Shown here piece after piece: positions 1 to 57,244 of a stretch of DNA of 57,244 nt. The translations under genes and the position numbers were made by a program. The DNA is taken from positions 1 to 57,244 of the forward strand of contig JBDRVQ010000009.1 in the NCBI GenBank assembly GCA_039801905.1, written 5' to 3'. Every line of letters starts with the position of its first letter. The stretch's first letter is position 1. The notes under the pieces were generated by a model. That model did not search any database. It saw nothing but the letters and a program-made list of their open reading frames with translations, and had not been told where the DNA came from. The DNA comes from a candidate division WOR-3 bacterium (GTDB taxonomy: Bacteria; Hydrothermota; Tepidihabitantia; Tepidihabitantales; JBDRVQ01).

Positions 1-193
1 TATAAATTACCTTACCGGTGCCATTGAGGAGGGTTATAAGATACTTTCGATGGAGATTAGTTATTTGAACTAATTCATTAAGAATTTCTGTTTTCTTCTT
101 TTTTGATGCGGAATGATAATTTTTGGCGTTAGCTTTAATTATTGACCGTTTAATTTTCATTTTATATATTTCCTTTGGCATCGTTATAACCAT
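1..193 (-). CDS. Transposase, N-terminal part (cut by window edge)
   Basis: The gene starts near 193 and runs out of the window at base 1, so only about 64 residues are visible. The protein reads MVITMPKEIYKMKIKRSI and continues with a basic stretch, then NELVQITNLHRKYLITLLNG. The HRKYxIxLLN motif is typical of the N-terminal helix-turn-helix of integrase-type (DDE, rve-containing) transposases. I chose ATG 193 because GGGAG lies about six bases upstream; ATG 181 and ATG 160 are in frame and also possible. A decayed relative starts at 51007, and a matching C-terminal remnant lies at 52230-52460. The family call rests on recalled motif similarity. Confidence 0.72.
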   Translation of the reverse strand, partial: MVITMPKEIYKMKIKRSIIKANAKNYHSASKKKKTEILNELVQITNLHRKYLITLLNGTGKVIY

Positions 194-195
194 AA

Positions 196-242
196 AGGCT
201 CCCCCTATTACTTTTTAATATGGGAGGGAGCCTAAATTTTTT
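196..242 (+). terminator. Hairpin followed by T-run upstream of the transposase
   Basis: AGGCTCCC (196-203) pairs perfectly with GGGAGCCT (226-233), with an inner TATTA/TAATA stem and a 5-base loop. On the plus strand it is followed by AAATTTTTT, so it looks like a rho-independent terminator for plus-strand transcription. It also overlaps the ribosome binding site of the minus-strand transposase, so it could block read-in transcription or hide that site when transcribed from outside. Such structures are known to guard insertion sequences; the role here is inferred. Confidence 0.6.
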
Positions 243-246
243 CAAT

Positions 247-297
247 GGTAAGATATTTTTGATTAAATAACCCATTTTCGGTAAGATTATTTTTGAT
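247..297. promoter_or_regulatory. Pair of direct repeats upstream of the R-M promoter
   Basis: GGTAAGATATTTTTGAT (247-263) recurs as GGTAAGATTATTTTTGAT (280-297), differing by one inserted T and offset by 33 bases, about three helical turns. The second copy ends 13 bases before the -35 box of the restriction-modification promoter. The position fits an operator, but no regulator gene is visible next to it. Confidence 0.5.
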
Positions 298-310
298 GAA
301 AACCGGCTAA

Positions 311-339
311 TTGACAGGAAAACTTTTAGCTGGTATAAT
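311..339 (+). promoter_or_regulatory. Consensus sigma70 promoter of the R-M operon
   Basis: TTGACA (311-316), a 17-base spacer and TATAAT (334-339) match the sigma70 consensus exactly. The expected transcription start, six to eight bases past the -10 box, falls on the GTG start codon at 346, so the message would be leaderless. Confidence 0.85.
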
Positions 340-345
340 ACAGAT

Positions 346-1353
346 GTGAAAGAATTAAAAAGAAAAATCTGGGGGACTCTATCTTTCAATTACCCATTAA
401 AAGTTAGAGAGATTGCCCAGAGATATTCAGTTTTAGAATTATTTCCCCAAAGTCCAAAAGAAGAATTCTTATGCCGGCTAAGGGGTAAAGGTAGGAAGTA
501 TAAAAGATACCTGGGTTCCCCTTTAAGATATGCCGGGGGAAAGAGTTGGGCAGTTGGTTATGTGATAGAAAAATTGCCCGATCAGATCAAAAGATTAGTT
601 TCCCCATTTTTTGGTGGCGGTTCCATTGAAGTCGCGGTGGCAAAAGAATTGGGAATTGAGGTAGTTGGTTTTGAGATATTTGATATCCTTGTCAATTACT
701 GGCAGGTCCAAATTGCAAAACCCTATGATTTATACCAAGTTTTGGTGAAATTAAAGCCGACGAAGGAGACTTATAATTGGGTGAAAGAGGAATTAAAAAG
801 ACATTGGCAAAAAGAAATAAAACTACCCCCCTTAAAATTAGCCGCCTATTATTATTTTAATCACAATCTTTCCTATGGTCCCGGCTTTTTAGGTTGGATG
901 TCAAGTGTTTATGCCAACGAAGAAATGTATCAGCGCCTTTTAGAAAGGGTGAAAAACTTTAATGTCAAAAATATCAAAATTGAATGCGCCTCCTTTGAGG
1001 AGGTTATTCCAAAATTCAAAGATGATTTTCTCTATTGCGACCCACCTTATTATTTGGGAAAAGACAGCACCCTTTTCCGCGGACTCTACCCGCAAAGAAA
1101 TTTCCCCATTCACCATAATAATTTTAATCACGAATTATTGCGAGACCTTTTATTACAACATGAAGGGGGATTTATTTTGTCTTACAATGATGCCCCCACC
1201 ATAAGAAAATGGTATAAAGACTTTGAAATTGTTGAACTACCCACCCATTATACCTTAGGACAAGGAGAAACAAGAATCGGCTTAAATCGGAGGATGAAAA
1301 ATAGCAATCACATTAAAAAAACAAAAGAGTTATTGATTATTAAATATGCCTAA
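346..1353 (+). CDS. DNA adenine N6-methyltransferase, D12 (Dam-like) class
   Basis: A 335-residue protein of the D12 class of adenine methyltransferases, which transfer a methyl group from S-adenosylmethionine to adenine N6. The order of motifs is that of the class: LRYAGGKSWAV near residue 60, the AdoMet-binding motif SPFFGGGSIEV near 87, and the catalytic DPPYY near 228. About 55 residues precede the first motif, longer than in minimal Dam enzymes. GTG 346 is chosen because the promoter -10 box ends six bases before it and no Shine-Dalgarno site is present. The gene overlaps the next by eight bases, the usual arrangement of a type II methylase with its nuclease. Recognition sequence unknown; GATC or CATG are possibilities for this class, not shown. 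Confidence 0.9.
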   Translation: MKELKRKIWGTLSFNYPLKVREIAQRYSVLELFPQSPKEEFLCRLRGKGRKYKRYLGSPLRYAGGKSWAVGYVIEKLPDQIKRLVSPFFGGGSIEVAVAKELGIEVVGFEIFDILVNYWQVQIAKPYDLYQVLVKLKPTKETYNWVKEELKRHWQKEIKLPPLKLAAYYYFNHNLSYGPGFLGWMSSVYANEEMYQRLLERVKNFNVKNIKIECASFEEVIPKFKDDFLYCDPPYYLGKDSTLFRGLYPQRNFPIHHNNFNHELLRDLLLQHEGGFILSYNDAPTIRKWYKDFEIVELPTHYTLGQGETRIGLNRRMKNSNHIKKTKELLIIKYA

Positions 1354-2119
1354 AAAGAAGGCGATGACCTCAGAAAAGGCAAGTTATGTAAAGAGAAAAG
1401 GACATGCAGATGCTAAAGAATTTGCTCTCTTATTAGGAATTGGTAAAGAATACAAAAGTGAACCCCAAGCGAAAAAGGATGTGATTGATTTAGAAGGACA
1501 CTCTTATTCGGTAAAGAGTGGAGAAAAGAAGTGGCAGATTTTTCTTTACGGTAAGACAAGATTTGAACAGGACTATACCTTTCGGGCTATGAACGGACTT
1601 GGTGAATTATTTTTACAATGTATAGAAAGTTTTCCAGAGTTGCGAAAAGATTACTTAAAAGACAAGGAAAGGTATAAAAGAAGATTACAAAGACCGATGC
1701 GGGAATTATGCCAAAGGCTAAAAGAAAAGAGGCTCCTTGCGGCATTCCTTGATAAAAGTATGTTCAATAGTGGAGAGGTTAATTTTTTAGTGATAAAAGA
1801 AAAAAATATCTTTCATGTGTTTTGGAGTGGAGAAGTAGTGGACATTTTGACCAAAAATTATGAATTGGCAAACTCTAAGGCAAAAGGAAAAGGCCAAATT
1901 GATGACCAGAAAGTGCTCTTTAAGGTTTCTGGCAAAACGCACGGGGAGATTGAGATGAGAAATGATAGCGAAGTTCATTATCGGGAGGTGAAATTTTGGC
2001 TTGATAAAAAGTTAACCTTTGCCCTGTTAACCTCACAGATAAAAGAGGCAAAAGATTTTAACAACCGGATAATACTTTACGGCAAGGCGATAAAGAAGTT
2101 AATGAAAATGCCCCGGTGA
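1346..2119 (+). CDS. Probable type II restriction endonuclease
   Basis: A 257-residue protein translationally coupled to the methyltransferase (start lies inside its last codons). The stretch KKDVIDLEGHSYSVKSG followed by EKKWQI, near residues 45-66, resembles a PD-(D/E)XK nuclease core in which an acidic residue is followed by a beta hairpin ending in xVKxG. The second acidic position is S rather than E/D in this reading, so the motif is a variant or I have mis-registered it. The rest is lysine-rich and has no membrane segment. The role as the partner nuclease is inferred mainly from position; a modification-dependent accessory protein is the alternative. Confidence 0.62.
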   Translation: MPKKKAMTSEKASYVKRKGHADAKEFALLLGIGKEYKSEPQAKKDVIDLEGHSYSVKSGEKKWQIFLYGKTRFEQDYTFRAMNGLGELFLQCIESFPELRKDYLKDKERYKRRLQRPMRELCQRLKEKRLLAAFLDKSMFNSGEVNFLVIKEKNIFHVFWSGEVVDILTKNYELANSKAKGKGQIDDQKVLFKVSGKTHGEIEMRNDSEVHYREVKFWLDKKLTFALLTSQIKEAKDFNNRIILYGKAIKKLMKMPR

Positions 2120-2132
2120 TATGAGCATATCC

Positions 2133-2605
2133 TTAAAATTGCTGTATTTCTGAGAGGCGTCTTTCTATTTGGTTTTCTTTTAGGCTTTTGATTACACCTC
2201 CGGTTAAACTTTCAATTAGGCTCTCGGTTAAATCTATAATTAACCCCCCAATTAAACTTTCAATTAGACCCTTAATTAGATTTCTAATTATTCTTTTTAT
2301 TAGAATCTTAGTTAGACTTAAAGTTAGACCAATTATTAGACCATTACTTAGACTTTCCATCAGGCCCCCGATACCATCCCCTGTATGCTACACCCAATTT
2401 TATAAAGAGACTCCCCTCCTTTCTCATAAAATTGTTAAAAATTAAATCTGTTAAGATTACTTATCCGATAGCGCCTCCCTAATCTCTGAGTCGTATTCGC
2501 TTAAAATTGCCTTTCTCATATTTCTCTTTCGGGGTTGGGATTAGAACCCAATACCCCCTACATATAAATAACGGAAATACCCCCCATTTTCTGACACTAA
2601 ATTTC
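2133..2605 (-). repeat. Dispersed repeat element A (full-length copy)
   Basis: Read on the minus strand, this begins with GAAATTTAGTGTC (2593-2605), then 14 bases, then ATTTCCG (2572-2578). Next come a short reading frame, a purine-rich AAAGGAGGGG stretch, and a head of about 30 bases (2366-2396) containing GGGTGTAGCATACAGGGG. The body (2133-2360) is built of degenerate 12-base units, roughly (A/G)GT-(C/T)TA-ATT-NNN. The head is identical over 30 bases to that of element D at 51408-51437. In one frame the body would encode a repeat of (G/S)-L-I-x, but the opposite strand is open too, so I do not call it a gene. It fills the gap between the restriction gene and livF. Confidence 0.75.
2457..2519 (-). 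other. Short reading frame inside element A (20 residues)
   Basis: ATG 2519 to TAA 2457 encodes MRKAILSEYDSEIREALSDK. The same place in element D (51239-51340) holds a 33-residue frame ending REIEEVLSGN. The C-terminal pattern E-I-(R/E)-E-(A/V)-L-S and the base-level similarity around it show common ancestry. No good Shine-Dalgarno site is seen, so translation is uncertain. Confidence 0.3.
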
Positions 2606-2646
2606 CTACTTTTCTAAGTCTTTATCTCTCAAAGACTTATTGGCTT

Positions 2647-3351
2647 TTACAAATAGGCCTCTTTTAATCTTGGGTCGGAAAGGAGGGCTTGAGCTTCACC
2701 GGAGAGGACAATCTTTCCTGTCTCTAAGACATAAGCCCGATTGGCAATAGAAAGTGCCATATGGGCATTCTGCTCAACAAGGAGGATGGAAATTCCCCGC
2801 TTTTGAATCTCTTTTATGATGGAGAAGGTTTCGGAGACTAAAATTGGGGAAAGCCCCATGGAGGGTTCGTCTAAGAGTAAAAGTTTCGGTTGGGAGATTA
2901 ATCCCCGACCCAAGGCGAGCATCTGTAATTCACCTCCGGAGAGGGTGGCGGCAGATTGGTGGAGGCGCTCTTTAAGCCGAGGAAATGATTTGAAGACCTT
3001 CTCTAATCTTAAGGAAAACTCCTTCTCATCTTTGAGGTGATAACCACCAAGCCGGAGGTTCTCGTAGACGGTGAGGTTGGCAAAGGGTCTTCTCCCTTCT
3101 GGGACATAGGAGATGCCCAGACTACTCACCTTATGCGCCGGAAGGTTGGTGATCTCATTATCCATAAAAATTATCCTCCCGGAACTGGGTTTTATAAGTC
3201 CGGAGATGGCTTTCAGGACGGTTGACTTACCCGCCCCGTTTGCCCCAATCAAGCAGACAATCTCCCCTTCTTGGAGGTAAAAAGAGATCCCCTGTAAGGC
3301 ATGGATTGAGCCGTAATGGACATTTAACTCTTCAACTTGGAGAAACATCAA
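2647..3351 (-). CDS. livF: Branched-chain amino-acid ABC transporter ATPase LivF
   Basis: This 234-residue ATPase is the second nucleotide-binding subunit of a LIV-type importer and would sit on the inner face of the membrane. Walker A GANGAGKST is near residue 36, the signature LSGGELQMLALGRGL near 138 and Walker B LLLLDEPSMGLSP near 157. The sequence following Walker B (SMGLSP) and the length are typical of LivF rather than LivG. Its start overlaps the livG stop by four bases. It is the last gene of the five-gene operon; element A follows directly. Confidence 0.93.
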   Translation of the reverse strand: MMFLQVEELNVHYGSIHALQGISFYLQEGEIVCLIGANGAGKSTVLKAISGLIKPSSGRIIFMDNEITNLPAHKVSSLGISYVPEGRRPFANLTVYENLRLGGYHLKDEKEFSLRLEKVFKSFPRLKERLHQSAATLSGGELQMLALGRGLISQPKLLLLDEPSMGLSPILVSETFSIIKEIQKRGISILLVEQNAHMALSIANRAYVLETGKIVLSGEAQALLSDPRLKEAYL

Positions 3352-4109
3352 GCCTTCCCTAAATAAGCCTCAATCACTTTCTTATTCTCTTTCACCTCTT
3401 CGGGACTCCCTTCGGCAATTACCTCTCCGAAGTCCATCACCACAATCCTCTGGCAGATACCCATCACTACCGGCATCCGGTGTTCAATGAGGAGGATAGT
3501 TAGGGAATACCTTTCCTTAATGAATTTTAATAGGGCTACCAGTTCCGAGACTTCCTTAGGATTCATCCCACAGGTCGGTTCGTCCAGAAGGAGGAGTTTC
3601 GGTTTGGCGATCAGGGCGCGGACAATCTCCACCTTCCGCTGCTCACCATAAGGTAAGTTCTTAACATTCTGATGGAGGTATCTCTCCAACTTAAAGACCG
3701 TAGCGAGGGAGGAGATGGAATTTATAATCTCCTCTTCTTCCTTCTTAAAACTTTTAGTCCGGAAGATGGCGGAGAAGGGGTGATATCGGATGTGGGGGTG
3801 ATAGGCGGTGCGGATATTATCGAGAACGCTCATCTCCTTAAAGAGGCGAATATTCTGAAAGGTTCGGGCAATCCCCATTTTGGTGATGCGGTGGGGAGGC
3901 AGACCGGTAATCTCCTCTCCGGCAAAAAAGATTTTACCACTGGTTGGTTTATAAATTCCGGTTAAGAGATTAAAGACTGTGGTCTTGCCAGCCCCATTCG
4001 GTCCGATTAAGCCGACAAATTCTAAGGGATGGAGGGAGAGGTTAAAAGAGGAGACCGCCTTCAAACCCCCAAAATTCTTTGTCAATTCCTTAACTTCAAG
4101 AAGACTCAT
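3348..4109 (-). CDS. livG: Branched-chain amino-acid ABC transporter ATPase LivG
   Basis: A 253-residue ATPase pairing with LivF. Walker A GPNGAGKTT is near residue 36, the signature is LPYGEQRKVEIVRAL and Walker B is LLLLDEPTCGMNP. The extended GIARTFQNIRLF segment after Walker A and the DEPTCGMNP box are hallmarks of LivG. It overlaps livM by four bases at its start and livF by four at its end, so the subunits are likely made in matched amounts. Confidence 0.94.
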   Translation of the reverse strand: MSLLEVKELTKNFGGLKAVSSFNLSLHPLEFVGLIGPNGAGKTTVFNLLTGIYKPTSGKIFFAGEEITGLPPHRITKMGIARTFQNIRLFKEMSVLDNIRTAYHPHIRYHPFSAIFRTKSFKKEEEEIINSISSLATVFKLERYLHQNVKNLPYGEQRKVEIVRALIAKPKLLLLDEPTCGMNPKEVSELVALLKFIKERYSLTILLIEHRMPVVMGICQRIVVMDFGEVIAEGSPEEVKENKKVIEAYLGKA

Positions 4110-5023
4110 CTTTTCCCCAATATCCCCTGTGGTCTTTTAATCATCATTATGATGAGAAGTAGAGGGTAGATGATGAAGCGCCATTCCACAAGGGAGGCGG
4201 GTAGGATTACCCTTAACCCTTCAATGAGGAAGATCCAAATGATCGCCGCTAAAATTGTCCCGGTAATACTGCCCATTCCTCCCAGAATGACGATGAGGAG
4301 GCAATCAATTGATTTTAGGAATTCAAAGTTGGAGGGATGGAGGAAGGTATAGAGGTGGGCGTAAAGCCAGCCCGCGATTCCGGCAAAGGAAGAACCTAAG
4401 GCGAAGGCGAAGGTCTTATACCAGAAGGTATTAATCCCCATCACATCCGCGGTAATCTCATCGTTTTTTAAGGCTAAAAGCGCCCGACCGTATTTGGAAT
4501 TGATTAAATTTCTCATCAGAAAGATGACGGCGATGAGAAAGAGGTAGGTAATTTCTAAATTGGTATATTTTGGGATACCGAGCATCCCCCGGGAACCACC
4601 AAATTGGGGAAGGATGGCATCCGCATTATCAAAGAGTACTTTCACGATGATCCCAAACCCCAGGGTGGCAATTGCCAAATAGTCGGAACGGAGACGGAGA
4701 ACCGGAATCCCAATCAGAAAGGCGATCAGACCCGTTCCGAAGAAAGAAGCGAAGAGAGAGAGAGGGATGATAGCCAAAGAATGGGGAAAGAGTTTGGTGA
4801 GGATTGCCCCGAGATAAGCCCCGATCCCGTAAAATCCCGCCTGCCCTAAGGAGAACTGGCCGGAGAAACCATAGATTAAATTGAGACCTAAGGTCCAAAT
4901 GATAATGATGCCGACATAAAGGATAATCTGTTGGAGGTAGGGGTTGAGGAGATTGGTGGTGAATAGGATTTTGAGGATTAAGTAGAGGAGGAGGATAAAG
5001 AGAAAGGAAGGAATTTTCTTCAT
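4106..5023 (-). CDS. livM: Branched-chain amino-acid ABC transporter permease LivM
   Basis: A 305-residue membrane protein with about eight to ten hydrophobic segments. GQAGFYGIGAYLGA near residue 60 is the conserved LivM/LivH loop. The region after TLGFG and the coupling-helix segment ALLALKNDEITADVMGIN match the LivM permease family. It would form half of the translocation pore with LivH. It overlaps livH and livG by four bases on each side. Confidence 0.93.
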   Translation of the reverse strand: MKKIPSFLFILLLYLILKILFTTNLLNPYLQQIILYVGIIIIWTLGLNLIYGFSGQFSLGQAGFYGIGAYLGAILTKLFPHSLAIIPLSLFASFFGTGLIAFLIGIPVLRLRSDYLAIATLGFGIIVKVLFDNADAILPQFGGSRGMLGIPKYTNLEITYLFLIAVIFLMRNLINSKYGRALLALKNDEITADVMGINTFWYKTFAFALGSSFAGIAGWLYAHLYTFLHPSNFEFLKSIDCLLIVILGGMGSITGTILAAIIWIFLIEGLRVILPASLVEWRFIIYPLLLIIMMIKRPQGILGKR

Positions 5024-5904
5024 ACCTTTTCCATTTCCTCTTTTCCAAAAATTCCAGTGGGCTTAAAAATGAGGAAGAGAATAAGTAAGGAGAAGGCGAT
5101 GGCATCACGCCAGGTGGAGGAGAGGTAGGCGGAAGTGAGAACTTCTAAGACTCCCATAATCAAAGCCCCAACCACCGCCCCTTTTATTATCCCAATTCCT
5201 CCTAAGACCGCCGCCACAAATGCCTTCAAGCCGGGCATTATCCCCATAAAGGGATGAATTTGAGGATAGGCGATTCCGTATAAAATTCCACCAACAGCGG
5301 CTAAGGCGGAACCCAAACCGAAGGTGAAGGATATGATGTTGTCAACATTGATACCCATGAGGGCGGAGGTCTCTTTATCATAAGAGACGGCACGCATCGC
5401 CATCCCGATTTTTGTCCGGTAGACGATAATTTCTAAAAGGAGCAAAAGGGAGAAGACGATTAAAAAGACAAAGATGGTGACGGAGTTAATCATCAATCCC
5501 CCAAGGCAGATGTTTGTCACCCGGAACGGTCGGGGATAGGCTAAAAAATTAGGACCGAAAATAAATTTGAGGCTAGAGAAATATTCTAAGAAAAGGGAGA
5601 CCCCCATCGCGGTGATTAAGAGGTTAATCCGGGGCGCATTCCTTAAAGGTTTATAGGCTAATTTCTCAATGGTCATTCCCAATAAAGCACAGATCGCCAT
5701 CGCTAAGGGAAAGACGAAGGGGAGGGGGATTTTATAAACATTCAGGGCAAAATAGCCAACATAGGCACCGATCATAAATATATCGCCGTGGGCAAAGTTG
5801 ATGAGGCGGACAATTCCGTAAACCATAGTATAACCTAAGGCGATTAAGGCGTAAACGCTTCCCAATTGGAGGCCGTTAATTAACTGCTGGCAGAGATAGG
5901 ACAT
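5020..5904 (-). CDS. livH: Branched-chain amino-acid ABC transporter permease LivH
   Basis: A 294-residue permease. The N-terminus INGLQLGSVYALIALGYTM and the following INFAHGDIFMIGAY are the most recognisable LivH signatures. The cytoplasmic EAA-like loop is at GMAMRAVSYDKETSALMGIN, and the C-terminus ends in the usual RPxGIFGKE-type sequence (KPTGIFGKE). Its start abuts the stop of the binding-protein gene, so it is translationally coupled to it. Confidence 0.94.
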   Translation of the reverse strand: MSYLCQQLINGLQLGSVYALIALGYTMVYGIVRLINFAHGDIFMIGAYVGYFALNVYKIPLPFVFPLAMAICALLGMTIEKLAYKPLRNAPRINLLITAMGVSLFLEYFSSLKFIFGPNFLAYPRPFRVTNICLGGLMINSVTIFVFLIVFSLLLLLEIIVYRTKIGMAMRAVSYDKETSALMGINVDNIISFTFGLGSALAAVGGILYGIAYPQIHPFMGIMPGLKAFVAAVLGGIGIIKGAVVGALIMGVLEVLTSAYLSSTWRDAIAFSLLILFLIFKPTGIFGKEEMEKV

Positions 5905-7031
5905 CAGTCGGGTTTCACCATCGCTACGAACACCTGTTTTCCCCCTTTATATTGTAAAATTACCGCCCCTTTTATTGGGTCACCATTTTCATCAATACTC
6001 ATCTCCCCCGAGACGCACTTAAATTCTCTAATTTTTTGGAGCGCCTCCCGCACTTTACTTACCTCTTCGGAGTTTGCCCGTCGGATCGCTTCCAGGAGGA
6101 GATTGGTGGCATCATAAGCGAGCGTAGCCAAGGCATCAGGTTTACTGCCGTATTTCTCTTCGTATTTCTTTACCCATTCCTGGACTTCGGGTCTTGGGTC
6201 ATCGGGTGAATAATGATTGGTGAAGTACCCCCCTTCAATCGCCTCGCCGGCAATCTTCACCATATCAGGAGAATCCCAGCCGTCACCGCCCAAGAGGATT
6301 GATTGGAGACCCATCTGCCGAGCCTGTTTAGCGATGAGCGCCACCTTATTGTAATAATCGGGTAAAAAGAGGATATCGGGATTTTCTCCCTTCACTTTGG
6401 TGAGAAGGGCGGAGAAGTCAACATCATCTTTGGAATAGGATTCATAAACTGTAATTACCCCACCACCCTTTTGGAAGGCGTCGCGGAAGAATTCCGCCAA
6501 TCCTTTGGTGTAATCGTTACCAATATCGTAAAGGACCGCCGCCTTTTTCGCTTTTAACTGTTCCAAAGCGAATTTTGCCGCTACCTTCCCTTGGAATGGG
6601 TCAATGAAGCAGGCACGGAAGATATTTGGTTTTCTTGAGCCATCGTCTCGAATCGTCACTTTGGGATTGGTGGAGGTGGGTGTTACCATTAAGACATCAG
6701 CCGGTTGGCAAATCTCCGAAAGGGGGATGGAACATTTGGAAGAGACCGAACCGATAATGTAGTTTACCCGGTCTTGATTTATCAATTTGGCGCCGGCGTT
6801 AGCCGCTTCGGTCGGGTCGTTTTTATCGTCGGCGATGACATAGGTGATCTTCTTTCCTAAGACACCTCCCCGGCTGTTCGCTTCCTCAATCGCCAATAAG
6901 AAGGCATTCTTTACCGATTCGCCAAAGGTTTTGACATCACCGGTAATGGGGGCGATGAGGCCGATTTTAATCACCGATGATTTCTGACAGAAAAGGGTTA
7001 AAAGAAGAAAGAGAGGGAAAAGTTTTTTCAT
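5904..7031 (-). CDS. livJ: Branched-chain amino-acid binding lipoprotein LivJ/LivK-like
   Basis: A 375-residue substrate-binding protein of the type I periplasmic fold (receptor ligand-binding family). The signal sequence MKKLFPLFLLLTLFC ends in a cysteine, so it is probably lipid-anchored, though phenylalanine before the cysteine is unusual. IKIGLIAPITGDVKTFGES and the following GGVLGKK segment are typical of the family. First gene of the operon, with AGGAGG six bases before ATG 7031. The ligand is probably leucine, isoleucine or valine; related proteins also bind amides and aromatic compounds. Confidence 0.93.
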   Translation of the reverse strand: MKKLFPLFLLLTLFCQKSSVIKIGLIAPITGDVKTFGESVKNAFLLAIEEANSRGGVLGKKITYVIADDKNDPTEAANAGAKLINQDRVNYIIGSVSSKCSIPLSEICQPADVLMVTPTSTNPKVTIRDDGSRKPNIFRACFIDPFQGKVAAKFALEQLKAKKAAVLYDIGNDYTKGLAEFFRDAFQKGGGVITVYESYSKDDVDFSALLTKVKGENPDILFLPDYYNKVALIAKQARQMGLQSILLGGDGWDSPDMVKIAGEAIEGGYFTNHYSPDDPRPEVQEWVKKYEEKYGSKPDALATLAYDATNLLLEAIRRANSEEVSKVREALQKIREFKCVSGEMSIDENGDPIKGAVILQYKGGKQVFVAMVKPD

Positions 7032-7075
7032 ATTTTCCTCCTGGGATTCAGGGTTATTTCTCCTACCACCTTGCG

Positions 7076-7104
7076 ATTATATTTAAGAAAAAAGGAGAAG
7101 TCAA
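7076..7104 (-). promoter_or_regulatory. Promoter of the liv operon
   Basis: On the minus strand, TTGACT (7099-7104), a 17-base spacer and TATAAT (7076-7081). The message would have a leader of roughly 38 bases carrying AGGAGG (7037-7042), so this operon is of the ordinary leadered type. Confidence 0.85.
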
Positions 7105-7420
7105 CTTGGATCCTTCTCCGAACGAAGTTAGGAAAATGGTATGTGGCTTGTCCTGTTTACAGAGATCGTAACCATCCCAAAGTTGGAGAGTTCTATCTTA
7201 ATCCATCCGATGACTCCTCTCTCCCTACCCATTCTCTTCTTTCTTCCCCTTTTGAATCCTTGTCTACCAAATGCCAATGTCAATAATAAACCTCCCCTTT
7301 TCTTTAGTAGAAGATGAGGATTGGGTCTATTAAAGATTTTGCCAAAGTTTTTTGAAAAGTCTTTTGGAGCATTCCTAAAAGTATGCCTAATGTGGTCATG
7401 ATCACTGTTAGCGGTGGCAG
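7105..7420. other. Gene-free stretch between liv operon and rnhC
   Basis: About 315 bases. Open frames exist on both strands (for example 7128-7493 minus and 7071-7286 plus), but neither resembles a known family. The minus frame would read across the rnhC start, and no ribosome site supports them. No structured RNA or repeat was recognised. It may be a decayed gene. Confidence 0.4.
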
Positions 7421-7448
7421 TTGACAAAAGATTTTTTTCTTCTATGAT
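7421..7448 (+). promoter_or_regulatory. Promoter of rnhC
   Basis: TTGACA (7421-7426), a 16-base spacer and TATGAT (7443-7448). It lies downstream of the GTG at 7414, so that upstream in-frame start cannot be used by this transcript; ATG 7462 is the likely start, with a leader of only several bases. Confidence 0.75.
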
Positions 7449-7461
7449 AGAAATTGTCAAA

Positions 7462-8397
7462 ATGGCAAGCGGCCGAACCTGGCATAATCTCAAAGAGAAG
7501 CAGGCGGAAAGGATAAAACTCTATCTCTTAAAAAAGGGAGGGGAGGAGGAAGAGGTGAAAAATCCTAATGAGCGGTGGCGGATTCGTCTTTTCAATTCCA
7601 CCTTCACCTACTATCCTAACGGCACGCTCTATTCCTCGCCTCCCCACTCTTCGGAGAATGATATTTTAACTGTTTATCAAGCGATTGAGAAAATTGCCGG
7701 TCCGAGATACGAACTACCCGACCGGGAATTTCTTCTCGGTTTTGATGAAACAGGAAAAGGGGAGATTATCGGACCGATAGTTCTGACCGGAGTTTTATTC
7801 CCGGCGGCACTTTTTAGTAAAGTTGACGCCATCGTCGGCTTGGCAAATACCAAAAAGCGGCATAACCTTAATTACTGGGAGAGGACCTTTACCCAACTCT
7901 CATTATTGAAGGAAGAAGGTTTCTCCTACATTGTGGAAGAGATTCCTCCCGATCAATTATCGGGCAATAACCTCAATCGCCTCCTGGATAAAGGATATAA
8001 AAAAATTATCAATCTCTTTCTTAAAGGAATATTAAAGGAAAGGGGAAATTTAGCCCGCTACCGCCTCGTCCTTGACGATTACGGAGTTGGGGGAAAATTT
8101 CAGCAATTCCTCCAATCCCTCCAAAGGAAAGAAGGGAAGGTGATAATCACCCCCAATGCCGACGAGAAATATTTGGAGGTGAAGGTGGCTTCCATTATTG
8201 CCAAAAGATTCCGGGAGAAGATAATCAAAAGGATAAAGGAAAATCCCAAATACCAAATCGGGGGGTTGACGATTGGCAGCGGGAATTCCGCTGATAAGAC
8301 GACTAAAGAGTGGTTAAAAAAGTGGTGGGAAACTTATAAAAATTTTCCCTGGTTCGTTAAAAAATCTTTCAAGCCGGTAAAGGGAATGGGTGGTTAA
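7462..8397 (+). CDS. rnhC: Ribonuclease HIII
   Basis: An approximately 311-residue type 2 RNase H, which cuts the RNA strand of RNA-DNA hybrids. The N-terminal 80 residues contain FNSTFTYYPNGTLYSSPP, resembling the TBP-like substrate-binding domain specific to RNase HIII. The catalytic domain begins GFDETGKGEIIGPIVLTG, matching the HIII form (DExGKG) rather than the HII form (DEAGRG). Further acidic residues appear in LVLDDYG, and NADEKYLEVKVASIIAK is the conserved C-terminal block. Start chosen from the promoter position. The 3' end overlaps the convergent membrane-protein gene by 29 bases. Confidence 0.88.
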   Translation: MASGRTWHNLKEKQAERIKLYLLKKGGEEEEVKNPNERWRIRLFNSTFTYYPNGTLYSSPPHSSENDILTVYQAIEKIAGPRYELPDREFLLGFDETGKGEIIGPIVLTGVLFPAALFSKVDAIVGLANTKKRHNLNYWERTFTQLSLLKEEGFSYIVEEIPPDQLSGNNLNRLLDKGYKKIINLFLKGILKERGNLARYRLVLDDYGVGGKFQQFLQSLQRKEGKVIITPNADEKYLEVKVASIIAKRFREKIIKRIKENPKYQIGGLTIGSGNSADKTTKEWLKKWWETYKNFPWFVKKSFKPVKGMGG

Positions 8398-9451
8398 AAA
8401 TTTTCTTGTCCGAAATTGCATAGAGGAGAAAAGGTAGAGGGAAGATAAAATAGGAGATGTCAAATTGGCTTCCCCAAAGCGCCGGATAAAAGCCAGATTC
8501 AATTATTACTAAAAGGAAGGCCAAAAAGACAATAAGGAAGAGAAAAAGGGCGATGATTCCATAAGGCTCTTTTTCTTTCTTCCAATTTAAGCCTAAGATT
8601 AAAGCGCTTAGGAAAAAGATGGGGAGAAGAAGGGAAGGTAAATACCCAGTTTGAATGGAAAAGGGACCATTCCTTATAAAACTATCGGCATCCCATAAGA
8701 AGAAGGGGAGATTGACAGCCAAAAAAGCCAGAGCCAAACCGGAAAGGAAAATAATCCCCTTCTTCTCTTCTCCCTTAAAATGAGAGGGGAAAAAAAGGAG
8801 GTAAGAGAAGAGGACAATTCCCCTCGTCGCCAAGAGAAGTCCCCCCAAAAGACCATAAAGGAATGAATACCTTTTTTTTATCGCCAACTCTTTTTTCTGG
8901 AATAATAGGAGGTAGCCTAAAACTAAAGTCATATTGGTGAAAAGTTCGGAGCGGGTTATTACCTCAAAGAGAAAAGAGGGAGAGAGGATAAGAAGGAGGA
9001 GGCTAAAAAACCTCCCTTCTTTTGAGGAAAGGATAAAAGCAAAGAGGAGAAAACCGAAGATTTGTAAAACCCCCAAATCTCCTAAGAGGTAAAAGGGGAG
9101 GGCAAGGAGGAATAAGAAGGGGAAACCAGAAGGTCGGGTTGGGCCGCCATAGGGGAAAATACCCCGCAAAAACCTTGTTAACCATTCTAAAAGCGCCGGA
9201 TAGCGTCCAATCCGAAAATCTCGGGGGTTAAATTGGTGCATTAAGAGAAAGAGGAGAAGACTGGTGGCGAAGGAGATAGAGAGATAGAGGAAGCGAGTAG
9301 AAAATCTCTTATTAATCTTCTCCGAGAAGGAGAAAAGGGTGAGGAGGATAATGAGATAAGGGATGATGAGGTGGGGATAGAGATCGGTGAGGCGCGAGAG
9401 GTATTTAGCCAAAAAGAGGGAGTTGGTAAAAAGATATACGAAGATTAACAA
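8369..9451 (-). CDS. Polytopic membrane protein, possibly GT-C glycosyltransferase-like
   Basis: A 360-residue protein with about ten hydrophobic segments. A charged loop after the second or third segment reads FNPRDFRIGRYPALLEW, then GIFPYGGPTRPSGFPF. The layout recalls GT-C-fold membrane glycosyltransferases or mannosyltransferase-like proteins, but I see no clear catalytic acidic pair, so that remains a guess. It is the last gene of the operon starting at 12001, 20 bases after the PEGA gene, and its end overlaps rnhC on the opposite strand. Confidence 0.65.
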   Translation of the reverse strand: MLIFVYLFTNSLFLAKYLSRLTDLYPHLIIPYLIILLTLFSFSEKINKRFSTRFLYLSISFATSLLLFLLMHQFNPRDFRIGRYPALLEWLTRFLRGIFPYGGPTRPSGFPFLFLLALPFYLLGDLGVLQIFGFLLFAFILSSKEGRFFSLLLLILSPSFLFEVITRSELFTNMTLVLGYLLLFQKKELAIKKRYSFLYGLLGGLLLATRGIVLFSYLLFFPSHFKGEEKKGIIFLSGLALAFLAVNLPFFLWDADSFIRNGPFSIQTGYLPSLLLPIFFLSALILGLNWKKEKEPYGIIALFLFLIVFLAFLLVIIESGFYPALWGSQFDISYFIFPLPFLLYAISDKKIFNHPFPLPA

Positions 9452-9471
9452 ATTCTTAATAATTTCTTCTC

Positions 9472-12001
<2,530 letters not shown>

Positions 12002-12007
12002 AATTCA

Positions 12008-12035
12008 ATTATATACCAAAAGGGGAGAGTGTCAA
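12008..12035 (-). promoter_or_regulatory. Promoter of the nucleotidyltransferase-tgt operon
   Basis: Minus strand TTGACA (12030-12035), 16-base spacer, TATAAT (12008-12013). Only six bases separate the -10 box from ATG 12001, so the start site falls at or next to the codon: a leaderless arrangement. Confidence 0.8.
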
Positions 12036-12048
12036 GAAAACGGTGTTA

Positions 12049-12076
12049 TTGACAAATGTAATTATTTAATTATAAT
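12049..12076 (+). promoter_or_regulatory. Promoter of the OmpA-family gene
   Basis: TTGACA (12049-12054), 16-base spacer, TATAAT (12071-12076). The leader of about 40 bases has a strong GAAGGAGGA site just before ATG 12124. The start region carries TAGTTATAAGAT (12080-12091), also found at 40245-40256. Confidence 0.85.
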
Positions 12077-12123
12077 AAATAGTTATAAGATGTGGTTTTT
12101 AAGAAATAAGTGAAGGAGGAGAT

Positions 12124-14028
12124 ATGCGAAGTTTAATCTTTGTATTTTCTTTAATCCTCTTTTTCTCTTTAACGCTTGCTGACCCGGCATTAGGCGGCGG
12201 ACGAGGCCTCTTTCGGATTCAGGATGCCCGAGTGGAAGAAGACGGTGCCTTAGTCTTTGCCAGCCGTTGGGTATTTAATCGGGAAAGACTAGACCCTTAT
12301 AGTGTTCGCTACCACGGTCCCCTTTTCGGTCTGGAGATGAACTATGCCCCATTCCCATTTTTTGAAGTATTCGGCAGCCTTATCGGCCTGGTTGATGCGA
12401 AAACTGGTCCCTTCCATCTGTATTATGATTGGCAGGGGCAAAATTTAGGGGCGAAACTTTCCTATCCCTACTTACCAGTAATCAAACTGGCGGTTGCCGG
12501 AAACTGGTTGATGGAGAAATCTGACCACCAATTAGAGTTTATGGAAGGTCTTTTCCCGAAGGGTAAATCCTGGCGAGCAATCGGGTCTTTCCGCCTCTGG
12601 GAACTCTATAAAACACTGCCCACCATTATTTTTAACTACGGCTCAAGTTTTGGTGAAGATGAAAAATATTCCTTTCTTGGTGCCGGCTTAGAGATGGCCT
12701 CTAATGCCGTTGACCTATTCATTGAGGCAAGTTCAGAAAAGGGAGAAGGTGTTGGGTTCTTTACCAAAGAAGCCAAAGCGAGAATTACTCCCGGTGTGAG
12801 GGTGCGCATTCCTTATTTTCATCTTACCGGTGGGGTAGAACTCGGTTTGACGGATGTGGTTCCGGATTACGAGGCGATTTTAGGCTTTGCCTTCATCTCA
12901 CCCTTCCCCAAACCACCCCGCAGACCCTGGGGTCGTTTAGCGGGCAAGGTGCAAGATGCCCGAACCGGTATGCCCTTGGAGGCAATTATTACCTTTCCCA
13001 ATCAGAAGATTCGTTCTATGAAAACTGACCCCAAAACCGGTATCTTCTTCTTGCAGCGGGCACCAGTGGGCGTGATTGTTGTCCAGGCGGAAAAAGAAGG
13101 TTATATTCCAGAAGCGATTCCGGTGGTGATTACCGATGGCGGTTTTGCCAATTATACCTTTAACCTCAAGCCTCTCGTTCCGTATGGGACAGTAGCCGGA
13201 CGGATTTACGATATCTATACCAAAAAGCCCTTAGAGGCAAAGATCACCTTCACCGACCTCAATCTGGCACCAACGATGTCCAATCCCACAACCGGGTTCT
13301 TCCAGATTAATAATGTCCCTGCTGGTTTGGTCTATCTCGTGGCGGAAAAAGATGGTTACTTCACCGAAACCAGAATGGTGGAAGTGGAAGATGGTGGCAT
13401 CTCTAAGTTAGAGATTGGGCTTGCCCCCTTAGATATGAAAGGGACCTTCCAGGGCAAAGTTGTTGATAAGCAATCCGGTAAACCGGTTGCGGCAACGATT
13501 ACCTTTATGGAAACTCAAAGACCGGTTATTTTAACTGATACTTTAACTGGACAATTCACTACGGAACTACCAGTTGGCTCTTACCAAGTAAAGGTTGAAG
13601 CCCCAGGTTATGTTACCCAGACGAGCACTTTCTCAATCAATAAAGGAGAAGTGACCGAAAGGAAATTTGAGTTGGTGAGTAAGGGAATGGTCTTAACCTT
13701 GAAAGGGGTTTACTTTGACTTCGCCAAGGCGACTTTAAGAACCGAATCTTATCCGGCTCTGATGGAGGCAATTCAGATTCTCAAAGATAATCCCGATATT
13801 CAAGTTGAGATTCAAGGTCATACCGACAATATTGGTTCCGATGCCTTCAACCAGAGACTTTCCGAAAGACGCGCCCAGGCGGTCGTTAATTTCCTTGTTC
13901 AGTATGGTGGCATCGCTCCCCAAAGACTTACCGCAAAGGGCTACGGAGAAAAAAGACCAATCGCTTCTAATGAAACCGAGGAAGGAAGACAACTCAACCG
14001 AAGGGTTGATTTTGTGATTCTCAGATAA
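12124..14028 (+). CDS. OmpA-family outer-membrane protein with three carboxypeptidase-regulatory-like domains
   Basis: A 634-residue exported protein. A signal peptide (about 20 residues) is followed by some 250 residues rich in alternating hydrophobic and aromatic positions, suggesting a membrane beta barrel. Then come three repeated beta-sandwich domains starting GRLAGKVQDARTGMPLEA, GTVAGRIYDIYTKKPLEA and GTFQGKVVDKQSGKPVAA. The C-terminal OmpA domain includes VYFDFAKATLR, EIQGHTDNIGS and NQRLSERRAQAVVNFL, the peptidoglycan-binding residues. It likely ties the outer membrane to the cell wall. Transcribed alone, with a strong promoter, ribosome site and terminator, so probably abundant. Confidence 0.9.
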   Translation: MRSLIFVFSLILFFSLTLADPALGGGRGLFRIQDARVEEDGALVFASRWVFNRERLDPYSVRYHGPLFGLEMNYAPFPFFEVFGSLIGLVDAKTGPFHLYYDWQGQNLGAKLSYPYLPVIKLAVAGNWLMEKSDHQLEFMEGLFPKGKSWRAIGSFRLWELYKTLPTIIFNYGSSFGEDEKYSFLGAGLEMASNAVDLFIEASSEKGEGVGFFTKEAKARITPGVRVRIPYFHLTGGVELGLTDVVPDYEAILGFAFISPFPKPPRRPWGRLAGKVQDARTGMPLEAIITFPNQKIRSMKTDPKTGIFFLQRAPVGVIVVQAEKEGYIPEAIPVVITDGGFANYTFNLKPLVPYGTVAGRIYDIYTKKPLEAKITFTDLNLAPTMSNPTTGFFQINNVPAGLVYLVAEKDGYFTETRMVEVEDGGISKLEIGLAPLDMKGTFQGKVVDKQSGKPVAATITFMETQRPVILTDTLTGQFTTELPVGSYQVKVEAPGYVTQTSTFSINKGEVTERKFELVSKGMVLTLKGVYFDFAKATLRTESYPALMEAIQILKDNPDIQVEIQGHTDNIGSDAFNQRLSERRAQAVVNFLVQYGGIAPQRLTAKGYGEKRPIASNETEEGRQLNRRVDFVILR

Positions 14029-14044
14029 GAAAATACCCTAATAA

Positions 14045-14080
14045 GGAAGGGAGGGGGGAAATTCCTCCCTCCCTTTTTAT
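14045..14080 (+). terminator. Rho-independent terminator after the OmpA-family gene
   Basis: AAGGGAGGG (14047-14055) pairs with CCTCCCTT around 14066-14074, followed by a run of T. It ends the plus-strand transcript just before the convergent GNAT gene. Confidence 0.85.
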
Positions 14081-14085
14081 TTTTG

Positions 14086-14736
14086 TTAAATCTTCTCCAG
14101 TAAGAAATCCCAAAAGGTTTTTCTCTTTACCCGTTTTTCCATTATGAAACTTCCTTCCTGAATGAATGGTCGGAATTCCTGAGCATAATATAATCTTCGG
14201 GCACTGGTGTTTTTATTATACCAGCGCCTTCCCTGACGAAAGATACGCCTTAAGGTGTAATCGTAGTTACCTTCTTGAGTAGTAAACCCTTCTTCAATCA
14301 AGGAAACAAGCATCGCGACATGCCGGGGATAGGCAGTTACCGAAAAGGCATTGGCTTTTTTTGCTAGGCCCAAGGCGATTTTAATAAATAAAGGGGAGAG
14401 TTTACGACCTCGGTATTTGGGACGAATGTAAGCCCGGGTAATTTCCCATCTTTTCTTGCCGTCGTCATTCGGATTTTTCCATTCCGGGTCAAGGCGCACG
14501 TAGCCAATCGGCTCGTTGACATCATAAAGCCAAATCTCTAAGAGTTTTTCTTTGGTGATTAAATCCTCGTATTGGTAAAAGGCAACTTTGTAACCTTCAA
14601 TCGTAAAGTTTATGGTCTCTTCTCCGGTTTTGGCGAGGGGGCGACTCCTAATGAAAGAATTGAGTTTTTCCTGATTCTCGGCTGGGACGAGCCGCACGAT
14701 CTCTTCCACAATCCTCCTCTCTAATTCTTTGGTCAT
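14086..14736 (-). CDS. GNAT-family N-acetyltransferase
   Basis: A 216-residue protein. IGYVRLDPEW is followed by RAYIRPKYRGRKLSPLFIK, which fits the acetyl-CoA pyrophosphate loop (R/Q-x-x-G-x-G/A) in a slightly variant form (YRGRKLS). ANAFSVTAYPRHVAMLVSLIEEGF matches the last strand and helix of the fold. The substrate cannot be told. Its start overlaps the ftsK stop by four bases, and it is the last gene of the operon. Confidence 0.7.
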   Translation of the reverse strand: MTKELERRIVEEIVRLVPAENQEKLNSFIRSRPLAKTGEETINFTIEGYKVAFYQYEDLITKEKLLEIWLYDVNEPIGYVRLDPEWKNPNDDGKKRWEITRAYIRPKYRGRKLSPLFIKIALGLAKKANAFSVTAYPRHVAMLVSLIEEGFTTQEGNYDYTLRRIFRQGRRWYNKNTSARRLYYAQEFRPFIQEGSFIMEKRVKRKTFWDFLLEKI

Positions 14737-17084
14737 CTCTTCCTTTCTCCCATTATCTTCCTCAAAATTGCTTCCAATTCTTCTTCACTCTCTATTAAGA
14801 CTCTTCTTGATTTTGAGCCGGCATAGGGACCAACGATACCCGCTTTTTCTAACTGGTCAATGATTCTCCCCGCCCTCGCCCAACCGACATCTAACTTCCT
14901 CTGGAGCATGGAAACGGATGCCTCTTTATTTTGAAAGACATAACGGGCGGCGGTAGCGAAATATTCGTCAATCTCATCGCTGAGGGCAATCTCCTCTTTC
15001 TTCAAACGACGGACTTCCGCTTCTTCTTCTAAGGGGGTATGATATTCTACGGCGAGTAACCTTTCGGCAATCTCTTCACTCAAAATCTCTGCCAGACGCC
15101 TTCGCTCCTCTTCAATACTCGCCTTCTCTTTATTAATCAGAATGTCAATCACGCCGGTTTTTACGATCTCTTCTGCCTTCTTTTTAGGATTTGGTATTAA
15201 TCCTTTAAGGATTTCTTTCAGATAGCGTTTTGCCCAAAGATTAACCAAACGTTTTGCTTCTTCCACCGAAATGAATGCCCCGTGCAATCTTATCGGCTCA
15301 CCTTTCCCCGGAGGCAAAAAGAGCATATCACCTCTCCCTAAGAGACTTTCCGCGCCGTTCATATCAAGGATGATGCGGGAATCGGTCTTGGAGGCGACCT
15401 GAAAGGCAATTCGGCAAGGGAAGTTTGCCTTAATCAATCCGGTTATCACATCGGTGGAGGGTCTTTGGGTGGCTAAAATGAGATGGATGCCCACCGCTCG
15501 GGACATTTGGGCTAAGCGGGTTATTCTTCTCTCCATCTCTCCGGGGTCTTTCACCGTCTTCATCAAATCCGCCAGTTCGTCCACAATAATTACAATGTAA
15601 GGCTTCCTTTTCTTTCCGATTTTTTCGCATTGGGAATTATAAGTTTCAATATCCCTTACCCCAACCCGGGCGAATTCGGAATAACGCATCTCCATCACTT
15701 GGATTATTCGGTCCAATTCCTTCGGGGCACTCTGCGGGTCGGTGGTGGTTAAGCCTAAGAGATGGGGGAGGGGGTCATAAATCGGCAATTCCAATTGTTT
15801 CGGGTCAATGGTTAAAAATCGAACATCTTGGTAGGAAGAGCGGTAGATAATGGAGGAGAGGATGCAATTTATACAAACTGACTTTCCCGAACCAGTTGTT
15901 CCGGCAATTAAGATATGGGGCATCTGCCTCAAGTCGGCGATATAGGGTTCACCTGTGATGGTATCGCCCAGAACAAAGGATAAAGGGGAAGGCGAAGAAT
16001 CTAAGACTCCACTTTCCAAGATGGGCCGGAGGCGGACAATCTTCCGTTTCTTATTAGGAATTTCAATACCTACGGCCGCCTTTCCGGGGATCGGAGCCAA
16101 GATTCTTATCCTTTCAGCCCTCAAGGAGAGGGCGAGATCATCAGCTAAACTCTCAATTTGCTGGATCTTTATTCCCGGTGCCGGTTGGAACTCAAAACGG
16201 GTAATTACAGGACCGGTGAGAATTCCCGTAATCTCCCCTTCAATAGCAAACTCCTTCAATTTTCTCAAAAGAATCTCTGCTTCTTCCTTTAATTCTTTAT
16301 CATTTTTGGAGATTTCCTCTTCTCTCTCTTTCTCTAAGGCGGAGATAAACTCTTCGGGAAAATCTTCCTCAACTTCCTCTGTCGGCGGTGGCATCACCTC
16401 CTCTTCTTCTTTCAATTTTTCCTCTTCGGCCGGGGTATCTTCTTTCCTATTTCTTATTACCTCCTTTTCCTTAACGGCATTGTCCTTTACCATTTTCGGG
16501 AGAGGGATTCTTTTTCCCAGACGAAAGAGAAGGAGAAGAAGAGCTTTTAATCCCCGAAAAAGGAGAAGGAAAAGCCGAAAGAGAAGGGAAAGGGATTGGA
16601 GGATGGGAATTTGAATGCCGGTAAAGAGAAGGAAGAGGATGGTTAAAAGGAAAGGGAGGACGATATAGCCACCAAAAGATCCTAAGAGGGTGTGAAAAAT
16701 TTCGCCGAGAAAGATACCCGATTCCCCAACGATCTCTTTATTCAAATTTATGTATCCCAAGAAGGAATTGAGAAAGAGAGCGTAGGTGAAGAGTTTCAGA
16801 GAGAACTTTGTCGCCCCTTTTAAGTTTTTCTTTAAAATTAAAGAGAAGGCGAAAAGAAAGAAGAAGAGGACGAAGAGGTAAGAGAAGAAGCCGAAGAGGG
16901 GAGCGAAGAGGCGGCTTAAAAATAAGCCAACCGCCCCACAATGGTTCGTCTCCTTTGTCCGATTGCCCAGATGATAAGAGAAGAGACTGAGGAGGAGGAG
17001 GAGGGCAAAAAGGAGGAGAAGGAGACCGGAGATTTTCTGTTTCTCTCTCGGGGGTTTATCTTTTGCATTCTTTCTACTACCCAT
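14733..17084 (-). CDS. ftsK: DNA translocase FtsK/SpoIIIE
   Basis: A protein of about 783 residues that pumps chromosomal DNA during division. Four hydrophobic segments occupy roughly residues 20-190, then a charged linker rich in Glu and Lys. The motor carries Walker A GTTGSGKSV and Walker B VIIVDELADLM, with ATQRPSTDVITGLIKANFPCR downstream. The C-terminal winged helix (SVSMLQRKLDVGWARAGRIIDQLE) is the gamma domain that reads KOPS-type DNA signals. I start at ATG 17084, which leaves eight bases after the M50 stop; the in-frame ATG at 17126 would overlap that gene by 35 bases. Confidence 0.95.
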   Translation of the reverse strand: MGSRKNAKDKPPREKQKISGLLLLLFALLLLLSLFSYHLGNRTKETNHCGAVGLFLSRLFAPLFGFFSYLFVLFFFLFAFSLILKKNLKGATKFSLKLFTYALFLNSFLGYINLNKEIVGESGIFLGEIFHTLLGSFGGYIVLPFLLTILFLLFTGIQIPILQSLSLLFRLFLLLFRGLKALLLLLFRLGKRIPLPKMVKDNAVKEKEVIRNRKEDTPAEEEKLKEEEEVMPPPTEEVEEDFPEEFISALEKEREEEISKNDKELKEEAEILLRKLKEFAIEGEITGILTGPVITRFEFQPAPGIKIQQIESLADDLALSLRAERIRILAPIPGKAAVGIEIPNKKRKIVRLRPILESGVLDSSPSPLSFVLGDTITGEPYIADLRQMPHILIAGTTGSGKSVCINCILSSIIYRSSYQDVRFLTIDPKQLELPIYDPLPHLLGLTTTDPQSAPKELDRIIQVMEMRYSEFARVGVRDIETYNSQCEKIGKKRKPYIVIIVDELADLMKTVKDPGEMERRITRLAQMSRAVGIHLILATQRPSTDVITGLIKANFPCRIAFQVASKTDSRIILDMNGAESLLGRGDMLFLPPGKGEPIRLHGAFISVEEAKRLVNLWAKRYLKEILKGLIPNPKKKAEEIVKTGVIDILINKEKASIEEERRRLAEILSEEIAERLLAVEYHTPLEEEAEVRRLKKEEIALSDEIDEYFATAARYVFQNKEASVSMLQRKLDVGWARAGRIIDQLEKAGIVGPYAGSKSRRVLIESEEELEAILRKIMGERKR

Positions 17085-17091
17085 CCGTCCG

Positions 17092-17697
17092 TTAACCAAT
17101 AAATAAGCGATAGAAGAAACTGACAAAAGGATTTATGAGCCAAAAGAGGATGGGAATTCCCACAAGATTCCCAATCACGATGATCATTAAAAGTAAATAA
17201 AAACCGTAGCGCTCCAATTCCATGTAATAAAAATTTAGCCTTTCTGGTAAGAAATAACTTAAAATTTTTGAACCGTCAAGGGGCGGGATGGGGATTAAAT
17301 TAAAGGAGGCGAAGATGAGGTTATAGATAACCGATAAGGAAAATAACTGGAAGAGAAAGGGGGAAGGAAGAAATTTAAATACCCGGGTGAGAATGCCAGA
17401 GAGGAAGGCGATAAGGAAATTGGCGGATGGTCCGGCGAGGCTTACCAATAAAATCCCCTTTTTTGGGTCCGGAAAGTTAAAGGGATCAATCGGCACCGGT
17501 TTTGCCCAGCCGATGCGGAAGAGGAGGGCGGAAATGATGCCGATCGGGTCAAGGTGTTTTAAGGGATTAAGGGTTAAGCGGCCAGAGAATTTTGCCGTTG
17601 GATCACCCAGTCTGGCGGCGACATAGCCGTGAGCGTATTCGTGGATGGTTAAGCCGAATAAGATGGCGGGTAGACTCAAAAGAAAATTCTTATCCAT
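17092..17697 (-). CDS. Site-2-protease-like M50 metalloprotease
   Basis: A 201-residue integral membrane protein of the short M50 type. HEYAHGYVA near residue 19 is the zinc-binding HExxH helix, and NLIPIPPLDGSKIL near 137 supplies the third ligand (Asp). RLTLNPLKHLDPIG matches the conserved substrate-loop block. There is no PDZ domain, so it differs from RseP and may process small membrane peptides. It overlaps the CCA-enzyme stop by eight bases. Confidence 0.9.
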   Translation of the reverse strand: MDKNFLLSLPAILFGLTIHEYAHGYVAARLGDPTAKFSGRLTLNPLKHLDPIGIISALLFRIGWAKPVPIDPFNFPDPKKGILLVSLAGPSANFLIAFLSGILTRVFKFLPSPFLFQLFSLSVIYNLIFASFNLIPIPPLDGSKILSYFLPERLNFYYMELERYGFYLLLMIIVIGNLVGIPILFWLINPFVSFFYRLFIG

Positions 17698-18880
17698 ATC
17701 TTTTCAAAAGTTTCCTCAGATATCCTAACTCCTCCTCTTTCGTTTTAATCTTCCCATCTAATCTCTGGTAGAGAATTTTCGTTAAAAACTCACCGTATTT
17801 AACCTCCGGTTTAATCCCGAGTTTTTTCAATTCCTTACCCGTCAAAATCGTTTTCACCTCCTTGCTTCTTTTTAGAAATTCTTCAATCTTTTTTCTACTC
17901 TCCTTGCTCACCAATTCTTTAATGAGCCCCAAGGCGGAGGTTGATAAATCTTTCAGGAGTTGATAGATGGTAGAAGGTCTTTTTATTCTCGCCAACCTCT
18001 TTTTGAGGAGAGGAATTTTTTGAAAAGAGATAATTTCTCTCTTCTCTTCGCGGTTGAGAGGTAACTTGGCGGTGGGGAAAGAAGCCAAGAGATAAAATAG
18101 AGAAGAATCGGGGTTAACATCTCTCCCCTTTCTTATCCGGCTCAAACTCTTTACTATCCTTCGGGGCAAATTCTTTCCGAAGTAAGCCTTGAAGATTCCT
18201 AAGCGGTTTATCTCTTTAATCATCGCCAGCCAATTCTTTTCTTTCATTACCAGTCTCAACTCTTGCAGAAAGCGCTCGCCGGAGAGGAGGGAGAGATAAG
18301 AGGATTTTATCGCCTCCTCCAGCCAGCGGCGAGTATCTTTCTCCATCCTAAAACCAAATCTCTTGGCAAACCTTATTCCCCGGAGGATGCGGGTGGGATC
18401 GTCAATAAAACTTCTCGGATGGAGAACACGGATCATTCCCCTTTTTAAGTCTTCTTTCCCATTAAAGGGGTCAAAGAACTCTCTTTTCCTCAAGTCATAG
18501 GCGATGGCGTTAATTGTAAAATCCCGGCGGCGCAAATCGTCTTCAATCCGTGCGGGAGAGACCTTCGGTAATTGGGCGGGTCGTTCATAAATCTCGCTCC
18601 TTGTCCGGGCCAGATCAATCACCATTCCCTCCCCTTCAATCTTGGCAGTGAGAAATTGGGGATAAAAGACCACCTTCCCGTTTAACGACTTCGCCAACTC
18701 CTTTGCAAAGAGAAAAATGTCACCATCAATCACCAGATCAATATCCTTAACCTCCCTTTTTAAGAGGATATCCCGCAAAGGACCACCAACCAAATAGAGA
18801 GGGAAGTTGAAACGCGCGGCCACTTCCTTCGCCTTATTGATTAAAGGGGAAAAGAGAAGAGAGGATAATTCTAGTGTCAC
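17690..18880 (-). CDS. cca: CCA-adding enzyme / poly(A) polymerase family nucleotidyltransferase
   Basis: A protein of about 396 residues. LYLVGGPLRDILL, then KDIDLVIDGD, is the class II tRNA nucleotidyltransferase active site (GG...DxD). FTINAIAYDLRKREFFDPFNG and GIRFAKRFGFR are the next conserved blocks. The window's tRNA gene lacks an encoded CCA end, so such an enzyme is needed. I start at GTG 18880: the two in-frame ATGs at 18892 and 18889 lie in or next to the promoter -10 box, while GTG 18880 sits seven bases after it. First gene of the operon with the M50 protease, FtsK and GNAT genes. Confidence 0.9.
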   Translation of the reverse strand: MTLELSSLLFSPLINKAKEVAARFNFPLYLVGGPLRDILLKREVKDIDLVIDGDIFLFAKELAKSLNGKVVFYPQFLTAKIEGEGMVIDLARTRSEIYERPAQLPKVSPARIEDDLRRRDFTINAIAYDLRKREFFDPFNGKEDLKRGMIRVLHPRSFIDDPTRILRGIRFAKRFGFRMEKDTRRWLEEAIKSSYLSLLSGERFLQELRLVMKEKNWLAMIKEINRLGIFKAYFGKNLPRRIVKSLSRIRKGRDVNPDSSLFYLLASFPTAKLPLNREEKREIISFQKIPLLKKRLARIKRPSTIYQLLKDLSTSALGLIKELVSKESRKKIEEFLKRSKEVKTILTGKELKKLGIKPEVKYGEFLTKILYQRLDGKIKTKEEELGYLRKLLKRYG

Positions 18881-18887
18881 CTCTTCC

Positions 18888-18915
18888 ATCATAGAAAAAA
18901 TTTATTCTTTGTCAA
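18888..18915 (-). promoter_or_regulatory. Promoter of the cca-ftsK operon
   Basis: Minus strand TTGACA (18910-18915), 16-base spacer, TATGAT (18888-18893). The box includes the first in-frame ATG, which argues for a leaderless message beginning at GTG 18880. Confidence 0.75.
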
Positions 18916-19005
18916 CTAAAAAATTCATTTCTGATGAAGAACTTAATCCGAAGGCTAAGAAGAGATATATTTAAATTACGTGGAAATAAATCTCTTTTAT
19001 TCCTC

Positions 19006-19515
19006 CTATCTTAAAAAGATAATTTTCTTCACCTTTTTATATCCGTCAGCGGAGAAGTGTAAGAAATAAACGCCTTCTCTCATTCTCTCCGAAGATAAGG
19101 GGAAGGAATAAATCCCAGGTTTTTGCTCGGGGAAGGAGAAACGTTTCACTAATCCACCACCGGTATTATAGATGTTAATTGAGACATTGCTCTCTTTTGC
19201 TAGGGAATAGGAGAGGATAGTATTTTGGGAGAAAGGGTTCGGCCGGGGAGGGAAAAGTTCGGTCTTTAAAGAGGGTTTTTGAATAGATATTTCCTTTATC
19301 CCCACGAGGGTAGTATCAATAATCCAGAAACCAATTTGGGCAATTTGATTAGTGCTTTGGATAATACCAACTGCGGTTTGGGAAACTGAGACCTGGGCAG
19401 AGAGATTACCGATATTAATCCTTGTGCCACCGGAATTTACGGAATACCAATCGCATTGGTATTGGGCATAGGTTAGAGAAAGGAGAAGAGATAAGATAAA
19501 TAATAATCTATTCAT
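19006..19515 (-). CDS. Secreted protein with C-terminal sorting-type domain
   Basis: A 169-residue protein with a signal peptide ending near TYAQ. The middle is short and unrecognised. From about residue 85 it has the C-terminal beta domain common to secreted proteins in this genome: PPRPNPFSQNTILSYSL, INIYNTGG, REGVYFLHFS and a basic end KKVKKIIFLR. In type IX secretion and FlgD-like Ig folds such domains direct export or anchoring; the pathway used here is unknown. It overlaps the stop of the 714-residue gene by eight bases. Confidence 0.75.
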   Translation of the reverse strand: MNRLLFILSLLLSLTYAQYQCDWYSVNSGGTRINIGNLSAQVSVSQTAVGIIQSTNQIAQIGFWIIDTTLVGIKEISIQKPSLKTELFPPRPNPFSQNTILSYSLAKESNVSINIYNTGGGLVKRFSFPEQKPGIYSFPLSSERMREGVYFLHFSADGYKKVKKIIFLR

Positions 19516-21652
19516 CTTTCCCCCGCAAATTGGTTTCTATCTTTACCGAATTTAATTCCTGAGGGGAGACCTCTCTGATTTCGCTTCTCTTCTTAATTAG
19601 GTCCTTCGGATCAATCCGCAGATTCTTTTCTGCCAAACGCTTTGCCCGAATCTCAAAAGGAATCTCTGGGTCGTTGGGGTCAGGATAGAGATTTTGGTCG
19701 GTGTAGCCAATTGGTTCTTTTTCCATTCTTAAATTCTCAAATCCCTTTCTTTTTGCCAAAACCCGATAGGCGAATGGCGCATTACTTCTTCCATTATTCA
19801 ATTCAACCACCCTAAATCCTCTCTCTCCCCTCTCCACATAGACACCTTGACAATTGCCGTAGAGTTGGACAAAGACCTCCATTGGGTTTTCTTCATCAAT
19901 GGTTACTGTCTCTAAGAAGAGGGGGTCTAATTGGATATAAGCCTCACCGTTAATCAGTTCTCCCCGGCCGATATCTTCAAACCAGACCTCAGGGGTTTCT
20001 AAGCAGTAGAGGGCAGTTGGGCCTTTTGAGGTTCTAACCAGTGCCGATTTTGTACCCGAGGCACCCAAATTGCCGGAGGCATAAACTCCAAATTGACCGG
20101 AAAGGAGATGGGCACCTAAAACACCAGCATAGGCGGAAGTGCTGCAGACCCCTAAGATGCCGTTATTCGCTTGAGAACGGCCATAAATTCCCGGAGAGGC
20201 GGTAGAGAATCCATAGACACCAACATTCTGCGCCCCACCAAAAACACCAAAGGCACCTGTGGTATAAATTGGACCTTCACCCCAAACTCCGGCATAACCA
20301 ATACCAGCCGATTCCGAAATCCCGATCATCCCGTCTGCGGTCTTTCCCAAAGCGAAGAGGCCAGTGGTACCGCTGAAAGTGCCGCCACCACCATTAGTAA
20401 AATAATAACCGGAACGGTTACTTCCCGCAGCCACTAAGGCGGTTCCTAAAGGATGGTGGTTAGCCGCATAATTGGCAAAGCCTCCTGATGCCTGGGCGCT
20501 ACAGATGGCTACCACGCCACTGCCGGTTATCCCTTTGACAAAAAGGCCTGTATTCCCAGTAAAGGTACCACCGCCACCATCTGCGAAGTAGAAGGCATTA
20601 AGACCATTTCCCGCGACCACGAGTCCAGTACCGGAGGCGTGCCGATTGAGGAAGATACCACCAAAGGCAGAAGAGGTGGAACAGACTCCTACTGTTCCGT
20701 GACTAAAACTCCCACCTTCACCGTAAATTCCCGGAACGCCACTGGTAGCGGAGACACCGTAAAATTGCTGTGCCCGACCCCTACCGGCAATCCAGAAATT
20801 TCCGGCTTGGGGGGAGAGGTTTTGATTTCGGATGTAGGCGGTATCGGTATAGGCGCGATTGAAAGAAAGCGTCACTTCCCCACTAGAACCACCGCCACTG
20901 AGCCCGGTTCCCGCATAAACTCCGGTAATATCACCCGCGGTGAAGTTTAACTTCTCTTGTCCAATCGTATTATTAGCGATATCGCTACCGGTAATACTCA
21001 AATCTAAAATCTTGGCGGAATTTATCGCATTGTCTGAGATCTCATCCGAAGTTAGGGGTGGAGTTAAAGGCCTCACCGCCGGGGTGAAAGATAGGTCTTC
21101 CATTAAAATTGTGCCGTTGAGAATCTTTCCGGTCGTTACCGCATTATCGGCAATCTCATTGTTGGCGATGGGTGGGGTGATTGGTCTTGTTAAAGGAGCA
21201 CTTTGGGCGTAATTGGCGCTATCCGCCCTTCTCGCGAGATAGGAATAAGCAGCACTCACTATCCTCACCCGGGGGGTCATTGGTGGATTGGGATTGACCT
21301 GCATCTCTAAATATAAGTTGCCATCAAGGGGTAAAGAAGTAATTGGGTTGACACTTCCCAAAAGGGTATGGAAGAGACCGGCTCGGGTTTGAATGGTTTG
21401 GGTTTCATTCCAGAAAGGACTACCCCCCGAGGGTACATTAAATAAACGGAAGGTGACAGAATAAGAGGAGTCCCGAACTGGATTGCCGATATTATCCGTA
21501 AGTTTACCCTGATAGTTTAAGAGGAGGGGAATAGAGATTTGGTCGGTCTCAGGAAGCGATGTCTCTATCTTTTCCGCACTCGGTAAAAGGTTATTATTTT
21601 GGGAAGCGAAAGTAAGAAAAGATAGAAAAAATAAAGAAAGATACCACTTCAT
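19508..21652 (-). CDS. Large secreted repeat protein, tail-fibre-like
   Basis: A 714-residue protein with a signal peptide. LNYQGKLTDNIGNPV near residue 48 opens an N-terminal domain often seen in predicted surface and cell-wall-associated proteins. The middle holds repeated ITGSDIANNTIG-like strands and then Gly/Ala-rich repeats of the form GVxGxSxxxGGGTFxGxTGLFxxG, like trimeric tail-fibre or adhesin stalks. The last 200 residues (ETPEVWFEDIGRGELING and onward) form a conserved-looking end domain. Probably a surface fibre; exact role unknown. It has its own promoter and GGAGG site. Confidence 0.75.
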   Translation of the reverse strand: MKWYLSLFFLSFLTFASQNNNLLPSAEKIETSLPETDQISIPLLLNYQGKLTDNIGNPVRDSSYSVTFRLFNVPSGGSPFWNETQTIQTRAGLFHTLLGSVNPITSLPLDGNLYLEMQVNPNPPMTPRVRIVSAAYSYLARRADSANYAQSAPLTRPITPPIANNEIADNAVTTGKILNGTILMEDLSFTPAVRPLTPPLTSDEISDNAINSAKILDLSITGSDIANNTIGQEKLNFTAGDITGVYAGTGLSGGGSSGEVTLSFNRAYTDTAYIRNQNLSPQAGNFWIAGRGRAQQFYGVSATSGVPGIYGEGGSFSHGTVGVCSTSSAFGGIFLNRHASGTGLVVAGNGLNAFYFADGGGGTFTGNTGLFVKGITGSGVVAICSAQASGGFANYAANHHPLGTALVAAGSNRSGYYFTNGGGGTFSGTTGLFALGKTADGMIGISESAGIGYAGVWGEGPIYTTGAFGVFGGAQNVGVYGFSTASPGIYGRSQANNGILGVCSTSAYAGVLGAHLLSGQFGVYASGNLGASGTKSALVRTSKGPTALYCLETPEVWFEDIGRGELINGEAYIQLDPLFLETVTIDEENPMEVFVQLYGNCQGVYVERGERGFRVVELNNGRSNAPFAYRVLAKRKGFENLRMEKEPIGYTDQNLYPDPNDPEIPFEIRAKRLAEKNLRIDPKDLIKKRSEIREVSPQELNSVKIETNLRGKDE

Positions 21653-21670
21653 GATTACCTCCGTATTTGG

Positions 21671-21699
21671 ATTATACGGGGAAATTATTAGGAAGTCAA
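21671..21699 (-). promoter_or_regulatory. Promoter of the tail-fibre-like gene
   Basis: Minus strand TTGACT (21694-21699), 17-base spacer, TATAAT (21671-21676), with GGAGG (21658-21662) before ATG 21652. Confidence 0.85.
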
Positions 21700-21708
21700 G
21701 TAAGCAAT

Positions 21709-22065
21709 TTATCTTCTCTTTATCATCTCCCAGACGCGGTCCATCTCTTGGAGGGTGGCATTTTTACTTATCTTTTTCTTCATCTCCCGAAACCTTTTTA
21801 AGAATTTCTGATTCGCTTTTCTCAAAGCGATTTTTGGGTTAATTCTTAAATGTCGGGAGAGGTTAATCAAAGAGAAGAGTAAATCGCCAAACTCTTCTTC
21901 TACCATTTTCTGGTCACCTTTTTTGATTGCCCTTTTTAACTCCCTGATCTCTTCTCTAATTTTTTTAAAGATCTCTTCCTTCTTCTGCCAATCAAAGCCA
22001 ATTCTTTTGGCGTTTTTTTGAATTTTTAATGCCTCCAAGAAAAAATCTCTATTCTTTGATTTCAC
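21709..22065 (-). CDS. MazG-like nucleotide pyrophosphohydrolase, single domain
   Basis: A 118-residue protein. KIREEIRELKRAI, then EEEFGDLLFSLINLSRHL, is the metal-binding E-x-x-E/D...E-x-x-D core of the all-alpha MazG family. ALRKANQKFLKRF matches the end of a MazG domain. It is less than half the length of E. coli MazG, so it has one domain. It would hydrolyse nucleoside triphosphates to monophosphates, clearing damaged or surplus nucleotides. It overlaps the CofE-like gene by 17 bases. Confidence 0.85.
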   Translation of the reverse strand: MKSKNRDFFLEALKIQKNAKRIGFDWQKKEEIFKKIREEIRELKRAIKKGDQKMVEEEFGDLLFSLINLSRHLRINPKIALRKANQKFLKRFREMKKKISKNATLQEMDRVWEMIKRR

Positions 22066-22732
22066 GGACGATGATGATGGGAGTTAAATTATCTCCCTGA
22101 CCCGCGGGATTGTCGCGCATAATCTCTTCTAAGAGTTTTTTCGGAACACCGGAGGAAGCGCCGACGACCCAACTCCCACCGATGTCGTTCACATCCATAA
22201 TCGCGCATTCGCAACCGGTCACTTCCTTTATCTTTTGGCTCACCCTCTCTGGTTCCTTTGGTCCCATAATTACGCACTCGTAATATTCTTTCACCCCGGA
22301 GGTGTGGGGGGCATCAATCATTGCCGCCTGTTTCCCGGCGATGCGGTAGAAATCCCCCCGGCGTCCTAAGAGTTTGGTGAGGGCGGAGATGAAGGAGGCA
22401 AAAAGGATTCTTATCTCACCAACCTCCCGAATGGCGCATTCCATACTGTAAGGATTTCTGAGACCAACCCCATAAGGAACCTTTCGCACAAACCGCCAGA
22501 GGAGACGGGCTAAAAACCTGGGCTTTAACCTTGCGGTGGGGATTGCCCTCCCTTGGGTAATCGCCACCGCACTTTCCGAGATGGTGATGATGTCATTGGG
22601 TTTTAATATCTGGGAGGTGTATCTCTTCACCACCTCCGCTATATCATCCTTTTCGGAGAGGATATGGGTTTTGATTGGGATTCTTAAGAATCTCTTACCC
22701 GAGACTTCCCTTACCGGTTCAAATTTTTTCAT
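22049..22732 (-). CDS. CofE-like (F420-0:gamma-glutamyl ligase family) protein
   Basis: A 227-residue protein. IPIKTHILSEKDDI near the N-terminus, PNDIITISESAVAITQGR near residue 45 and the end region CAIMDVNDIGG resemble the coenzyme F420 gamma-glutamyl ligase family. That enzyme adds glutamates to F420, but a broader set of bacterial homologues has no known link to F420, and no other F420 gene is visible here. Function is therefore left open. It overlaps the ABC exporter gene by 14 bases and MazG by 17. Confidence 0.72.
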   Translation of the reverse strand: MKKFEPVREVSGKRFLRIPIKTHILSEKDDIAEVVKRYTSQILKPNDIITISESAVAITQGRAIPTARLKPRFLARLLWRFVRKVPYGVGLRNPYSMECAIREVGEIRILFASFISALTKLLGRRGDFYRIAGKQAAMIDAPHTSGVKEYYECVIMGPKEPERVSQKIKEVTGCECAIMDVNDIGGSWVVGASSGVPKKLLEEIMRDNPAGQGDNLTPIIIVREIKE

Positions 22733-24452
22733 CCCTCTCCAACTCTTCTTTCAGTAATTGCCTCTCATAGAGTTGCCAGTAGAGTCCTTTCCGGTTCAAA
22801 AGTTCTTCCGGATTCCCTTCCTCCACTATTTTTCCATCGGATAGAACATAGACGAAATCGCAGAGGCTGAGTAAGGATAACCGGTGGCTAATGATGATGA
22901 CACTTTTCACCTCTTTTAAGATGTTGGCGACGATTCTCTTCTCAATCTCCGCATCTAAGGAAGCGGTGGCATCATCCAGAATTAAAATTTTGGGGGAGGT
23001 TAATAAAGCCCGGGCAATTGCCACCCTTTCCCTCTGTCCCCCGGAAAGTTTTATTCCCCTTTCTCCAATTAAAGAGTCAATCCCTTCGGGCAGCGTTTTT
23101 ATCTCTTCCTTTAAGCCGGAGAGGTTAATCACCTTCTCTAAGTTTTCCCGATATTCCTCCCGGCCAAAGAGGATATTATTTCTGATGGTTTCGGAAAAGA
23201 GAGAGGCTTCTTGGGGGCAATAGCCGAAGAATTGGCGAAAAGATTTTAGGTGAAGTTCTTTCAAGGGTAAAATCCCTTTTTCGGTTATCACCCGAATCTC
23301 TCCGCTCGTCGGTTCTAAGAGTCTTAAAATTAATTTGACGATGGTGGTTTTACCACAGCCAATTGGTCCGGCGATGCCAATCTTTTCCCCTTCCTTTATT
23401 GTCAGATTGAGATCCGTTAAAACCATCTTCCCATCATAGGCGAAATTTACCCGATCAAAGATAATTCCTCTAAGAGAAGATACTCTCTCTTCTCCTTTTC
23501 TCTCTATCTCTTCTGGAAAGAGGGCTAACTCGTGAATCCTTTTTCCGGCAACCTTCCCCCTTCGGTAGGCGACGAAGAAGTTACCCAAGTCCCAGAAGGG
23601 TTGGATGAGTAAAACGATATAAGCCATAAAGGCGACAAATTCCCCTAAGGTCAATTTCCCCTTTATCACCCAGATGCCACCAAAGAGGAGGATTAATAGG
23701 ATGGCAATCTCCGCGTTGCTCCGAAAGACAATCCCCACTTTCACTTCCGATTTGATGAATTCCACGGCCCGGGAGATTCTCTCTTTTAAGAGGGGAGAGA
23801 ATTTTTCCCCGGTGCTTTTTTCCCGGAGAAAAGCCTTTAAGAGTTTTATTCCGGCAAGGGAAGACTCAATGTAGTTACAGACCGCCGAGATCCTCTCCCG
23901 CCATCTCTGATAGGTGCGGTGGACCAGATTGCCAAATTTTGACCAGAAGAGAGCGGCGCTGGCTAAAGGGAGGAGGGAGAGAAGGGTGAGGAGGGGGTTA
24001 ATCTTGATAAGAATGATGAGGGCGATGGTCAAGGTGAGAAGACCTTCAATCGGTCGGAAAATTCCCGAACAACTGAACCAGGATAAATCGTTTAAGTCGT
24101 GGTCCAGCCTTTCCATCACATCTCCCGGGGGGAATTGATTTAAGAATTTATGTCCCTTTTTCAGAATTGCGGAGAATACCTCGGTCCGGCAGAGCCAACC
24201 AAACTTTTCATTAGTCCTTCCCCGTAAAAAAGGTAAGAGGGTAGTAAGGAAGGAGCGACCGAGACCGAGGAGAAAGAGCAAGGCGACATATTGCAAAATC
24301 CTCTCCCGGGAGAAATTCTTTTGGATACCATCAACAATCATCTTTAAGAGATAAGGAAAGGAAAGGTTGGCAGTAGTGGCGAGAATGGTTAAGAGAATTA
24401 AAAAGCCAAGCCAAAGTTTATTCTTCTTCCAGAAATCAATCACCAATTTCAT
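22719..24452 (-). CDS. ABC exporter half-transporter with degenerate Walker B
   Basis: A 577-residue fusion of a six-helix membrane domain and an ATPase. Walker A GPIGCGKTT, signature LSGGQRERVAIARAL and switch His in IISHRL are canonical. The Walker B region reads ILILDDATASLD, where Asp replaces the catalytic Glu. The partner encoded just upstream has the opposite pattern, so the two should form a heterodimer with one active and one degenerate ATP site, as in TM287/288 and BmrCD exporters. It overlaps its partner by four bases. Substrate unknown; drugs or lipids are typical. Confidence 0.9.
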   Translation of the reverse strand: MKLVIDFWKKNKLWLGFLILLTILATTANLSFPYLLKMIVDGIQKNFSRERILQYVALLFLLGLGRSFLTTLLPFLRGRTNEKFGWLCRTEVFSAILKKGHKFLNQFPPGDVMERLDHDLNDLSWFSCSGIFRPIEGLLTLTIALIILIKINPLLTLLSLLPLASAALFWSKFGNLVHRTYQRWRERISAVCNYIESSLAGIKLLKAFLREKSTGEKFSPLLKERISRAVEFIKSEVKVGIVFRSNAEIAILLILLFGGIWVIKGKLTLGEFVAFMAYIVLLIQPFWDLGNFFVAYRRGKVAGKRIHELALFPEEIERKGEERVSSLRGIIFDRVNFAYDGKMVLTDLNLTIKEGEKIGIAGPIGCGKTTIVKLILRLLEPTSGEIRVITEKGILPLKELHLKSFRQFFGYCPQEASLFSETIRNNILFGREEYRENLEKVINLSGLKEEIKTLPEGIDSLIGERGIKLSGGQRERVAIARALLTSPKILILDDATASLDAEIEKRIVANILKEVKSVIIISHRLSLLSLCDFVYVLSDGKIVEEGNPEELLNRKGLYWQLYERQLLKEELERDEKI

Positions 24453-26239
24453 ACTCCCACCTCAACAAACTGCAACCGGTAGAGTTTATAGTAGAGTCCT
24501 CTCTTTTGGAGCAGTTCCTCGTGATTTCCCTCTTCGGCAATCCTCCCTTTATGGAGGAAGATAATCCGGTCGCACATCTGGATGGTCGCTAAGCGATGAG
24601 CGATGATAATAGCAGTCCTCCCTTGCAAAATCTCTTTTAAGCCTTCCTGTAAGAGCCGCTCAGTTTCCGGATCAACCGAGGAGGTGGCTTCATCAAGAAT
24701 GAGAATTGGGGGGTTAAAGATTAAAGCCCGGGCAAAGGAGAGGAGTTGTCTTTCGCCAAGTGAAAGGTTTATCCCCCGCTCAATCAAGTTCGTCTTGTAA
24801 CCTTCGGGAAAAGAAAGAATCCTTTCGTGAATTTTTAGTCTCTTGGTAGCCCCGATCACTTCCTCTTCCTTAATTCTCTCGTCAAAGAGGCGAAGGTTAT
24901 CTAAGATTGAACCAGGGAAGAGAATGATATCCTGGGGAACGAGACCAAAAAATTTTCGCCATTCCCTAATGGGGAAGTCCTTCCTTTCGTAGGGACCGAG
25001 ATAAATCTCCCCGCTCTTTGGTTCGTAAAAACGGAGAAGGAGGGAGATGAGGGAGGTCTTACCGCTCCCGGTCTCACCCACCAAGGCGACCTTTTCCCCC
25101 TCTCCGATGGTGAGATTAATCTCTTTCAGGACGAGATTATCCCCTTCATAAGAGAAGTTGACATTCTTCAAGATGAGGGGGTAAGAGGTTGGGGAGAGTT
25201 TCTTCTCTCCTTTCTCCAGACCTTCTCCTTTTAAGGAGAGGATTTCGTAAATCCTTTCGGCACTGGCTAAGGAGCGTTGGATGACATTCAATTGGTCGGA
25301 AAGTCCTCTTAAAGGGGCGAAGAGCCGGATGATATAATTAAAGAAGAGAAAGAGGGTGCCGATGGTCATTTCTCCCTTTAATGCCCAGAGGGAACCGATA
25401 CCTAAAATTAAAACCATCGCCAAGACTTCTCCGAAGTCAACTAAAAACCAGATGCGATACCATAAACCCATCCCTTCCACCTCCTTTTTATACTTCTCCC
25501 GGTTCAGGTTATCCGCCTTCTGGGTGGCATATCCTTCCCGATTAAAAGCCTGAACTACGGAAAGGGCGTTAAGATTTTCATTTAAGAAGTTATTAATCTC
25601 CGCCACCTTCTTCCTTATATCAAGGAAAACTGGTCGGACCTTTTTCTGAAACCAATAGAAGGCATAAGAGAAAGGGGGAAGGAGGATAAAAATTAAGAGG
25701 TATAGTTTATAGTTAATCTTAATCATTACCGCGCTCATTCCCAAAAGCATCACGAAATCCGTCACTAAGGTGGCACCGGTGACGGTGAAGAGCATCTTTA
25801 AGGACTCGGTATCCGATTCAATCCGGGTTAAGAGTTTTCCGGTTGGGTTCTGGTCAAAAAAGGAAAGGGGAAGGGAGAGGATGTGGGTGAAAAGGTCCTT
25901 TTTCACATCCGCAGTCGCCTTCTCACCGACAGTGGCAAGTTGAATCTGTTGGTAATAGGAGACAAAAAAGGCAAAAAAGGAAAGGAAGAGGTAGAAGGTT
26001 GCGGTATGGATAAGACCCCGGATATCGCCATTTTTAATAGAGACATCAATCGCCCGCCGCAAAAGAATGGGACCAACCAGAGAGAGGAGGGTGGAGAAGA
26101 GGAGAAGACTTCCCCCCAGAATTATCCTACTCCGGTATTTGAGGAAATAGGGTAAAAGGAAACGGAAGAGTTTACTCGTTTTCACCTTCTTTTTCCGAAC
26201 CTCTTCCGCCGCGTATAAACCTTCTTCTCCGTAGAACAT
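24449..26239 (-). CDS. ABC exporter half-transporter with degenerate signature motif
   Basis: A 596-residue partner of the previous protein. Walker A GETGSGKTS and Walker B ILILDEATSSVD keep the catalytic Glu, but the signature reads LSLGERQLLSFARAL instead of LSGGQ. In a heterodimer this Walker B would face the partner's intact LSGGQ, making one consensus site. The N-terminal 30 residues are charged, then six membrane segments follow. First gene of the operon that continues to CofE-like and MazG. Upstream lies element B. Confidence 0.9.
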   Translation of the reverse strand: MFYGEEGLYAAEEVRKKKVKTSKLFRFLLPYFLKYRSRIILGGSLLLFSTLLSLVGPILLRRAIDVSIKNGDIRGLIHTATFYLFLSFFAFFVSYYQQIQLATVGEKATADVKKDLFTHILSLPLSFFDQNPTGKLLTRIESDTESLKMLFTVTGATLVTDFVMLLGMSAVMIKINYKLYLLIFILLPPFSYAFYWFQKKVRPVFLDIRKKVAEINNFLNENLNALSVVQAFNREGYATQKADNLNREKYKKEVEGMGLWYRIWFLVDFGEVLAMVLILGIGSLWALKGEMTIGTLFLFFNYIIRLFAPLRGLSDQLNVIQRSLASAERIYEILSLKGEGLEKGEKKLSPTSYPLILKNVNFSYEGDNLVLKEINLTIGEGEKVALVGETGSGKTSLISLLLRFYEPKSGEIYLGPYERKDFPIREWRKFFGLVPQDIILFPGSILDNLRLFDERIKEEEVIGATKRLKIHERILSFPEGYKTNLIERGINLSLGERQLLSFARALIFNPPILILDEATSSVDPETERLLQEGLKEILQGRTAIIIAHRLATIQMCDRIIFLHKGRIAEEGNHEELLQKRGLYYKLYRLQFVEVGV

Positions 26240-26252
26240 CTCTCCATCTTAA

Positions 26253-26553
26253 TCAAAAACTGGAAAGTTTCAATGCCCGCCTACTAATCTCACCATTAAA
26301 AATCCCTTCCCAAATTACTTTCCCTTTTAAACCCCTCTTTATCCCCCCAGTTAAACATCCAATTATCTTCCCGATTGGAATAAGAATTAGGCTTTCCATT
26401 ACCTCCTTTATGAAACCTCCCTTTAAGCCCCTCCTTAGAGCCAAGATTAGACTACAAGTTAAACCTTCCTTTATCCCAAAGGTTAGACCTTCTATTATAA
26501 CTATTGTTAGACTTTTTATTAAATCTCCGATACCATCCCCTATACTGCCCCCC
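26253..26553 (-). repeat. Dispersed repeat element B
   Basis: Head at about 26525-26553 on the minus strand, containing AGGGGATGGTATCGG as in elements A and D, with GGGGGGCAGTAT in place of the usual GGGGTGTAGCATAC. The body runs to about 26253 as degenerate 12-base units. One frame (ATG 26555) stays open for 100 codons with the (G/S)-L-I-x pattern. I see no ribosome site, and the same frame in element D has a stop, so I treat it as repeat DNA. It lies just ahead of the ABC exporter operon. Confidence 0.7.
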
Positions 26554-26641
26554 ATTTTTCAGGAAAAATCAAATAAATTATTGTAAATCAATAATTTATA
26601 AGAAAGAAAGGGCGTTAAAAAAGATTACCCTCATTAAACTT
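26554..26641. other. AT-rich spacer with a perfect 9-bp hairpin
   Basis: AAATTATTG (26575-26583) and CAATAATTT (26589-26597) form a perfect inverted repeat with a five-base loop. There is no T-run and GC is low, so it is not a typical terminator. It separates element B from the stop of lpxH and could be the end of a mobile element or a protein site. Confidence 0.4.
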
Positions 26642-27349
26642 TTAACCCTCCCACTTTTCCAATTTCACCCCTTCCTTATCATCTAAAACCCCATAGGTGA
26701 AATGGAAAAGCCAATCACCAGGATTTAGGTAATAGCCATCCCCAATCTTTTCTAAGGAGGGTGTATGGATATGGCCAAGTCCCACCAAGAAAAATCCTTC
26801 TCTTATCTTCTCTTCGGCAAATTTAAGAAACTTCTTTTCTAAGTGCTTCACCCAGGCTGTACCCCCGGAAATGCCGATGAAGTTCCTTGCCAGAGGTATC
26901 CCAAGATTAGGATGGAGAAGGGAGAAGAGAAAACGGGAGATGGGGAAGCGGTAGGCAAACCGGGAAAAATTAGTTAAGAGGGAATCATCAAGAAAATCAC
27001 CGTGGATTAAAAAGACCGGTTTCTCAAAGAGAAGAATCTCCATCTCCCTTGCCACAACTACCCCCAAGCCGGAAAAAAACCTACCCGCTGTCCAGTCGTG
27101 ATTGCCGGGGAGGTAATAAATCTTCACCCCTTGGGCAATCAATTCCCTAATCCGAAAGAAAAATTCTAAGTTATCCTTCGGGATTACTGTTTTATATTCC
27201 CACCAGAAGTCAAAGAGGTCGCCGAGGATGAAAAGGGATGAGGCATCTCTCTTTATGAACTCTAAAAAGGAGAGGATTTTCTTCTCCCGCTCTTCTTTCC
27301 CTTTCCTCCCCAAATGGACATCGGAGATGAAGTAATGCTTTCTATTCAC
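26642..27349 (-). CDS. lpxH: UDP-2,3-diacylglucosamine pyrophosphohydrolase, LpxH-like
   Basis: A 235-residue calcineurin-like metallophosphoesterase. The five motifs are in order: ISDVHLGRK (residue 8), LGDLFDFWWE (42), YLPGNHDW, LIHGDFLDDS and GLGHIHTP. The FDFWWE and HGDFLDD forms are typical of LpxH, which makes lipid X in lipid A synthesis at the inner membrane. This supports a cell with lipopolysaccharide, although no other lpx gene is in the window. It overlaps the upstream kinase gene by eight bases and ends the five-gene envelope operon. Confidence 0.85.
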   Translation of the reverse strand: MNRKHYFISDVHLGRKGKEEREKKILSFLEFIKRDASSLFILGDLFDFWWEYKTVIPKDNLEFFFRIRELIAQGVKIYYLPGNHDWTAGRFFSGLGVVVAREMEILLFEKPVFLIHGDFLDDSLLTNFSRFAYRFPISRFLFSLLHPNLGIPLARNFIGISGGTAWVKHLEKKFLKFAEEKIREGFFLVGLGHIHTPSLEKIGDGYYLNPGDWLFHFTYGVLDDKEGVKLEKWEG

Positions 27350-28862
27350 AATTTTTAATCCGGGATAAAATCTTTCTGATATTCTCTCTCAATTTCCTTT
27401 TTGTATTAAGAAAGATTGGTTTTAAGGAGGCAAGGGATTGATAGGCTTTTACCATTTTCAAATAAATCTCCGGATGGGCATCGGAATATTTTCTTTCCCT
27501 TCTTAGGCGTTTTAAGATTAACCTTTTCGGTGCCCGAGAGAGAAGCCAAAAGATTGAAGAAGAACCAATCTCTTTCCTTAATAAATCCCGGTAATAAGGG
27601 TTGGAAAATGTCCCATCTAAAAAGACACTTCTCTTCTGGAGATAATATTCTTTTGCCCTCTTTATCAACTCTTCATAGGTCTTTTGGGTAATCTCTTTTT
27701 GGTAGATCCCTTTGCCGAAAGGGGCCGGGAGGTGCTCTTCTATCGGCAGATTTAATAAATCCTTTCTTAGAATATCAGTAGAAAGGAGAATCCCCTCTTC
27801 CCTTTTTCTTATTTCTTCTGCTAAGGTTGTCTTGCCCGAAGCCGGGGGACCAAAAAAGACCAAGACCTTTGGCTTCTTAAATAAAGATAAGGTATACCTT
27901 TCGCTTTCGCGAAAATATCTCCGGGCAAGATTTCTTATTTTTAACCTCTCCCCTTTGCCAATCCCTTTCTCTTTTAACCGAAAACTTATCACCTTTCCCC
28001 GGACATAGGCGCGATAGGCTTTATAAAAGGTGAGAAGGCGCAAGAGGCTAAAATCCTTAGTCAGTTGGAGATAATGGTCTAAGAAATAGTCAGCCAGATG
28101 GTGAGAGTTAGCAAACTCCAAATCCATTAAGAAGAAGGCCACTTCCGAAGCGGTATCGGAACAAGAGAATCGGGGGTTGAACTCAATACAGTCAAAGATA
28201 TAGGGTTTATCTAAAAGGAAGATGTTTTGGGAATGGAGGTCGCCATGGCAAAACTTTATCTTCTTCTCTCTTATCCTCTGGGCAAAGAGCTCTTTGTTCT
28301 CTTCCATAAAAGAATAGATTTTCCTTTTAATCTCTTCGTATCTTTTCCGGGAGATTGTCTTGCCAACAAAATTTTCTGTCTGGTTGAAGTTTTCTTCCCA
28401 ATTGTATCTAATTATATCCAAACGGCCGTATCGCTCACTATTTTTGGTTTGGGATAACCCGTTGTGGAAATTAGCAACGATTTGGGCAATCTCCTTCACT
28501 TGGGAGAAATTTACCTTCTTTCTCTTTAATAGAGAAGTCATAAGTGCCTCTTGGGGTAACTCCTTCATCTTCACCGCATAGTCAATAACCGCAGGAGAAT
28601 TTATCTCGGTGAAGCGATAATTTTTATCAATCCCCAATACCCCAAGGTAAATCTCCGGGGCAAGCCGCCGATTCAACTTCAATTCCGCCAAACAGTATCT
28701 CTTCCTCTTCTCTCTTGTCGTATAGTCTAAAAAACCGAAGTCAACCGGTTTTTTAATCTTATAGGCAAACTCTCCCGTTAAAATTACCCAGGAGGTATGG
28801 GTCTCACAGACCTTTTTTGCTCGGAGGTTTTGGGCAAGGGTTTCAATCTCTTCTTTGGTCAT
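27342..28862 (-). CDS. Aminoglycoside-phosphotransferase-like / P-loop kinase fusion
   Basis: A protein of about 506 residues with two kinase domains. The N-terminal half is an APH-type fold: FAYKIKKPVDFGFLD near residue 40 and the catalytic loop FCHGDLHSQNIFL, then IFDCIEFNP. The C-terminal part has a P-loop FFGPPASGKTT near residue 340, like small-molecule kinases of the AAA_33/zeta type. This fusion recurs in bacteria without an assigned substrate; antibiotic resistance should not be assumed. I start at ATG 28862, which overlaps the preceding stop as TGATG; the ATG at 28886 would overlap by 25 bases. Confidence 0.85.
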   Translation of the reverse strand: MTKEEIETLAQNLRAKKVCETHTSWVILTGEFAYKIKKPVDFGFLDYTTREKRKRYCLAELKLNRRLAPEIYLGVLGIDKNYRFTEINSPAVIDYAVKMKELPQEALMTSLLKRKKVNFSQVKEIAQIVANFHNGLSQTKNSERYGRLDIIRYNWEENFNQTENFVGKTISRKRYEEIKRKIYSFMEENKELFAQRIREKKIKFCHGDLHSQNIFLLDKPYIFDCIEFNPRFSCSDTASEVAFFLMDLEFANSHHLADYFLDHYLQLTKDFSLLRLLTFYKAYRAYVRGKVISFRLKEKGIGKGERLKIRNLARRYFRESERYTLSLFKKPKVLVFFGPPASGKTTLAEEIRKREEGILLSTDILRKDLLNLPIEEHLPAPFGKGIYQKEITQKTYEELIKRAKEYYLQKRSVFLDGTFSNPYYRDLLRKEIGSSSIFWLLSRAPKRLILKRLRRERKYSDAHPEIYLKMVKAYQSLASLKPIFLNTKRKLRENIRKILSRIKNCE

Positions 28863-31285
28863 CAAAACCTTTTCCCTTTCCACCAAAAGAAGAGGGAGAT
28901 GAAAACGAGGGCAAGACCCAGTAGGGAAAGTAAAGAGCCCAGACGATAATATTTTGAATCGTAAAAGAAGATCACCTCGTGCTCCCCTTCGGGTAAGGGG
29001 ATCGCCCGGAAGGTGTGATCGGCACGATAGACCTTAACTTTTTTTCCGTCAACCTTTGCCTGCCAATCCGGGTGGTAATTCTCCAAAAGGACCAAAAAGC
29101 AAGGTCGGTCGCTCTTAGCCGAAATTTTGATTTGGTTCGGATTGTATTCTAAAATCTCCGCCGGGGCAAAGAAGGCCTTCTCTGATTGGAAAGAGGGAAC
29201 CGTTTCTGAAAGCAGGACCTTCTCTCGGGGATTGAAATCTCCCTTCAGGCGGTTTAAGACCTCATCTTTATTCCTTAAAACCTCATAATCACCGACCAAA
29301 AATGCCCGGGGGAGAAATGTCTTATTCTCATAGATTAAATACCTTCTTCCTTGAAAGACTAAGGAAAAATCGGGCGAAGAGAAGAAATCCTTTAAGGTCT
29401 TAATTAAATTCTGGGTATTCGGGTCGTATCGGGATAAATCTTCCGGCAAGGGAATAGTGATTATGTATTTCACATTCAATAAGTCTAAGAAGTTCTTATG
29501 AAAGAGATTGGTTGGTTGAAACATTACGGTCTGCTCGGCACCAATAAATTCCTGATAACTTTGGAGGGGATTGGGGTGGTAGCCCCCAACCGAATGGATA
29601 TCGTAATACATTAGGATACCATCATTAGAACGTTCGTAATGTAAGGGATAGACCCGATAAAAACCTTTATCCTGGCTTAAAAAATTGACCACCTCATCCG
29701 GGGCGTAGTATTCTTCTGGGGGGACAGTTGATTTCATAAACCTTTTCCCAATTGACCAGGAATCAAAGATTGCCAATATCCCAAAGATAATACCAAAAGT
29801 TAAAAGGGAGCCTCTTTTCTTCTTTCCCAAAAGAAAGAGAAGAAGGGAATAGATAATAAGGAGGGAGATATTTAATAAAAACCTTCCCTGAAAAGATGGA
29901 TAGTTATTAAAGAGGTTCCTTATTTTATCTTCTCCCGGATGGCTCCCCCTCTCAATATAACCCTTTAAGGCATTAAGGATATTTTCCTTAAAGAGAAGGG
30001 TTAAGAGAAAGAGAAGAGAGATAATAATTAAGAAGTAGATGAGATATTTTTGCAGACGGCGCAACTTCTCTTTATCACCGCCAATTTGTAAAACTTCCTT
30101 TAAGCCAAATCCAGTTAAGGTAACTAAACTGAAGGCGACCAAATAGAATGCCTGGGAAGGGGCACGGAATTTACTCACTCCCGGTAGATAATAAAAGAGG
30201 CGAAAAACTGGTGTCTTGGCGCCCAATGAAAAGAGGAGGGCAATTAAACCTAAGAAGACAAAGTATTTCACATAGCGATTGCCAAAGAGAAAGAGGAGGG
30301 CAATTCCGGAAACTAAAATTGGTAAGACCCCAAGGTATTCACTATGCAACTTAAAATAATTTTCCCCCCAATAGGAATCCAAAATCCCGGAGAAGTTGGG
30401 CACTAAGAGGTCAAAAATCTCTAAGGGAGGCAAAGCCCAGGAGGTGGCAAAGGCAAAACCCTTCTCCTGTCCCCGAGCCGCAAGAGGCAAATTGGAATAG
30501 ACCGGTAGATACTGAATGGCAATCAAAAGACCCATTATAAAAATACCAATGAGGTAAAAGATGATAAGTTTTAATGTTCCTTTGGCGCCGTTCTCCTTGC
30601 GCTCGGCGATTAGGTGAATTAAAAAATAGAAACCAGAGGCTAAAATGCCATAATAAATCAATTGGAAGTGGCAGGCTAAGAAACAGAAGGCAAAGAGAGC
30701 GCCCATTAAGATAAAATAGAAGACCTTCTTCTCCTTTAAGCCCCTATGTAAAAGGAGAAGTATCCAAGGAAAGGCAGCAGCCGAGCCCAATCTTCCGGCG
30801 TGACCGGCATAAGTCGTAGTTACCAAACTCCCAGCGAACATATAAAGAATCCCCCCGAGAATACTTTCTAAATAACCCAAGTTCAGTTCTTTAAGATAGA
30901 GATAGGTGCCGAAACCGGCTAAAAAGATAAAGACGACAAAGACATAGACAAAGACCAGATGGGGAGAGATGAAGAGCCGGAAAAGGGTTGCCGGAGAGAA
31001 TAAATCACCAAAGAAGGCAGCCACGGTCGGCACCCCACCAAAGATGTGAGGATGCCAGAAGGCGATATTCCCATATTTCTTAATAAACTCCGCCATAAAG
31101 CGCCAGGAGGGAAAACTACCCATCAGCCAATCACTTCCCGCCAGCATCCGATTCGGTGAGAGATATTCAAAGAGATAGATAACCGCCAGAAAAAGAAAAA
31201 GGAGGAAAGCAAAACGAAGAAGTTTTAGAGAAGACAGATGTCTTGCCGGAGGTTTAACTTCTTTCTTCTTTTCTTTCTTTCCCAT
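28862..31285 (-). CDS. YfhO-like large membrane protein
   Basis: An approximately 807-residue membrane protein with a dozen or more hydrophobic segments and a C-terminal soluble region. AGSDWLMGSFPSWRFMAEF near residue 50 and FWHPHIFGGVPTVA near 80 are the characteristic first periplasmic loop of YfhO-family proteins, thought to be GT-C-type glycosyltransferases for envelope glycans. The C-terminal beta-rich part ends with a last membrane helix and a basic tail. ATG 31285 is chosen over the GTG at 31291 because AAGGGG precedes it. It overlaps the flippase-like gene by about 30 bases. Confidence 0.85.
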   Translation of the reverse strand: MGKKEKKKEVKPPARHLSSLKLLRFAFLLFLFLAVIYLFEYLSPNRMLAGSDWLMGSFPSWRFMAEFIKKYGNIAFWHPHIFGGVPTVAAFFGDLFSPATLFRLFISPHLVFVYVFVVFIFLAGFGTYLYLKELNLGYLESILGGILYMFAGSLVTTTYAGHAGRLGSAAAFPWILLLLHRGLKEKKVFYFILMGALFAFCFLACHFQLIYYGILASGFYFLIHLIAERKENGAKGTLKLIIFYLIGIFIMGLLIAIQYLPVYSNLPLAARGQEKGFAFATSWALPPLEIFDLLVPNFSGILDSYWGENYFKLHSEYLGVLPILVSGIALLFLFGNRYVKYFVFLGLIALLFSLGAKTPVFRLFYYLPGVSKFRAPSQAFYLVAFSLVTLTGFGLKEVLQIGGDKEKLRRLQKYLIYFLIIISLLFLLTLLFKENILNALKGYIERGSHPGEDKIRNLFNNYPSFQGRFLLNISLLIIYSLLLFLLGKKKRGSLLTFGIIFGILAIFDSWSIGKRFMKSTVPPEEYYAPDEVVNFLSQDKGFYRVYPLHYERSNDGILMYYDIHSVGGYHPNPLQSYQEFIGAEQTVMFQPTNLFHKNFLDLLNVKYIITIPLPEDLSRYDPNTQNLIKTLKDFFSSPDFSLVFQGRRYLIYENKTFLPRAFLVGDYEVLRNKDEVLNRLKGDFNPREKVLLSETVPSFQSEKAFFAPAEILEYNPNQIKISAKSDRPCFLVLLENYHPDWQAKVDGKKVKVYRADHTFRAIPLPEGEHEVIFFYDSKYYRLGSLLSLLGLALVFISLFFWWKGKRF

Positions 31286-32192
31286 AGTCACCCCTTAATA
31301 AAATCGCCACCAAGAGTATAACCAATTCTCCCAAGGTTGTCCATAACCGAGCCAAGAGGGACATCAAACTGGCGATTGGTAATGGCAGAAATAATTTCAA
31401 AAGAAAGGCTAAGACCCCTTCCCGAACACCGAAACCACCGGGGAGAAAGATGATTCCCATACTGAAAACCCAAGCAAAAGAGAAGGCACCCAAGACCCCC
31501 AAGAAACTCCGGAAAGGAACCGGATAGATAGAACGGACCAAAAAGAAAAAACCGGTGGCGTGGATAAACCAAGAGAGAAAATAGAGAAGATAGATAAAGA
31601 TGATACTTCTTAATTTTAATTCCGGAAGAGAAACTTCCCTCTTTAAGATTTTTCCCCCAAGATTGATTAACCATTTTAAGATTTTGGGATGGAGAAAGAT
31701 AATACTTAAAGGGATAAAGAGGAAAGAGAAGAAAAACTTTTGGGGTAAAGATTGACCGAAAAAAGGGAGAGCGACTAGAAACAAGACGAAAGCGGAGAGG
31801 GAAAGGGCAATCGTCTCAATTAAAAGCCCGGCGGCGGTCAAAACCTCTGGAACCCCGTAGCCCTTTGCCAAGACAATCCTCCCGCCAACCGACCAGACCT
31901 TCCCCGGAATATACTTGCCCATCTGCGAAATGGCAACCGTCCTCAGAGCTGCGGGATAAGAAATCTTTTTCCCTAAAACCGAAAGGTTCTTTAACCAGGA
32001 GAAAATTCCGAAAAGGGAACTGGCGATTAAAAAGGAAAGGGAAAGGGCTAAAACCTTGAAGGAGAAGCGGATGAGGGAAAAGTCAATCTTTTGCCAATTG
32101 GTAACAATGGAACGGATGAGAAAGTAAAAGATTATTAGAACAAAAGCTAATATCAAAATCCTTCTCCCTAATGGTAAAATCTTAAACGACAT
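31254..32192 (-). CDS. LPG-synthase-TM / UPF0104-type membrane protein
   Basis: An approximately 312-residue protein with about eight hydrophobic segments. MGKYIPGKVWSVGGR near residue 90 and LPGGFGVREGVLAFLL near 250 are the conserved motifs of the lysylphosphatidylglycerol-synthase transmembrane family (also called flippase-like). Such proteins next to glycosyltransferases often move or handle lipid-linked substrates. I start at ATG 32192 (MSFKILPLGRR); a longer frame to 32381 lies almost wholly within the glycosyltransferase gene and begins with low-complexity basic residues. Confidence 0.85.
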   Translation of the reverse strand: MSFKILPLGRRILILAFVLIIFYFLIRSIVTNWQKIDFSLIRFSFKVLALSLSFLIASSLFGIFSWLKNLSVLGKKISYPAALRTVAISQMGKYIPGKVWSVGGRIVLAKGYGVPEVLTAAGLLIETIALSLSAFVLFLVALPFFGQSLPQKFFFSFLFIPLSIIFLHPKILKWLINLGGKILKREVSLPELKLRSIIFIYLLYFLSWFIHATGFFFLVRSIYPVPFRSFLGVLGAFSFAWVFSMGIIFLPGGFGVREGVLAFLLKLFLPLPIASLMSLLARLWTTLGELVILLVAILLRGDYGKERKEERS

Positions 32193-33345
32193 CCTTTTTC
32201 TCTTTAAGTACTTTAATGAACCGCTCAATGAAATCTTCCCAGCGGAACTTTTCCCGGACGAAGAGTCCCGCCTTTTTTCCCATCTCCTCTCTTTTATCTT
32301 CTTCCCGCAAGAGAAAGAGGATTTTCTTTGCCAAATCCTCTTTCTCCGGCTCGCAGAAGAGGCCGGTCTCCCCTTCTTCAACTAATTCCGCCACTCCTCC
32401 TTCCTTCACACTTACCACCGGCAAACCAAAGGAAAGTGCCTCCAGGACGCTCAAACCGAAAGGCTCATTTTTCGCCAGATGGATATAAATATCCGCTTGT
32501 GAATAAAAATCAGGCAAATTCTCCTCTCTCACATAACCGCAAAACTCTACCACTTTTTCTAAACCCAAACTAACTACTAAACTTTTCAGTTTCTCTTCCT
32601 CCGGCCCGGTGCCCACAATAAAGACCTTTATTTTGGGGTATTCTTTTAAGACCAAGGGAAGAGCAGTAATTAAAATATCAACCCGCTTCCTTGGTTGCAG
32701 CCGGTTCACGGTGAGTAAAATCTTATCCCCATTTCTCTCTTTTCTCTCTCTTTCCGGAAAATCAACCCCTAAGGGACCAATCATCTTCGCCCTTTTGGCG
32801 TAAATCCTTTCTATTTCTCCTTCCATAAATCTACTAAAAGTAAGAATCGTACCAGAGTCTCCAATAAATTTTTTATCCAAAAATCGGAATAAGGGATAGA
32901 AGGGACGAATGAAGTATTTCCAAATTCCCAACCGGGCAAGTGTCTCCTCTTTTAAGTCGTAAAGGAAGCGGGGTGGTTCATAGCAGAAATAGAAAGTAGG
33001 AATTTTTCCTTTCAAAAATCTCTTAAAATAGAAAAGGGCGGGCAGACTGGAAGATTTATGAAAATATAAGAAGTCGGTATCCTTGGGAATAAAATTGGCT
33101 AAACGGTACACGAAGAGATGTTCTAAAAATACCTTCTGGTAATGGTTCTTTATCTTATCTAAAAAAGGGGCAATGACCAAAAGAGAAACTCCCTTCTCTA
33201 ATTCCCTTTCGCATTCCTCTTTTATCCCTAAGGTCAAAAGGGTGACCTTAAATCCTTTATGTAATAAAAGGTTACAAATCTTAATCACCAACCTCTCTCC
33301 ACCCGCTAAACTCCGAAATTGGGGAAAGATGTGGCAGATGTGCAT
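32182..33345 (-). CDS. GT4-family glycosyltransferase
   Basis: A 387-residue GT-B enzyme. The N-terminus HICHIFPQFRSLAGGERLV has the usual Gly-rich acceptor loop. The donor domain begins near residue 200 with ILLTVNRLQPRKRVDILI, and NEPFGLSVLEALSFGLPVV is the E-x7-E motif region of GT4. It transfers a sugar from a nucleotide donor, probably onto a lipid-linked or surface glycan. First gene of the envelope operon 33345-26642. Confidence 0.9.
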   Translation of the reverse strand: MHICHIFPQFRSLAGGERLVIKICNLLLHKGFKVTLLTLGIKEECERELEKGVSLLVIAPFLDKIKNHYQKVFLEHLFVYRLANFIPKDTDFLYFHKSSSLPALFYFKRFLKGKIPTFYFCYEPPRFLYDLKEETLARLGIWKYFIRPFYPLFRFLDKKFIGDSGTILTFSRFMEGEIERIYAKRAKMIGPLGVDFPERERKERNGDKILLTVNRLQPRKRVDILITALPLVLKEYPKIKVFIVGTGPEEEKLKSLVVSLGLEKVVEFCGYVREENLPDFYSQADIYIHLAKNEPFGLSVLEALSFGLPVVSVKEGGVAELVEEGETGLFCEPEKEDLAKKILFLLREEDKREEMGKKAGLFVREKFRWEDFIERFIKVLKEKKDVV

Positions 33346-33400
33346 AAATTAACTTTGAGTTTAAGGCAACTTCTCCCGAAGTCAAGTAAAAATTGACCCC

Positions 33401-33428
33401 TTGACTTTTACCAATTTTTAACTATAAT
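33401..33428 (+). promoter_or_regulatory. Promoter of the kelch-like gene at 33448
   Basis: TTGACT (33401-33406), 16-base spacer, TATAAT (33423-33428), followed by GAGGAGGAATT directly before ATG 33448. Confidence 0.85.
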
Positions 33429-33447
33429 TACTTCATGAGGAGGAATT

Positions 33448-34767
33448 ATGAAGGCTAACTTACTCATTAAAATTTTAGTTCTTTCTATCTTTATTAGCGC
33501 TTTTGGTCTGGAGTGGAAAAGTATTTATCCTTCAGCCCGTCGTTCCGCAACGATGATCGTTGATAGCCTCAACCAAAGGATAATTTTATTCGGCGGCACT
33601 TCTTATTACCTTAATAACCGATGGTACAATGACCTCTGGGAGATGCCATTAAATAACCCTGGCCGCTACGCCTGGTTTCCTTTGAGTGCCGCTGGTAACC
33701 TACCTCTGCCCCGGTGCGATCACTCGGCAGTTTATGACCAAAGACATCAGAGAATGCTTATCTTTGGAGGCTGGGTAGAAGAAGGTTTAACTAATGATGT
33801 CTGGTCATTAGACTTGACTCTCGGTCAAGAAAGATGGGAAAGGCTAAACCCTTCTGGCACACCACCGGTCCCCCGCTATGATGCTTATACCATTTATCAC
33901 CCGAGGAGGAATTCTTTAATCATCTTCGGTGGAACCGGTGATTATGTTTGGTATAATGACTTATGGGAATTAAAGTTAGACAGTCTGGTCTGGCGGGAGA
34001 TCAACGTTTCCGGAGAAAGACCAACACCACGGGGTGGGGGCGGTGAGTTTTTTGACCGGACTAATAACCGAATGATTATTTTCGGAGGCAGTGCTTATAG
34101 CACCTGGTATAATGAGGTCTGGGCATTAGATTTAACCCCAGGGAACGAACAGTGGAGTCAACTTTATCCCACCGGTCCTCTCCCAACTCCTCGGTCTGAT
34201 TTTTCCTACGGCTATGATAAAAACCGGAATAGATTTTATATCTTTTGCGGCTGGAATTATAACTTGGGCCGGTTATTTAATGATACCTATGTTCTTGACT
34301 TATCCAGTCTCACCTGGACCCAACTTTTCCCTGCGGGCGAAATCCCAGAAGAGAGGCGAAACATTGTTGGGGTATATGACTACTTTAATGATAACTTTTT
34401 CGTCTTCGGCGGTGATATGGGAGGTTCTTATTACCTCTTTGAAACCTACTACCTCCAACTTCCTTCTGGAATCGGGGAATGGAAAATGACATCAAATTTA
34501 TCTACTCCCTACCTTTCGGTTCAATCGCCGGCAAATAAATCTTGCCAAATCCGTTTTCTCTTGCCCAACTTAGAAGGAGTGAAGATAAGAATTCTTGATT
34601 TGACCGGACGCTTGATTAAGGAAATCTATTCCGGGAAATCTCTAAGCGAATGCTTATTCTGGGATGGGACGGATAAAAGGAATAAAAAGGTTGGTTCTGG
34701 TTCCTATTTCTGCGAGTTAGAAACGGAAACCGAGATTTTAAGGAAGAGATTTATCTTTTTGCCTTAG
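33448..34767 (+). CDS. Secreted kelch-repeat beta-propeller with C-terminal sorting-type domain
   Basis: A 439-residue protein. After a signal peptide ending near SAFG come about six kelch units, seen as repeated IIFGGxxxxxWYNDLWEL, TPxPR and WxxLxP patterns. From about residue 350 a FlgD-like C-terminal domain follows: VKIRILDLTGRLIKE, GSGSYFCELE and the basic end LRKRFIFLP. Probably exposed outside the cell; ligand unknown. It resembles the protein at 42289-43650. Confidence 0.85.
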   Translation: MKANLLIKILVLSIFISAFGLEWKSIYPSARRSATMIVDSLNQRIILFGGTSYYLNNRWYNDLWEMPLNNPGRYAWFPLSAAGNLPLPRCDHSAVYDQRHQRMLIFGGWVEEGLTNDVWSLDLTLGQERWERLNPSGTPPVPRYDAYTIYHPRRNSLIIFGGTGDYVWYNDLWELKLDSLVWREINVSGERPTPRGGGGEFFDRTNNRMIIFGGSAYSTWYNEVWALDLTPGNEQWSQLYPTGPLPTPRSDFSYGYDKNRNRFYIFCGWNYNLGRLFNDTYVLDLSSLTWTQLFPAGEIPEERRNIVGVYDYFNDNFFVFGGDMGGSYYLFETYYLQLPSGIGEWKMTSNLSTPYLSVQSPANKSCQIRFLLPNLEGVKIRILDLTGRLIKEIYSGKSLSECLFWDGTDKRNKKVGSGSYFCELETETEILRKRFIFLP

Positions 34768-34776
34768 TTAAATATC

Positions 34777-35556
34777 TTATAGGTTAAAGAAGACCCAAGG
34801 GATTTTCAATTCCGGATGAATGCCGAGTGTGGGCTTATAGCCATAAATTTCTTTCAATAACTCCGGAGAGATTGCTTTCTCCGGTGTATCACAAATCACA
34901 ATCTTTCCCTTATGCAAAACCAAAATTCTTTGGGCGACCAAAAGAGCGATGTTGATATCATGGACTGCCAAGAGAAAGGTAATTTTTTCTCTCCTATTCA
35001 AATCTAAAAGTATCCTTAAAATTTCCATCGTTTGTCCAATGTCAAGATGGGAGGTCACTTCGTCTAGTAGTAAAATCCTTGGCTTCTGCGCCAAAACCCT
35101 AGCCAAAACCACCCTCTGTCTCTCGCCACTGGAAAGTTCCTCTATCCCTTTCTCCCGAAATTGGTAGGTATTGGTCATTTTCATCGCCATCTCGGCAATT
35201 GAGATGTCTTCTCTCTTTTCTTTTTCCCACCGCTTCTGGTAAGGATATCTACCCATTAAGACAATCTCTTTGACCTGGAAGTTATAAAGAAAATGGCTCT
35301 CCTGGGGCATATAGCCAATCAGTTTCCCCCTCTCCTTTGGCCTTAAAGAAAAGAGGTTCTGGTCAAAGACTTCTATCTTTCCCGAGAGAGGTTTTAATAA
35401 GCCCGCGGCAAGTTTCAATAAAGTCGTCTTGCCACTGCCATTCGGTCCGATGATTGCCAAAAAGTCCCCTTCAGAGATTTCAAGAGAAAACCCAGAGAAT
35501 ATCTCTTCATTATCTTCATATCCAAATTTGATATCTTTCAGGCAAAGGGCATTCAT
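34777..35556 (-). CDS. ABC transporter ATPase, cobalamin/iron-siderophore type
   Basis: A 259-residue ATPase of the FecE/BtuD family. Walker A GPNGSGKTT is near residue 37, the signature LSSGERQRVVLARVL near 141 and Walker B LLLDEVTSHLD near 162. It overlaps the permease by four bases. With the adjacent permease and binding protein it makes a full importer; the small binding-protein type favours cobalamin or iron chelates, but the ligand cannot be read from sequence. Confidence 0.9.
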   Translation of the reverse strand: MNALCLKDIKFGYEDNEEIFSGFSLEISEGDFLAIIGPNGSGKTTLLKLAAGLLKPLSGKIEVFDQNLFSLRPKERGKLIGYMPQESHFLYNFQVKEIVLMGRYPYQKRWEKEKREDISIAEMAMKMTNTYQFREKGIEELSSGERQRVVLARVLAQKPRILLLDEVTSHLDIGQTMEILRILLDLNRREKITFLLAVHDINIALLVAQRILVLHKGKIVICDTPEKAISPELLKEIYGYKPTLGIHPELKIPWVFFNL

Positions 35557-36467
35557 ACCTTTCGCAGGAGATATAAGAAAAACGGGACCCCAAAAATAGC
35601 GGTGACGACCGAAAGTGGTAATTCCACTGGGGCAATGGTCCGGGCAAAAAGGTCAGAAATTAAAAGAAGAGAACCACCCAAAAGGAAGGAAGTAGGAAGG
35701 AGACGCTTATGATGAAATCCGAATAAAGAGCGGGCGAGATGGGGGACAACCAAACCGACAAAACTGATACTGCCCACATAAGAGACAACAAAAGCGACCA
35801 AAAAGGAAGAGGTGATAAAGGTCAGTTTCATCATCTTTTCCGTGTTAACCCCCAGACTCTTTGCCGGTTCCTCACCCGTGGTGAGGATATCTAACTCGCG
35901 GGCATAGGAGAAGAGGAAAAAGAGGAGAAAGAGGCTAATTCCTAAGATGATGGCGAATATCTTTAAGGTGAGAGGGGTAAAGATGACCGAAAGGTTGCCC
36001 ATAATTAAATAAATTATAGAAGAGAGGGGTTTCCTATTAAGAACCATCACCAAAATGGTGAGGGAGGAGAAGAGAAAACTTACTAAAACCCCAGATAGAA
36101 GGAGGGATAATTTCTGAATCCGACCGGAGATTTGGGCGATAAGATAGACGAAGAAAAGAGAGAGCAGAGAAAAGAGAAAGGCGAAAAAAGGAAGGGTAAA
36201 ATAGGAAACCTTTCCCAAGAGAAATGCCAGGGCAACACCGAATCCAGCACCCGAAGAGATTCCCAAAATATAAGGATCGCAAAGGGGATTCTGTAATAAG
36301 CCTTGTAAGAAACCGCCCACAAAAGAGAGCACCCCACCGGCAAAAATGCCCAAAAGGACTCGCGGCAAGCGGATTTTCACTATTATCTCTTTATCCATCC
36401 CTCCCGGACCAACAATTAAGGAAAGGAAGGAAATGAAAATTAAGAGAATAAATATGCCGTATTTCAT
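35553..36467 (-). CDS. FecCD-family ABC transporter permease
   Basis: A 304-residue membrane protein with eight to ten hydrophobic segments. IRLPRVLLGIFAGGVLSF near residue 32, GISSGAGFGVALAF near 70 and SFVGLVVPHLARSLFG near 230 are standard FecCD/BtuC blocks; GEEPAKSLGVN is the loop that touches the ATPase. It lies eight bases after the binding-protein gene. Confidence 0.93.
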   Translation of the reverse strand: MKYGIFILLIFISFLSLIVGPGGMDKEIIVKIRLPRVLLGIFAGGVLSFVGGFLQGLLQNPLCDPYILGISSGAGFGVALAFLLGKVSYFTLPFFAFLFSLLSLFFVYLIAQISGRIQKLSLLLSGVLVSFLFSSLTILVMVLNRKPLSSIIYLIMGNLSVIFTPLTLKIFAIILGISLFLLFFLFSYARELDILTTGEEPAKSLGVNTEKMMKLTFITSSFLVAFVVSYVGSISFVGLVVPHLARSLFGFHHKRLLPTSFLLGGSLLLISDLFARTIAPVELPLSVVTAIFGVPFFLYLLRKV

Positions 36468-36474
36468 TTAGCCC

Positions 36475-37296
36475 TTAGGGATTAGCCGCAAGGATTTTCT
36501 TTAGGCTATCCAAGCCGATAACAATTCTCGGACCCGGACGGAGCAAAAGGTCAGGATTGAAGGAAGAAATTATCTTCCCTTCTTTTACCGCCTTTATCTT
36601 GTCAAAACCGATTCTCTTTGCCATATCTTCCTTTTCGGCTAAGGGATGGAGGATAAGGATAACATCCGGATCTCTTTTTATCACATCTTCTATCTTCACC
36701 ATTGGGTATTCCTCAATTAAATCAGAAAAGATATTCTCCAATCCGCAGTGGGTTAAGAGGTCGGAAAGAAAAGAATCTTTGCCAATGGTGATTAATGGTT
36801 GGGGCGAAATCTCAACATAGATTTTTAATGGTGGAAAGTGAATTCTTTCTATTCCCGATTTTAGATATTGGCTTAAGGAATCGGCTTCTTTCTCCGCCCC
36901 TAAGAACTTCCCGATCTCTTTTATCTCTTTTAGGAAGGAAAGTAAATCCTTCGGGCAAGAGGCAAAGGTCTTAATCCCCAACCCTGTCAATTTATCTTGA
37001 ATAATCTTTTGGGTTGGTAAGGTTAAGAAGACCAAGTCCGGTTTTAGGGCATAAATCTTTTCTAAGGAAGGGTTAGCAAAATCCCCAACCTTATAAACCT
37101 TCTTTGCCGCTTCGGGATAGTCGCAATAGACCGTGTTACCCACCAAGTAAGATTCTTTCCCCAAGGCATAAATAATCTCGGTGATACTCGGCACTAAAGA
37201 GATGACCCGCAAAGTTTCTCTTTTCTTCGGTGCCCGGGCACAAGAGCAGAGAAAAGATAAAAGGCAAAATATTTTAATTACCCTAATCCCTCTCAT
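36475..37296 (-). CDS. Periplasmic-binding lipoprotein, BtuF/helical-backbone type
   Basis: A 273-residue binding protein. The signal sequence ends LSFLCSCARA, a lipoprotein-type site. RVISLVPSITEIIYALG near residue 31 and LVGNTVYCDYPEAAKK are typical of cobalamin-binding BtuF-like proteins. The C-terminal NPDLLLRPGPRIVIGLD is the usual last helix region. The start overlaps the TrmI stop by 14 bases. Vitamin B12 is the most likely cargo, with siderophores as an alternative; no B12 riboswitch was noticed upstream. Confidence 0.85.
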   Translation of the reverse strand: MRGIRVIKIFCLLSFLCSCARAPKKRETLRVISLVPSITEIIYALGKESYLVGNTVYCDYPEAAKKVYKVGDFANPSLEKIYALKPDLVFLTLPTQKIIQDKLTGLGIKTFASCPKDLLSFLKEIKEIGKFLGAEKEADSLSQYLKSGIERIHFPPLKIYVEISPQPLITIGKDSFLSDLLTHCGLENIFSDLIEEYPMVKIEDVIKRDPDVILILHPLAEKEDMAKRIGFDKIKAVKEGKIISSFNPDLLLRPGPRIVIGLDSLKKILAANP

Positions 37297-38077
37297 TCTC
37301 GGTTTCCCGATTCACCTTCTGGGCGAAGACCAAATAAGCGGTATGGGTAATCCCCCTTTCCTTCGGTCTTGTTCCGGTGAGGCGCACCATAATCTCCCTT
37401 TCTAAAATCTCAAAGACCTTTATCCGGACAAAACCTTCCAGTTCCAAACTTCTTACAGTCTTTTGTACCTGCTCCATATTTGGAGAAATAGAGGCAAATG
37501 TCCCCCCACCCTTAAGGGCAGAATGAGAAGCCCTAACCAGTTGCCAGGGTTCCGCGACATCAATGAAAAGACAATCCGCATCCTTTTCCGAAAAGCCATC
37601 CTTTGCCACATCGCGCTGAATAAACTGGACAAATTCTATAAGGTGGGCGCGTTTAAGGTTTTCTTTCGCCAATTCTATAAACTCTTCCCTTATCTCATAA
37701 GAATAGACCCTTCCCATTGGTCGGACGAAATTGGCAAGGATAATGGTGAAGGCACCAGAACCAGTGCCCACTTCTAAGACCTTTGCCCCGGGAAAAATTA
37801 TTGAATGTAAGAGCATAAAACCGGCATCCTTCGGATAGATTATCGTCGTCTTCCTCTTCGCCTTCATCGCTAAATCTTTTAGGGTCGGTCTTAAAATGTA
37901 AAATGGGTATTGGGTATGGGATAGGATTTTATCCCCAAAATTTTTATTCTTTATCTCAGAAAGAGAAATCATCCCCTTATGAGTGGAAAAACTCCCTTCC
38001 TTCGGTAAAGTGATTAGGTATTGGGTATTCTCCGAATGGTATAAAAGGATAAGTTCCCCTTCTTCAATCATAAATGA
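37283..38077 (-). CDS. trmI: tRNA (adenine-58-N1)-methyltransferase
   Basis: An approximately 264-residue TrmI-family enzyme that methylates A58 in the tRNA T-loop, a change that stabilises tRNA in thermophiles. YPKDAGFMLLHSIIFPGAKVL leads into the AdoMet motif EVGTGSGAFTIIL, and the acidic partner in RVYSYEIREE follows. FIDVAEPWQLV is the catalytic motif IV region. I start at ATG 38077 (MIEEGELILLY); the frame continues to 38098, but that overlaps the upstream gene further. Its place between a DUF2279 gene and an importer is probably incidental. Confidence 0.88.
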   Translation of the reverse strand, partial: SFMIEEGELILLYHSENTQYLITLPKEGSFSTHKGMISLSEIKNKNFGDKILSHTQYPFYILRPTLKDLAMKAKRKTTIIYPKDAGFMLLHSIIFPGAKVLEVGTGSGAFTIILANFVRPMGRVYSYEIREEFIELAKENLKRAHLIEFVQFIQRDVAKDGFSEKDADCLFIDVAEPWQLVRASHSALKGGGTFASISPNMEQVQKTVRSLELEGFVRIKVFEILEREIMVRLTGTRPKERGITHTAYLVFAQKVNRETENERD

Positions 38078-38405
38078 ATAGGAAGTAGCCGATGCCAATC
38101 CCTAAGAGGTTATAGAGCAGATCCCGATAACTAAAATACCCCTTCGGTTTTTTTCTATCCCATAACTCTTTAAGAATCCCCAAGGAGAAGGTACCACCGA
38201 GAGAAAAAGAAGTGGCGATGCTCTTTTCTTCCTTTAACCGACATTTAAGGAGATGATAAGAAGAACCAACTAAGGCAAGGCTCATACCAAAATGCCAGAA
38301 CTTATCTTCACCAAACCATTTGTCTTGAAGGGTAATTTGGGAAAGAGAGTCCGGCGGGCAGATGGTATCCGAATAGAGAAAAAAGAAGGACAAAAATAGA
38401 ATCAT
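38064..38405 (-). CDS. DUF2279 / YfiM-like small envelope protein
   Basis: A 113-residue protein with a hydrophobic N-terminus that may be a signal sequence. DKFWHFGMSLALVGSSYHLL and KELWDRKKPKGYFSYRDL followed by NLLGIGIGYFL match the DUF2279 pattern of paired hydrophobic helices with conserved His and Asp. Function is not known. First gene of the operon continuing to trmI and the importer; it starts seven bases before the FG-GAP stop. Confidence 0.7.
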   Translation of the reverse strand: MILFLSFFFLYSDTICPPDSLSQITLQDKWFGEDKFWHFGMSLALVGSSYHLLKCRLKEEKSIATSFSLGGTFSLGILKELWDRKKPKGYFSYRDLLYNLLGIGIGYFLFIYD

Positions 38406-38412
38406 AAAGATA

Positions 38413-40182
38413 TTAAGGAGTAATTATTATCTTCCCTTTTCTCTGTAAGGAAGGCGAAGAAAGGGAGAAGAAATATAACCCAGCCCCGAGGCGATCATTC
38501 AAAACGAATTCTTTTCCTTCTATTTTCTTTTCCTCAGAAGAAATCATCCGACCCTCTCTGGTATAGATTTCCACCTTCACCTTGCCCGAGAAAAATTGGG
38601 GGAGGGAAATTCGGAGGTTCTCTTTTTTCCGAAGGAAAATTACAGGCGGGGTTTCTCTTAATAACCGAGATAAGGGCGATGTCAAGATACCAACCGAACC
38701 GAGAATGGTAAAAGGTCGGGGAGTGATGACGGAGACGGTCTCCGAAGAGGTGAAGACCCAGAAACGGAGATAACAACTCTCCGAAGGAAAGTTGGGAATT
38801 TGCCATTGCTTAAAGCCATTATTGGGCAGGTTATCAAAAATTGTGAGCCAGGGGCCATTCCGACCCGTAGAAGAGAACTCAATCTTTACCGTAGAATTTT
38901 GGTAATTGGGCACGGCACTGAGCCAGCGGATGAAGTTTGCCGAACCAGCATAAAACCTTTCGCCCCCCTTGGGAAAGATTGGGTTAATCACCAGTTGGCT
39001 CGGTTCCGATGTCTCCTTAAAAAAACGGAACCGGTTGCGTGCGTTAGGCCAAGAACCTTCCCTCAAAACTAAGGCGATATCCGGATAGCCATTATTATCA
39101 CAATCACCGCCAACTCTCAATGCCTGACCATAGCCCTCAGGTGGGGTAATAATCCGAACCGTCTCCTGCCAAGTACCACCACCCGTGCCCAACCAGATTT
39201 TTAAGGTGCAATTTCCCTGCGCCACAATATCGCAGAAACCGTCAACATTCATATCAAAAAGGTCAATCCGATAGAAATTGCCGGTTGCCGGTAAATTTCC
39301 CGAAAGGTTTACCCAAGTATCACCTACAACATTAAACTTAAAGACCATAACCCCACCCTGCGGATTGATAAAACCTAAATCCTTTCCGCCATCATTATCA
39401 ACATCACCAAAGGCAACACTCCGGTAAGCAATAGAACCTGGGGAGGGTAGATTCCGATGGGCCAAGATAAAGTTTCCTTGGCCATCCCCAAAGTAGACAC
39501 TGCCGGATTGGTGCGTCGCGCAAAAGTCAACCTTACCATCCCGATTGACATCGCCGAAGGAGAATTCGTCATAAGAATTCCCACCCAAGAAACCAAAACT
39601 TCTTCGCCAGGTCCCATTCCTTAGGTTGAGATAGATATGAATCCCATCATCAGCCCCGAAGGAGACCGCTCCCACATCTAAGTAACCATCGTTATCAATG
39701 TCAGCAAAATCGGTGCCAAACATCCCCCAATCCTGACCGTGAGTTCCCAAACTATCATCCCAGGGAATCCAGTTCCTTCCGGTGCCATCCCCCAAAGCGA
39801 CCTCCATCACCTGATCCCCAAAATCATTACCGGAGTAGTTGTGATGCATCCCGTAACCACAATCCAAATAACCATCATTATTGACATCGCCAATTGCTAT
39901 GCCTCCGTAACCAAAATCACCATTCATATAAACCGACCAGTTACCTCGTCCATCACCAAACCAGACCATTATCCCGTGCTCATCGGTATTGACATAAGGA
40001 GAACCGTGGTCGCCAATGGAGAGTAAATCCAATTTGCCATCATTATTGATGTCCACCATTTCCAACTCGGTTCTTCCCCCTTCCAAAGTCGGCGGGATTA
40101 GACCCGAAGATGATTCAATATATTGAAGAGGGTAAGCAATAGTGAAAAAAAGTAAATTAAGAAAGATTAATTCTCTCTTCAT
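38413..40182 (-). CDS. Secreted FG-GAP/VCBS-repeat protein with C-terminal sorting-type domain
   Basis: A 589-residue protein. The signal peptide is short (about 17 residues). Repeats with the calcium-binding form D-x-(D/N)-x-D-G and a following FGDVNRDGKVDF-type strand run from about residue 30 to 390, building an integrin-like propeller. A beta sandwich follows (INPIFPKGGERFYAG), then the C-terminal domain SGKVKVEIYTREGRMI...GAGLYFFSLSS with basic end RKGKIIITP. The ATG lies six bases after a TATAAT box, so translation is probably leaderless. Confidence 0.85.
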   Translation of the reverse strand: MKRELIFLNLLFFTIAYPLQYIESSSGLIPPTLEGGRTELEMVDINNDGKLDLLSIGDHGSPYVNTDEHGIMVWFGDGRGNWSVYMNGDFGYGGIAIGDVNNDGYLDCGYGMHHNYSGNDFGDQVMEVALGDGTGRNWIPWDDSLGTHGQDWGMFGTDFADIDNDGYLDVGAVSFGADDGIHIYLNLRNGTWRRSFGFLGGNSYDEFSFGDVNRDGKVDFCATHQSGSVYFGDGQGNFILAHRNLPSPGSIAYRSVAFGDVDNDGGKDLGFINPQGGVMVFKFNVVGDTWVNLSGNLPATGNFYRIDLFDMNVDGFCDIVAQGNCTLKIWLGTGGGTWQETVRIITPPEGYGQALRVGGDCDNNGYPDIALVLREGSWPNARNRFRFFKETSEPSQLVINPIFPKGGERFYAGSANFIRWLSAVPNYQNSTVKIEFSSTGRNGPWLTIFDNLPNNGFKQWQIPNFPSESCYLRFWVFTSSETVSVITPRPFTILGSVGILTSPLSRLLRETPPVIFLRKKENLRISLPQFFSGKVKVEIYTREGRMISSEEKKIEGKEFVLNDRLGAGLYFFSLSSPSLQRKGKIIITP

Positions 40183-40188
40183 AATTGG

Positions 40189-40216
40189 ATTATAGGGAAA
40201 ATGGGTAAAAAATCAA
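40189..40216 (-). promoter_or_regulatory. Promoter of the FG-GAP gene (leaderless type)
   Basis: Minus strand TTGATT (40211-40216), 16-base spacer, TATAAT (40189-40194), six bases before ATG 40182. The divergent aminopeptidase gene appears to use the overlapping TTGACT at 40220 with a weaker -10 box, and its start region carries TAGTTATAAGAT (40245-40256). Confidence 0.7.
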
Positions 40217-40279
40217 GAGTTGACTTTTTAAGAAAAATGGTTAATAGTTATAAGATAGGTAAGGTATTAAGGAGAAAAT

Positions 40280-41383
40280 ATGAAAGACAAGAGGATTGAA
40301 AGATGGGCTTCCCTTTTATTAGACTACTCCTTAGGGATAGAACCAAAACAACTCTTCCTTATCCAGGGAACACCCTTAGCCATGCCCTTAATCAATGAGG
40401 TCTATCGTCAAGCTCTGAAAAGAAGAGCCTTTCCCTATGTGAAACTGACCGGCGAAGGAACAACGGAAATCTTCTACCAAGAGGCAAACGAAGAGCAACT
40501 TAAATACATCTCGCCGATGGAGAAGTTGGAAGTGGAAAAGATTGATGCCTCTTTAAGAATCATTGCCGAATGGAATAGAAAATCCTTAACCAATATTGAT
40601 CCGAAAAGATTGGCTTTGGCACGGAAGGCGCGAAGCCCAATCTTTGAGCGTTTTTTAACCCGAGCGGCGAAAGGAGAACTTCGGTGGTGTCTTACCGCCT
40701 ATCCGGATTATGCCCAAGCGCAGGATGCCGAGATGTCCTTAGAAGAGTTTGCCGAGTTTATCTTTAACGCCGGTTGGCTCAATAACCCCGACCCGATTAA
40801 AAAATGGCGAAAGTTCTCCGAAAGCCAAAAACAGACAATTAAAATTCTTCAAAGAAAAGAGACAATCACGATTAAGGCACCCGGAACCGACCTAAAACTT
40901 TCGGTTAAAGGGCGGAGATGGATAAATTGCGACGGTAAGGAAAACTTCCCGGATGGTGAAATCTTTACCGCCCCGGTCGAAGACTCAATTCAAGGTGAGA
41001 TAACCTACTCTTTCCCGGCGGTCTATGCCGGCAAGGAAGTAGCGGGTGTTAAACTTGTCTTCAAAAATGGTGAGGTGAAGGAAGCGAAAGCGGAAAAAGG
41101 TGAAGAATACTTAAAGGCGATGATTAATATGGACCCGGGCGCAAAAAGGGTTGGTGAATTTTCCTTCGGTACTAACTACGGTATAAAGAAATTCATCAAG
41201 AATATCCTCTTTGACGAAAAGATTGGGGGGACAATCCATCTGGCGCTCGGTTCTTCTTACCCGGAAACCGGTGGCGTTAATAAATCCGGGCTCCACTGGG
41301 ATATGATTTGCGACCTGCGAAAAGAAGGCGAAGTCTATGCCGATGGGGAACTCATTTACAAAAATGGCAAGTTCCTCATTTAA
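40280..41383 (+). CDS. M29-family aminopeptidase
   Basis: A 367-residue metal-dependent aminopeptidase of the M29 family (Thermus aminopeptidase T type), removing N-terminal residues from peptides in the cytoplasm. The N-terminal domain contains DYSLGIEPKQLFLIQG. Metal ligands lie in FPDGEIFTAPVEDSI, in GVNKSGLHWDM and near GSSYPETGG, all in the usual order. GGAGAAAAT precedes ATG 40280. Transcribed alone. Confidence 0.92.
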   Translation: MKDKRIERWASLLLDYSLGIEPKQLFLIQGTPLAMPLINEVYRQALKRRAFPYVKLTGEGTTEIFYQEANEEQLKYISPMEKLEVEKIDASLRIIAEWNRKSLTNIDPKRLALARKARSPIFERFLTRAAKGELRWCLTAYPDYAQAQDAEMSLEEFAEFIFNAGWLNNPDPIKKWRKFSESQKQTIKILQRKETITIKAPGTDLKLSVKGRRWINCDGKENFPDGEIFTAPVEDSIQGEITYSFPAVYAGKEVAGVKLVFKNGEVKEAKAEKGEEYLKAMINMDPGAKRVGEFSFGTNYGIKKFIKNILFDEKIGGTIHLALGSSYPETGGVNKSGLHWDMICDLRKEGEVYADGELIYKNGKFLI

Positions 41384-41386
41384 ATC

Positions 41387-41415
41387 TTGACATTGACCAA
41401 AATCTCAGTTATACT
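41387..41415 (+). promoter_or_regulatory. Promoter of the Y1-transposase-like gene (leaderless type)
   Basis: TTGACA (41387-41392), 17-base spacer, TATACT (41410-41415). Only five bases lie between the -10 box and ATG 41421, and no Shine-Dalgarno site can fit. Confidence 0.8.
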
Positions 41416-41420
41416 TCTCT

Positions 41421-42278
41421 ATGAGTAACTACTACTATATCGCCTCCGCGAAACAACGGAGAAACTTTCAAGAGGAAGATTTTAAGATATTTTTAGCCAA
41501 ACTGGAAGAATCCCTCTATGTTAATAACGCTACCCTCTATGCCTTCTCTTTTCTGCCTCCCCGTTTCCACCTCCTCTTAGAAAGCCGCGAGCCAAAGATT
41601 GACAGATTTATGCAGCATCTCAATGTTTCCTTCGCTATGGTCTTAAAATTACAACGCAATCATCAAGGACCACTCTTCTCCGGAAGGTATACCGCCTATC
41701 CCTTTACTAATAAAAATTATCTCCTGCCGGTTTCCCAATATCTCCACCTCCTCCACCTTGCTCAAAATCCTAATTCCCCTCTCGTCTATCCCTGGTCTTC
41801 GCTTCCCGGTTATCTGAATGAGAGAAAGGCAATAAAGTTTATTACCTACGAAACAATCCTGAAAGCGGCTGGTGGGCGAAAGGGCTACGAGAGAAAGTTG
41901 AAGATTTTAGCAAAAAAGATAAATCCCCAAGAGGCACTTGACCAACTCTTTCACCGGATGAAACCGGCGGTTCCTAAAAAGGGGGAAGGGAAAAGGATCA
42001 AGCCGGAAATCGTGATGAGAATTGTTGCCCAAGCCTTCGGCTTAAAGAAAGAAGAATTACTCCTCACCCATATGAAGGGGAAGATAAGGGGTATCGCTGC
42101 GGAATTTCTCCTCAAATTCTCCCAATTGACCCAGAATGAGATTGGTCAACTTTTGGGTGGCATCGGCTATTCCGCCGTCAGCCATCTCCGCTACCGGATG
42201 CGCGAAAGATTAATGAAGGATGAAAAATTAAGAGAAAAGTTTCAAAAGATTGAGGAGCAACTCCTTGCCTTAGTTTAA
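41421..42278 (+). CDS. Degenerate Y1-transposase (RayT-like) protein with DnaA-like helix-turn-helix
   Basis: A 285-residue protein. Residues 1-140 follow the Y1/REP-associated transposase fold, but the HUH motif (usually PNHVHLL) reads PPRFHLL, so the first His is Arg. A Tyr in SQYLHLL remains at the usual catalytic position. From about residue 190 comes a domain like the DnaA C-terminus: VMRIVAQAFGLKKEELL, then LTQNEIGQLLGGIGYSAVSH. The metal site is probably lost, so this may be a domesticated DNA-binding protein rather than an active transposase. It has its own promoter and sits between unrelated genes. Confidence 0.8.
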   Translation: MSNYYYIASAKQRRNFQEEDFKIFLAKLEESLYVNNATLYAFSFLPPRFHLLLESREPKIDRFMQHLNVSFAMVLKLQRNHQGPLFSGRYTAYPFTNKNYLLPVSQYLHLLHLAQNPNSPLVYPWSSLPGYLNERKAIKFITYETILKAAGGRKGYERKLKILAKKINPQEALDQLFHRMKPAVPKKGEGKRIKPEIVMRIVAQAFGLKKEELLLTHMKGKIRGIAAEFLLKFSQLTQNEIGQLLGGIGYSAVSHLRYRMRERLMKDEKLREKFQKIEEQLLALV

Positions 42279-42288
42279 GTAATTATTC

Positions 42289-43650
42289 TTATTTCACTTT
42301 TGTCACCCTCCGGACGAGATTCAACTTTTCCGTCCGCAGGCGGAGAAAATAAACCCCGGGTGTGAGTCTCTCACCGTCTAAGGAAACTTGGTAATTACCC
42401 GGGAGGGAGTGTTTGTTTGCCAAAACTTTAAGGAGTTTCCCGTCAACCGAATAAAGGGCAAGGTCCACCGCAGCGGCTTCTTTTAGGAAATAATTGACCG
42501 TCGCCGTATGGGAGAAGATATTGGGCGAAACCCTTAAAATCTCTTCCTCCATCTTCTTCTCTTTTCCCTCTTTCATTCCGACAACATTTAATTGGTAGTA
42601 CTCCACGGAGGAGAGGACATGGGTATCCGCTGTCGCCCGACCGCCAAAGACCCAAATTCCCGGGATGCCACCAGTATTGCGGTCACCGGGGATAAAGACA
42701 CCCGCATGATTTCTCCTCGCCTGATTGAGATAGGTGAATGTTGACCAGGTGTTATTTGTCACATCATAGATGAAACACTGGTTAGTTTCGTTGGGCCATT
42801 TGCCATTACCAGCAACGATGATTTTATTGGCGAAACCATAGGGAGATGTGGAATCAAAGCCGAAGGCGCGGGTCTCACCAGAAGAATCGGGCAAATCCGC
42901 AACTCTTACCCAACCCGCGGAAGGATTTTCTGGGTCAAAGACCTCAACAATCTTTTGGGCATAAAGGTAGGTGCCGTTAAAGATGTCTCCCCCGATAGCA
43001 TATATCTTATTATTAACTACGGCGGTTGTGATATAAGTCCGGGCAAGATTCAAATTGGCTTCGGTAATCCTTGACCACCGGGAACCGGCCGGTGCCAATG
43101 GGTCAAAGACCCAGGTCTCACTAGAAACATAAGGGGAGAGGGACTCATTAAAGCCGCCGAAGACATACATCTTATTATTGTAAACGACATTGGCACCCGG
43201 AATGGGAATCCGGACACCACCAATTCGCATCGGTAGAGGATCGGTATCAATCGTCCGTACGGTATTGCTCATTGGATAATAAACTTGAACTGCCGCCGTC
43301 TTTGGTCCACCAGCGGTTCGGCCACCCACAATGTAGAGACCATAGGTATCAATCTCGGAATAGTTATCTTTTAAGATGCAGATGTTATAGTTAGAGACCG
43401 GAATCGGCATTGACACCCCCATACTGCGATAGATTCCGGAATCCGGAATGAAGCACCAGACTGCGCCACTCGTTGAATTGTCGCTCAACCTACCGCCTAA
43501 GAAATAGACCTTGCCGGTCTTTGGGAAGTATTCGCCATCAAACCGAGTGAAGCGGAAACCAGTCGTCGGTGGTCCATACTGCCAGGTCTGGGCTGCAAGA
43601 AGGGATAAAGATAGGGTTAAAAAGAGAAGATACTTACCCTTCATAAACAC
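42289..43650 (-). CDS. Secreted kelch-repeat protein with C-terminal sorting-type domain
   Basis: A 453-residue protein with a signal peptide ending near LLAAQ. About six kelch units (KVYFLGGRLS, MYVFGGFNES, KIYAIGGDIF, GIWVFGGRAT) form a propeller up to about residue 355. The C-terminal domain begins RVSPNIFSHTATVNYFL and ends GVYFLRLRTEKLNLVRRVTKVK. Layout as in the protein at 33448-34767, but the sequences are not close. Ligand unknown. Confidence 0.85.
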   Translation of the reverse strand: MFMKGKYLLFLTLSLSLLAAQTWQYGPPTTGFRFTRFDGEYFPKTGKVYFLGGRLSDNSTSGAVWCFIPDSGIYRSMGVSMPIPVSNYNICILKDNYSEIDTYGLYIVGGRTAGGPKTAAVQVYYPMSNTVRTIDTDPLPMRIGGVRIPIPGANVVYNNKMYVFGGFNESLSPYVSSETWVFDPLAPAGSRWSRITEANLNLARTYITTAVVNNKIYAIGGDIFNGTYLYAQKIVEVFDPENPSAGWVRVADLPDSSGETRAFGFDSTSPYGFANKIIVAGNGKWPNETNQCFIYDVTNNTWSTFTYLNQARRNHAGVFIPGDRNTGGIPGIWVFGGRATADTHVLSSVEYYQLNVVGMKEGKEKKMEEEILRVSPNIFSHTATVNYFLKEAAAVDLALYSVDGKLLKVLANKHSLPGNYQVSLDGERLTPGVYFLRLRTEKLNLVRRVTKVK

Positions 43651-43671
43651 CTCCGTTGGCTTTCATAATTA

Positions 43672-43699
43672 ATGATAAGAAAAAGATAATCTTTGTCAA
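43672..43699 (-). promoter_or_regulatory. Promoter of the kelch gene at 43650
   Basis: Minus strand TTGACA (43694-43699), 16-base spacer, TATCAT (43672-43677), followed by GGAGGTG close to ATG 43650. Confidence 0.75.
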
Positions 43700-43775
43700 G
43701 GGTTTATTTAGGGATTCATTCAAGTTTAAGAAGGCTTTAACCTAAAAATAAGTTATGAAGAAATAAAAAATAAAA

Positions 43776-43975
43776 AGGGGTGTCCCATACAGGGGAGGGG
43801 ATCAGGGGTCTGATAGAAAACCTAAATAGTGGCTTAATAACCGGTCTAAAATTGGGTCTACTTGCAATTCTAATTGAGGGTCTGAAAGGAGGAATAAATC
43901 TAATAGAAGGTCTAATTGTGGAACTAACCAAAAATTGTTAATTTAACCGAAAGCCTAAATCTCAGCTTAACCGAA
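43776..43975 (+). repeat. Dispersed repeat element C
   Basis: Head AGGGGTGTCCCATACAGGGG (43776-43795), then AGGGGATCAGGGG, a diverged form of the heads of A and D. The body of 12-base units continues to about 43975, becoming weaker after TAA 43941. The (G/S)-L-I-x frame is open for roughly 50 codons. The upstream block GAAATTTAGTGTC is not present here. It fills the gap between the kelch gene promoter and the end of the SurA-like gene. Confidence 0.7.
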
Positions 43976-44019
43976 TTTATAAGGAGGGGCATTATTAGGG
44001 ATAGGAAAAGCGACGGTTT

Positions 44020-45315
44020 TTAATACTCTTTGATGTAGGTCCTCTCCGCCACCTTCTTTAAGTATTCCTCAGATTTTTCACTAATCTTCTTCTCCCAGAG
44101 GTAGTTCCTAATCTCATCTTGCAACTCCTCAAAGGGAATGATCCGCTCCTCTTCCTTTTTTAAGACTTTCAAGAGATGGAAACCACCAAGAGTTCCTTCT
44201 GCGGTCTCATTCACCCAAAAGAAGGGTTCGGAGATTTCCCCTTCCTTTAACTTATTCACTATCTCTTGGAAGGCTGGGGGAAGTAGGGCGATGTAGGTCT
44301 CACCCAAATAACCGCCTTTATCTTTTGTTTGGAGATCCTGCGAGTATTCCTGGGCTAAGGAATCAAAACTCTCACCGGCTAAAATCCTCTGCCGGAGCCG
44401 GAGGAGGAAATTTTTCTCCCTGAGCGTATCCTCCCGGGTTGGAATAACTTTCACTAAGATATGGCGCGCGGCAACTTTATTGTCGCTTCTCTTTTCGCAT
44501 CGTAAAATTTGGTAGCCGAGGGAAGAGCGAAAGGGTTCGGAAACTTCTCCTTCTTTCAGAGAGAAGAGGCGCTCCTCAATCTCCGGGGCGAGGGTCCCTT
44601 TCCTTACCCAACCTAAATAACCACCCGATTCCTTTGTCTTCTCGTCTTCGGAAAAGGACTTTGCCACTTCTTCAAAATCGCCACCCCACAAAAGGATATT
44701 ATAGACCTCAAGAATTTTCTTTTGCGCCTTCTTTTCGTTCTCCTCCCCGGGGGTGATGAGACGGAAGATATGGGCTAAGGAGACTATCCCCGGTCTTTTG
44801 GCCAGAGAATCTTTATTCTCTTCGTAAAATTTCTTCACTTCCAAGGGGGAGACAAAGACCTGGAAGAGTCCTTTCTTCTGCAATAATTTTTGCCCCAAGA
44901 TTTTTTTCCGAATCTCTTCTCCGTAACGAATCTTCACCTCCCTTTCGGTCAGACCTTCCTCCTGCAACGCCTTTTGGAAAGCCTCCTCACTGGGAAAGCG
45001 GGCGCGGATATTTTCCCAGACCTTTTCCAGTTCTTTTTCTATTTCCGCTCGGGAGACTTGGATCGTTTCCCTTTCCGCCTCCAGGAGAATGAGTTTTCCT
45101 TGAATCATCCGGGAGAGTGCTTCCTTCCTTAAAATACTATCTGGAAGATCTGTGCCCAACGCCTTCAAAAACTCTATCGCCGTTAATAATTCCGATTGGA
45201 GAACGATCTCTTCCCCCACCACCGCCACTATTCTCTCTACCAAAGAAGAGGCAAGGAGGGAATTGAGGAAAGCAAAGGATAGGAATAGTTTTAGAATACC
45301 GCTTTTGCTTTTCAC
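44020..45315 (-). CDS. SurA-like periplasmic peptidyl-prolyl isomerase
   Basis: A 431-residue chaperone for outer-membrane proteins. A signal peptide (about 22 residues) precedes a SurA N-terminal helical domain (VERIVAVVGEEIVLQSEL). Two parvulin domains follow: VSLAHIFRLI...GGYLGWVRKG around residues 175-275 and AARHILVKVI...GGYLGETYI around 280-390. Domain order matches E. coli SurA. Its start overlaps the upstream PpiC-type gene by four bases. Confidence 0.9.
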   Translation of the reverse strand: MKSKSGILKLFLSFAFLNSLLASSLVERIVAVVGEEIVLQSELLTAIEFLKALGTDLPDSILRKEALSRMIQGKLILLEAERETIQVSRAEIEKELEKVWENIRARFPSEEAFQKALQEEGLTEREVKIRYGEEIRKKILGQKLLQKKGLFQVFVSPLEVKKFYEENKDSLAKRPGIVSLAHIFRLITPGEENEKKAQKKILEVYNILLWGGDFEEVAKSFSEDEKTKESGGYLGWVRKGTLAPEIEERLFSLKEGEVSEPFRSSLGYQILRCEKRSDNKVAARHILVKVIPTREDTLREKNFLLRLRQRILAGESFDSLAQEYSQDLQTKDKGGYLGETYIALLPPAFQEIVNKLKEGEISEPFFWVNETAEGTLGGFHLLKVLKKEEERIIPFEELQDEIRNYLWEKKISEKSEEYLKKVAERTYIKEY

Positions 45316-46109
45316 TTCTGAAAATAAGCCTCCGGTCGGATTTCCACTTTGGTTTTGGAGCGAAGGGCGGCAAGAAGGTTATCAAGATGCTCCCGACTCT
45401 TTCGGTATTTTAGGACATTATTGATATATTCCGAAACATCCTTAAAAGAAATATCCTTCTTTACTTTCTTCTTATCAATAAGTTTAATGATCTGATAACC
45501 CTCTTGGGTCTTAATCACCTCGGAGATGGAATTTGGTGCCAAGGAGAAGATTATCTCCTCTAAGGTTGGGTCATTTAAACTTCCCCGGGGAATGTAGAGC
45601 GACTCCTCTCCTCCTTTTAGGACTAAATCCTGGGAGAACTCTTGGGCCAATGCCTTAAAGTCCTTACCCGATTTAATCGCCGCCAGTAAAGAATTGGCTA
45701 AATTCTCATCGGCAACCACAATCCGAGAAATTTTTACCTCATAGAGAAACTCTTCCTTATGTTTATTAAAATAGTCAAGGGCTTCCGCCGGGCTGACGGT
45801 GATTTTTCCAACTTCTTCTTCCACAAATTCGTTCACCAGATAGTCCTTAACTAATTGCTCCAATCGGTATTTAATATCCTCTCTCTTATCCAGTCCTTTT
45901 CTCTTTGCCTCCTGATATAAGAGTTCGGCGGAGACCCATTTTTCTAAGACCTGGGACAGGTTCTCTTTTGGCAATTCCACTCCGCTGGGGAGTTGGGCAT
46001 CAAGTGCCTTCTTTGTGAGATAGGAGTTACCAACCCGGGCGATATAATCCCCTTTTTCGCAGAATAAAATTAAAAAGGCAAAAAGGACCAAAAGGATGAT
46101 CTTTTTCAT
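45312..46109 (-). CDS. PpiC/PrsA-type foldase, probable lipoprotein
   Basis: A protein of about 265 residues. The signal sequence MKKIILLVLFAFLILFC ends in Cys, so it is probably lipid-anchored, with Phe at -1 as in the LivJ protein. IARVGNSYLTKKALDAQL is a SurA_N-like start, and a single parvulin domain covers about residues 125-225 (VKISRIVVADENLA...LAQEFSQD). I start at ATG 46109, preceded by GAGGAG; a longer frame to 46226 overlaps the gene upstream and begins with a basic stretch lacking a signal. Confidence 0.85.
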   Translation of the reverse strand: MKKIILLVLFAFLILFCEKGDYIARVGNSYLTKKALDAQLPSGVELPKENLSQVLEKWVSAELLYQEAKRKGLDKREDIKYRLEQLVKDYLVNEFVEEEVGKITVSPAEALDYFNKHKEEFLYEVKISRIVVADENLANSLLAAIKSGKDFKALAQEFSQDLVLKGGEESLYIPRGSLNDPTLEEIIFSLAPNSISEVIKTQEGYQIIKLIDKKKVKKDISFKDVSEYINNVLKYRKSREHLDNLLAALRSKTKVEIRPEAYFQK

Positions 46110-46173
46110 TTTTTCTCCTCTCTTCTTAATTTTTAACCCGATTAACACAAGAATTGCCTTTCCCTTGGGATTA

Positions 46174-46956
46174 CTATTCCTCCTCAATCTCAAACTTCTC
46201 TTTTTTATAACCTTTCGGCAATTCAAAAAGGTTTGCCTTCATCTCTTCCCTTTTCACTTCTTTTAATTCCATAGCAAATGTCCTTTTTCCCTTCTCGTAG
46301 CCAATTATCTTTACCGGAATACCGGAAAATCCCTCCTTCTCTTCTCTTCTCACTTGATAGAAACGGGAAGAGAAATCTTTTGCTATCTCCGAAAAGAAAT
46401 CTCCCATGTCTTCCATCACCTTCAACTCTTCTGGTTTCAATCCAATCTTTTTGCCGTCAGTCGCCCAGACCTCTTCTACCTTCTTATTCCCCTCGTAGAC
46501 TTCGTATTTATCGCAGAGCCATTGGTTTACCTTCTCGCCGCTTTTCACTTTTTTATAAAGCCTCTTTGGTCCCTCAGGTGCGCTCTTCCCTTTCCACATC
46601 TCTTCAACCCTTTTTCTTTCTTCTGGGGGTAAATTCTTTAAATTTTCTTCCATCATCTTCATTACCTCTTCCATCCGCCTTTTCATCTGTGCCCGATCCC
46701 CTTTGGTAATCTCAAAATAGGATTTCTTTTTCTGGTCAATTGACCAGAACACCTCTTTATCACTCCGGAAGATAAAAGTCATCTCCTCCTCTTTACCCTT
46801 CACATCCGCGCGCATTCGGTCTTTCTCAATGTAAGTGGTATGAGTGATCCTCTCCTTCCCTTCCGCATCTTCATATTCCACTACCATCCGCACGCCAGCC
46901 TCAACCGTAAGAAAGGTAAGAAAAAGTATCAAAATTAAACCTTCTATCTTTTTCAT
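46174..46956 (-). CDS. DUF4412-like exported protein
   Basis: A 260-residue protein with a signal peptide ending near TVEAG. RMVVEYEDAEGKERITHT and FRSDKEVFWSIDQKKKSYFEI resemble DUF4412-type proteins, which share an outer-membrane-lipoprotein-carrier-like beta fold. The middle (MKRRMEEVMKMMEENLKN) is a charged helix. Function unknown; given the two foldases downstream, a periplasmic or outer-membrane role is plausible. Confidence 0.65.
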   Translation of the reverse strand: MKKIEGLILILFLTFLTVEAGVRMVVEYEDAEGKERITHTTYIEKDRMRADVKGKEEEMTFIFRSDKEVFWSIDQKKKSYFEITKGDRAQMKRRMEEVMKMMEENLKNLPPEERKRVEEMWKGKSAPEGPKRLYKKVKSGEKVNQWLCDKYEVYEGNKKVEEVWATDGKKIGLKPEELKVMEDMGDFFSEIAKDFSSRFYQVRREEKEGFSGIPVKIIGYEKGKRTFAMELKEVKREEMKANLFELPKGYKKEKFEIEEE

Positions 46957-46972
46957 TTAACACCTCAATTTG

Positions 46973-47000
46973 ATTATAAGGGGCTAAAAGATTTAGTCAA
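46973..47000 (-). promoter_or_regulatory. Promoter of the DUF4412-foldase operon
   Basis: Minus strand TTGACT (46995-47000), 16-base spacer, TATAAT (46973-46978); GAGGTG lies upstream of ATG 46956. The -35 box overlaps the last codons of hflX. Confidence 0.8.
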
Positions 47001-48270
47001 GGGAAGATTTAATCTCTTTCCGGAGGTGATTTAGGAAGTGAAGATAGCCTTTCACCCTTACCCGGTATTTGCCGTTAAGTTCCTTCATCTCCAACACATT
47101 CCCGGACTCATAAATTTTAGAGAGGAGATCGCCCCGAGCGATGGGGATGGTGAATTGCTGAACTTTCAAGAAGGGCTTCATCTTCTCTTTAATTTTATCA
47201 AATAGCTCTTCCATCCCTTCCCCCGTGAGGGCGGAGATGAAGACCGCCTCTGGATAATTCTTCTTCAGCCGTTCTAATAAATAGCGCTCAAAGAGGATGT
47301 CAATCTTATTGAATACCCGAACGAGGTGCCTCTCCGATTTGCCTGCCCCTCCCGAAGATGGGCTCCAGGCACCAATCTCTTCTAAGGTCTTCTCCACCAC
47401 CTGAATCTTCTCGACCAAATCCTCGTTTGTGGCATCAATGATGTGCAAAATTAAGTCCGCCTCTCTAATTTCGTCCAAGGTTGCCTTGAAGGAGGCTAAA
47501 AGTTGCGGGGGTAAATCACGAATGAAGCCGATGGTATCGGTAATTAAGACCTTAATCCTTTTCTCAATCTCTAAGGTCTTCGTCTTGGGGTCAAGGGTGG
47601 AGAAGAGTTCCGGAGAAACTTTTACCCCGGCGTTGGTTAATCTGTTAAGTAAGGTTGACTTTCCGGCATTGGTGTAGCCGCAGAGGGCGATGCGAAAGAA
47701 TTTTTCCCGACTCTCCCTTTGAATATGTCTCTCTTTATCAATCTCTTTTAAGGACTTTTTTAAGATGGCGATGCGCGCCTTTATCCTTCTTTTATCCTCC
47801 TCCAATTTCTTCTCCCCCGGTCCTCTGGTGCCAATTCCCCCACCGAGGCGGGAGAGGGCAACTCCCTTTCCGGTGAGGTGGGATAAACGATATTGGAGTT
47901 GCGCCATCTCCACTTGTAAAGCGGACTCGGCGCTTCGGGCGTGGAGGGCAAAGATGTCAAGAATTAATGCCCGCCGGTCAATCACATCCACTCCCGTCTC
48001 CTGACGGATATTTCTCATTTGGGATGGGGTCAACTCCTCATCAAAAATTAAGAGGTGACACTGGTACTGCTGGCATAATTGTTTCAACTCCTCAATCTTC
48101 CCTTTACCCAGTAAGGTTCGGGGAGAAGGTTTTTCCCTTATCTGGAGAAATTTCCCCACCACCTCCCCGCCCGCGGTTTTGGTTAAAGCCTCCAATTCAG
48201 AAAGGGAATCAATCTTCCGCCAGCGCTCCCTTGGACTTTTGGCTAAACCGACCAGAATGACCCTTTCCAT
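46993..48270 (-). CDS. hflX: Ribosome-associated GTPase HflX
   Basis: A 425-residue GTPase that rescues or splits stalled ribosomes. The N-terminal domain is followed by the Gly-rich HflX signature GGIGTRGPGEKKLEEDKRRI near residue 145. The G domain has GYTNAGKST (G1), DTIGFIRDLP (G3) and NKID (G4). The C-terminal extension after about residue 370 is present. It lies one base after the CDP-alcohol phosphatidyltransferase gene. Confidence 0.95.
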   Translation of the reverse strand: MERVILVGLAKSPRERWRKIDSLSELEALTKTAGGEVVGKFLQIREKPSPRTLLGKGKIEELKQLCQQYQCHLLIFDEELTPSQMRNIRQETGVDVIDRRALILDIFALHARSAESALQVEMAQLQYRLSHLTGKGVALSRLGGGIGTRGPGEKKLEEDKRRIKARIAILKKSLKEIDKERHIQRESREKFFRIALCGYTNAGKSTLLNRLTNAGVKVSPELFSTLDPKTKTLEIEKRIKVLITDTIGFIRDLPPQLLASFKATLDEIREADLILHIIDATNEDLVEKIQVVEKTLEEIGAWSPSSGGAGKSERHLVRVFNKIDILFERYLLERLKKNYPEAVFISALTGEGMEELFDKIKEKMKPFLKVQQFTIPIARGDLLSKIYESGNVLEMKELNGKYRVRVKGYLHFLNHLRKEIKSSLD

Positions 48271-48271
48271 A

Positions 48272-48844
48272 TTATTTGACTTTATCTTTCCAGATATAGA
48301 TTATCCTCTCCAAGATGGTGAAAAAAGAGCCTAAGGAGAGGAAGAAGAGAAAGTAGGGGAAATAACGGGGGAAAAATAAGGAGCCGATGATGAGGAAGAA
48401 AAAGCGGACTGGTCTCTCAAATAAACCAATCCGACAACTTTTCCCAATTCCTTCGGCTCGGGCTCGGATGTAACTGACAAAGAAAGAGAGAGAGAGGGTG
48501 AGGAAAACAAGACCTTTCAGATAATCTTCTTGGTAGTGGAGAAAGAGGCCAAAAAAGATTAAGAATTCACTGAAGCGGTCAACCACCGAATCCAAAAAGG
48601 CTCCCCGAGAAGAGACGAGATGTCTCTCTCTTGCCACTTCCCCATCTAAGGTGTCAAGGAGACTAATTATGATGAGGGAGATGCCCCCAAGGAGGAAATT
48701 ACCCCGGGCAAAAAAGAATAAAGCAGGGGCCGCAAAAAGGAGCGAAAGAAAGGTGAGAAGGTTGGGAGGGACGGAGAGGAGGACAAGAATTTTTACCAAG
48801 GGAGTGAGGGGTCTTTTTAATTTTCTCTTTGTCTCCTCCCTCAT
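48272..48844 (-). CDS. CDP-alcohol phosphatidyltransferase
   Basis: A 190-residue membrane enzyme with about six hydrophobic segments. LDGEVARERHLVSSRGAFLD continuing to SVVDRF fits the family motif D-G-x2-A-R-x8-G-x3-D-x3-D. It transfers a CDP-linked diacylglycerol or alcohol group in phospholipid synthesis; phosphatidylglycerophosphate or phosphatidylinositol-phosphate synthase are candidates. It overlaps rsmI by four bases. Confidence 0.88.
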   Translation of the reverse strand: MREETKRKLKRPLTPLVKILVLLSVPPNLLTFLSLLFAAPALFFFARGNFLLGGISLIIISLLDTLDGEVARERHLVSSRGAFLDSVVDRFSEFLIFFGLFLHYQEDYLKGLVFLTLSLSFFVSYIRARAEGIGKSCRIGLFERPVRFFFLIIGSLFFPRYFPYFLFFLSLGSFFTILERIIYIWKDKVK

Positions 48845-49524
48845 TCCTTCTTCCCCGCCAGGACGATCACAATTTCTCCCTTAATTTTTTCTCGACTCTC
48901 TAAAACTTGAATTATTTCCGAGATTTTACCCCGGAGGATTTCTTCAAACTTTTTAGTCAGTTCCCGGGCGATCACACATTCCCTCTCCCCAAATATCTCC
49001 GCCATCGCCTTTAAGGTCTTCAAGAGGCGGGTCGGTGCCTCATAGAAGACCATAGTTCGCTCCTCATCCTTTAAAGCCAGCAATCTCTTTCTCTTTTTCC
49101 CCTCCCGATGGGAGAGGAAGCCTTCATAAACAAATCGGTCGCAGGGCAAACCGGAGACAACGAGCGCGGTGATGATGGCGGAAGGTCCGGGAAGGGGGAT
49201 CACTCTAATCCCCTCCCGCACACACTCCCGAATTAGATAGAATCCGGGATCAGAAATACCAGGGGTACCGGAATCGGAAACGAGACTCACCTTCTTCCCT
49301 CTTTTTAAGAAGGAGACGATCTCTGGTGTCCTCTCCCTTTTATTGTGATCGTGATAGGATAAGAGTCTCTTATTTTTAATCTGGTAGTGGTTAAGAAGAA
49401 TTAAGGTCCTTCGGGTATCTTCACAGACGATAAGGTCCGATTCTTTTAGTACCGCCAATGCCCTCAGGGTGATGTCGGAAAGGTTACCAATCGGGGTGGC
49501 GACGATATAAAGACCGGGTTCCAT
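48841..49524 (-). CDS. rsmI: 16S rRNA (cytidine-1402-2'-O)-methyltransferase
   Basis: A 227-residue enzyme of the tetrapyrrole-methylase fold. LYIVATPIGNLSDITLRAL at the N-terminus, VCEDTRRTLILLNHY, SDSGTPGISDPG and PGPSAIITALVVSGLP are the conserved RsmI blocks in order. It methylates the ribose of C1402 in the ribosomal P site. Starts one base before the folC stop region. Confidence 0.95.
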   Translation of the reverse strand: MEPGLYIVATPIGNLSDITLRALAVLKESDLIVCEDTRRTLILLNHYQIKNKRLLSYHDHNKRERTPEIVSFLKRGKKVSLVSDSGTPGISDPGFYLIRECVREGIRVIPLPGPSAIITALVVSGLPCDRFVYEGFLSHREGKKRKRLLALKDEERTMVFYEAPTRLLKTLKAMAEIFGERECVIARELTKKFEEILRGKISEIIQVLESREKIKGEIVIVLAGKKE

Positions 49525-49525
49525 T

Positions 49526-50821
49526 CTAAGATAAGATACCGGCGGGGCGATAGCCTAATGAATTCATCCCTTCTCCCACCACATAGAAAGAACCTGTGAT
49601 AACAACAATCTCTCTTTTCTGTTGGGCGAGGGCGGTTTTAATTGCTTGCCCCACACTCTTCTCGGTGGTGAATTTGATATTGAGTTTCTCCCCATAGGAG
49701 GCAAGGATCTCCCGGTTTAATGCCCGGGGATGCCTTGCCTGGGTAAACACAAAAGAGGAGCCGACATCGGAAAGGATTTTTAACATCTCCTCCACTTTTT
49801 TATCCCGGGCGACACCGAAGACGAAAATCGCCTTCTTCTTAAAGATATCTTTAAGCACATCCCTTAAAGCCAAACAGGAGTCGGGATTATGGGCACAATC
49901 AACCATAATCTCTGGGTGTTGGGAGATTAACTCGCAACGCGCTGGCACATAGACATTAGCCAGACCATCCCCAATCTTTTCCCAGGTTATTCTCTCATCA
50001 CCAACTTTTATCCGCGCCAATGCCGATAAGACCAATTCTAAATTTTCAACCTGGTGCCTGCCCAAAAGGGGTAAAAAGAAGGGATGGGGGTTCTTTTTTA
50101 TCTTAAATTGACTCCCCGCTTTGGTGAGGCGTAAACTTTTTAGACTTATCAAATTTTCCGTTATCACCTCACTCTCCTTTTCCCGAGCGGTTTTTTTTAT
50201 CACCGCCAAGACCTCCGGTTTTTGCTGGAAGGTGATAACTAAGGAATTGGGATGGATGATGCCTGCCTTCTCTTTGGCAATGGAGAGGAGATCTTCTCCT
50301 AAGAGTTCGGTGTGGTCAAAACCAATCCGGGTGATGATGGCGAGACGGGGGGAGACGACATTCGTCGCATCTAACCGGCCACCCAAGCCCACCTCCAAGA
50401 CTGTCCATTCTACCTTTTCTCTTAAAAAATACAAAAAGGCGATAGCGGTTAATGTCTCAAAAAAGGTGAGGCGATATTTTTTCACCTTCGGGAGGAGGGA
50501 AGAGAGGATTTGACAGAAATCCTTCTTGGAAATCATCTGACCCGAAATTCGGATCCGTTCCCGCCAGGAGAGGAGATGGGGAGAAGTGAAGAGACCGGTC
50601 TTTATCCCGCAGGCACTCAAAGCACTGGCGAGCATCGTGGCGGTGGAACCTTTGCCTTTGGTGCCGGCGATTAAGACCACATTACTTAATTTCTCTTGGG
50701 GAGAAGAGATTTCCCTTAGGAAACTCTTAAACCTCTCCAACTTAAAATCTTGATATTTCGCCTTATCCCTTTCATAACTGATTAAGGAATAGAGAAGGCG
50801 TTCCGCCTCACGGTAGTTCAT
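49526..50821 (-). CDS. folC: Folylpolyglutamate / dihydrofolate synthase
   Basis: A 431-residue Mur-ligase-family enzyme that adds glutamate to folates. ATP-binding loop VAGTKGKGSTATMLA near residue 50, folate-loop SPHLLSWRERIRI near 79, VLEVGLGGRLDATNVV near 140 and FDHTELLG follow the FolC order; VDCAHNPDS is in the C-terminal domain. Slightly shorter than some homologues but complete. It lies 48 bases downstream of tRNA-Asp and may share its transcript. Confidence 0.93.
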   Translation of the reverse strand: MNYREAERLLYSLISYERDKAKYQDFKLERFKSFLREISSPQEKLSNVVLIAGTKGKGSTATMLASALSACGIKTGLFTSPHLLSWRERIRISGQMISKKDFCQILSSLLPKVKKYRLTFFETLTAIAFLYFLREKVEWTVLEVGLGGRLDATNVVSPRLAIITRIGFDHTELLGEDLLSIAKEKAGIIHPNSLVITFQQKPEVLAVIKKTAREKESEVITENLISLKSLRLTKAGSQFKIKKNPHPFFLPLLGRHQVENLELVLSALARIKVGDERITWEKIGDGLANVYVPARCELISQHPEIMVDCAHNPDSCLALRDVLKDIFKKKAIFVFGVARDKKVEEMLKILSDVGSSFVFTQARHPRALNREILASYGEKLNIKFTTEKSVGQAIKTALAQQKREIVVITGSFYVVGEGMNSLGYRPAGILS

Positions 50822-50869
50822 TTCCCACAGGCATTTTCTCTCTAATTTTCGCCTTTCCTCTATAAAATA

Positions 50870-50945
50870 CGGGCCCGACCGGATTTGAACCGGCGCTCTT
50901 CGCCGTGACAGGGCGACGTGTTAAACCAGGCTACACTACGGGCCC
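50870..50945 (-). tRNA. tRNA-Asp (GTC)
   Basis: On the minus strand the 76-base cloverleaf is complete: acceptor GGGCCCG pairs with CGGGCCC, D-arm GTGTAGCCTGGTTTAACAC, anticodon stem TCGCC/GGCGA with loop CTGTCAC (anticodon GTC), and T-arm GCCGGTTCAAATCCGGT. Discriminator base is G, as expected for Asp. The CCA end is not encoded; bases TAT follow. The GUC anticodon is a substrate for the Tgt encoded in this window. Confidence 0.95.
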
Positions 50946-50954
50946 GATTCTTCT

Positions 50955-50982
50955 ATTTTACCAATTAAATTAAAAAAGTCAA
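50955..50982 (-). promoter_or_regulatory. Promoter of the tRNA-Asp - folC unit
   Basis: Minus strand TTGACT (50977-50982), 16-base spacer, TAAAAT (50955-50960), nine bases before the tRNA 5' end. The genes folC, rsmI, phosphatidyltransferase and hflX follow with tiny gaps, so they may be read from here. Confidence 0.7.
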
Positions 50983-51006
50983 CTTAGCGTTCACTCGGTT
51001 ATAACA

Positions 51007-51120
51007 ATGCCAAAAGAAGTATACAAGATGAAAATTAAACGGTCAATAATTAAAGTTAATACCCAAAATTATCATTCCGCATCAAAAAGAGAAAACAGAA
51101 ATCCTTAATGAATTAGTCTA
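51007..51120 (+). pseudogene. Decayed transposase N-terminus
   Basis: Translates as MPKEVYKMKIKRSIIKVN followed by TQNYHSASKR, near-identical to the first 30 residues of the transposase at 1-181. A one-base deletion near 51091 then shifts the frame, and similarity resumes briefly (ATCCTTAATGAATTAGT). Nothing transposase-like follows directly; element D begins about 65 bases on. Confidence 0.8.
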
Positions 51121-51186
51121 AAAGATGGGACCAAACCCTCCTAAAATAAATAAGTTATTATAAATCAAGGGCTTATAAAAAGGGGA

Positions 51187-51635
51187 GAAATTTAGTGTCC
51201 AATTTTGAAGGATATTTCCGTATTTATTATAGAGGGCTATGAAGAAGTTAATTAAAGATTTTGCCTTTTCAGAGTTATCCGCCTGGGGCGGATTTATAAT
51301 TATCAGAAGAGAGATTGAGGAGGTGTTATCGGGTAATTAGTCCTTAACGAAAATGGCATTAAGCGTGAGATCTTTATCAGAAAGGAGGGGTTTATCTTTA
51401 TAAAAAGGGGTGTAGCATACAGGGGATGGTATCGGGGATTTAACAGAAGAGATAATAGAAGTTCTAAGAAAAGGCTTAATTTTGGATTTAATCGGAGATT
51501 TAATAAAGGGTTTAATTAAAAATTTAATAAATAGTCTAAAAGATGGTATAAAGAGAGGGATAAATAGAAGCCTAAATTAGGGTATAATCCCAAGCCTAAT
51601 TAAGGGTTTAATCCGAAGTCTAAATGGGAGCCCAA
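51187..51635 (+). repeat. Dispersed repeat element D (full-length copy)
   Basis: Block GAAATTTAGTGTC (51187-51199), 14 bases, ATTTCCG (51214-51220), then a short frame, AAAGGAGGGG (51381-51390), the 30-base head (51408-51437) and 12-base units to about 51635. The spacing between block and head, about 210 bases, is close to that of element A. The (G/S)-L-I-x frame runs about 50 codons and is stopped by TAG 51578 although the repeat carries on, which argues against protein coding. It abuts the truncated LVIVD gene. Confidence 0.78.
51239..51340 (+). other. Short reading frame inside element D (33 residues)
   Basis: ATG 51239 to TAG 51340 encodes MKKLIKDFAFSELSAWGG and onward to REIEEVLSGN. The end matches the short frame of element A (EIREALSDK) at the same place. 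No clear ribosome site is seen. Translation unproven. Confidence 0.3.
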
Positions 51636-52246
51636 TAAAGAATGGAAGAAAAGCAGAGAGAAAGGAGGCAAATACTGGTCCCTGACACCTTGCCGCTAAC
51701 CGCGGGCAGGAACAGGATGTTGCGGAAAATCGTGGCTGAAGGTGTTTGGCGTTGCGCCTTCCTCAATCCCCCATAGAACTCAATCACTCGCAGACGAGCA
51801 TCGTAGTTTGCGACATAGGCATATTTTCCAACAACCGCCACACCAAAAGCATAACCTGGGGTATTGTAGCGACTCAGAAAGGCTAGTGTTGCAGGGTTTC
51901 CAGCATCCCGGATTTCAAGACCTGCCTGTCCCGCGGCGATGAAGAGCCTGTTGGATTGATACCAGATACCCTGGACAAATCCCCGAGTGTGAATCGCCAC
52001 AGATCTTTTTCTCGGTTGAGATGGATTGGAGAGATTGATGAGATAGGTCCCACAACCAGAACCCAAAAATGCTAAATTCCGGTTCGGGTCAAGTGCCACC
52101 GCATAAGAAGAGCCAAAGGGCCGGGAACCAATCTCCCGGCAGTTTAGCGAGTCAGCAAACATACTGGCAAAGGTGAGAGAGAAGTAAACCAAAACCCTTC
52201 TTTGTATTAAACCATTTTCCTTTGCCAAACGGCATACTAATATCAC
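51620..52246 (-). pseudogene. LVIVD-repeat secreted protein, truncated
   Basis: About 208 codons. Repeats such as SSYAVALDPNRNLAFLG, GFVQGIWYQSNRLFIAAG and YAFGVAVVGKYAYVANYD are typical LVIVD propeller blades; intact proteins have more of them. RRVLVYFSLTFASMFA is a signal peptide, so the true start is around 52206, not the ATG at 52246, which lies in transposase-derived sequence. TPSATIFRNILFLP near the end looks like the beginning of a C-terminal sorting-type domain that is cut off where element D ends. Probably inactivated by insertion or deletion. Confidence 0.65.
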
Positions 52247-52460
52247 CTATGTCAACCCTACGGTTTTCATCCGGGATGTTGATAATAGCGGTGAGTTTAT
52301 TAATAATGCTTTTGTTTAATGCCCCTTATGTGGAAAGTCACATTGGACAATGGTTCGGTCTTATGTTGGTTATCGGCGGTATGATACCGAAGAGGAATAT
52401 GAAATTTTAGTCGGATTTTGCGGGCAGCGGATAAGATTCTATTTTGATGAAAGGCGCTGA
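52226..52460 (+). pseudogene. Decayed transposase C-terminus
   Basis: Frame one reads VFIRDVDNSGEFINNAFV and then stops (TAA 52317). Frame two continues CPLCGKSHWTMVRSYVGYR, then RYDTEEEYEIL and a stop at 52458. DxxNSGEFINN matches the second catalytic block (DNGSEFIN) of rve-type transposases, and VRxxVGYxRYDTEEE is their usual C-terminal block. With the N-terminal remnant at 51007 it may represent one old insertion sequence whose middle has been replaced. Confidence 0.68.
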
Positions 52461-52492
52461 GCGTTTCGGGATAAAGAGGGAATTTTCTTCTC

Positions 52493-52909
52493 CTAAAACC
52501 GACCTAATAGGTTAAAAATTTGGGTGAAGGAGAGGCCAATCGCTAAAATTATAGGCCAGGGATGGAGGGTGGCGGTAGTGGATTCAACCCTCTTGTAGCG
52601 GGAGATAATTGTCTTCTTTTGACTTCTTATTATTCCCAAGACCGCACCGATTAAAGAGAGTAAAAAGATTAACCAGGAGAGACCCAAATAGCCGGGAATT
52701 TTTATCCGGAGGCGCCGGAGGGAGGGGAAAGATAAGAGGCCGATTAAGAAGACGACTAAGATGAGGGAGAAGAAGATGATGCCGAGGATCTGATGCCTTT
52801 TGCGGGGAAAGGTCCACATCCCGGCCCGGCTCATTCCGAGCCAGGCGTTATAGATACCAATCACCGCCGCACTGATCAAAAGGATAAGTTGAATAATTAA
52901 GATAACCAT
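52493..52909 (-). CDS. Small four-helix membrane protein, unknown function
   Basis: A 138-residue protein with four hydrophobic segments. Between the first and second is GMSRAGMWTFPRKRHQILG, and before the fourth TATLHPWPIILAIG; the His residues could bind haem as in cytochrome b561-like proteins, but that is a guess. I start at ATG 52909, five bases after the -10 box; the ATG at 52912 is only two bases after it. Transcribed alone. Confidence 0.6.
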   Translation of the reverse strand: MVILIIQLILLISAAVIGIYNAWLGMSRAGMWTFPRKRHQILGIIFFSLILVVFLIGLLSFPSLRRLRIKIPGYLGLSWLIFLLSLIGAVLGIIRSQKKTIISRYKRVESTTATLHPWPIILAIGLSFTQIFNLLGRF

Positions 52910-52914
52910 CATTC

Positions 52915-52942
52915 ATATTAAAGGAAAAAAGGGGAATGTCAA
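52915..52942 (-). promoter_or_regulatory. Promoter of the four-helix membrane protein
   Basis: Minus strand TTGACA (52937-52942), 16-base spacer, TAATAT (52915-52920). The box is five bases before ATG 52909; leaderless type. Confidence 0.7.
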
Positions 52943-53095
52943 GTCTTCAATAGGGGGAGGGCGAGGCCCAGTCTTTTCTTTAAGATTTCACTTTTAATTA
53001 GACCTCCAATTTTTCACCCGATTTTTTTCTCATATCTCCTCCGGTAAGATTATGCCAAAAATGGACATTAAATTTTTTTAAGGACTTATTTTATA

Positions 53096-53124
53096 TTGAC
53101 AATTGTTTACCTTATTATTATCAT
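53096..53124 (+). promoter_or_regulatory. Promoter of the cstA-arsA operon
   Basis: TTGACA (53096-53101), 17-base spacer, TATCAT (53119-53124). Six bases separate it from ATG 53131 with no Shine-Dalgarno site, so leaderless translation is expected. Only weak AT-rich sequence lies between it and the gene at 52909. Confidence 0.75.
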
Positions 53125-53130
53125 AAAAAG

Positions 53131-54795
53131 ATGAACTCGGTATTCGTGATAATTTTGGGGATAATTGTTTATTATCTGGGAGTTCAAATCTATGCCAAAT
53201 TCTACGACCAAAAGGTAATCAAGACCGACCCGAAAAGGGCAACTCCCGCCCGGCTCTATGCGGACGGGGTTGACTTTTTACCAACATCCAGAAATATCCT
53301 CTTTGGCTATCAGTTTAAGTCAATCGCCGGCGCGGCACCAGTTTTAGGTCCAATCATCGCTATCAAGTGGGGTTGGCTGCCTGCTCTTTTATGGATTCTT
53401 TTGGGTACATTCTTTATCGGTTGGATTCAGGATTACACCTCAGCGATTGTCTCAATGCGCTCCGATGGGATGACCTTTGGCGGTATCTCTTATTCTTTGA
53501 TCTCTTCCCGGGCAAGGGTGATTTTACTATCTTTTATCTACTTCTATCTTTTGCTTATCGCCAGTGCCTTCACCAATGTCGTTGCGGTCTTTCTTTCTAA
53601 GAATCCGAATATCCCTTTGTCAATTATCTTTTTGGCTTTCGCGGGTATTTTAGTTGGCTTTCTCATCTATTATGGTCGGTTAAACCTGATTCTTGTGACA
53701 ATTGTTGGCCTTTTCATCTTTTACCTTTCGCTTTTTCTGGGAGCAAAAATCCCCTTGGCTTTAAATAACCCCTTTGCCAATAAGATGCTCTGGTTAGCCT
53801 TTGCCTTAATCTTTTCTTTTTTCGGTTCGGTCTTACCCATTTGGGTCTTTGTCCAACCAATCAATTATTTAAGTTTTTATATCATCCTCTTTGGGATGGT
53901 GGGAGCGGTTTTGGGGATTTTTATCGGTCGTCCCAATTTTTCTGCTCCACCCTTTACCAATTTTCAGGCAGAAGGTTTACCCCTCTGGCCTATGCTTTTT
54001 GTCACCATCGCCTGCGGTGCCATTTCTGGTTGGCACTCCAATGTCTCCTCCACCGGAACATCAAGGCAATTGGAAAAGGAGACCGATACCCGAGCCGTGA
54101 CCGCTGGGGCGATGTTTTTAGAGATGATTTTGGCTTTAATCGCCTTGATTATCGTCAGTATTACTAAGGCCCGGGGGAGTTGGGATTCCTTATTCGGTGA
54201 GGGGTTAGATTTGGTCTTCTCTTATCTCGGATTGCCGAAGGGTTGGGGGAAATCTTACGGACCGGTGATGATTGTTATCTTAGCCATCACCATTCTCCAT
54301 TTGGTAATTCGCTTTATGCGGATTGCCACCAATGAACTTTTGGGTAAGAAAATTCCTGCTCTTAAAGACCCAGTCTTAGGAACAGTGATTGCCATCATCT
54401 TCTCTTTCGTCTTAGTTTATACCGGTAGTTTCAATTACATCTGGGTTTTATTCGGTTCTGCCAATCAGTTGATGGCCAGTTTAGCCCTTTTAATCGCTTC
54501 GGTCTGGCTTGTCTCCCAAAGAAAACCAACCGCTTTCACATTTTATCCAATGGTCTTTATGTATCTGACGACGATGAGCGCTTTAATCTATACGAGCATT
54601 TCGGTTCTGAGGCAGGCGATAACCGGCTTGGATTTAACCGGTAAACCACTGCCCACAAGTTCAGTGATTGGCAACTATTTTGCTGGCCTTATCGGTTTAA
54701 TCTTATTTTTTGCCGCCCTCATTTTGGCTTATGATGGCTTAAAGGCTTATATAAGATATGGGAGGGGAAATGGAAAAGAAGAAGGGAATTTTTAA
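53131..54795 (+). CDS. cstA: CstA-family transporter (carbon starvation protein A)
   Basis: A 554-residue membrane protein with about fourteen or more hydrophobic segments. GYQFKSIAGAAPVLGPIIA near residue 57, WIQDYTSAIVSMRSDGMT near 98 and SNVSSTGTSRQLEKETD near 307 are strong CstA signatures. E. coli CstA, about 700 residues, takes up pyruvate and peptides during starvation; this shorter form may do the same. It heads a four-gene operon: the next gene starts inside its last codons. No two-component regulator is present. Confidence 0.93.
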   Translation: MNSVFVIILGIIVYYLGVQIYAKFYDQKVIKTDPKRATPARLYADGVDFLPTSRNILFGYQFKSIAGAAPVLGPIIAIKWGWLPALLWILLGTFFIGWIQDYTSAIVSMRSDGMTFGGISYSLISSRARVILLSFIYFYLLLIASAFTNVVAVFLSKNPNIPLSIIFLAFAGILVGFLIYYGRLNLILVTIVGLFIFYLSLFLGAKIPLALNNPFANKMLWLAFALIFSFFGSVLPIWVFVQPINYLSFYIILFGMVGAVLGIFIGRPNFSAPPFTNFQAEGLPLWPMLFVTIACGAISGWHSNVSSTGTSRQLEKETDTRAVTAGAMFLEMILALIALIIVSITKARGSWDSLFGEGLDLVFSYLGLPKGWGKSYGPVMIVILAITILHLVIRFMRIATNELLGKKIPALKDPVLGTVIAIIFSFVLVYTGSFNYIWVLFGSANQLMASLALLIASVWLVSQRKPTAFTFYPMVFMYLTTMSALIYTSISVLRQAITGLDLTGKPLPTSSVIGNYFAGLIGLILFFAALILAYDGLKAYIRYGRGNGKEEGNF

Positions 54796-55030
54796 GTCCT
54801 TAAAGGAGTTTATTTATGGGATGGCGGCTCACGATACCGCCCGTTTTGCCTTAAAGACCAGAGGCAGTATGGAGCATCTCTTTATCTTAATCACGATGGG
54901 GGATATGCTGGGCGTTCCGATTTTACCTCCTTATTATTCTTTAAGGCTTCTTCCCTATTGCATCCCCCAGATTGCCACTTGGAAACGAAGGATGCTTCGG
55001 GAAAAGGATTTCACCGATACCTTGGCTTAA
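54770..55030 (+). CDS. Small conserved-looking protein between CstA and ArsA-type ATPases
   Basis: An 86-residue protein. FIYGMAAHDTARFALKTR near the N-terminus and HLFILITMGDMLGVPILPP in the middle give one amphipathic and one hydrophobic segment, with a basic C-terminus (ATWKRRMLREKDF). It may lie at the membrane. I recall a small-protein family (named cory-CC-star) reported beside CstA-like and ArsA-like genes, but this one has a single Cys, so I do not assign it. ATG 54770 follows GGGAGGGG; it overlaps cstA by 26 bases and abuts the next start. Confidence 0.7.
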   Translation: MEKKKGIFKSLKEFIYGMAAHDTARFALKTRGSMEHLFILITMGDMLGVPILPPYYSLRLLPYCIPQIATWKRRMLREKDFTDTLA

Positions 55031-56008
55031 ATGACCTTAAAGGAGTCTTTTCTAAATAATCCGAATCGCAAGTATATTATGTTTGGGGGTAAGGGCGGTT
55101 TGGGTAAGACAACCTTCTCCGCGGCGACTGCCTTCTGGTTGGCAAAGAGGGGTTTTAAGGTCTTAATCTTTTCGGTTGATCCCCAGGCATCCCTTTCCGA
55201 TATCTTCCAAAGGGATATCTTTGGTAAGGATGCCCAAGAGATTATCCCCAATCTCTTTGCCCAGGAGATTGATGCCGATAGAAGGATTAAGGAGTATCAA
55301 GATGAGATAAGGAATAAGATTCGGGAGAAGTACGGTTTGGAGGAAATTCCCGAAGAGATTGAAAGTTATATTCAGGCGGCATCCGCGGAACCGGCGATGG
55401 AGGAGAGTGCCATCTTTGATGCGGTGGTGGATATCGTTAACACCACCGATTTTGATTACTACATCTACGATTTAGTTCCCTTAGGTCATGCCCTATATTA
55501 TCTGGCGATGAGTTCTATCTATGACCAATGGATAAATAAGATTACCTCTTTAAGGGAGGAGATGCAAAGATACGAGAAGGTTATTGCGAAGATGAAAAGC
55601 GAAGAGGTGAAGGAAGAAGATGAGATTTTACAGGAGTTAGAATACATTAAGAGACGAATCAATCTCGCCTCCAAGATCTTTACCGATAAAGAGAAGACCG
55701 CCTTCTTCTTTGTTCTCACCCCGGAGGAGATGAGTATTATTGATACGGAAAAAGCAGCCAATTTATTCTCCCGTTACGGCGTGCCGATAACCGGTTTTAT
55801 CGTCAATCGGGTCTTACCACAGGAATTAAAAAAAGGTAATATTCCAGAATATTTGAAAAACCGCATTATTGCCCAAGAGAGACCTTTAGCGAAAATAAGA
55901 GAGAAATTCGGGAAAGAGGTCTTGGGTTGGATTCCAGAATTGGAGCGGGACATTACCGGCTTAGAGATGATTGAAAGGATGGCAAGAATAATGTTTGGCG
56001 ATGATTAA
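55031..56008 (+). CDS. ArsA/GET3-family ATPase, first paralogue
   Basis: A 325-residue ATPase of the ArsA/Get3 class, which act as dimers in metalloid export or tail-anchored protein delivery. P-loop FGGKGGLGKTT is near residue 18 and SVDPQASLSDIF is the switch I region (usually STDPAHSLSD). The later DTAPTGH-type motif reads YDLVPLGHALYYL, so TAPT is lost while GH remains. No metal-binding Cys cluster of ArsA is seen. ATG directly follows the TAA of the small gene. The pairing with the next gene suggests a heterodimer. Confidence 0.88.
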   Translation: MTLKESFLNNPNRKYIMFGGKGGLGKTTFSAATAFWLAKRGFKVLIFSVDPQASLSDIFQRDIFGKDAQEIIPNLFAQEIDADRRIKEYQDEIRNKIREKYGLEEIPEEIESYIQAASAEPAMEESAIFDAVVDIVNTTDFDYYIYDLVPLGHALYYLAMSSIYDQWINKITSLREEMQRYEKVIAKMKSEEVKEEDEILQELEYIKRRINLASKIFTDKEKTAFFFVLTPEEMSIIDTEKAANLFSRYGVPITGFIVNRVLPQELKKGNIPEYLKNRIIAQERPLAKIREKFGKEVLGWIPELERDITGLEMIERMARIMFGDD

Positions 56009-56975
56009 AAAAGGTCTGAGTGATTTCTTTAATCAAAATCCCAATTTGAAATACCTCTTTTTTGGTGGAAAAGGGGGTGTTGGGAAAACAGTCCTGGCAG
56101 GAATTACCGCCCTTTACCTCTCGGAAAAGGGGAAGAGGGTCCTTTTGGTTTCCACCAATCCGGTTCATAGCCTCTCGGGTCTTTTAAACGAAGATGTCTT
56201 CGGCCGGGAGAAAAAGGTTTCGCAGACCAACCTCTTTGCCTTAGAGATTGACACCAAGGATGTGATCTTGAAAAAGAAGAATGAGATCAAGGAGAAGATT
56301 GAATGGTTTTTGCGCTTTGCCGATATCACCGGGCAGAAGACTGAAGATTTTATTGAATCGGCAACGATGAATCCGGCATTTGAAGAGTCCGCGATGTTTG
56401 AGAAGATGGTTGATTTGATGTTTGAGGATAAATACGAAATCTATGTCTTTGATACCGCACCGACCGCTAATGCGAGAAGACTACTTGGGATGTCAAAGGT
56501 CTATACCTTATGGGTGGAGAAGATGCTGGCAAGTCGAAAGGAAGCGGAGGAGTTGCGAAAGAAATTGACATTTACCAAAAAGGAAGAGAAAGACCCACTT
56601 TTGACCTATCTCCTTTCCTTTAAGGAGCGGATCGAACGGGTCCACCAACTTTTAACCAATCCTTCTCTCACCGCCTTCTTCTTTGTCACTCTACCTGAGG
56701 CATTACCGATTGCCGTGATTAGGCGTTTTATCGGTTGGTTTAAGGATTTTGGCATTCCGGTTGGGGGGGTGATTGTCAATCGGGTGATTGATAAGAAGCA
56801 AGTTAAAGAGGATGCACCGGAATTTGTCTTGAACCGGATAACAATGCAAGAGAGATACCTTAATGAGATAAACTCTTCCTTTGAAAATGTCTTAGGTATT
56901 TTACCAGAGATGGCAAATGAGATTCGGGGGGTTGATAAGTTAAAGGAGGCGATGACTTATCTCTTTTCCCATTGA
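56001..56975 (+). CDS. ArsA/GET3-family ATPase, second paralogue
   Basis: A 324-residue partner of the preceding ATPase. P-loop FGGKGGVGKTV is near residue 21. Switch I reads STNPVHSLSGLL, with Asn for the usual Asp, while the later motif FDTAPTANARRLL keeps DTAPT but lacks GH. These losses are complementary to those of its neighbour. I start at ATG 56001 (overlap ATGATTAA with the upstream stop); a TTG at 55995 is also in frame. The protein is soluble, with a mixed helical insert near residue 190 that could grip a client. Confidence 0.88.
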   Translation: MIKKGLSDFFNQNPNLKYLFFGGKGGVGKTVLAGITALYLSEKGKRVLLVSTNPVHSLSGLLNEDVFGREKKVSQTNLFALEIDTKDVILKKKNEIKEKIEWFLRFADITGQKTEDFIESATMNPAFEESAMFEKMVDLMFEDKYEIYVFDTAPTANARRLLGMSKVYTLWVEKMLASRKEAEELRKKLTFTKKEEKDPLLTYLLSFKERIERVHQLLTNPSLTAFFFVTLPEALPIAVIRRFIGWFKDFGIPVGGVIVNRVIDKKQVKEDAPEFVLNRITMQERYLNEINSSFENVLGILPEMANEIRGVDKLKEAMTYLFSH

Positions 56976-56999
56976 CAAATTATTTTTTTAATGTATACT
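56972..56999 (+). promoter_or_regulatory. Promoter of the gene at 57036
   Basis: TTGACA (56972-56977) overlapping the arsA stop, 16-base spacer, TATACT (56994-56999). The leader of about 30 bases carries AAAGGAGGGG before ATG 57036. Confidence 0.8.
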
Positions 57000-57035
57000 A
57001 CTATGTAATAGGGTGAAAACCCTAAAGGAGGGGTT

Positions 57036-57244
57036 ATGTGGTTTAATAAAAGGGTATCTATCTATCTATCTATATATCTTTCTTTTAATTAGCACGATAG
57101 CCCTTGGGCAAATGGGCTGGGTCCAAAAAGCAAATTCTCCTCATCCGGTGAATGAAGGTGGTGCGCTTACGAAAGGTTTCAAACCGGGTTATGATACAGT
57201 CATTTTTGCCCTTCTCGGAAATGTCTCAGGTGGCAGAAATGATA
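57036..57244 (+). CDS. Secreted protein, start of gene, out of frame at a four-base repeat
   Basis: Good promoter and ribosome site, but from ATG 57036 the frame reads MWFNKRVSIYLSIYLSFN and stops (TAG 57090). In the frame offset by one base, IFLLISTIALGQ ends a signal peptide and then MGWVQKANSPHPVNEGGALT continues, open to the window end. Removing one TATC unit (4 bases) from the tract at 57055-57078 would join the start to this frame and yield a normal signal peptide. The mature part looks like a secreted propeller protein. Phase variation, assembly error or a pseudogene could explain it. Confidence 0.65.
57055..57078 (+). repeat. TATC tetranucleotide tract inside a signal-peptide region
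   Basis: Four perfect TATC units (57055-57070) followed by TATATATC (57071-57078). The tract lies within the hydrophobic core of the predicted signal peptide. Tetranucleotide tracts in coding starts are a classic site of slipped-strand frame switching; four units is short for that. Confidence 0.75.

Follow-up and report, generated by a model that had tools for sequence, protein, structure and literature searches.

CstA is generally regarded as a simple importer of pyruvate or peptides. In the DNA analyzed here (the window, 57,244 nucleotides from a candidate division WOR-3 bacterium), a cstA gene is followed by genes for a small protein, CstX, and for two ATPases of the ArsA/Get3 fold, A1 and A2, which raises the question of what such an ATPase pair does beside a transporter of this kind.

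Operon layout and gene linkage

The locus comprises the following features:

53096..53124, + strand: weak candidate promoter, TTGACA-17-TATCAT, sigma-70-like, 11/12 consensus
53131..54795, + strand: cstA, 554-aa product with a match to PF02554
54770..55030, + strand: CstX gene, 86-aa product, ATG at 54770
55031..56008, + strand: A1, ArsA/Get3-fold ATPase gene (PF02374, TIGR00345)
56001..56975, + strand: A2, ArsA/Get3-fold ATPase gene (PF02374, TIGR00345)

The initial annotation described four genes that overlap or abut, and its reading frames and coordinates are correct. The CstX gene and cstA share 26 bases, A1 follows the CstX stop codon with no gap, and the last 8 bases of A1 are also the first 8 of A2, whose ATG is at 56001. 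Equally, no ars gene is present within the four-gene operon. Of the single promoter that had been claimed, what stands is a candidate before cstA; it ends 6 bases from the cstA ATG, so a leaderless mRNA is possible. The promoter evidence is weak, since the 9 sigma-70-like matches in the region are about as many as in shuffled sequence (8.0 +/- 3.1). A second 11/12 match starts at the A2 stop codon.

The same gene order recurs in other genomes. Among 81 loci from many phyla, CstX lies upstream of A1 in 78 and A2 downstream in 77, and the loci lacking CstX or A2 beside A1 are situated close to a contig end or right at it. A survey of 201 Chloroflexota genomes found A1 in 26 and CstA in 28, with both in 25 (p ~ 1e-27). 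In a second phylum (198 genomes), A1 occurred in 19 of the 20 genomes with a CstA of the clade described below and in none of the 79 genomes with other CstAs (p ~ 2e-19). CstX, A1 and A2 are thus nearly inseparable and follow one CstA clade only, and the ATPases occurred less often next to unrelated genes. CstX remains beside A1-A2 even where CstA sits elsewhere; of the 16 genomes with a module locus lacking an adjacent CstA, 15 have CstA at another site, and on one chromosome (G071, locus L078) CstX-A1-A2 is present with CstA undetectable. No other transporter was seen to substitute for a non-adjacent CstA, the scanned neighbours being unrelated. Taken together, functional coupling of the four proteins, as the initial annotation had suggested, is strongly supported.

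The system had also been called unrecognised, which does not hold. The available sections of Castillo & Saier 2010 (PMC2963123) describe CstA-CstX-(CstY)-ArsA operons without ars genes, in which ArsA was proposed to energise CstA via CstX, and the present locus shares with them the gene set, the absence of ars genes, the coevolution of the components and the energising hypothesis. The features given there, a CstA, a CstX of ~90 aa with a single TMS, a single-domain ArsA of ~330 aa and no ars gene, are all found in the window operon. Adjacent ArsA pairs had already been seen in two organisms, and ArsA homodimers were suggested, whereas we propose an A1-A2 heterodimer. Those sections make no mention of an invariant D-to-N change in the second ATPase as a rule distinguishing the subunits, nor of a confinement to a single CstA clade, of the residues lost from CstA or of the relation to cory-CC-star and RCC proteins presented below.

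A CstA clade with four replaced residues

In a Pfam search the window CstA matched PF02554 with 412.6 bits (cut-off 27, E 3.8e-123). Its AlphaFold2 model (pLDDT 90) predicts a LeuT/APC-type fold, as a Foldseek comparison with the PDB gave a probability of 1.00 to BasC, AdiC, NRAMP and SLC6; a sequence search found no solved structure of any CstA. To describe the protein as shortened, as was done initially, is misleading, since 550-600 aa is usual both in the ATPase-coupled clade and in its uncoupled relatives, and it is E. coli CstA, with 701 aa, that is long.

By its sequence the window CstA is a member of the ATPase-coupled ('type II') clade, which holds all CstAs of this type (SH-aLRT 100, and bootstrap 100 in another tree). 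The trees include ten CstAs located away from the CstX-A1-A2 module, and for seven of these no CstA lies in the upstream sequence of the module locus, of which at least 4 kb is available. Residue comparison showed that the type II clade has replaced all four of H91, R279, D280 and D488 (E. coli CstA numbering), which in the window CstA are Y60, I244, N245 and H390, the last in the middle of a helix (372-404) of the predicted model. The four residues are conserved in most other CstAs and retained in uncoupled ones, including BtsT. E. coli CstA requires a proton gradient (PMC7730263), and the residues lost from type II CstA look like coupling residues. As judged from the trees, the loss occurred once, in one clade, and the link between residue loss and ATPase pair is therefore a single event; the loss could instead mean a new substrate. 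Because the window CstA lacks residues conserved in the proton-driven pyruvate transporters CstA and BtsT, the uptake of pyruvate or peptides that the initial annotation ascribed to CstA should not be transferred to the type II clade.

The small protein and the ATPase pair

CstX is a small, basic membrane protein (14 K+R vs. 8 D+E) and, as annotated from the start, carries a hydrophobic segment; the most hydrophobic stretch covers about residues 34-55 and ends ~30 residues before the C-terminus. This part contains polar residues and a PP turn, and few stretches of the operon are as conserved. Profile comparison indicates that CstX is distantly homologous to the cory-CC-star proteins (NF041419) but falls outside the limits set for that family. 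The window protein scored 34.6 bits (curated cut-off 80), and 70 of 71 rows of the CstX alignment matched the profile, the remaining row (L079:4688-4975) being a piece of CstA on the wrong strand, with no effect on the conclusions. The RCC C-terminus common to cory-CC-star proteins and E. coli YbdD/YjiX is absent from CstX, which in the window ends in DTLA with no Cys-Cys. Homology of CstX to YbdD was ruled out, as no CstX matched PF04328 (YbdD/YjiX) and hhalign gave a probability of 0.7%. The structure model of CstX (pLDDT 70; helices 2-43 and 55-75) is too uncertain to rely on and had no fold match in the PDB. Type II CstX was not found on plasmids among 72,556 records, and a literature search found no paper on cory-CC-star.

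The ATPases had been identified as ArsA/Get3-type, and both indeed score above the cut-offs for PF02374 and TIGR00345, as the only two proteins in the genome to do so. A1 has the deviant Walker A motif KGGLGKT, a switch I (SVDPQASLSD) with the catalytic Asp, and the switch II DLVPLGHALYYL. In A2 the corresponding motifs are KGGVGKT, STNPVHSLS, with Asn at the catalytic position, and DTAPTANARRLL. This asymmetry is invariant, with Asp in 82/82 A1 and Asn in 75/75 A2 sequences, and is retained even in homologues that are only ~42% identical. The switch-I Asp of Get3 positions the attacking water (PMC10248533), and its change to Asn gives an ATPase-deficient TRC40/Get3 that constitutively holds its client (PMC6633398). 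Both proteins retain the lysine characteristic of the deviant Walker A, and for A2 the prediction is ATP binding without hydrolysis.

A1 and A2 share the fold, the deviant Walker A and the switch regions with Get3/TRC40, and their closest solved relatives are the archaeal Get3-type ATPases 3ug6 and 3zq6. A crude measure of hydrophobicity for the client-binding insert gave the same value as for archaeal Get3 and so did not discriminate. Get3 proteins, however, are homodimers with a zinc CXXC at the dimer interface, whereas A1 and A2 are the products of two diverged genes, one with its catalytic Asp replaced, and the CXXC is missing from all 157 sequences (0/82 A1, 0/75 A2). In the ArsAB arsenite pump, similarly, an ArsA ATPase whose two halves differ drives a transporter (PMC2963123), and A1 and A2 belong to the ArsA family, but a pump of this kind for arsenite or another oxyanion is very improbable here. 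The operon lacks ars genes, the transporter family is unrelated, and the ATPases are single-domain products of two genes rather than one two-domain protein. Moreover, there is no cysteine in the window A1 or A2, nor in most homologues, and E. coli ArsA requires C113, C172 and C422 according to the same source.

Possible roles of the ATPase pair

Two kinds of related system bear on the mechanism. E. coli CstA-YbdD and BtsT-YjiX likewise combine a CstA-family transporter with a small partner needed for uptake, and deletion of ybdD left 20% of the wild-type pyruvate uptake (PMC5847655); uptake is proton-driven there, with no ArsA-type ATPase. In one-ATPase systems (e.g. Cytobacillus spongiae NZ_CP089998 and Pseudochrobactrum algeriensis NZ_CP075356) the genes for CstA, a cory-CC-star protein (NF041419) and an ArsA family ATPase lie in a row. 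The small protein, of the same superfamily as CstX, has the RCC end, the single ATPase is canonical (STDPAHNL, DTAPTGHT), and the CstA falls in another part of the tree and retains H, R, D and D. An ArsA-type ATPase alone thus does not replace these residues, which rules out such replacement as a general rule.

We consider it about an even chance that the four genes encode one membrane complex, in which an A1-A2 heterodimer, active at one of its two sites, gates or powers a LeuT-fold CstA of the special clade. CstX would be the small membrane subunit of CstA on which the ATPases dock. A1 and A2 would form an obligate heterodimer, both binding ATP, as the lysine retained in both suggests, with hydrolysis at the A1 site only. 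One hydrolysis event per cycle would open and close the dimer, and this may drive or license the conformational change of CstA, so that ATP would partly or wholly replace the proton gradient used by E. coli CstA, with loss of proton coupling. The strongest version, a new form of primary active transport in which a LeuT-fold secondary transporter that has lost its ion-coupling residues draws its power from an ArsA-type ATPase heterodimer, attached via a small membrane subunit and functional at one site, the other being permanently dead, is put forward only tentatively.

It is also conceivable, if rather doubtful, that A1-A2 acts as a Get3-like targeting factor specialised for CstX (and CstX'), covering its hydrophobic segment and bringing it to the membrane next to CstA. 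The archaeal Get3-type structures nearest to A1 and A2, the distance of the segment from the C-terminus and the persistence of CstX with A1-A2 when CstA is elsewhere all fit such a role, and since D-to-N Get3 holds its client constitutively, A2 could be the holding subunit. The missing CXXC argues against it, the conserved, partly polar segment with its PP turn is unlike a generic tail anchor, and pure delivery leaves the altered core residues of CstA unexplained. These residues also weigh on the unlikely alternative that A1-A2 acts as an energy sensor whose ATP/ADP state turns the transporter on or off via CstX, with transport itself still ion-driven, as a mere switch would not predict their loss. 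In its favour, one dead site is suited to a sensor or switch, all the CstA core residues are retained in the one-ATPase systems, and in E. coli and Rahnella btsT-yjiX is followed by yjiA, the gene of a GTPase that is also a P-loop NTPase.

Relative to the available sections of Castillo & Saier 2010, the asymmetric ATPase pair and its link to a single, special CstA branch appear undescribed, and they open the older idea of an ATP-driven CstA to testing. The subunit with a natural D-to-N change and the Asp lost from the membrane part show precisely which residues to test, and D488 of E. coli CstA can now be named as a candidate for proton coupling. If one CstA clade is indeed run by ATPases, LeuT-fold transporters would be convertible to machines powered or gated by ATP, in the way that ArsA converts ArsB.

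Gene order of the operon

The initial annotation had claimed a tightly packed four-gene order, and the coordinates bear this out. The cstA and CstX genes overlap by 26 bases, A1 begins directly after the CstX gene, and A1 and A2 share 8 bases:

53131-54795, plus strand: cstA, Pfam match PF02554
54770-55030, plus strand: gene of the small membrane protein CstX, a distant relative of cory-CC-star NF041419 (34.6 bits vs. a cut-off of 80)
55031-56008, plus strand: A1, first ATPase of ArsA/Get3 fold, PF02374 and TIGR00345 (Pfam, NCBIfam)
56001-56975, plus strand: A2, second ATPase of ArsA/Get3 fold, PF02374 and TIGR00345 (Pfam, NCBIfam)

This CstA is the sole one of its genome, and A1 and A2 are the only ArsA-family members above cut-off. 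A candidate sigma-70-like promoter (11/12) lies at 56972-56999, with its first hexamer overlapping the A2 stop codon, and possibly serves the gene at 57013.

Conservation of the order was analyzed in 80 genome loci encoding A1 relatives together with a few loci from genomes related to the window's, and it extends well beyond this genome. CstX was found upstream of A1 in 78/81 loci and A2 downstream in 77/81, and the exceptions in both cases are at or near contig ends. CstA lies upstream of A1 on the same strand in 55/81, and of 16 genomes where it was not seen at the A1 locus, 15 do encode a CstA. A second, diverged copy of CstX (CstX') occurs in 43/81 loci, often preceding CstX, and can remain adjoining CstA where the CstX-A1-A2 module is elsewhere (L095:3372-3596; L097:536-766, minus strand); the window operon has a single CstX only. 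In 13 loci, mostly Chloroflexota, A2 is followed by a TPR-repeat protein with a hydrophobic N-terminus (e.g. L021:8076-8699). Many of the operons are also adjoined by a recurrent protein whose N-terminal part contains a CxxC and whose end is thioredoxin-like (YPxFIV...GWD); it belongs to no Pfam family and has no match in the window's genome:

L059:4870-5253, L083:5218-5610, L020:3260-3643, L031:8014-8388 (minus strand) and about 18 further loci: CxxC protein of ~125 residues

The module-linked CstA clade

The 66 CstAs from module-bearing genomes formed one clade (SH-aLRT 100), here named type II. The 19 module-free CstAs, including that of E. coli, all fell outside it. The tree should be read with caution, as it has long branches and was rooted at the midpoint. 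Module presence required one change on this tree, matched by 0 of 500 shuffles, and a bootstrapped tree with more outsiders gave the same grouping (100/100). Ten of the 66 are not adjacent to the module in the assembly; for seven of these, at least 4 kb of sequence lie upstream of the module at its locus and contain no CstA.

Among 201 Chloroflexota genomes, CstX was found in 25, CstA in 28 and A1 in 26, with A1 and CstA together in 25 (p about 1e-27); 164 genomes have some ArsA-like match when every strength is counted. A second sample comprised 198 genomes from the phylum to which G071, the source of a Desulfobacterales locus (L078), belongs. CstA occurs in 99 of them and is clade-type, with at least 43% identity to the window CstA, in 20. 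A1 was present in 19/20 genomes with clade-type CstA vs. 0/79 with other CstAs (p about 2e-19). There was one miss each way: G369, with CstA broken off by a contig end, and the chromosome-level G071, which has CstX-A1-A2 at L078:5639-7968 and no detectable CstA. In a third sample, the window's genome and relatives (61 genomes), CstA occurs in 27 and CstX in only three, whose CstAs are the window's and the two closest to it (80% and 66%). On these counts the module follows a single kind of CstA. Its patchy distribution within the window's own class suggests horizontal transfer as a unit.

The predicted structure of the window CstA (pLDDT 90, pTM 0.90) matched LeuT/APC-fold transporters in the PDB (BasC, AdiC, NRAMP, SLC6, NKCC). 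We compared residues of the 66 type II CstAs with those of 19 others, and type II has replaced residues that the others conserve. E. coli H91, R279, D280 and D488 correspond to Y60, I244, N245 and H390 in the window CstA, position 390 being mid-way in a long helix (372-404), and across the clade these positions are mostly Y/F, I/V/Y, N and Q/H/N/Y. The four E. coli residues are kept in BtsT and further outsiders, and some differ in very divergent Parabacteroides, Deinococcus, Azospirillum and Lactococcus proteins. The loss was a single event. E. coli CstA is driven by protons (PMC7730263), and if type II CstA gave up proton coupling, the loss of a membrane acid would be expected; a new substrate would also account for it, and pyruvate should not be assumed to be the substrate.

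A lopsided ATPase pair

A1 and A2 are ~36% identical. The switch-I Asp is present in 82/82 A1 proteins (VDPQAS; TDPQAS in the distant L129/L130), together with an altered switch II (DLVPLGHALYYL) and, in sequences that are complete there, a deviant, Leu-containing Walker A (KGGLGKT). In 75/75 A2 proteins Asn replaces this Asp (TNPVHS; LNPVHS in L129/L130), with a switch II of type DTAPTANARRLL. Alignment to archaeal Get3 places the Asn on the catalytic Asp. The role of this Asp in Get3 (yeast D57) is to position the attacking water (PMC10248533), and TRC40/Get3 with the D-to-N change is regarded as ATPase-deficient and retains its client (PMC6633398). The natural reading is that A1 and A2 would form a heterodimer in which one site hydrolyses ATP and the other does not.

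A one-ATPase system, with the order CstA, cory-CC-star and single ArsA, was found in two annotated records. Unlike the type II pair its ATPases are canonical (STDPAHNL, DTAPTGHT), its small proteins end in RCC and its CstAs retain the H, R, D and D lost in type II. Because these systems lack them, the CstA, small-protein and ATPase changes coincide in type II and are therefore not due to merely having an ArsA ATPase. E. coli YbdD and YjiX likewise end in RCC; profile comparison detected no similarity between YbdD and CstX. Paralleling CstA-CstX-ArsA, the CstA-family transporter gene btsT and yjiX, for a small protein ending in RCC, are followed by a P-loop GTPase gene, yjiA (L131:1910-5280, E. 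coli; L140:3402-6804, Rahnella). CstA-family transporters thus seem repeatedly linked to a small partner, and sometimes to a P-loop NTPase.

How the ATPases may act on CstA

The initial annotation's idea of such a system is sound but not new, since Castillo & Saier (PMC2963123) already proposed in 2010 that ArsA supplies CstA with energy and that CstX links the two. They reported 26 associations of CstA with ArsA, of which 24 include a small protein that they named CstX and none includes ars genes, and the component trees were similar. They noted ArsA genes lying side by side in two organisms and considered that the ATPases might be homodimeric. Our literature search found no further paper with CstX and CstA together, none naming cory-CC-star, and no experiments on the CstA-CstX-A1-A2 operon.

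We give about an even chance to a membrane complex in which CstX would dock the A1-A2 dimer onto CstA, and ATP hydrolysis in A1 would drive or license transport. Delivery of CstX by A1-A2 is rather improbable, and it is improbable that the ATP state regulates a transporter that is still ion-driven. Arsenite transport is very improbable.

Taken together, the operon is real, widespread and functionally coupled, and has been known as an operon since 2010, while neither the lopsided ATPase pair nor the distinct CstA clade appears to have been described before. With these two features, the 2010 energising hypothesis becomes directly testable.
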